Assembly: GCA_947589705.1 (NCBI GenBank)
Contig: CANQCO010000012.1
Coordinates: 1-32,568 of the forward strand
Direction of reading: 5' to 3'
DNA from: Candidatus Gastranaerophilales bacterium
Lineage (GTDB): Bacteria; Cyanobacteriota; Vampirovibrionia; Gastranaerophilales; Gastranaerophilaceae
Length of the DNA stretch: 32,568 nt
The position numbers and the translations under genes were made by a program. This document shows positions 1 to 32,568 of this stretch, one piece after another (the stretch's first letter is position 1; each line of letters begins with the position of its first letter). Below the pieces are notes generated by a model. The model was not told where the DNA came from, searched no databases, and saw nothing but the letters and a program-made list of their open reading frames with translations.

Positions 1-620
1 ATAAATATTAAATCATCCTGATCAAACGGGCCTGTTGAACCTTTGGTTTTAAGTGTGCCTAAAACTTTAAAAGGCACATTACCTACTCTTATAACCTTAT
101 TGACGGGAGATACATCACCAAAAAGCTCTGCAGCTACAGTCGAACCTATAACGGCAACTTTGGCGCTGTTTTTTATATCCTCAAAGGAAAAACATCTGCC
201 TTCATCTATTTCATAATTTTTAATATACAGATATGGCGGTGTCGTTCCGTATACCGTGGATTGCCAGTTTTGATTGCCGTACATCAATTGTTTGCTTTGA
301 TTTGAAGCAGGCGCAACAGCATCAATATTTGCTATACTTTTTTGTATGGCTATTGTGTCTTTTAATGTTAATGTGGGTCTTGAACCTATTCCCATACTTT
401 CTCCGCCTGTTCTTGCGGATGAAGAACGGATTGTCAACAGGTTTGACCCCATTGCTTCCATATTCTCCTGAACTTTTTTACTTGCGCCAGTTCCTATTGC
501 AAGCATTATAATTACCGCACTTACCCCGATAATAATACCCAGACTTGTCAGGGCAGAGCGCATTTTATTCACCTTGAGTGAAATCATTGCCATTTTAATT
601 GTCGATTTGAAATCTAACAT
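1..620 (-). CDS. MacB-like ABC transporter permease, partial (runs off the left edge)
   Basis: Minus-strand open frame from ATG at 620: MLDFKSTIKMAMISLKVNKMRSALTSLGIIIGVSAVIIMLAIGTGASKKVQENMEAMGSNLLTIRS..., the typical MacB/FtsX N-terminus. Not in the ORF track because it is open-ended. Confidence 0.9.
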   Translation of the reverse strand, partial: MLDFKSTIKMAMISLKVNKMRSALTSLGIIIGVSAVIIMLAIGTGASKKVQENMEAMGSNLLTIRSSSARTGGESMGIGSRPTLTLKDTIAIQKSIANIDAVAPASNQSKQLMYGNQNWQSTVYGTTPPYLYIKNYEIDEGRCFSFEDIKNSAKVAVIGSTVAAELFGDVSPVNKVIRVGNVPFKVLGTLKTKGSTGPFDQDDLIF

Positions 621-1337
621 CTATGTCTGCCTTGTCCTTGTCTTCATCCATTCTCCTTTTGGCTGGTCTGAAACTATTCTGCCGTCTTTAAAACGGATTA
701 CTCTTTTGCAGTATTCCGCAATATCGGGTTCATGGGTTACGAGTACAATAGTCTTCCCCGTCTTATTATTAAGGTTTACAAAAAATTCCATAACCTCGAT
801 ACTGGTTTTAGTATCAAGATTACCCGTAGGCTCATCCGCCAGAATTAACGGTGCATCGTTTACTATGGCACGGGCTATGGCAACTCTCTGCTGCTGACCG
901 CCTGACATCTGGTTTGGCATGTGGTCTTCTCTGTTTTCCAAACCTACTATTTTTAAAGCTTCCCTCGCCCTTTTATGGCGTTCTTCTTCGGGTACTCCTT
1001 TATATATCATCGGCAACTCTACATTATCAAGTGCGGATGTCCTTGAAATTAAATTAAATCCCTGAAAAACAAATCCGAGTTTTAAATTTCTTATATCAGA
1101 CAACTCATCAGGCTTTAAAGATAATACATCAACACCGTCAAGATAATAACTGCCCGAATTTGGCTTATCAAGTGTGCCTAACATATTCATGCAGGTTGAT
1201 TTACCTGAACCAGATGTTCCCATAATTGCAACAAACTCGCCTTTTTCTATACTTAATGAAACATCATTAAGTGCATTAAAGCTTTCTTCTCCTGTACGGT
1301 ATGTTTTTACAGCGTGTTTTACTTCAATAAGACTCAT
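621..1337 (-). CDS. ABC transporter ATP-binding protein (MacB/LolD-type)
   Basis: Walker A GTSGSGKST, signature MSGGQQQRVAIARA, Walker B LILADEPTGNLD. Confidence 0.96.
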   Translation of the reverse strand: MSLIEVKHAVKTYRTGEESFNALNDVSLSIEKGEFVAIMGTSGSGKSTCMNMLGTLDKPNSGSYYLDGVDVLSLKPDELSDIRNLKLGFVFQGFNLISRTSALDNVELPMIYKGVPEEERHKRAREALKIVGLENREDHMPNQMSGGQQQRVAIARAIVNDAPLILADEPTGNLDTKTSIEVMEFFVNLNNKTGKTIVLVTHEPDIAEYCKRVIRFKDGRIVSDQPKGEWMKTRTRQT

Positions 1338-1342
1338 TTTAC

Positions 1343-2482
1343 CTATAATCTCGGTACTCTCATATTTTGTTTTTGCTTTCCGGATAAAACTTTGCCCGTG
1401 TATACCTTGTCACCTGCTTTAATTTTATCCGATATTATTTGTGTATATGATTCGTTGCTTACACCAGTTTCAATATCAATACGGACAGGTTTGCCTTTTT
1501 TATCTATCCAAATACCTTTTTTCTCATATTTTTGTTTGTTGCCTTCAACCGTGAATTTAAGAGCCTGATTCGGAACGGTTAAGACATTTTCTTTTTTATC
1601 GGTAATAATTGAAACATTAGCAGTCATACCGGGTAAAAGCTTGCCCTCATCATTTTCTACTTCAATAATAACAGTATAAGTAACAACATTAGATTCAGTA
1701 ATCGGTGATAATCTTACCTGAGTGACTTTACCAGTAAAAATACTGTCGGGGTAGCCGTCAAGAGTGTATTCAACATCCTGACCGACCTTAACTTTACCTA
1801 TATCAGCTTCCGAAACACTTGTTTCAATCCGCATTTTATTGAGGTCTTCCGCAACAGTAAATAAAGTAGGTGTTTGGAAGCTTGCTGCAACGGTCTGTCC
1901 TACTTCTACTTCTTTTGAAATAACAATCCCTTTAACCGGAGAGATGATTTTTGTATATCTCATATTGGCGCTTGCCGTATCATAATTAGCTTGCGCTTGC
2001 ATAATGGAAGCTTTAGATGAAGCTACTTGTGCTAAATCCGATTTATATGCAGATTCAGCGGAATCAAGGTCGTTTTTTGACACAAGATTCCTTTTATACA
2101 GATTCTTATACCTGTTATATGTTTTTGTATCATATTCAAGTATGGCTTGATTTTTTGCAAGAGTTGCTTTTGCATTGTTAATATTTGCAAGACTTTGTTG
2201 AAGCTGTGCTTCAAATAAAGATGTGTCAATCTGTGCCAGTAATTGCCCCTTTTCAACTTCTGAGTTATAGTCAACGTAAATTTCATTTATTAATCCCGAA
2301 ACCTGTGTACCTATATCAACCGTATTCACCGGTTCAATTGTTCCCGTGGCTTCAACTATCTGAGTTATTGTTCTGGGCTTTATTTCCTGAGTTATATACT
2401 TAACTTTTCCTGTTTTTTTCATAAAAGCAAAAGGAAGTATGATTAATATTATTATAAATATTGCGATTATTATTTTTTTCAT
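1343..2482 (-). CDS. MacA/HlyD-family periplasmic adaptor subunit
   Basis: N-terminal TM, biotinyl-lipoyl-like GTIEPVNTVDIGTQVSGLINEIYVDYNSEVEKGQLLAQID, coiled coil and beta-barrel segments; overlaps the tolC-like gene by 4 bp. Confidence 0.94.
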   Translation of the reverse strand: MKKIIIAIFIIILIILPFAFMKKTGKVKYITQEIKPRTITQIVEATGTIEPVNTVDIGTQVSGLINEIYVDYNSEVEKGQLLAQIDTSLFEAQLQQSLANINNAKATLAKNQAILEYDTKTYNRYKNLYKRNLVSKNDLDSAESAYKSDLAQVASSKASIMQAQANYDTASANMRYTKIISPVKGIVISKEVEVGQTVAASFQTPTLFTVAEDLNKMRIETSVSEADIGKVKVGQDVEYTLDGYPDSIFTGKVTQVRLSPITESNVVTYTVIIEVENDEGKLLPGMTANVSIITDKKENVLTVPNQALKFTVEGNKQKYEKKGIWIDKKGKPVRIDIETGVSNESYTQIISDKIKAGDKVYTGKVLSGKQKQNMRVPRL

Positions 2483-3897
2483 CTTTCCCCCATAGCCGTT
2501 TGAAGGTCAACAAGTGCTACATTGTACCTGAAAATATTTTGAATATAATCTCTTTGAGCATTGTTGTAATTTTCTTTAGCGTCCTGAAGTTCTATAAAGT
2601 TGCCTAAACCTACTTCATATCTTGCGTCAGCAAGTTCATAGTTTTCAAGAGTCTGCTTAACTTTTGTGCGCATTAACGGAATATTCTTTTCAAGCTGAAT
2701 CATGTTAATATAAGCGTTTTGAACCTGAAAATATATGTTTTGTTTAACTAAATCAACATTCTTTTTCGCTATTTCAAGCTGTGCCTTGCTTTCTTTAATC
2801 TTCAATTTAGTGTCCATTATATTAAGATTGCTTGTGGATAAGAATGCACCTAAACTTATTCCGTTAGTGGAATAATAAGAGTTATTCTGCCAATTGTAAC
2901 CTACCGAACCGGTTAAATCGGGCAGGTATGATTTTTTTGTATAGCTTAATGCTTCTTTAACGGCATCTTGTGTCGCCATCATAGATAGTAAATCAGGTCT
3001 GTTTTTATACGCTTTTTCTACAGACTCTTCAAGCGTATAGGGGTATTTTGTAAACTTATAATTTTGAAGAATATCATTTTTTTCAACCTGCATAGTCAAC
3101 ACAGCGTCTTTGGGTTCTATTGTTCCGTCTTCTTTTGTTGTTGTATTTGCAATATTTATAAGGTTAACTTCCGCATAGTTTTTATCAAAATTAAAGGTTT
3201 CCGTATTTTCAATTTGATAATCGGGAGCATTTACAATATACATAGAGCTGTTTAAAGCTACAATTGCATTTTGATATGTATTTTCAGCATTAATTAAGCT
3301 GATTTTAGCGTCTGATAAATATACTTCCTGATTCACCAAATCTATTTTAGAAACAAGTCCTTCATCAAAAAATGCTTTTGTTCTGTTATACTGCCTTTCA
3401 TTAACTAAAACATTGGCTTTTTGAATATCAACATTTGCTTTAGCGGCAAGTACGGCATAATATGCGGATTTAACCGAATTTGCCGTATTTAAAATCGAGT
3501 TTTCCAAGTCAAATTGTGCTGCAATTTTATAAAATTTCTGCATTTTTACCTGTGAAAATACTTTGCCGAAACTGTATATCAGTTGGTTTAAAGATACTTG
3601 AGCGGAAACATTTTTATTGCTGTTTGAATAGTATTTTGAATCGGCATTATTAAAATTATAGCCTGCACTTGCCCCGATTGAAGGAAAATATCTGGCTTTA
3701 CTCTGACCTACCCTTGAATCATACATTTCTATATACTGCTCATTAATTTGTATTTCAGGGCTGTTTTTTATGGCAAGTTCAACGCAGTCATTTATTGAAA
3801 GCGTATCTCCTGCTTTTATTTCCTCTATTGCATAAGAAGTTGTACCCGAGCAGGTTAAAATTAATATTAAACTTATTATTTTTATTTTATTAAACAT
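2479..3897 (-). CDS. TolC-family outer membrane efflux protein
   Basis: Signal peptide, repeated helical OEP architecture (AIKNSPEIQ..., YEVGLGNFIELQDAKENYNNAQRDYIQNIFRYNVALVDLQTAMG). Confidence 0.93.
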   Translation of the reverse strand: MFNKIKIISLILILTCSGTTSYAIEEIKAGDTLSINDCVELAIKNSPEIQINEQYIEMYDSRVGQSKARYFPSIGASAGYNFNNADSKYYSNSNKNVSAQVSLNQLIYSFGKVFSQVKMQKFYKIAAQFDLENSILNTANSVKSAYYAVLAAKANVDIQKANVLVNERQYNRTKAFFDEGLVSKIDLVNQEVYLSDAKISLINAENTYQNAIVALNSSMYIVNAPDYQIENTETFNFDKNYAEVNLINIANTTTKEDGTIEPKDAVLTMQVEKNDILQNYKFTKYPYTLEESVEKAYKNRPDLLSMMATQDAVKEALSYTKKSYLPDLTGSVGYNWQNNSYYSTNGISLGAFLSTSNLNIMDTKLKIKESKAQLEIAKKNVDLVKQNIYFQVQNAYINMIQLEKNIPLMRTKVKQTLENYELADARYEVGLGNFIELQDAKENYNNAQRDYIQNIFRYNVALVDLQTAMGER

Positions 3898-3989
3898 AAT
3901 TTTCTATACTTTGTACAATTACATTATACATAAAATTTAATTACAATATTTAAAACGATAAGTATAAAAATTAGTTCAGTAAAATTAAA

Positions 3990-4598
3990 TTAAATTAAAT
4001 TTATTTCTTTAGCTAACCCTATTGATTCTTTTTCAATTGATATTTTAATATTTTTAAGTCCCATATCTCTGAGTAGTGCAAACCTGTGGCGTCCGTCTTT
4101 TACTTTAACGTATATATTTCCGTCTTTTTCCCTTCTTAAATATATACTAGTTGCATTAATTGCCTGATTTGTTCTTAAATATTTTTTGAAATTATCATAC
4201 TTCTCTTTTGAACCGTTTTGGGCATTAAAGCCTACATAACTTTCTTTGTTCTTGCTCAGCTCTTTATCTAATTTCTGAGTGTTAACGTATGTAAGAATGT
4301 TACCATTGTTTTCATCTTCGTATGATAATATTATTCTTGAATTAATACTTTCTTCGGTTAAATATTTCTGTTCATTAATCAAACAAAACGGAATTTTATG
4401 TCTTTTTAAAAATTTAAATGTTTTTTTATCTTTGTCGTCTGGAGAATGAATGTATAATGTATCTAAGTTTTGGCTGTTTCCAAGCCTTAAATCAATAGAG
4501 TTTTTTAGTGAAAAATCTAAAAATTGACGGTAATATTTTTGATAATTCATTCTTGGAACGGCAAATGTACCTTTAAAACTTACAGGATTAATATTCAT
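3990..4598 (-). CDS. Hypothetical protein with C-terminal ParB/Srx-like segment and N-terminal NPVSFKG motif
   Basis: Ends in YVKVKDGRHRFALLRDMGLKNIKISIEKE, resembling the ParB-like 'DGRHRxxAL' motif; N-terminus MNINPVSFKGTF. Confidence 0.55.
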   Translation of the reverse strand: MNINPVSFKGTFAVPRMNYQKYYRQFLDFSLKNSIDLRLGNSQNLDTLYIHSPDDKDKKTFKFLKRHKIPFCLINEQKYLTEESINSRIILSYEDENNGNILTYVNTQKLDKELSKNKESYVGFNAQNGSKEKYDNFKKYLRTNQAINATSIYLRREKDGNIYVKVKDGRHRFALLRDMGLKNIKISIEKESIGLAKEINLI

Positions 4599-4655
4599 AT
4601 AAAACCTTTAATTATATATAACTTATAAACCGAAAGAATTAAATTATTTGCTTTC

Positions 4656-5231
4656 TTATTTTATTAATGATTTCCTTTTTTTGTAAAGAATAACGAAAAA
4701 TAGGATAATTAAAACGGTTACGGCAATAATAACAAGTTCAATATATTGTTTAATAGCTTCGCCAAACAGCATTAAAACTATACTTACAATAAAGAACCTT
4801 AAACCTCTTCCAAAAAAGCTTGCGAGCATAAATTTAAAGAAATTCATACTTAAAATACCGCTTGCAATAGTAAAAACTTTATAAGGAATAGGTGTAAATG
4901 CCGAGAAGAAAACGGCAAGAGTGCCGTACTTATTATATAAAGCTTCAACGGCTTCAAACTTTTCTTTTCCGCCTTTTCTAAAAAACCAATTAAAAGCAGG
5001 TCTGCCGCCATAGTACCCGATTGAGTATCCTATAACACCGCCGAATGCCGAAGCAATTGTACAAATTAAAGCATAAAACAGAGCTTTTTTAGGATTAGCT
5101 AAATCCATTGCAATTAACAGAAAATCAGGCGGTGGAACAAGAAAAAAGCTTTCTATAAATGAGTTTAAGGCTAAACCTTGAACACCCATTGCCTGAAAAA
5201 AGTCATTCATTTTTATAAATATTTCGTGCAT
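4656..5231 (-). CDS. DedA/SNARE-associated (YqaA-like) membrane protein
   Basis: LNSFIESFFLVPPPDFLLIAMDLANPKKAL..., GGVIGYSIGYYGGRPAF, FTPIPYKVFTIASG, multiple TM segments. Confidence 0.85.
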   Translation of the reverse strand: MHEIFIKMNDFFQAMGVQGLALNSFIESFFLVPPPDFLLIAMDLANPKKALFYALICTIASAFGGVIGYSIGYYGGRPAFNWFFRKGGKEKFEAVEALYNKYGTLAVFFSAFTPIPYKVFTIASGILSMNFFKFMLASFFGRGLRFFIVSIVLMLFGEAIKQYIELVIIAVTVLIILFFVILYKKRKSLIK

Positions 5232-5260
5232 ATTATCCTCTTAATTTTGATTTTAACATA

Positions 5261-5295
5261 AAAAAAAGGTTAACAATCTATGTTAACCTTTTTTT
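5261..5295. terminator. Rho-independent, potentially bidirectional terminator
   Basis: Perfect 15-bp inverted repeat AAAAAAAGGTTAACA / TGTTAACCTTTTTTT with 5-nt loop (atcta); T-tracts on both strands; downstream of the dnaK-repeat transcript. Confidence 0.85.
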
Positions 5296-5364
5296 AAACT
5301 CGAACTCTGGTGCAGTGGCACCTTAAAAGTTTGGTTTAACTTATTTTGAACCGGCTCTGACGGC

Positions 5365-5590
5365 GCCCTGCGCAATTCCGCTTCTTGAAATTCCTTTTCG
5401 CTCAAGCTTGTTACTCCTGCGGCTTTGCCTGTCGTCATTTCAGCTTTCGCATAACAGATTTCATCCGTACGGAATTTCGCCTCTTGGAATTGCTGTTCGC
5501 ACAACCCCTGCAACCTCGCTTTAAAAACCTTTGGTTTTTCCGCTCGGTCGGGTTGTTGCTCCCTCGGGCTCGCTCGCTTTGCTCGGCTTT
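5365..5590 (-). repeat. 227-bp-class GC-rich tandem repeat, copy 1
   Basis: Near-identical to 5591..5817: gccctgcgcaattccgct(g)tcttgaaattccttttcgctcaagcttgt...ctcgctcgctttgctcggcttt. Confidence 0.95.
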
Positions 5591-5817
5591 GCCCTGCGCA
5601 ATTCCGCTGTCTTGAAATTCCTTTTCGCTCAAGCTTGTCACTCCTACGGCTTTGCCTGTCGTCGTTTCAGCTTTCGCATAACGGATTTCATCCGTACGGA
5701 ATTTCGCCTCTTGGAATTGCTGTTCACACAACCCCTGCAACCTCGCTTTAAAAACCTTTGGTTTTTCCGCTCGGTCGGGTTGTTGCTCCCTCGGGCTCGC
5801 TCGCTTTGCTCGGCTTT
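5591..5817 (-). repeat. 227-bp-class GC-rich tandem repeat, copy 2 (third partial copy 5818..5835 abuts the dnaK stop)
   Basis: Differs from copy 1 by only a handful of substitutions and one indel; partial copy ctctgcgcaattccgct runs into the dnaK stop codon. Confidence 0.95.
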
Positions 5818-5833
5818 GCTCTGCGCAATTCCG

Positions 5834-7693
<1,860 letters not shown>

Positions 7694-7802
7694 TTATTAT
7701 TTTTTTCACTATACTCTTTATAACATTATTTTTTTCATTCATTGAAAAAATAAACAAAAAATTAATATTTTATTTTTAAAAAAAATATTATACAATTTAT
7801 CT

Positions 7803-8582
7803 ATGAAAAAAATATTTAAAATTTTATTAACTGTTTTAATAACTTTTGGTGTTTTTATCAGCTTTGATATGTTATTTTTTTATCATATTGTAAATGAGAA
7901 TAAAAAAGTTAGGAAATCTGTTGAAAAATGGGTGACTACATATGGCATTCCTTCTTATTTTATCAAATTAAAATCTTTAAAAGAATCTTACGAAAAAGAA
8001 TTATTGGATTTAAGACCTGTTATGAATCCTGACAGCAAAATGGATTCAATTATAATTTTCGGTTGTTCATATGCTTACGGTTATGTTTTTCCTAATGAAC
8101 AAACTATATCTTATGTGATGTCAAAATATTCTAAAAGACCTATATACAATAGAGCCATAAATGGTTGGGGTATTCAGCATGTAATTTATCAATTGAGAGA
8201 TGAAAATTTTTATAAAGAAATCAAAACAAGACCTAAATATATATTTTATGTATTAATGGGTAATAGTGGGCATTTTAGAAGATTATATTATACTTGTTTC
8301 CCGAATATAGATGATATTAATTATTATTTCGGATTTAAAAATCGAAATGGTAAATTAGAAGAAAGAAAACCTTTCTTAAATTTATATTATAATTTTGCTA
8401 TTTTTAGACATATACAAAATAAGTTAATTGATAGATATGTAGATATAAATTTTTGGGAAAAACCAAATAAAAAACTTTTTGATTTTTTTATACTTCATTT
8501 TAAAACTATAAATGAACTCTTAAAAACCTTATGGGGGGGGGGTAGATGGAAATACTCCTCAATTAATAATATTAACTTTTGA
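7803..8582 (+). pseudogene. Membrane-anchored SGNH-hydrolase-like protein, frame interrupted at a 10-G tract (OFF state or pseudogene; frame resumes to 8781)
   Basis: N-terminal TM; GDSL-like block IIIFGCSYAYGY; closely similar to the intact paralogue at 8809..9789. The missing C-terminus (GNTPQLIILTFENN...EISSHPNGKLWEELIPKLKKIYPDL) is encoded in the +1 frame up to the TAA at 8779..8781. Confidence 0.85.
8533..8542 (+). repeat. Homopolymeric tract (G)10 inside the coding region
   Basis: Direct read: accttatGGGGGGGGGGtagatgg; 9 Gs would restore a 325-aa frame. Confidence 0.9.
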
Positions 8583-8808
8583 AAACAATCAAAATGAATA
8601 CTGGGTTTCAGAACTTGAAAAAGAAGGTATAAAAGTTATTGATATTGCAGATACAATTGGTATACATAATTTAGATGATTTAAAAAAAGGTTTTTTTGAA
8701 CCTGAAATTTCTTCTCATCCTAATGGAAAACTTTGGGAGGAATTAATTCCAAAATTAAAGAAAATTTATCCTGATTTATAAAATATTATTTAGTATATAA
8801 TATCAATT

Positions 8809-9789
8809 ATGAAAAAAATATTTAGAATTTTCTTAATTGTTTTAATAACTTTAGCTGTCTTTGTCGGTTTGGATATGTTATTTTTTTATCATATTGCAAA
8901 TGAGAGTAAAAAAGTTGTTAAATCTATTGAAAAATATAAATCGGTTAAAAAAATTCCCTCTTATTTTATCAAATTAAGACCTATAAAAGACTATTATCAG
9001 GAAAATTTAAAAAATTTAAGACCTGTTATGAATCCTGACAGTAAAATGGATTCAATTATAATTTTCGGTTGTTCTTATGCTTACGGTTATGTTTTTCCTA
9101 ATGAACAAACTATATCCTATGTGATGTCAAAATATTCTAAAAGACCTATATATAATAGGGCTATTAATAGTACGGGCATTCAGCATGTAATTTACCAATT
9201 AAGAGATGAAAATATATATAAAGCGGTTAAAACAAAACCTAAATACGTATTTTATGTACTCATGGATTATACGGGTCATTTTGAAAGATTATATTATACA
9301 AGTATGCCGTCTATAATAGATAACAACTATTACTTTACATACAAACAAAAAGGTAATGAACTTGTTGAAAGAAAACCGTTTTTAAATTTATACTATAATT
9401 TTGCAATAATAAGACATATACAAAATAAACTTATACTAAATTGGGTTAATTATAATTATTGGACAAAGTCTAATAAAAAATTATTTAACTTTTTTATACT
9501 CCATTTTAAAACTATTAATAAATTAATAAAATCTAATTGGGGTGAGTCAGAAGATAGCGAATTTCCTAAATTAATAATTTTGACTTTTGAACATACAAAA
9601 AAGTATATGTGGGAAAATGAACTTAAAAAAGAAGGAATTGATGTTATTGATATAGCGGATACAATAGGAGTCCATGAGTTATATAAATTATCAAAAGGAT
9701 ATTTTGAACCTGAAGTTTCTCCTCATCCTAACGGAAAGGTTTGGGAAGAATTAATTCCTGAGTTGAAGAAAATATATCCTGATTTATAA
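8809..9789 (+). CDS. Membrane-anchored SGNH-hydrolase-like protein, intact paralogue
   Basis: N-terminal TM; FGCSYAYGYVFPNEQTISYVMSKYSKRPIYNRAIN block identical to the first copy; C-terminal EVSPHPNGKVWEELIPELKKIYPDL resembling a block-V His motif. Confidence 0.75.
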   Translation: MKKIFRIFLIVLITLAVFVGLDMLFFYHIANESKKVVKSIEKYKSVKKIPSYFIKLRPIKDYYQENLKNLRPVMNPDSKMDSIIIFGCSYAYGYVFPNEQTISYVMSKYSKRPIYNRAINSTGIQHVIYQLRDENIYKAVKTKPKYVFYVLMDYTGHFERLYYTSMPSIIDNNYYFTYKQKGNELVERKPFLNLYYNFAIIRHIQNKLILNWVNYNYWTKSNKKLFNFFILHFKTINKLIKSNWGESEDSEFPKLIILTFEHTKKYMWENELKKEGIDVIDIADTIGVHELYKLSKGYFEPEVSPHPNGKVWEELIPELKKIYPDL

Positions 9790-9797
9790 TAATTATT

Positions 9798-10475
9798 ATG
9801 AATATAATAAGCGAACTAAAAAATGAAGTAATAATATCAGTGCAGGCAATGAAGGGGGAACCTTTATATGATGAAATTGCTATGACTGCTATGATGAAAT
9901 CCGTTATAAATGGTGGAGCTAAAGCTTTAAGACTGGCAGGCGCAAGAGATGTCAAAAATGCAAAAAAACTTTTTAATGTTCCAGTAATAGGACTCACTAA
10001 GCCTGATAAACTCCCTGATAACTGGCTTGATGTTGTTTATATTACTCCTTCTTTAAAAGAAGTTGATGAACTTATTTCAGCCGGAGCTGATATTATAGCG
10101 ACGGATGCTACTAAAAGACAAAGACCAAAAGAGTCTTTAGAAGAAATTGTTAAATATGTTCACGATAATAACAGGCTTATAATGGCTGATATTTCTAATT
10201 TTGACGAAGGACTAAACGCACAAAACCTCGGATTTGATATTATTTCAACAACACTTTCCGGTTATACAAAATATACCGAAACATCGAGTACAAAACCTGA
10301 TTTTGAGCTTCTTGATAAACTTGTTAAAAACTTAAATACCCCGATAGTTTTAGAAGGCAGAATTTGGAATCCTAAAGAAGTGGATAGAGCATTTGAGCTT
10401 GGTGCACATTGCGTTGTTATAGGCTCTGCCGTTACAAGACCTCAGTTAATTACTAAAAGATTTATAGAAAGATAA
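9798..10475 (+). CDS. nanE: N-acylglucosamine-6-phosphate 2-epimerase (NanE)
   Basis: VIISVQAMKGEPLYDEIAMTAMMKSVINGGAKALRLAGARDVKNAK..., ADIIATDATKRQRP, ALGAHCVVIGSAVTRPQ-type C-terminus. Confidence 0.93.
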   Translation: MNIISELKNEVIISVQAMKGEPLYDEIAMTAMMKSVINGGAKALRLAGARDVKNAKKLFNVPVIGLTKPDKLPDNWLDVVYITPSLKEVDELISAGADIIATDATKRQRPKESLEEIVKYVHDNNRLIMADISNFDEGLNAQNLGFDIISTTLSGYTKYTETSSTKPDFELLDKLVKNLNTPIVLEGRIWNPKEVDRAFELGAHCVVIGSAVTRPQLITKRFIER

Positions 10476-10477
10476 TT

Positions 10478-11398
10478 ATGGCAAAAATTTTATCAATAGA
10501 TGTAGGCGGAACTAAGCTTTCATATTGCATTATTAACGAAAAAGGCGAAATAATAAGTAAAATTGAAAAAACTTCTACACCTAAAAATATTGAAGATATG
10601 AAAAAAATTTTTCATAAAATAATCTCATCATACGAAAAAGATGTTGATTTTATAGCATTTGCAACGGCAGGCGCCGTTAATCTTTCAAATACAAAAGTTG
10701 AATCTTCTACTCCTAATCTGCCGGAAGGGTATAATTCCATTGATTTTTCTTTGTTAAGTAAAAAACATGTTTATGTTGAAAATGACGCAAACGCTGCTGC
10801 GTGGGCTGAATATAAAACAGGGGCAGCAATAGGTGATAATAATACTATTATTATTACTTTAGGTACAGGTATCGGAGGCGGATTTATTATTGACGGTAAA
10901 ATGCTCAGAGGTAAATCGGGAAGAGGTGGTGAAGTCGGCAGTATGAAGATTAATTCTAAAGGAAGAATATGTACTTGCCGTAGAAAGGACTGCTGGGAAA
11001 GCTACGCCTCAGGTACAGGCTTAAAAACTTCTGCAGTTGAACTTGCTTTATCTGATGATATCTTTAAAACAAGTATTTTTAAAGATAAAACCCCTGATGA
11101 AATTACTACTTATGATATTATTGAAGGGATTAAGAAAAATGATTCTTATAGTAAAAAAGTTTTTGAAATATGGAAAAATGATTTAATTACGGGATTAATA
11201 GGTTTGACAAATATATTTGATCCTGAAAGTATCGTAATTTCAGGTGGTATGGGTCAATTTATTAATACATCAGAAATAGAAGAAAAAATTAATTCTGAAA
11301 TTGTTGTTTCGCCTGTTAAAATTAAACTCGCCAAAGCTGGTAATCTCGCAGGCATGATTGGTGCTGCTCTTTTGGCTTTTCAAAAATTTAGTGTATAA
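10478..11398 (+). CDS. ROK-family sugar kinase (N-acetylmannosamine kinase-like)
   Basis: SIDVGGTKLSYCII, ENDANAAAWAE, ITLGTGIGGGFIIDGK, CTCRRKDCWESYASG zinc motif; 2 nt after nanE. Confidence 0.88.
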   Translation: MAKILSIDVGGTKLSYCIINEKGEIISKIEKTSTPKNIEDMKKIFHKIISSYEKDVDFIAFATAGAVNLSNTKVESSTPNLPEGYNSIDFSLLSKKHVYVENDANAAAWAEYKTGAAIGDNNTIIITLGTGIGGGFIIDGKMLRGKSGRGGEVGSMKINSKGRICTCRRKDCWESYASGTGLKTSAVELALSDDIFKTSIFKDKTPDEITTYDIIEGIKKNDSYSKKVFEIWKNDLITGLIGLTNIFDPESIVISGGMGQFINTSEIEEKINSEIVVSPVKIKLAKAGNLAGMIGAALLAFQKFSV

Positions 11399-11415
11399 TC
11401 AAATTGAGGTTGCTT

Positions 11416-11820
11416 ATGAAATTGATTTTAAATATTTTTTGTTGGATTTTAGCTGTATTTTGTTTTTATTTCCCTTTTTCGTATTATGATTCTGTAATGA
11501 ATAAGAAAGAAGTGAAAATCTCACATATTCTTGTTGATTCAGAACATAAAGCCCAAGAGATAAGACAAAATATTATTGATAAAAAAATTACTTTTGAACA
11601 TGCTGCTTTTATGTATTCTATTGATTCTTCCGCTAAGGATAAAGGTGATATTGGTTTTGTCATGAAAGATTTACTGCATGATGAATTTAAGGATATTGCA
11701 TTTAGACTGAATAAAGGTCAAGTATCTGAAATTATAAAATCGGATGATGGCTGGCATATTATTAAAATTACTGATATTAAAAAATTTTCCGATAAAGATT
11801 CTTTTCCAAATCATAAATGA
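11416..11820 (+). CDS. PpiC/parvulin-type peptidyl-prolyl isomerase
   Basis: N-terminal hydrophobic segment then KISHILVDSEHKAQEI..., SAKDKGDIGFV, GQVSEIIKSDDGWHIIKI. ATG at 11416 preferred over the track's TTG at 11404. Confidence 0.88.
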   Translation: MKLILNIFCWILAVFCFYFPFSYYDSVMNKKEVKISHILVDSEHKAQEIRQNIIDKKITFEHAAFMYSIDSSAKDKGDIGFVMKDLLHDEFKDIAFRLNKGQVSEIIKSDDGWHIIKITDIKKFSDKDSFPNHK

Positions 11821-11895
11821 TTTTATGTTTTATGATTAGTTGAATAAAAAATTTATTTTGATATAATTAATATAAAGAAGTTGTGAGGAATTAAT

Positions 11896-12630
11896 ATGGC
11901 CGTAAGAAACCAACTACCCGAAGGGGTCGGGAGAAAAATAGTTGAAGCATTAAAAAGACAAGCTGAAGCTAATATTTCACCTATAACAGATATTGATAAT
12001 ACAAATTTAAATAGTGATTCTTTTAGTGATGTTAAAACTTTTGAAGATGTAAGTTTAGAATTATCTCAGGAAAAAGCTCCTGTTGAAGATTTTATAGTTG
12101 AAGAATCACCTATTGTTGATACAAATGAAAATGTAAATGTGAATATAAATAATGTAAATGCTTCTAATGGACCATTAAATGATGATAGTAAAATAGAAGT
12201 AAAAGAAAATATCGAAGAAATACCTATTGCGCCTAAGCAAGTCCAGCCATTTGATTTTTCTGAACAAACAATTGTTAAAAAAGATAAACTTCAAAAGCCT
12301 ACGCCTGTTGTTAGTGTTAATATACCTTCAAATGTTGCTATTTTGAGAAATCTTATAGCTACTTTGCCTGCGGGTGTTTCTAAACAAACAGGTGCTCAAA
12401 TCATTAGGCAGACTCTTGAAGCTATGGGGCTTCCTATGAACAGTGTACTTAAAGAAGCTCAGGAAGTTCAAGAAGAATTGAATACCTCGGTAAGAGAATT
12501 TATGTTAAAAATTCAAGAGTATAAAACTAATATTTTAAGACTTGAAGAATCTGTTAATGAGTATCAAAAAAATGTTGCTCAATTAAATGACCTTGTTAGT
12601 TTGTTTCTATTAACTGATAAAAATAACTAG
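11896..12630 (+). CDS. Hypothetical protein, acidic disordered middle and C-terminal coiled coil
   Basis: Long ORF with gagg-type RBS; NVAILRNLIATLPAGVSKQTGAQIIRQTLEAMGLPMNSVLKEAQEVQEELN...; no family recognised. Confidence 0.75.
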   Translation: MAVRNQLPEGVGRKIVEALKRQAEANISPITDIDNTNLNSDSFSDVKTFEDVSLELSQEKAPVEDFIVEESPIVDTNENVNVNINNVNASNGPLNDDSKIEVKENIEEIPIAPKQVQPFDFSEQTIVKKDKLQKPTPVVSVNIPSNVAILRNLIATLPAGVSKQTGAQIIRQTLEAMGLPMNSVLKEAQEVQEELNTSVREFMLKIQEYKTNILRLEESVNEYQKNVAQLNDLVSLFLLTDKNN

Positions 12631-13385
12631 ATTTTATTGTTTACTCCGTAGCCAAACAGAGCAAAATCATATTTTACAGGGTCTTTTGAATCAAACATTT
12701 TTAAATTATTTGTTAGTTCGATAACGCTTTCATAAGCGTTATCGTTCCGTTTTAACAGCCCTAATAATCTGCTTATTTTTGCTACATGGGTATCTAATGG
12801 AATTAATAATTCAGATTTATCTATAAATTTCCAAATACCTATATCAACTTCACTTTTGCGGACAAACCATCTCAAAAGCATATTTAATCTTTTTAATGCG
12901 CTCTTTTTTTCGGGGTTTGGCAGAAGGTGATAAAATCCTCTTGTTATGTTATTTTTGTCAACTCTTGCATAAAAATAATCAACTGCGCCCTGAAACATAT
13001 CCCATATCTCTTTTTTATTGCCGTATGAGTATTTAAAAAGGCTTTCTAATGTTTCATTTTCGCTGTAGAGCATGTTCAAAATCTTAAATATTTCAATTAA
13101 ATCGCAGTCTTTCGAAAATCTGTAGTCGCAATTTTTTATATTGTTGTCATTTTTATCAAATGATTTTACATATTCTAAAATGTTACTGCCGGTTAAATTA
13201 AAAATATGATTCAATTTTTCAATAAAAACTTCTCTTTTTCCGTATGCAAACATAGAGGCAATGAAACCGGCTATTTCAATATCTTCTTTATTTTTGTATC
13301 TGTGTACAAATTGCACGGGATCATCTTTTATAAAATCTTTTGTTTCATATTCAAGTGCATATTTATCAAGTTCTGTTTTTATCAT
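12627..13385 (-). CDS. TIGR02757/DUF2400 family protein
   Basis: DPVQFVHRYKNKEDIEIAGFIASMFAYGKREVF..., RLNMLLRWFVRKSEVDIGIWKFIDKSELLIPLDTHVAKISRLLGLLKR, YDFALFGYGV. Confidence 0.9.
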   Translation of the reverse strand: MIKTELDKYALEYETKDFIKDDPVQFVHRYKNKEDIEIAGFIASMFAYGKREVFIEKLNHIFNLTGSNILEYVKSFDKNDNNIKNCDYRFSKDCDLIEIFKILNMLYSENETLESLFKYSYGNKKEIWDMFQGAVDYFYARVDKNNITRGFYHLLPNPEKKSALKRLNMLLRWFVRKSEVDIGIWKFIDKSELLIPLDTHVAKISRLLGLLKRNDNAYESVIELTNNLKMFDSKDPVKYDFALFGYGVNNKI

Positions 13386-13816
13386 TATCTTATTTTCTCA
13401 AAATAGTCCTTTAATAATTTAGAGCATTCTTCTTCAAGAATACCGCCTTTTACTTCTATATTATAACCCATAATACTACGCATGTCTGATTTAGAGCCAA
13501 ATGCGCCATTTAATAAATCATTACAGCCAAAATAAACGGATTTTAATCTTGCCTGTAAAATAGCACTGGCACACATCGGGCATGGCTCTAATGTTACATA
13601 CATTTCACAGTCATTTAATCTCCAATTTTTTAATTTATGACATGCTCTTTTAATTGCAAGCATTTCTGCGTGGTATATTGCATTTTGCCTTTTTTCACGT
13701 TCATTTACCGCCATAGATATTATTTTATTATTTTTAACTATAATTGCACCTATTGGAATATCTTTTCCTGATTTTTTTGCTTTTTCTATGGCTTTTTGCA
13801 TGAATTCAAGCTTCAT
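13385..13816 (-). CDS. tadA: tRNA(adenine34) deaminase-like protein
   Basis: HAEMLAIKRACHKLKNWRLNDCEMYVTLEPCPMCASAILQARLKSVYFGC: HAE and PCxxC deaminase motifs. Confidence 0.9.
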   Translation of the reverse strand: MKLEFMQKAIEKAKKSGKDIPIGAIIVKNNKIISMAVNEREKRQNAIYHAEMLAIKRACHKLKNWRLNDCEMYVTLEPCPMCASAILQARLKSVYFGCNDLLNGAFGSKSDMRSIMGYNIEVKGGILEEECSKLLKDYFEKIR

Positions 13817-15509
13817 TATTAATATTCTCCGATTCTTTAAATAAAGGTAAAACTATTTTAACTGCAAATCTGTTGTCTGTATATGATTTTAGATGTACAC
13901 TTCCGTTCATGGCTTCAACAAGTCCTTTTACTATGTATAAACCAAGTCCTGTTCCTCTTGTTGTTCTTGTTGTTTTATCATCTAGTCTTATAAATTTATC
14001 AAATAAAGTGTTAAGTACATGTTTTTCAATAAAATCAGCCTGATTTGATATCTTTATTATTGCTCTGTTATTTTCTGTTGAGGCTTCAATTTTTATAGGA
14101 GTATCAGGATAAGCATATTTATTTGCATTGCCTAATATATTTATTATAACCTGTTCTAATCTGTCCTTATCTGCCAAAATGTCAGGAAAGTCATTTGTTA
14201 TTTCATTTTCTATCGGTCTTGTTTCTATATTTTTAACCGAATATATTGAAGCTTCAATAATATTTAATATGTTGACTCTTTCAAGATTTATATTAAGTTT
14301 AGCCCCTTCAATATCTGGAATAACAAGCAGGTCTTCTATCATCCTCGACAGTCTTTCTGATTGCTGTTTTATTATAAGTAGTGATTTATGTTTTGTTTCT
14401 TCGTCAATTTCTATATCCGTTCTCAATAATCTTGAAGTATATCCTCTTATACTTGTTAAAGGTGTTCTTAATTCGTGGCTTACCGTATCTACAAGGTTTG
14501 AACGGAAATTATCTAATTGTTTTAATTCTTTATTTTTTTGTTTTAGTTTTTTATATGATTCATTTATTTCGTTGACCATTTTATTAAACTCATCTGCAAG
14601 AAATATTATTTCTCTGGGGGTGAATATGTTTGTTAAAAGAGATATCTGTCTTTTATAGTTTCCTTTTGATATTGCTATTATTCCTTTAAATAGCTGCCTT
14701 ATGTTGATATAGAGGTAGTATGTATATAAAAGAGTTAATAAAATAGTAATAGCAGCAGCAATCAGAAAAGAGAGAAGAATTTTTATTCTTGCTTTGTTGA
14801 TTGTGGATTTTGTCAATGCTTCCGTAGTATTTACTATAATGATAAGATTGACATTATCCATTTTTAAATAGACTCTCGGTTGATTTTTAATTTCTTCAAA
14901 CCTTGTTGCTATATTATTTACTAAATTTACCGGTAATTGTTTTATACAATCATTAAAATCGGTTTCATCATAGTTATGTGAAAAAATTAAATTGCCTGAT
15001 TTATCAACTACATATATTCTTCTGCCTTTTTCTTCCGATATATTATTAAAGATATTATCTTTAATTACTTTAGTATTAACTTCAGCTTTTAAATATTTAT
15101 CATCGTGGATTTTTTTTATAAGCCACAATTGTTCATTTTCAGGATTATATTCAAGGTTCTGCTCGGTTTCAAAATTATTTTGCTCTGAGGGATGAATTAT
15201 CTCAAAATCTTTAAAAACATTGGAGTTAATAGCTATATCTTTTAGCATTAAATTTTGAGCAGATTCTGTTTTTATATGCTTAAGAGAAATGGTAATTTCA
15301 TTGAGTCTGTTTTGATCGGAATTTATTATTGAAAAAATATTGTTTTCTATGATTCTGGCAAACATCTGTGCCGAATATCCGAGTTCTTTTCTTATAGAAT
15401 GCTGGCTTACATTATTTATTACAACCCAAGCGATAACAGAAGGAACTAAAACTCCTATCAGAGAAATTATTATAATTTGTTCAACTATTTTTAATCTTTT
15501 TCTAAACAT
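13806..15509 (-). CDS. Sensor histidine kinase (HAMP, HisKA, HATPase_c)
   Basis: VSHELRTPLTSIRGYTSRLL H-box, NANKYAYPDTP N-box, TRTTRGTGLGLYIVKGLVEAMNG G-box; two TM segments. ATG at 15509 preferred over TTG at 15518. Confidence 0.95.
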   Translation of the reverse strand: MFRKRLKIVEQIIIISLIGVLVPSVIAWVVINNVSQHSIRKELGYSAQMFARIIENNIFSIINSDQNRLNEITISLKHIKTESAQNLMLKDIAINSNVFKDFEIIHPSEQNNFETEQNLEYNPENEQLWLIKKIHDDKYLKAEVNTKVIKDNIFNNISEEKGRRIYVVDKSGNLIFSHNYDETDFNDCIKQLPVNLVNNIATRFEEIKNQPRVYLKMDNVNLIIIVNTTEALTKSTINKARIKILLSFLIAAAITILLTLLYTYYLYINIRQLFKGIIAISKGNYKRQISLLTNIFTPREIIFLADEFNKMVNEINESYKKLKQKNKELKQLDNFRSNLVDTVSHELRTPLTSIRGYTSRLLRTDIEIDEETKHKSLLIIKQQSERLSRMIEDLLVIPDIEGAKLNINLERVNILNIIEASIYSVKNIETRPIENEITNDFPDILADKDRLEQVIINILGNANKYAYPDTPIKIEASTENNRAIIKISNQADFIEKHVLNTLFDKFIRLDDKTTRTTRGTGLGLYIVKGLVEAMNGSVHLKSYTDNRFAVKIVLPLFKESENINNEA

Positions 15510-16209
15510 CTTCACCAAACGGAGTTAATTTGTATCCTACGTTATTTACGGTATGCAGGTAATCAGGTATTTTTGGATTATCTTCAATTTTTTGCCTTAA
15601 TCCTCCAACATGGACTCTTAGCATTCTGACATCGTCATCTGAGTTATATCCCCATACTTCATCGAGTAGTACGGCAAGGGTTACCGCATTATTAAAGTGC
15701 TGTATAAGGCAGTATAGTATTTCAAATTCCGTAGGGGTGAGTTTTATGCGCTTACCTTTTATTTCTGTTTCAAGTGAATCCGGGAATAATTCAATATCTC
15801 CGATTTTTAATATTTCTTGTGTCTTTGTTTGTGCCTTATCATTATGATTTCTTCTTACAAGGGCTCTTACCCTTAATAAGACTTCCTGTATATCAAAAGG
15901 TTTTACTATATAATCATCCGCACCCGAGTCAAAACCTTGCGTTTTATCGTTTATTGTACCTTTAGCAGTGAGCATTAGTATCGGAATTTCCGGTTTTGAG
16001 TTTCTTATGTGTTTACAAACTTCAAATCCGTTCATTTTTGGCATCATAACATCAAGCAGAATTAAATCATAATTGTTTTTTAATGCTTTTTGAAGTGCTT
16101 CTTCTCCGTCTTTTGCGCTTTCAACTTCATATCCGCTGTGAGATAAATCAAACTCCAGAAGCTCTCTGATTTCGTTATCATCATCTGCTATTAATAGTTT
16201 TTGTGACAC
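15502..16209 (-). CDS. OmpR/PhoB-family response regulator
   Basis: KLLIADDDNEIRELLEFDLSHSGYEVESAKDGEEAL...LLDVMMPKMNG, C-terminal winged helix ending VHTVNNVGYKLTP-type. Confidence 0.96.
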   Translation of the reverse strand: MSQKLLIADDDNEIRELLEFDLSHSGYEVESAKDGEEALQKALKNNYDLILLDVMMPKMNGFEVCKHIRNSKPEIPILMLTAKGTINDKTQGFDSGADDYIVKPFDIQEVLLRVRALVRRNHNDKAQTKTQEILKIGDIELFPDSLETEIKGKRIKLTPTEFEILYCLIQHFNNAVTLAVLLDEVWGYNSDDDVRMLRVHVGGLRQKIEDNPKIPDYLHTVNNVGYKLTPFGEDV

Positions 16210-16218
16210 AATAAACCC

Positions 16219-17523
16219 TCATAATTTTTTATTATTATTGCATATAATATTATATTCATCAATAATATTATCGGCAGGTACTCTTTTGTTATTTATGTAC
16301 TCAAAAACAGGTTCAAGGTACTTTTTTTCATCTTCATTATTTTGTTTTAGGCTTGAGTAAGAAATTTCAAACATTTCTTTAACTAAATCAATTACTTTAT
16401 GAAATCCTATTTTAGCTTCAATAGCTTTTATAGGTGACTCTTTTCGGAGTTTTATAAAATCTTCGTAGCTGTATTTTGATAATATTTTTTCACATTCCTC
16501 AATTGCACTTTCTGAATACATTATGCCTTTCCAAAAAGCGGGAACAGACATTGTCATTTGAGAATTTTGCGCATCGTGGTTTCTTATTTCAACATAACTT
16601 TTTAATCTTACGTCGGGGAAATAAAGACTTATATGGTTATACCAGTCTGAAATTTCAGCTTTTAAACCGTTATAACCGTTTTCCATAAATTCTTTAAATG
16701 TTTGCGAGCAGCCGAAATATGTATTCCCTCTTTGAATAAAAATCATAGGAACATTGAGCAAAATATCTACGTAGTTATTAAATGTAAAATCTTGATTTTT
16801 TTCAAACAGTTTTCTGCTTATATAACCGCACCTGTCTTCATCGACATTAAGCCATGAATTAGCTCTGAATGACTTATATCCTGTTAACTTGGAATCTCTT
16901 ACGGGTGAATTTGCGTAAATGGCGCTTATTATCGGGCTCATTTTTAAAGCCAGAGATAACTTCCTTACGGCATCTTGTTCATTTTTGTAGTCAAAGTTAG
17001 CCTGAATACCTGCCGTTTCTCTCATCATTACAAAGGGAGTCAATTCTTTTGTCGGGAGGTATTTTGTCATATATTCATAACGCTTTTTTGGTATTACATC
17101 AATATTATCAAAGGTAGATACAGGCTGAATCCCCGTATCTGATACCATTGCATTAACATTTTCCGCATAATCGGATAAATTATTATAAAATTCATTTAAT
17201 TTATCTGAAATGGTTTTAATATCTTTAAAAGGGAAAAGGCTTAATTCAACTTGGCTTCCGGGTTCAAGAGATATTACCCCGAAACTGCTCTTTAGCCCCA
17301 TTAAATTATCTTCTTCATAAACTTTTTGCCAGATATTTTTGTCAAAACAGTCTAAAATTTTTACCACATCTTCATATTTAACGGCTTTTTGGCTGTCTTT
17401 ATATATAAGAAGCTTCTCTGATTCCACCCCGATTTTTTGTTCTTCTTTACAGCCGGAGAAAAAAATCTCGGAAAGCTCGTTATAATTTAATGTAGAAATC
17501 TTATCATTATCTTGCAGCAGCAT
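16219..17523 (-). CDS. gshA: Glutamate-cysteine ligase (GCS2-like)
   Basis: KIGVESEKLLIYKD, SLEPGSQVELSLFPFKDI, MRETAGIQANFDYKNEQDAVRKL, YVEIRNHDAQ; overlaps the gshB frame. Confidence 0.85.
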   Translation of the reverse strand: MLLQDNDKISTLNYNELSEIFFSGCKEEQKIGVESEKLLIYKDSQKAVKYEDVVKILDCFDKNIWQKVYEEDNLMGLKSSFGVISLEPGSQVELSLFPFKDIKTISDKLNEFYNNLSDYAENVNAMVSDTGIQPVSTFDNIDVIPKKRYEYMTKYLPTKELTPFVMMRETAGIQANFDYKNEQDAVRKLSLALKMSPIISAIYANSPVRDSKLTGYKSFRANSWLNVDEDRCGYISRKLFEKNQDFTFNNYVDILLNVPMIFIQRGNTYFGCSQTFKEFMENGYNGLKAEISDWYNHISLYFPDVRLKSYVEIRNHDAQNSQMTMSVPAFWKGIMYSESAIEECEKILSKYSYEDFIKLRKESPIKAIEAKIGFHKVIDLVKEMFEISYSSLKQNNEDEKKYLEPVFEYINNKRVPADNIIDEYNIICNNNKKL

Positions 17524-18499
17524 ATATTCTTTCTTTTATAAAATGTTTATTGATAATGTTTTCTAAACAAGCCATTATTTTATCTTCAAATTTAATACCG
17601 TAGTTTTGGTTAATTTCTCTTATAAAATAGCAAGGGCTTGTCACATTTATTTCAATAGCTTTTTCTTTTATAACATCAAGTCCTATGAGATAAATTCCCC
17701 TTTCAGACAATTGAGAAGCGATATGTTGAGCCATAATTTTTTCATTTTCGCTTAATTTAGCAGGTTTAAAGTATTTATCACTGTGGATAGAAAATTTAAA
17801 ATTATGGTCGCCGGGGAGTTTTTGAATACATTCATCAAGTACCGTATCACCTATAATTAATACACGTTTATCCCCTTCTTTAGCCTCAGGCAGGTATTCC
17901 TGCACCATTACCTGAACTTTACCTTCCTCCGTCATATTATTAGTTATGGTTAAGAGGTTATTGTCATTTCTGTTTAAATAGTAAACTCCGCTTCCGAAAC
18001 ATCTGTTTAACGGCTTTAAAATAGCTTCTTTTTTTTCTTCGACATAATTCATTATAAGTTCAACCGAGCTTGTAACAATGTTATCTGGTACAAATTCGGG
18101 GAAATAATTTATATGTAATTTCTCATTAAAGTTTTTAACTTCTACGGGATCATTAATAAGAAGCGTTTTTTCTCTGTCTACAAAGTTAAAAACGTAGCAG
18201 GCATTTATATAATTAATGTTAACGGGAGGGTCTGACCTAAAAAATACAACGTCAAAATCATTAATTAAATTTTTCTCAGGTTCTTTATTATAAAATATAT
18301 TGTCTTCTTTTAAATATGATTGTCTTGAAAATACGCTTCCTTTTGCATTTTCAATAAATAAATCAGTTTTAGCAGCAACCGATACTTCATAATTCCGTTT
18401 TAAAAATTCTCTAATCAGCCAAAAATCGGTTATTAAATCATTAAATTCAAAATATTTTAATTCAAGTTCATCTATTATAAATAACAATTTTTTCGGCAT
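17507..18499 (-). CDS. gshB: Glutathione synthetase
   Basis: FRSDPPVNINYINACYVFNFVD, ILKPLNRCFGSGVYYL, VMVQEYLPEAKEGDKRVLIIGD, INVTSPCYFIREIN: GshB ATP-grasp motifs. Confidence 0.9.
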   Translation of the reverse strand: MPKKLLFIIDELELKYFEFNDLITDFWLIREFLKRNYEVSVAAKTDLFIENAKGSVFSRQSYLKEDNIFYNKEPEKNLINDFDVVFFRSDPPVNINYINACYVFNFVDREKTLLINDPVEVKNFNEKLHINYFPEFVPDNIVTSSVELIMNYVEEKKEAILKPLNRCFGSGVYYLNRNDNNLLTITNNMTEEGKVQVMVQEYLPEAKEGDKRVLIIGDTVLDECIQKLPGDHNFKFSIHSDKYFKPAKLSENEKIMAQHIASQLSERGIYLIGLDVIKEKAIEINVTSPCYFIREINQNYGIKFEDKIMACLENIINKHFIKERIYAAAR

Positions 18500-18517
18500 A
18501 AAAACCTCTTTATTAAA

Positions 18518-19906
18518 TTAAATTTTCCCCGTTATCCAGGCAAATATATCGTTATAAACAATTAATATCATTAATGCAATTAAAAGATAGAAGAAGAAAT
18601 TGCTTAATTTCTCAATAAATGTTTTGCTGACGGGTTTACCCGTAACCTTTTCGATGATTAAAAACAAAAGGTGTCCGCCGTCTAATGCGGGAATTGGCAG
18701 TATATTAATTAATGCAAGGTTTAAAGATATCATTGCCGTAAGCAAAATGCCTTGGAATATGCCTTTATAAGCAATAATTTCAGTACCTATTTTTGTAATG
18801 GCTATAATACCGTTCATTTCGCTCATTGGGATTTTGCCTGTAAAGAGCTTGCCAAGACTGTATACCATTAGCCACATTGTATTATTAACATAATTGCAAG
18901 TAGATTTTACACATTGTTTTAGTGTTTTTGTTTGTGTATAGTTTTCGCTGTAGCTTTGTTCAATTCCTAAAAGCCCGTCTTTATTTGGGTATACATCAGG
19001 CAGTTGGATTTCTTCATTCCCTCTTTTTACGACTATAGAAACAGGCTTTTTGGTATCTGATACTGCCATTGCCAAATCTTTTAAAGAAACGGCTTTTTCT
19101 GTTTTGTATGTTTTTGAATAATTAATTTTATCTCTTAAATCTCTTTGTGAATCTGTTAATGCGATTTCATCAGATTTAAATTTTTCAAGTCCTACAATAT
19201 TGTCAAAGGTTAATTTAACAGGTGTTTCATCTTTATATTCGGGAAGTTTTATTACTGTTCCTTCTTTTATCAGTTCGTTTTCATTGAGTTTTGGGTTTAA
19301 TTTTTTTAGTTCATCAAGCTTAGCTGTAAATATTTTTTCATCAACAAAACCGTCAAATTCTTTTGACATATTAAAAAATTTATTTATTGCAACAGGATAA
19401 TCAACCTTTAAACCGTTTATTGAATAGATAATATCACCTTTTTCAATGCCTGAATTCTTAATTGATTCAACGGCAGATGAAGCAAATCTTTCAAAACGAA
19501 CCGTATAGGTATTATCCGGAAGATGTCTCCATAAAAGTCCTGTCATAAATATTAAGACATAAGCTAAGATAATATTGCAAATTACACCTGCCGATATAAC
19601 CAAAGCTCTTTGCCCGACAGATTTATTAGAAAATCTTAAGGGTGAATCCTTAGCTAGGTCGCAATCTTCTTCATCATCAGGGAATGAAACATAACCGCCA
19701 AGCAAAAAGGCGTGTATTAATATTTCCGTTTCTCCGACTTTTCTTTTAAATAAAGTAGGCCCGACAGGCAGTCCGAATCCGAATTTATCTACCCTTATTC
19801 CCACTAATTTTGCAGCCAGAAAATGCCCCGCTTCATGGACTAATATCAATAAACTTATAAGTAATATCATTATTATTGAGCTTGTCAGCATGTGTAAAAA
19901 ATTCAT
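18518..19906 (-). CDS. rseP: RseP-like M50 site-2 protease with PDZ region
   Basis: LILVHEAGHFLAAKLVGIRVDKFGFG (HEXXH), GGYVSFPDDEEDCD, LINILPIPALDGGHLLFLIIEKVTGKPV. Confidence 0.93.
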   Translation of the reverse strand: MNFLHMLTSSIIMILLISLLILVHEAGHFLAAKLVGIRVDKFGFGLPVGPTLFKRKVGETEILIHAFLLGGYVSFPDDEEDCDLAKDSPLRFSNKSVGQRALVISAGVICNIILAYVLIFMTGLLWRHLPDNTYTVRFERFASSAVESIKNSGIEKGDIIYSINGLKVDYPVAINKFFNMSKEFDGFVDEKIFTAKLDELKKLNPKLNENELIKEGTVIKLPEYKDETPVKLTFDNIVGLEKFKSDEIALTDSQRDLRDKINYSKTYKTEKAVSLKDLAMAVSDTKKPVSIVVKRGNEEIQLPDVYPNKDGLLGIEQSYSENYTQTKTLKQCVKSTCNYVNNTMWLMVYSLGKLFTGKIPMSEMNGIIAITKIGTEIIAYKGIFQGILLTAMISLNLALINILPIPALDGGHLLFLIIEKVTGKPVSKTFIEKLSNFFFYLLIALMILIVYNDIFAWITGKI

Positions 19907-19943
19907 TTTAAAAATCTCTTTTATCTAATATAATTTGTATTAT

Positions 19944-20597
19944 ATGATAAAGTTTTTTGAAAAACTACTTAATTTAATTTATATTCAACCTTGTTATTTT
20001 TGTAAATCTTCAAAAGAAGATACCTTGTTGTGTTCAAAATGTCATGATAAGATTCATTTTCTCCCTTTGCGTGAATTAAGAAATGAAAACGGCGTAAAAA
20101 TATACTCTGCCTGCCTTTATGACGGAATTATAAAAACTTTAATAAGAGATTTTAAATATCATAATAAAAAAAATCTTGCTTCCATTATGGCTCAATTAAT
20201 GTCTGAATACTGGCAAAAACTTAATATAAAAGATGATTTTTTATTAATTCCAGTTCCTATTCATAAATCAAGACTTAAACAGAGAAAATATAATCACATG
20301 GATATAGCGGTAAAAGAATTTTCTCTTTTAACAAATTATAAATATAATACTGATTTTTTAATAAGAATAAAAGATACGCAAAACCAGTATAAACTCAACA
20401 GAAAAGAACGTATTGAAAACTTAAGAAATGCTTTTGACATTGATGAGACAAAAATGCCCGACTTAGAAACTCCAATATTAATAACGGATGATATAACATC
20501 AACAGGCGCAACCTTAAATGAGATTATAAAACTCTTAAAATCAAAAGGGTATAAAAATATAACGGCATTTACCCTCTCAACTCCTTCTTTCGGGTAA
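19944..20597 (+). CDS. comF: ComF-family phosphoribosyltransferase-like protein
   Basis: CYFCKSSKEDTLLCSKC zinc ribbon, LLIPVPIHKSRLKQRKYNHMDIAVKEFS, ILITDDITSTGATLNEI PRPP motif. Confidence 0.92.
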   Translation: MIKFFEKLLNLIYIQPCYFCKSSKEDTLLCSKCHDKIHFLPLRELRNENGVKIYSACLYDGIIKTLIRDFKYHNKKNLASIMAQLMSEYWQKLNIKDDFLLIPVPIHKSRLKQRKYNHMDIAVKEFSLLTNYKYNTDFLIRIKDTQNQYKLNRKERIENLRNAFDIDETKMPDLETPILITDDITSTGATLNEIIKLLKSKGYKNITAFTLSTPSFG

Positions 20598-20684
20598 TAA
20601 AAAGTGAACTGCTGAAATATGATAAAAAGCAAGTAATCTTGTGACACTAGATTAAATATCTGATGGTGCTTATATGCTAGTGGT

Positions 20685-20702
20685 GACATATAATCATATG
20701 TC
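20685..20702 (+). promoter_or_regulatory. Perfect inverted repeat upstream of an HTH gene (candidate operator)
   Basis: GACATAT-aatc-ATATGTC, 13 nt upstream of the XRE start; a second looser repeat cactag...ctagtg at 20645..20682. Confidence 0.4.
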
Positions 20703-20715
20703 CTAACATTTAAAT

Positions 20716-20931
20716 ATGGATTTAGAAAAGAAAATATATGTGAATTTGGGAAAAAATATTAGAAAGTTCCGTTTAGAAAAGGGTTTGTCCCAAGAAAAAC
20801 TTTCTGAAATGCTAGATGCCAATTCTAAATTCATTGGACATGTTGAGCGAGTTGAAAGGTATATTAGTTTAAAAAAATTAATTGCTATTTCAAAAATTTT
20901 AGATATTCCCATTGTTCAATTCTTTGAATAA
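20716..20931 (+). CDS. Small XRE/HTH-family transcriptional regulator
   Basis: NLGKNIRKFRLEKGLSQEKLSEMLDANSKFIGHVERVERYISLKKLIAISKILDIPIVQFF. Confidence 0.88.
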   Translation: MDLEKKIYVNLGKNIRKFRLEKGLSQEKLSEMLDANSKFIGHVERVERYISLKKLIAISKILDIPIVQFFE

Positions 20932-20944
20932 AATTAAATTCAGA

Positions 20945-20993
20945 GCTGCACTTTATCGCTGAATGTCTTGAAATTACTTTTGCTCAAACCTGT
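20945..20993 (-). repeat. Degenerate fragment of the 227-bp repeat element seen after dnaK
   Basis: gctgcactttatcgctgaatgtcttgaaattacttttgctcaaacctgt aligns with gctctgcgcaattccgctgtcttgaaattccttttcgctcaagcttgt. Confidence 0.6.
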
Positions 20994-21003
20994 TTTTTTT
21001 GTA

Positions 21004-22296
21004 CTAAACATCAAATCTTTTGTAAATTTCATTTATGTTTTTTAAATAATCGTCAATGTTAAAACACGATTTTATTTCTTCCGAAGACAGTTTTGAGGTT
21101 ACATCTTTATCGTTTAAAAGATTATCAATAAAGCTTTTATTGTTATTGAAGGCGTCAAGCGCATTTCTTTGAACTATTTTATAGGCGTCTTCTCTAAGCA
21201 TTCCTTTTGTGCATAATTTTAATAAAACTTTTTGAGAGAATACGATTCCGCCGAAAAGATTTGTATTTTTAAGCATATTATCCTTGTGGATAACGAGGTT
21301 TTTTATGGTTTTTTCAAGCCTTGAGAGCATATAATCAATAAGCACGGATGAATCGGGGAATATAATTCTTTCAACACTACTGTGAGATATATCTCTTTCA
21401 TGCCAGAGCGGAATATTCTCCATTGCGGCAATAGAGTTAGCTCTTACAACTCTTGCGAGTCCCGATAAATTCTCGCCCGAAATGGGGTTCTTTTTATGAG
21501 GCATAGCGGATGAGCCTTTTTGCGAAGATGTAAAACCTTCTTCAACCTCAAGCACTTCTGTCCTTTGTAAGTGTCTTAGTTCAACTGCAACTTGTTCAAC
21601 GCAGGAAGCTATAAGCGCCAATGCCTGAATATACTGAGCGTGAATATCTCTTGCAATAACCTGAGTTGAAAATTTAGCAGGTTTTAACCCTAAAATATCG
21701 CATGCCAGCTCTTCAACTTTAGGACTTATATTGCTGTATGTACCGACAGGCCCTGAAATTTGACCCACATTAGCTTCCGACAGTGCTTTTTCAAAGTTTC
21801 TTTTATTTCTTTCAAATAAATCAATCCAGCCGCAAAGCTTTACTCCGAATGTTATGGGCTCTGCATGTACACCGTGAGAACGTCCTATACATACGGTATT
21901 TTTATGTTCTTTAGCTTTTTCTTTTATTGTTTTTATTAAATTGTCGATATCATCAAGGATAATTTTTCCCGCAGCTTTCATTTGAAGCGCAAGAGCAGTA
22001 TCAATGACATCGGAGCTTGTCATTCCCATGTGGATATATCTTGAATTTTCGCCTACATTTTCATTAACGTTTGTTAAAAATGCAATAACGTCGTGATGAA
22101 CCTGACTTTCAATTTCGTCAATTCTTTCTACGGAAAAGGAAGCCTTATTTATGATATCATTTAAAACTTCGTCACTTATTTCACCAAGCTTATTATAAGC
22201 TTTTACAACGGCAAGTTCTACATCAAGATAGTATTTAAACTTGGTTTCAATATCCCAAATTTTTTTCATTTCTTCTCTTGAATATCTCTCAATCAT
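21004..22296 (-). CDS. purB: Adenylosuccinate lyase
   Basis: MIERYSREEMKKIWDIETKFKYYLDVELAVVKAYNKLGEI, SSQKGSSAMPHKKNPISGENLSGLARVVR signature. Internal ATG at 22296 preferred to the track start 22350. Confidence 0.96.
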   Translation of the reverse strand: MIERYSREEMKKIWDIETKFKYYLDVELAVVKAYNKLGEISDEVLNDIINKASFSVERIDEIESQVHHDVIAFLTNVNENVGENSRYIHMGMTSSDVIDTALALQMKAAGKIILDDIDNLIKTIKEKAKEHKNTVCIGRSHGVHAEPITFGVKLCGWIDLFERNKRNFEKALSEANVGQISGPVGTYSNISPKVEELACDILGLKPAKFSTQVIARDIHAQYIQALALIASCVEQVAVELRHLQRTEVLEVEEGFTSSQKGSSAMPHKKNPISGENLSGLARVVRANSIAAMENIPLWHERDISHSSVERIIFPDSSVLIDYMLSRLEKTIKNLVIHKDNMLKNTNLFGGIVFSQKVLLKLCTKGMLREDAYKIVQRNALDAFNNNKSFIDNLLNDKDVTSKLSSEEIKSCFNIDDYLKNINEIYKRFDV

Positions 22297-22382
22297 TATT
22301 ACTTCCTTTTTTAACTTTTTTATTTTACAATAACTCCATACAGAGTTCAAGGAATGGAAATAACGCTAAGGAGAGTAAAAAG

Positions 22383-23894
22383 ATGGAAAGACAGCCCTTC
22401 TTTTATGATATAACACTTAGAGACGGAAACCAATCTCTTAAAAAGCCTTGGAACACCTTTGAAAAGGAAATCATATTCAATAATCTGATAGAACTTGGAG
22501 TTCAAGGTATAGAAGTAGGTTTTGCTGCGGCATCCGATATGGATTTTGAAGCCTGCTTAAGATTAGCTTCAATTGCGCCTGATAATACAGTTATTTCTGC
22601 CCTTGCAAGAACGGTTAAAAATGATATTTTAAAAGCTTTTGAATCAATAAAAAACGCAAAGAAAAAGAGAATTCACACTTTTATTGCGATGAGTCCTTTT
22701 AATATGCGGTATGTGTTGAATAAATCACCTGAGGAAGTTAAAAAGACGGCAATTGAAGCTGTAAGCTATGCAAAAAGCCTTGTAGGAAATGACGGAGAAG
22801 TACAATTTTCGGTTGAACACTTCGGCGATTGCTGTGAAAATATAGATTTTGTTATAGATTCTCTTAAAGAGATTGTAAAAGCAGGTGCAAGCGTTATTAA
22901 TTTACCTAATACGGTAGAAAGAACCTGCCCTTCAAGATTTGTTAATCTTGTTGAAAAGGTTTATAATGCGCTTCCGAAGGATATAATAATTTCGGTTCAC
23001 AACCATAATGACCTTGGAATGGCAACAGCCACAACGGTTGAAAGTTATTTTAAAGGTGCTGTACAGCTTGAATGTGCATTAAACGGGCTTGGAGAAAGAG
23101 CGGGAAATACAAATATGTATGAAGTTGCCGTTGCTCTCCATAATCTCGGCGTGGATGTACCTTTAAATTTATCTAAAATATACGAACTTGCCCTTGTAAT
23201 ATCCGATATGTCGGATGTAAAAATATATGAAAAAGCGCCTTTAATAGGGCCTGAAGCACTATCGCACAGAAGCGGCATACACCAAGACGGTGCCGTTAAA
23301 ACCAAAGATATGGAAAAAGGTGCATATAGACCTATTCATCCGTCTTTAATAGGCAGAAAAGATGATGAAAAACTCGGATTTACTTCGCAATCGGGTAAAA
23401 CCGCCATATTTGAAATTATTACGGAGGCAGGTTATCCTATTACACTTTCCGAGGCGCAAAGAATTGTTCCCTTTGCAAAGGAAGAAGCCGAAAAAATCGG
23501 AGAACTTACAACACGCAATATTATTGATATCTACTACAATAATGTTCTTAATGTTAAAGGTGCATTCAGGTTATGCAATCTTGAAAAACTTGAAGACGAA
23601 AAAATTAAACTCAGATTTATGTATAAAGATAAAGAATACAATATTGAAGTATCTGGTAACGGGCCTGTTGATGCTTGTATTAAGGCTGTTCAAAAGGCAG
23701 GATTCGATTGTGAGTTCTTAAATTATGAACAAAAAGCTTTGAATATGGGTTCTGATGCAAGTGCTATGACGATTATGCAGTTTAAAGCACCGAACGGACA
23801 GACCGTTATTTCCAGAGGTTGTGATGAAAGTACCGTTAAAGCTAATATTAAAGCCATATTTAACGGACTTAACATTATTGAAAACATGAAGTAA
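22383..23894 (+). CDS. leuA: 2-isopropylmalate synthase
   Basis: FFYDITLRDGNQSLKKPWNTFEKE..., VHNHNDLGMATATTVESYFKGAVQLECALNGLGERAGNTN, GIHQDGAVK; ATG at 22383 has an aaggag RBS. Confidence 0.92.
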   Translation: MERQPFFYDITLRDGNQSLKKPWNTFEKEIIFNNLIELGVQGIEVGFAAASDMDFEACLRLASIAPDNTVISALARTVKNDILKAFESIKNAKKKRIHTFIAMSPFNMRYVLNKSPEEVKKTAIEAVSYAKSLVGNDGEVQFSVEHFGDCCENIDFVIDSLKEIVKAGASVINLPNTVERTCPSRFVNLVEKVYNALPKDIIISVHNHNDLGMATATTVESYFKGAVQLECALNGLGERAGNTNMYEVAVALHNLGVDVPLNLSKIYELALVISDMSDVKIYEKAPLIGPEALSHRSGIHQDGAVKTKDMEKGAYRPIHPSLIGRKDDEKLGFTSQSGKTAIFEIITEAGYPITLSEAQRIVPFAKEEAEKIGELTTRNIIDIYYNNVLNVKGAFRLCNLEKLEDEKIKLRFMYKDKEYNIEVSGNGPVDACIKAVQKAGFDCEFLNYEQKALNMGSDASAMTIMQFKAPNGQTVISRGCDESTVKANIKAIFNGLNIIENMK

Positions 23895-23897
23895 TTT

Positions 23898-25940
23898 ATG
23901 AAAAAATTATTTAAAATATTACTAATATTATGTTTATTTTTAAATTACACCCTTCCCGTATCGGCATTTTCATCAGGGTTTATTCTGCACGAAAAAATTA
24001 TTGATGAGATTCAAACCGAAAATGTTGTTTCAAAAGATGTTGAAAAAAGGCTAAAATCTTCAATTGCGAAGGTATATGGCGAAAATCAAAAAGACGAAAT
24101 ATATATAAATATATTAAAAATAATAAAAGAAACAAGATTAAAACGCAGTGATTCTTTAAAAAGAGAAGACTTAAAACGCAGTGATGACTGGTATAAAGAT
24201 GAAATTATATATATGTTTTATGTTGACCAGTTTGGCGTCGGTAGTGATAATCTGCCTAATACATTCAGAAAAACCGCCAAAATGCTTCCTTATTTAAAAG
24301 ATTTAGGCGTAACAACAATTTATATGCTTCCTTTTGTGGATTCACCAATGGGAGATGCGGGATTTGACGTGAGAAACCCCAGAGATGTCCGCAAAGACTT
24401 AGGCGGTATGAGTGAATTTAAATACTTTATTCGTGAAGCAAAAAACCATGGGCTTAAAATAAAATCAGACTTAGTGCTGAATCACTTTTCCGATACTCAT
24501 GAATGGTTTAATGAGATAAAGAACGGTAATTTGGATAAGTTGGATTACTTCCTTGTAACGGATAAGGAACCCGAAAAAACGATATATAAAGATGAAAAAC
24601 TCGGGTATATCGCTGAATATAAACACGACAGCGGAAAAATTTCAAAAAGAAGGCTTATATTCCCCGAAATAACGGATTCTCATTACCGAAAAGAAACAAT
24701 AAACGGCAAAGACTACTATTTTTACCATACTTTTTATCCGTTTCAACTTGATATTAACTGGGAAAATCCGAAAGTATTGTATTATAATCTGGAAACAATA
24801 GCGTTTTGGGCAAATTTAGGAATTGATATATTCAGAATGGATGCTATACCGTACCTTATAAAAGAAGAAGGCACCAACGGTGAAAACAGTCCTAAAACAC
24901 ATGAAATAATAAAGATTTTAAGTACGTTTTTGCAGGAAATTGCGCCTCGTTCCGTTATTCAATCCGAGGCATGCCAGCCTCCTAAAAAGATAGTTCCTTA
25001 TTTTGGCAGTGAAAAACAGGTGGAACTGAATATATCGGGAGAAAGAAAGAATTTATTAAGGACAAATGAAGTTCAAATAGCATACCATTTCCCTTACATG
25101 CCTGCAATATGGGCTTCTTTGGTATCGGGTAACAGTTCATATTTCTGGCAGATACATAAAAAAACTCCTCAAATACCTGCTTCAAGCGAATGGGCAGTAT
25201 TCTTAAGGGTGCATGATGAACTTACGCTTGAAATGGTAAATAATCAAATTCGTGAACTTATATATGACGGTTTGGCGGATAAGGGTGCAGAATTCAGAAA
25301 AGGTTACGGCGTAAGCGGCAGAATGGCTGATTTTTTGGATAATGACCCTGAACGTATTAATATGGCATTTTCAATTCTTCTTTCTTTAAAAGGGATTCCC
25401 GTAATATACTACGGAGATGAAATAGGAAGCCGTAATAACTATTCTTTTGCCCAAAGAAGGGCTAAATATAGAGAAAGAAAAAATAAAACAAAAAACGGTG
25501 AAAAAACAGAAATGCTGTCTTATTTTGACAGCAGAGACATTCATAGAGGTGCAATTAAAAAATCTGCTTTTTATAGAGCTATGAATAATTCCAATAATTT
25601 TAATTCAAAAATTTATAAAAAAGTTAAAAGATTAATTCAGGTAAGAAAAGCATATCCTACGCTCTCTAGAGGTGATTTTAGTGAAGTTAAATCAAGTAAA
25701 AAAGAGGTTTTATCTTATTTAAGAAAAGGAAAAAACGACAGAATACTTATAATTAATAATCTTTCCGATGACAGAATTTATACTGAACTTGAATCTTCGG
25801 ACTTCAATTTTGATAAGTTTTCAGGTGAAATTGAAATGAAAGAATTAATATCAATGAAAAATAAAGTCTTAAAAATTGATAATAAAAAATTAATAGTAAG
25901 ATTAAGACCTTATGAGTCTTTGTGGTTAAGTTTTCCTTAA
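23898..25940 (+). CDS. Exported GH13 alpha-amylase-family protein
   Basis: Signal peptide MKKLFKILLILCLFLNYTLPVSAFS; DDWYKDEIIYMFYVDQFGVG, KIKSDLVLNHFSDTHEWF, GIDIFRMDAIPYL, VIYYGDEIGSRNNYSF. Confidence 0.9.
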   Translation: MKKLFKILLILCLFLNYTLPVSAFSSGFILHEKIIDEIQTENVVSKDVEKRLKSSIAKVYGENQKDEIYINILKIIKETRLKRSDSLKREDLKRSDDWYKDEIIYMFYVDQFGVGSDNLPNTFRKTAKMLPYLKDLGVTTIYMLPFVDSPMGDAGFDVRNPRDVRKDLGGMSEFKYFIREAKNHGLKIKSDLVLNHFSDTHEWFNEIKNGNLDKLDYFLVTDKEPEKTIYKDEKLGYIAEYKHDSGKISKRRLIFPEITDSHYRKETINGKDYYFYHTFYPFQLDINWENPKVLYYNLETIAFWANLGIDIFRMDAIPYLIKEEGTNGENSPKTHEIIKILSTFLQEIAPRSVIQSEACQPPKKIVPYFGSEKQVELNISGERKNLLRTNEVQIAYHFPYMPAIWASLVSGNSSYFWQIHKKTPQIPASSEWAVFLRVHDELTLEMVNNQIRELIYDGLADKGAEFRKGYGVSGRMADFLDNDPERINMAFSILLSLKGIPVIYYGDEIGSRNNYSFAQRRAKYRERKNKTKNGEKTEMLSYFDSRDIHRGAIKKSAFYRAMNNSNNFNSKIYKKVKRLIQVRKAYPTLSRGDFSEVKSSKKEVLSYLRKGKNDRILIINNLSDDRIYTELESSDFNFDKFSGEIEMKELISMKNKVLKIDNKKLIVRLRPYESLWLSFP

Positions 25941-25997
25941 TTAATATTTCTTAATATAAAATAAAATATGCTAAATAAATAATCCTAAAATACCGAT

Positions 25998-26018
25998 ATA
26001 TTCCATGATATGGAGTAT
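25998..26018 (+). promoter_or_regulatory. Candidate hairpin sequestering the Shine-Dalgarno sequence of the 775-aa ORF
   Basis: ATATTCCAT-gat-ATGGAGTAT: nine pairs (one G-U), GGAG inside the 3' arm, directly before ATG at 26021. Confidence 0.4.
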
Positions 26019-26020
26019 GT

Positions 26021-28348
26021 ATGGCAGATTCTGTAAATAATAATGGCGTAGAAAACGGTTATAAATATAATAATCCGGAAATATCAAAATTTGATATTGA
26101 TAAAGACAATCAGATTTCTGTATTTGATGTTGATCAAATAACTGATGAAAATTCTAAATCAGAATTAGCTGGTTTACTTGAAAAAGATATGTCCGAACAA
26201 TTTAATGATGAAATAACCGAAGAAAAAATACAATCACTTGAAGGTAAATTATCGGATGCAAAAAATAATCAAGGTATGGTAGGTTCATTATGGAATGGTA
26301 TAAAAAATATAACAGGACTTGGTTCTAGTACAAAGAAGTGTGAACTAGCTCTTGAAGATTATAAAAACGGAAAAATCAGTTATGATGAAGCAGAAAGTAT
26401 AATTTCAGGATTTGAATCAAAACAGGAAAGTTCTGTAAATCTTGCTGCAAATATATTAACAGGTGTAGCCGCGACTCTGGTAGTCAGCTCAGCCGTATTT
26501 ACAGGCGGACTGTCGCTGGGTTTAATAGCAGGAGCTGCTGTAGTCGGGGCAGGAACAAAGGCAGGACTTAAATTTTTAGATAGAGCCACAAATAAAGTAA
26601 AAGGTGATGCTGTAGATGCCAAACAAATAGTTAAAGATTCACTTTCAGGTGCCGTAGATGGTGCGGTTTCTGTTGCAACAATGGGTATGGGAACGGCTGC
26701 TGTTACGAGTAAAACTGTAGCAGAACAGACTTTAAAAGAAACCGTAAAACAAGGAATAATTTCAGGTGCACAAGCAGGTGCGGTTTCAGGTGCAGTAACA
26801 GGTGCAAGTGACTATACTATTGAAGCTGCTTTAGAAGAAGATGTTGAATTTAATGCAGCTGATTTAGCTAAAAGTACATTAATGAATGCGGCAGGCGGTG
26901 CTGTAGCAGGCGGTATTATGGGCGGAGTTTCGTCTGGAATTCAATATAATAAGTTTGCGAAATCAGTATCCTCACAATCTTCTGCAAATGACATAGCAGA
27001 AATACCTATAGATAGTCCTGATGGTGCAGTTTCTCCTGTAAAAGATATGACGGAAGTACACGCAGATAGCCCTGATAGTGCAGCTTCTCCAGTAAAAGAT
27101 ATGGCGGAAGTACACGCAGATAGTCCTGATAGTACAGTTTCTCCAGTAAAAGATATGGCGGAAGTACACGCAGATAGTCCTGATGCTACAGTTTCTCCTG
27201 TGGATGATAAAACTGTAGTTAACACAGATGCTGAAGTGCCGGTACATATTCAAGAAGAATTGGCTGACAATACTCATAGAATGCATGAAATGTATCAAGA
27301 ACATATAGATGAAGCTGAAAAACAAATTAAAAGAACATTTTCCGATATTGATGGTAGTGAAGTTACGGCAAGACCGAAAAGTGAAGATTCTATTATGTGT
27401 AAATTAATAAAAAAATATAGTAAAGACAGTCTTAAATCAACTTCTCTTGATGAATGTCTTGAAGCAATAGGGGATGCTTATGGTACAAGAATTCAGATTA
27501 AAAGTATTAGTCCCGAAGAATCAAGAGAAATTATTGAAAGTTGTTTACATGGTTACGATATAACTTATGAACAATTTATAAGATTTTTGGATGGTGATAC
27601 ATCCACTTTAGATGAAACAACAATTGCTGCAATAAATGAAATTAAAAGTACAGTTATTGATTCATTGAAAGAGCGTCAAACCCAAGAAGTTGTTGATAAA
27701 CTTGTTAAAGCTATTCGTAGTGTTGATAGTAAAAATGAATTACTGTTTCCTATTACTGAATTAAATAATTATGGTGATGAAATATCTTCATATTTTACAG
27801 CAAGGCAATTGCAGGAGATAGCTGATGCGTATAACCAGGTAACACATCAAAGACTTAAAATAGTTTCCTTAGATAGTTTTCAGGATGCCGCTGGAGAGAA
27901 AATTTCAATAGGGGATAAGATTTCAATAGGGAACAAGATTGAGTTAGATACTACAAAAGCTATTAAAGAATCAGGATATGCTTCTTCTCAGATTAATGTC
28001 AAACATAAATTTTCTGATGGTACAATTGGTAATGGTGAGTTTCAAATAAGAGGTAAAGTGCTTAATGAATTTGCTGATGCGGAACATATTCCTTATGATA
28101 TTAGATCAGGTAAAATTACAGCTTCTGATAAAACATACTCTGATATTTATAGTATAATAGAAAGTATGTCTGATTCTACTTACGAAGCATATAATGAGTT
28201 TTTAACCAGGACATATCAATATTTAAGACTAAAAGAACTTGGTATTGAAATTACTCCTCCTGTATTTAATGATCCATCACTTTCAGAAGAAGCACTAAGA
28301 TTGTTAAGTCCCGAAGGTTTGATAGAAATAAGTGCAAGAAAACACTGA
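26021..28348 (+). CDS. 775-aa protein: N-terminal EF-hand/dockerin-like motif, glycine-rich hydrophobic centre, 18-aa tandem repeats, C-terminal RelA/SpoT-like synthetase domain (candidate toxin/effector)
   Basis: FDIDKDNQISVFDVDQI; AANILTGVAATLVVSSAVFTGGLSLGLIAGAAVVGAG; C-terminal TARPKSEDSIMCKL...GDAYGTRIQI...SGYASSQINV...GEFQIRGKVLNEFADAEHIPYDIR, matching Rel synthetase motifs in order. Confidence 0.75.
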   Translation: MADSVNNNGVENGYKYNNPEISKFDIDKDNQISVFDVDQITDENSKSELAGLLEKDMSEQFNDEITEEKIQSLEGKLSDAKNNQGMVGSLWNGIKNITGLGSSTKKCELALEDYKNGKISYDEAESIISGFESKQESSVNLAANILTGVAATLVVSSAVFTGGLSLGLIAGAAVVGAGTKAGLKFLDRATNKVKGDAVDAKQIVKDSLSGAVDGAVSVATMGMGTAAVTSKTVAEQTLKETVKQGIISGAQAGAVSGAVTGASDYTIEAALEEDVEFNAADLAKSTLMNAAGGAVAGGIMGGVSSGIQYNKFAKSVSSQSSANDIAEIPIDSPDGAVSPVKDMTEVHADSPDSAASPVKDMAEVHADSPDSTVSPVKDMAEVHADSPDATVSPVDDKTVVNTDAEVPVHIQEELADNTHRMHEMYQEHIDEAEKQIKRTFSDIDGSEVTARPKSEDSIMCKLIKKYSKDSLKSTSLDECLEAIGDAYGTRIQIKSISPEESREIIESCLHGYDITYEQFIRFLDGDTSTLDETTIAAINEIKSTVIDSLKERQTQEVVDKLVKAIRSVDSKNELLFPITELNNYGDEISSYFTARQLQEIADAYNQVTHQRLKIVSLDSFQDAAGEKISIGDKISIGNKIELDTTKAIKESGYASSQINVKHKFSDGTIGNGEFQIRGKVLNEFADAEHIPYDIRSGKITASDKTYSDIYSIIESMSDSTYEAYNEFLTRTYQYLRLKELGIEITPPVFNDPSLSEEALRLLSPEGLIEISARKH
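27011..27226 (+). repeat. Four 54-bp tandem repeats (18-aa DSPDxxxSPVKDMxEVHA)
   Basis: gatag(t/c)cctgat starts at 27011, 27065, 27119 and 27173, exactly 54 bp apart. Confidence 0.93.
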
Positions 28349-28399
28349 CAAAAAAAATAGTTATATGTTTTAAATATGTTATAATATGAGGATAAAATA

Positions 28400-28837
28400 A
28401 TGGATGTAAACAATAATAAAAATCATTATAACACTTCATTTTCAAGTATTCCGGACGGTAAAAAAGAAATAATGGATAAAGATGAAAAAATGGAAATATT
28501 AATACCAAAAGCTTCAAACCTTTTGGCTAATAGAGCTGAAAGAGAAGTTCCCGAAAACGGAAAATTCCGTAAAATATTTGTTGCTTTTGATATCCCTGAT
28601 ACTCAAAATGAAGCATTAATCAGTTTTGAACATGATGAAATTGATCCTAAGAATATGAGAAGAATTTCTATTGGTGTTCACAGATTAGGAAGCGATAGAA
28701 TTACTTCAAATTATATTATTAAAGGTACTAAAAATGAATTAATTGAATACTTGAAAAAAATTGAATTTAAAAAAGAATTTAAAGATACTGTTAATTTACT
28801 TTCTGATTCCGTTGATGAATATTATTCTTCATTATAA
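28400..28837 (+). CDS. Small hypothetical protein downstream of the RelA/SpoT-domain ORF (candidate partner/immunity)
   Basis: 145-aa ORF with gaggataaaataATG start, same strand, 51-nt gap; charged soluble protein without recognised family. Confidence 0.65.
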   Translation: MDVNNNKNHYNTSFSSIPDGKKEIMDKDEKMEILIPKASNLLANRAEREVPENGKFRKIFVAFDIPDTQNEALISFEHDEIDPKNMRRISIGVHRLGSDRITSNYIIKGTKNELIEYLKKIEFKKEFKDTVNLLSDSVDEYYSSL

Positions 28838-28909
28838 TTAACTATATACTTGTAAAATATCTTTGAAGCAATTACAATAAAGTGAGTTTAGTTTTGAGGA
28901 TATTTTAAT

Positions 28910-30826
28910 ATGGGAAATTGTGAAGAACAAAAAAAATCACATTTTACAAGTTTAGAAGCAAAGTCAATAATAAATGAGGCTTTAAAAGTATTAGGGAAAA
29001 AACATCTGGCATTTATAGCACATGCAAACAGTTTTCCTGCTGAAACGGGTAAAAATACGGGATTTGGGAGTGTTAATTCTAATGCGGCAAAAAAGTTAAT
29101 TGATTTTTTATCAGGCGTATTTACCGATATTCAGCTTGGACCTGCAGGAAAAACAAAATCTATTGATGCTTCGCCGTATACGGGTACAATTTTTTCAAAT
29201 AACCCTTTATTTATAGATTTAGAGCAACTGACAACCGATGAATGGTTTAATATTCTCTCGCTTGAAACTTATGACAGAATTGTTGAAAATAATCCTAATA
29301 AAGATACAAACAGAACTGCTTATTCATATATTTTTAATGCGCAGGATGAAGCATTAAAAGAGGCTTTTGAAAACTTTAAAAAAGTTAACTGCCCCGATTT
29401 AAAAAATCAGTTTGAAAAGTATAAAGAAGATAATAAATTTTGGCTTGAAAAAGATTCTTTATATGAGGCGTTAACAGTTGATCACAACAACGATTATTGG
29501 CCGATGTGGAATTCTGATGTTGATAAAAATCTTCTTAATCCTCAAAATGAAGAACAAAAAACTCAATATGCGCAAAGAATAAAAGAACTTAAAGAACAGT
29601 ATAAAGATGTTATAGAATACTATTCATTCTGCCAGTTCTTAATTTATGTTCAAAACAATAAATCAAGACAATATGCCCAGACAAAAGGTATGAAAATGAT
29701 AGCCGACAGGCAAGTTGCATTTTCAGACCGTGATAATTGGGCATATCAGTCATATTTCTTAAAAGGCTGGTATCTGGGATGTCCGCCTGATTATTTCTCG
29801 GAAGACGGTCAAATGTGGGGATTCCCCGTAATGGATCCTGAAAAGCTTTTTAATCAAGACGGCTCACTTGCTGAAGGCGGATTGTTAATGAAAGAGCTTT
29901 ATAAGAAAATGTTTACCGAAAACCCAGGCGGTGTAAGAATTGACCATATGGTAGGTTTAATTGACCCTTGGGTTTATGTTGCGGGCAAAAAACCTAAAAT
30001 AGAAGAAGGTGCGGGCAGATTATATTCATCTCCCGAACATCCCGTTTTATCAAGATATGCTATTGCAACTAAAGATGACTTAAATTATGAAGTTGAAGCC
30101 GATAAAGAAGAAAGAATACTTAAGTTAACCGAAGAACAGGTTAAACGCTACGGTGCTCTTGTCGAAAAAATAGTTATCGGTGCCGCTAAAGAAGTCGGAC
30201 TTGATAAAGATTCCATTGTTTGCGAGGATTTGGGTACTTTGACTCATCCAGTTGTAAGTGTTATGAAAGAATATGACCTACAAGGTATGAAGTTGATTCA
30301 GTTTGTTGTACCTGAAAAGCCTGATCACCCTTACAGATGTAAAAATATTACTCCGAGAAGCTGGGCTATGGTTGGTACTCACGATAATGAACCTATTGCA
30401 ATGTGGGCTGACGCTACGGTTAATACGGAAGCAGGGTATTTAAACGGCAAAAATCTTGCTGAGGACTTATGGCCTGACGCTGATAATGAAGAAAGAGAAG
30501 CAATTGCCGTAAGAATTTCTAAAGATGCTCCTTTCTTAACTCAAACTAAGTTTGTTGAATTATTTGCCTGCAAAGCTGAAAATATTCAGATTTTCTTTAC
30601 CGACTTTTTGGGATTGTATGATGTATATAACCGCCCCGGAACTTCAGGTGATAAAAATTGGTCATTAAGAATCCCCGATAACTATGATGAAGTTTATGCA
30701 AATAATTTAAGAGAAGGTAAAGCATTAAATCTTCCTTTAATCTTAAAGCTTGCCATAGAAGCAAGAGGGCATGAGTTTGCTTCTCAACATCAGGATATTA
30801 TCCAAAAACTTGAAAGTATAATATAG
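28910..30826 (+). CDS. malQ: 4-alpha-glucanotransferase (GH77)
   Basis: LGPAGKTKSIDASPYTGTIFSNNPLFIDLE, GGVRIDHMVGLIDPWVYV, VCEDLGTLTHPVVSVMKEYDLQGMKLIQF, WAMVGTHDNEPIAMW. Confidence 0.93.
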   Translation: MGNCEEQKKSHFTSLEAKSIINEALKVLGKKHLAFIAHANSFPAETGKNTGFGSVNSNAAKKLIDFLSGVFTDIQLGPAGKTKSIDASPYTGTIFSNNPLFIDLEQLTTDEWFNILSLETYDRIVENNPNKDTNRTAYSYIFNAQDEALKEAFENFKKVNCPDLKNQFEKYKEDNKFWLEKDSLYEALTVDHNNDYWPMWNSDVDKNLLNPQNEEQKTQYAQRIKELKEQYKDVIEYYSFCQFLIYVQNNKSRQYAQTKGMKMIADRQVAFSDRDNWAYQSYFLKGWYLGCPPDYFSEDGQMWGFPVMDPEKLFNQDGSLAEGGLLMKELYKKMFTENPGGVRIDHMVGLIDPWVYVAGKKPKIEEGAGRLYSSPEHPVLSRYAIATKDDLNYEVEADKEERILKLTEEQVKRYGALVEKIVIGAAKEVGLDKDSIVCEDLGTLTHPVVSVMKEYDLQGMKLIQFVVPEKPDHPYRCKNITPRSWAMVGTHDNEPIAMWADATVNTEAGYLNGKNLAEDLWPDADNEEREAIAVRISKDAPFLTQTKFVELFACKAENIQIFFTDFLGLYDVYNRPGTSGDKNWSLRIPDNYDEVYANNLREGKALNLPLILKLAIEARGHEFASQHQDIIQKLESII

Positions 30827-30834
30827 GAAATAAA

Positions 30835-31194
30835 ATGCACGAGTTAAAAGTGGAATCTACATTCTCGGCTGCTCACCACCTTTTAAATTATAACGGTGAA
30901 TGTGAAAATCAGCACGGGCATAACTGGAAGGTTGAAGCTTATTTTAGAGGTTCAACCCTTGATAAATCAAATCTTTTGATTGATTTTAAAGTTTTAAAAA
31001 AAGAACTTAATTCTATCCTTGATATACTTGACCATAAGGATATTAACACTCTTAAAGAGTTTGACGGAGTAAGTCCTTCAAGTGAGATTATCTCAAAATT
31101 TATTTATAAAAAATTGAAAGAAAAAATCCCTCAAACTTTTAAAGTATCGGTATGGGAAACGGAAAAGGCTTGTGCAAGCTATTTTGAGGATTAA
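30835..31194 (+). CDS. queD: 6-pyruvoyl/6-carboxytetrahydropterin synthase-family protein
   Basis: ESTFSAAHHLLNYNGECENQHGHNWKVEAYFRG, LDHKDINTLKEFDGVSPSSEIISKF, VWETEKACASY. Confidence 0.92.
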   Translation: MHELKVESTFSAAHHLLNYNGECENQHGHNWKVEAYFRGSTLDKSNLLIDFKVLKKELNSILDILDHKDINTLKEFDGVSPSSEIISKFIYKKLKEKIPQTFKVSVWETEKACASYFED

Positions 31195-31196
31195 AA

Positions 31197-32051
31197 ATGG
31201 GTATAATTCAAGCGATAATTATGGGGATAGTTCAGGGCTTAAGCGAGTTTCTTCCTGTATCAAGCTCTGCTCACCTTGTTATTACTTCTAATCTTTACAA
31301 AGTATTAAAAAACATCCCTATCCAAGAGCAGCAGACTCAGGAAATTTTTCTCGATATTATGCTTCATTTGGGTACTTTAATCGCCGTTTTAATCTTCTTT
31401 AGAAAAGACATTATAAGTATTATAAAAGCTTTTTTATCTGCGATAAAAACAAAAGATTTTTCTAATCAGGACGCTAAACTTTCGCTATATATAATCTTTG
31501 GTACGGTAATAACCGTATTAATAGCATATCCTTTAAATACCGTTGCGGAAAAACTTGTTTTTGCTCCATGTATTGTAGGTATTTTATTAATAATAACGGG
31601 CTGTTTACTGTTTTTTAGCGAACGATATTCCAAGAATCTATCTAAAAAATCAGCAGATATAGATACAAAAACAGCTTTATTTATGGCAATAGCACAAGGT
31701 ATAGCTGCGCTTCCGGGGTTTTCCCGTTCGGGGCTTACAATTGCCGCAGGGCTTTTAAATAAACAGCAAAGAGTTACCGCTGCAAGATATTCTTTTCTTT
31801 TAAGTATACCAATCATTCTCGGTGCCTCTATGTTGTACCCTCTTATTAAAATAGATTTAAATGAACTCTATTCATATAATTGGACTTCAATTATAACAGG
31901 AACAATAGTTTCCGCTATAGTCGGGTATCTTTGTATTAAATACTTTCTTAAATTTGTTGGAAAATATTCACTTGCATTTTTCGGATATTACTGCATAATA
32001 ATAGGTGTGTTTACTTTTGTGTTTTTTAATTTTGCTGTAAAAGGGGTTTAA
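31197..32051 (+). CDS. uppP: Undecaprenyl-diphosphatase UppP/BacA
   Basis: IIMGIVQGLSEFLPVSSSAHLVI, ALPGFSRSGLTIAAGLL, polytopic membrane protein. Confidence 0.96.
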   Translation: MGIIQAIIMGIVQGLSEFLPVSSSAHLVITSNLYKVLKNIPIQEQQTQEIFLDIMLHLGTLIAVLIFFRKDIISIIKAFLSAIKTKDFSNQDAKLSLYIIFGTVITVLIAYPLNTVAEKLVFAPCIVGILLIITGCLLFFSERYSKNLSKKSADIDTKTALFMAIAQGIAALPGFSRSGLTIAAGLLNKQQRVTAARYSFLLSIPIILGASMLYPLIKIDLNELYSYNWTSIITGTIVSAIVGYLCIKYFLKFVGKYSLAFFGYYCIIIGVFTFVFFNFAVKGV

Positions 32052-32054
32052 TAA

Positions 32055-32568
32055 ATGGAGAAAACAATTAATTTTATAAGGGATAAAATTGGCAATTTTG
32101 AGCCCGAGATAGGTATAATATTGGGTTCGGGGCTTGGAGACTTTGCGGATGAATTTCAGGGGAAGGTAATTCCCTATAGTGAAATACCTGAGTTTGAAGC
32201 TTCACATGTCGAGGGGCATAAAGGACAGCTTGTATTTGCCGAGGTATGCGGTAAAAAAACCGTTATGATGCAGGGCAGATATCATTTTTATGAAGGTTAT
32301 TCCCTTGCTACCGTTACTTATCCCGTTAAGGTTATGAAAAAACTCGGGGTTAAAATCCTTATAATAACAAATGCCGCAGGTGCGGTTACTAAAGAATATA
32401 CCCCCGGAGATTTGATGTTTATTACAGATCATATTAATTTTATGGGAACAAATCCTTTAATAGGCAGAAATGATGATACATTGGGTACTCGTTTCCCTGA
32501 TATGAGCGAAGTATACTCTAAAGAGCTTATAAAAACAGCTGTAAATGCTGCAGAAAAACTCAACATTA
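32055..32568 (+). CDS. Purine nucleoside phosphorylase, partial (runs off the right edge)
   Basis: IGIILGSGLGDFADEFQGKVIPYSEIPEFEASHVEGHKGQLVFAEVCGKKTVMMQGRYHFYEGYSLATVTYPVKVMKKLGVKILIITNAAGAV; missing from the ORF track because it is open-ended. Confidence 0.93.
   Translation, partial: MEKTINFIRDKIGNFEPEIGIILGSGLGDFADEFQGKVIPYSEIPEFEASHVEGHKGQLVFAEVCGKKTVMMQGRYHFYEGYSLATVTYPVKVMKKLGVKILIITNAAGAVTKEYTPGDLMFITDHINFMGTNPLIGRNDDTLGTRFPDMSEVYSKELIKTAVNAAEKLNI

What the first reader, a model, noticed from the sequence alone, without database searches (positions are those of the whole stretch)
8533..8542. (G)10 tract frameshifts a SGNH-like surface/membrane enzyme: candidate phase-variable switch
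In this AT-rich context a run of ten Gs is striking. With 10 Gs the frame stops at 8582, losing the C-terminal segment that holds the putative block-V His motif (SHPNGK). With 9 (or 12) Gs the frame reads to 8781 and matches the intact paralogue, which has only GGGG at this position. Homopolymer contingency loci in surface-glycan genes are established in other bacteria. The link to glycan modification here is inferred.
Basis: partly seen in the sequence, partly recalled or inferred. Interest (0 to 1): 0.72.

Follow-up and report, generated by a model that had tools for sequence, protein, structure and literature searches.

The report
Poly-G on/off switch in gut cyanobacterium
A run of ten Gs inside a probable sugar-modifying surface enzyme gene of an uncultured gut relative of cyanobacteria is very likely a slippery on/off switch, one of 22 such tracts in its genome; the switch type is well known from gut and throat pathogens, but I found no earlier report of it in this group.

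Summary
A G10 tract lies at 8533-8542, the only G run longer than 5 in a 32% GC window. Reading from the ATG at 7803, 10 Gs give a 259-aa product stopping at 8582; 9 or 12 Gs open the frame to 8781. The neighbouring paralogue (8809-9789) has GGGG there.

The genome (Gastranaerophilales, non-photosynthetic Cyanobacteriota) holds 22 tracts of G>=10, against 0.04-0.18 expected. They lie in glycan, surface and restriction-modification genes or promoter spacers, with in-frame and out-of-frame states mixed. Downstream of the tract the window gene is under purifying selection (dN/dS 0.16-0.40, as upstream), so it is not a decaying pseudogene. Other members of the enzyme family carry tracts at other positions. 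In a congener, 94%-identical duplicates differ by one base in the tract, one in frame and one out.

Best reading: a slipped-strand contingency locus, OFF in this assembly, in an SGNH-like enzyme upstream of nanE-nanK. Length heterogeneity at this locus was not seen directly (no reads). Mechanism known; lineage apparently unreported. Separately, sister genera carry fixed-length poly-G tracts in prepilin leaders, nearly always in one out-of-frame phase: a stranger, independent observation.

The parts
8533..8542 (+). G10 tract (candidate contingency tract)
   Evidence: expected 0.0006-0.003 such runs per window
7803..8582 (+). SGNH-like membrane-anchored gene A as assembled: 259 aa, truncated (OFF)
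8545..8781 (+). Rest of gene A in the alternate frame: 78 codons plus stop, homologous to the paralogue, dN/dS 0.16-0.40
8061..8069 (+). Block-I-like GCS motif of gene A (residues 87-89)
   Evidence: alignment A1, G87 and S89 invariant; sequence
8716..8724 (+). HPN motif (block-V-like His) lost in the OFF state
8809..9789 (+). Intact paralogue B, 326 aa, with only GGGG (9539-9542) at the tract position
9798..10475 (+). nanE-like N-acetylmannosamine-6-phosphate 2-epimerase, 8 bp after B
   Evidence: PF04131 4.9e-60; NF002231 263.7 bits over cut-off 189
10478..11398 (+). ROK-family sugar kinase (nanK-like), same apparent operon
   Evidence: PF00480 8.7e-57; N-acetylmannosamine kinase models hit below cut-off
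5834..7675 (-). dnaK, divergent neighbour that anchors the locus in related genomes
   Evidence: 98-99.7% aa identity next to the orthologous locus in three related genomes

Best explanation
The G10 tract is a slipped-strand (simple-sequence-repeat) contingency locus. DNA polymerase slippage adds or removes single Gs. When the length is a multiple of three (9, 12), the gene encodes a full-length membrane-anchored SGNH-like enzyme of about 325 aa; at 10 or 11 Gs translation stops just after the tract and the C-terminal part with the HPN motif is lost, so the enzyme should be inactive. The assembled cell population is OFF at the consensus level. Because the intact paralogue B follows in the same apparent operon, switching would change the dose or the specificity of a surface or host-glycan O-acyl modification, not abolish it. 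Shown: the tract, the frames, the selection on the downstream part, the genome-wide context. Inferred: that length varies in the population, that the enzyme is an O-acyl transferase or esterase, and that its substrate is an amino sugar or surface glycan.
For: Tract and frame logic. 22 G>=10 tracts in the genome against 0.04-0.18 expected, A>=10 not enriched. Tract genes are of classical contingency type: MmeI-type restriction-modification enzyme, glycosyltransferases, CDP-glucose 4,6-dehydratase, a tract directly 5' of rfbH, acyltransferase 3, a second SGNH-like gene. Mixed states: 5 in frame and 7 out in G000, 10 in and 8 out in congener G078. Promoter-spacer tracts in a conserved element TTGCxxC-G(8-11)-TAAAAGTGG-TATAAT in G000 and G078. 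Downstream part under selection: dN/dS 0.16-0.40 against 0.23-0.37 upstream, no stop in 78 codons; P(no stop under neutral drift) 0.02-0.09 for branch lengths 0.35-0.2. SGNH-like relatives carry tracts at other positions: L026 (G10, in frame), L047 (G8), L059 (C9). Tandem duplicates in G078 with 94% identical flanks differ C9/C10, in frame/out of frame. The CDP-glucose dehydratase tract is at the same place in two species with about 79% identical flanks.
Against: No reads and no second genome of the same species, so length variation at this very tract is not shown. The tract copy (gene A) was found in this genome only; relatives with the syntenic locus show no tract in their copy. Most tracts in G000 have exactly n=10. 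MutS1 is intact in the genus, so slippage may be slower than in species without mismatch repair. The MAG has 5.6% estimated contamination, though this locus is syntenic with a rabbit-gut Gastranaerophilales MAG.
Confidence: 0.8

Rival explanations
1. Assembly or sequencing error: the true length is 9 (or 12) and the gene is simply intact.
For: One base decides the frame; homopolymers are error-prone, although Illumina indel errors rise mainly above about 14 bp (PMC8808543).
Against: Even at n=9 the tract would be a long G run far beyond chance and prone to slip. 22 tracts and mixed frames in the same assembly, with similar tracts in independently assembled congeners, make a one-off error unimportant for the interpretation.
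Confidence: 0.1
2. Decaying pseudogene: gene A is a redundant tandem duplicate of B that was broken by tract growth.
For: An intact paralogue lies next to it; only this genome has the extra tract copy.
Against: 78 downstream codons remain open and under purifying selection at the same level as the upstream part (dN/dS 0.16-0.40); the tract lies exactly where the frame changes and there is no second lesion.
Confidence: 0.1
3. Programmed slippage: the full-length protein is made from n=10 DNA by transcriptional slippage or ribosomal frameshifting on the G run, without DNA length change.
For: In sister genera poly-G tracts of near-constant length precede prepilin motifs in one constant out-of-frame phase (14/15 and 4/4 in g7, 8/8 in g10), hard to explain by random switching.
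Against: In the window's own genus lengths vary 8-13 and states are mixed in and out of frame; none of the 31 tracts sampled in G078 precedes a prepilin motif.
Confidence: 0.08
4. The truncated 259-aa form is itself a functional product (C-terminal sequence switching rather than ON/OFF).
For: C-terminal sequence switching by homopolymer tracts is described in Helicobacter canadensis (PMC2823697, title and abstract).
Against: The lost part holds the conserved HPN...W region; n=10 and n=11 give short unrelated tails of 15 and 3 residues.
Confidence: 0.05

Closest known systems
Poly-G contingency loci of Campylobacter (phasome; PMC6321876)
   Same: Poly-G, mainly in ORFs with G on the coding strand, length peak 9-10, ON/OFF by frame.
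   Different: Different phylum; here MutS1 is present, and a conserved promoter-spacer tract family coexists with the intragenic tracts.
Phase-variable Type IIG R-M gene cj0031c of C. jejuni (PMC4889913)
   Same: L010 in this genome is a single-chain MmeI-type R-M gene with an internal G13 tract.
   Different: Recognition site unknown; switching not shown. It is another locus of the same genome, not the window gene.
Promoter-spacer poly-G of Neisseria porA (from own knowledge)
   Same: Poly-G between the -35-like and -10 hexamers, so transcription strength would follow tract length; seen in the TTGCxxC-Gn-TAAAAGTGG-TATAAT elements.
   Different: Not the mechanism at the window locus, which is intragenic; spacers here calculate to 18-21 nt.
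SGNH/GDSL hydrolase and AlgX-like acetyltransferase superfamily
   Same: Block-I-like GxS with invariant G87/S89, conserved HPN near the C terminus; PDB profile match places 4rsh (GDSL lipase) on block I.
   Different: GDS is replaced by GCS; all profile matches are below curated cut-offs; no confident fold.

Membership tests
Poly-G SSR contingency (phase-variable) locus | Homopolymer far longer than chance | tested here: met
   22 observed against 0.04-0.18 expected per genome
Poly-G SSR contingency (phase-variable) locus | Length change switches between full-length and truncated product | tested here: met
   in silico
Poly-G SSR contingency (phase-variable) locus | Alternate-frame remainder kept intact by selection | tested here: met
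   dN/dS 0.16-0.40 downstream, no stops
Poly-G SSR contingency (phase-variable) locus | Tract length varies between cells or strains | tested here: inconclusive
   Not testable at this locus (no reads, no same-species genome); near-identical duplicates in G078 differ by one base
Poly-G SSR contingency (phase-variable) locus | Reversible expression switching | not testable with these tools
   needs reads, culture or a reporter
SGNH/GDSL superfamily | Block I G-x-S nucleophile motif | tested here: met
   G87-C88-S89, G and S invariant in 18 homologues
SGNH/GDSL superfamily | Block V His | tested here: inconclusive
   HPN/HP conserved in most but not all homologues; two members have TPN
SGNH/GDSL superfamily | Profile match above curated cut-off | tested here: not met
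   NF047474 21.7 bits against 300; Lipase_GDSL_2 E=0.004 in 1 of 18; PDB 4rsh E=0.27
SGNH/GDSL superfamily | SGNH alpha/beta fold | tested here: inconclusive
   AlphaFold2 with 1 and 3 sequences: pLDDT 39 and 38
nan (N-acetylmannosamine/sialate) cluster | nanE and nanK-type kinase adjacent | tested here: met
   nanE over cut-off, ROK kinase; nanE also beside the homologue in 5 other genomes

The most novel reading that the evidence does not exclude
Long poly-G tracts are a family-wide gene-expression device in this Gastranaerophilales family with two modes: hypermutable contingency tracts in some genera (the window's) and near-fixed-length tracts in others, where a constant out-of-frame phase before prepilin motifs implies obligatory slippage (transcriptional or ribosomal). 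The window gene might then also be read by slippage.
Probability: 0.12. Interest if true: 0.85.

Novelty: new member of a known kind. Interest (0 to 1): 0.52.

Why it matters
It would extend genome-scale poly-G phase variation to non-photosynthetic Cyanobacteriota of the animal gut, a group with few cultures, and predict that their surface glycans, secreted proteins and a restriction-modification enzyme vary stochastically within one host. That can be tested at once in existing metagenome reads. Full-text searches (5.39 million open papers) gave no paper joining Gastranaerophilales with phase variation and only one, on flagellins, that mentions both Melainabacteria and phase variation.

Tried and rejected
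AlphaFold2 with one or three sequences gave useless models and no fold search was run on them. Pfam gave no family for the SGNH-like protein itself. A viral-contig scan for the promoter element found nothing. I first took family-wide G10 counts as all contingency loci, then rejected that: in genus g7 all 27 tracts sampled in G225 were exactly G10 and the listed ones are strand-biased, so counts from other genera are not used as support for phase variation here.

Full report
Observation. The window contains a single long G run, G10 at 8533-8542, inside a 32% GC sequence whose other G and C runs do not exceed 5. Markov models of order 0-3 trained on the window predict 0.0006-0.003 runs of G>=10 per window and 0.04-0.18 per genome. 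From the ATG at 7803 the tract interrupts the frame: n=10 gives 259 aa, n=11 about 247 aa, n=12 (equally 9) about 325 aa. The paralogue at 8809-9789 is intact and has GGGG there.

Where the window comes from. It is contig 12 of a 2.085 Mb, 133-contig genome. The closest named relative of paralogue B is a rabbit-gut 'Candidatus Gastranaerophilales' MAG, 90% identical at protein level and with the same dnaK / SGNH-like / nanE order.

Genome-wide context. The genome has 22 tracts of G>=10 (10 on one strand, 12 on the other), while A>=10 runs are below expectation. I read the surroundings of all of them. Intragenic tracts lie in an MmeI-type R-M gene, glycosyltransferases, a GT87/PRK-like gene, a pentose-phosphate-epimerase-like gene in a nucleotide-sugar cluster, CDP-glucose 4,6-dehydratase, an acyltransferase 3, a BadF-type ATPase (G9), and a second SGNH-like gene; one tract sits directly before rfbH. 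Others are intergenic. A recurrent element TTGCxxC-G(8-11)-TAAAAGTGG-TATAAT occurs in G000 and in congener G078, often before proteins with a hydrophobic N terminus; a second group has a C tract upstream of AAATTTGATATAAT. These look like promoter-spacer tracts.

State and mutability. Of 12 intragenic tracts (n>=9) in G000, 5 are in frame and 7 out; in G078 10 are in frame and 8 out. In G078 a tandem duplication with 94% identical flanks has C9 (in frame) in one copy and C10 (out of frame) in the other; a second pair differs G10/G9 but with a compensating difference next to the tract, so both are in frame. This is indirect evidence that tracts change length.

The window gene. Downstream of the tract 78 codons are open in the alternate frame and align with the paralogue and with homologues from eight other genomes. 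dN/dS there is 0.16-0.40, the same range as upstream (0.23-0.37). Under neutral drift the chance of no stop in 78 codons is 0.09 at branch length 0.2 and 0.02 at 0.35. Part of the upstream region is nearly identical between A and B (98% in one 60-nt block), which suggests gene conversion and would lower upstream divergence. Three further family members, one in this genome and two in congeners, carry long G or C tracts at other positions, so tracts have arisen repeatedly in this gene family, which has 3-23 homologues in most genomes of the genus.

What the protein is. It has an N-terminal hydrophobic helix, an invariant GxS (GCS) and a C-terminal HPN in most members. Profile evidence for SGNH is weak but falls on the right place: NCBIfam GDSL_LA_2486 E=9.9e-5, far below cut-off; PDB 4rsh (GDSL lipase) E=0.27 aligned on block I; Lipase_GDSL_2 in one member. 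It precedes nanE and a ROK kinase with 8- and 2-bp gaps after paralogue B; nanE also lies beside the homologue in five other genomes. A role in O-acyl modification of amino sugars or surface glycans is therefore plausible, and inferred.

Verdict. The best explanation is a poly-G contingency locus, OFF in the assembly (0.8). It works like the poly-G loci of Campylobacter (PMC6321876). Membership by direct length variation and reversible expression could not be tested. MutS1 is present in all 21 genomes of the genus examined, so switching rates may be lower than in species without mismatch repair.

A separate oddity. In sister genera, poly-G tracts lie between a ribosome-binding site plus ATG and a prepilin motif (FTLAEVLVTLGI, FTMAEILLSLTI). 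In G225 (g7) all 27 sampled tracts are exactly G10 and 14 of 15 prepilin genes with a recognisable start have the same +2 phase, so the frame from the ATG stops after about 15 residues; G120 (g7) 4/4; G009 (g10) 8/8 with mostly G13 and +1 phase; G123 (g11) 4/5. In g39 phases are mixed, and g23 (two cases) has one of each of two phases. In G225 the listed tracts are strongly strand-biased along contigs. Random switching does not predict this; programmed slippage or a silent-cassette system might. It is not part of the window and is reported as a lead.

Noticed in passing
L070-L089 (G225), L108-L116 (G123), L117-L126 (G009), L153-L157 (G120): Sister genera carry poly-G of near-constant length (G10, G11 or G13 by genus) between ATG and a prepilin motif, nearly always in the same out-of-frame phase (14/15, 4/5, 8/8, 4/4). 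Suggests programmed slippage or silent cassettes rather than random phase variation.
   Followed up: partly
G225 contigs C1-C4: The G10 tracts are strongly strand-biased along contigs (C1 45/45 on the minus strand; C3 flips between about 123 and 163 kb), as if tied to replication direction.
   Followed up: no
L024, L027, L039, L060-L069, L104, L105: Conserved promoter-like element TTGCxxC-G(8-11)-TAAAAGTGG-TATAAT in G000 and G078, not found in 145 other sampled genomes of the family.
   Followed up: partly
L010:2627-5437: MmeI-type single-chain restriction-modification gene with an in-frame G13 tract in the methyltransferase domain: candidate phase-variable methylation.
   Followed up: partly
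window 5365-5835: 227-bp tandem repeat, 2.1 copies, 97% identical, directly downstream of dnaK.
   Followed up: no
window 27010-27198: 54-bp in-frame tandem repeat (3.5 copies, DSPDSTVSPVKDMAEVHA) inside a 775-aa protein.
   Followed up: no
G221 and G211 (same phylum, other families): Two other Cyanobacteriota genomes also have many G>=10 tracts (46 and 33), unlike most of the phylum sample outside the window's family.
   Followed up: no
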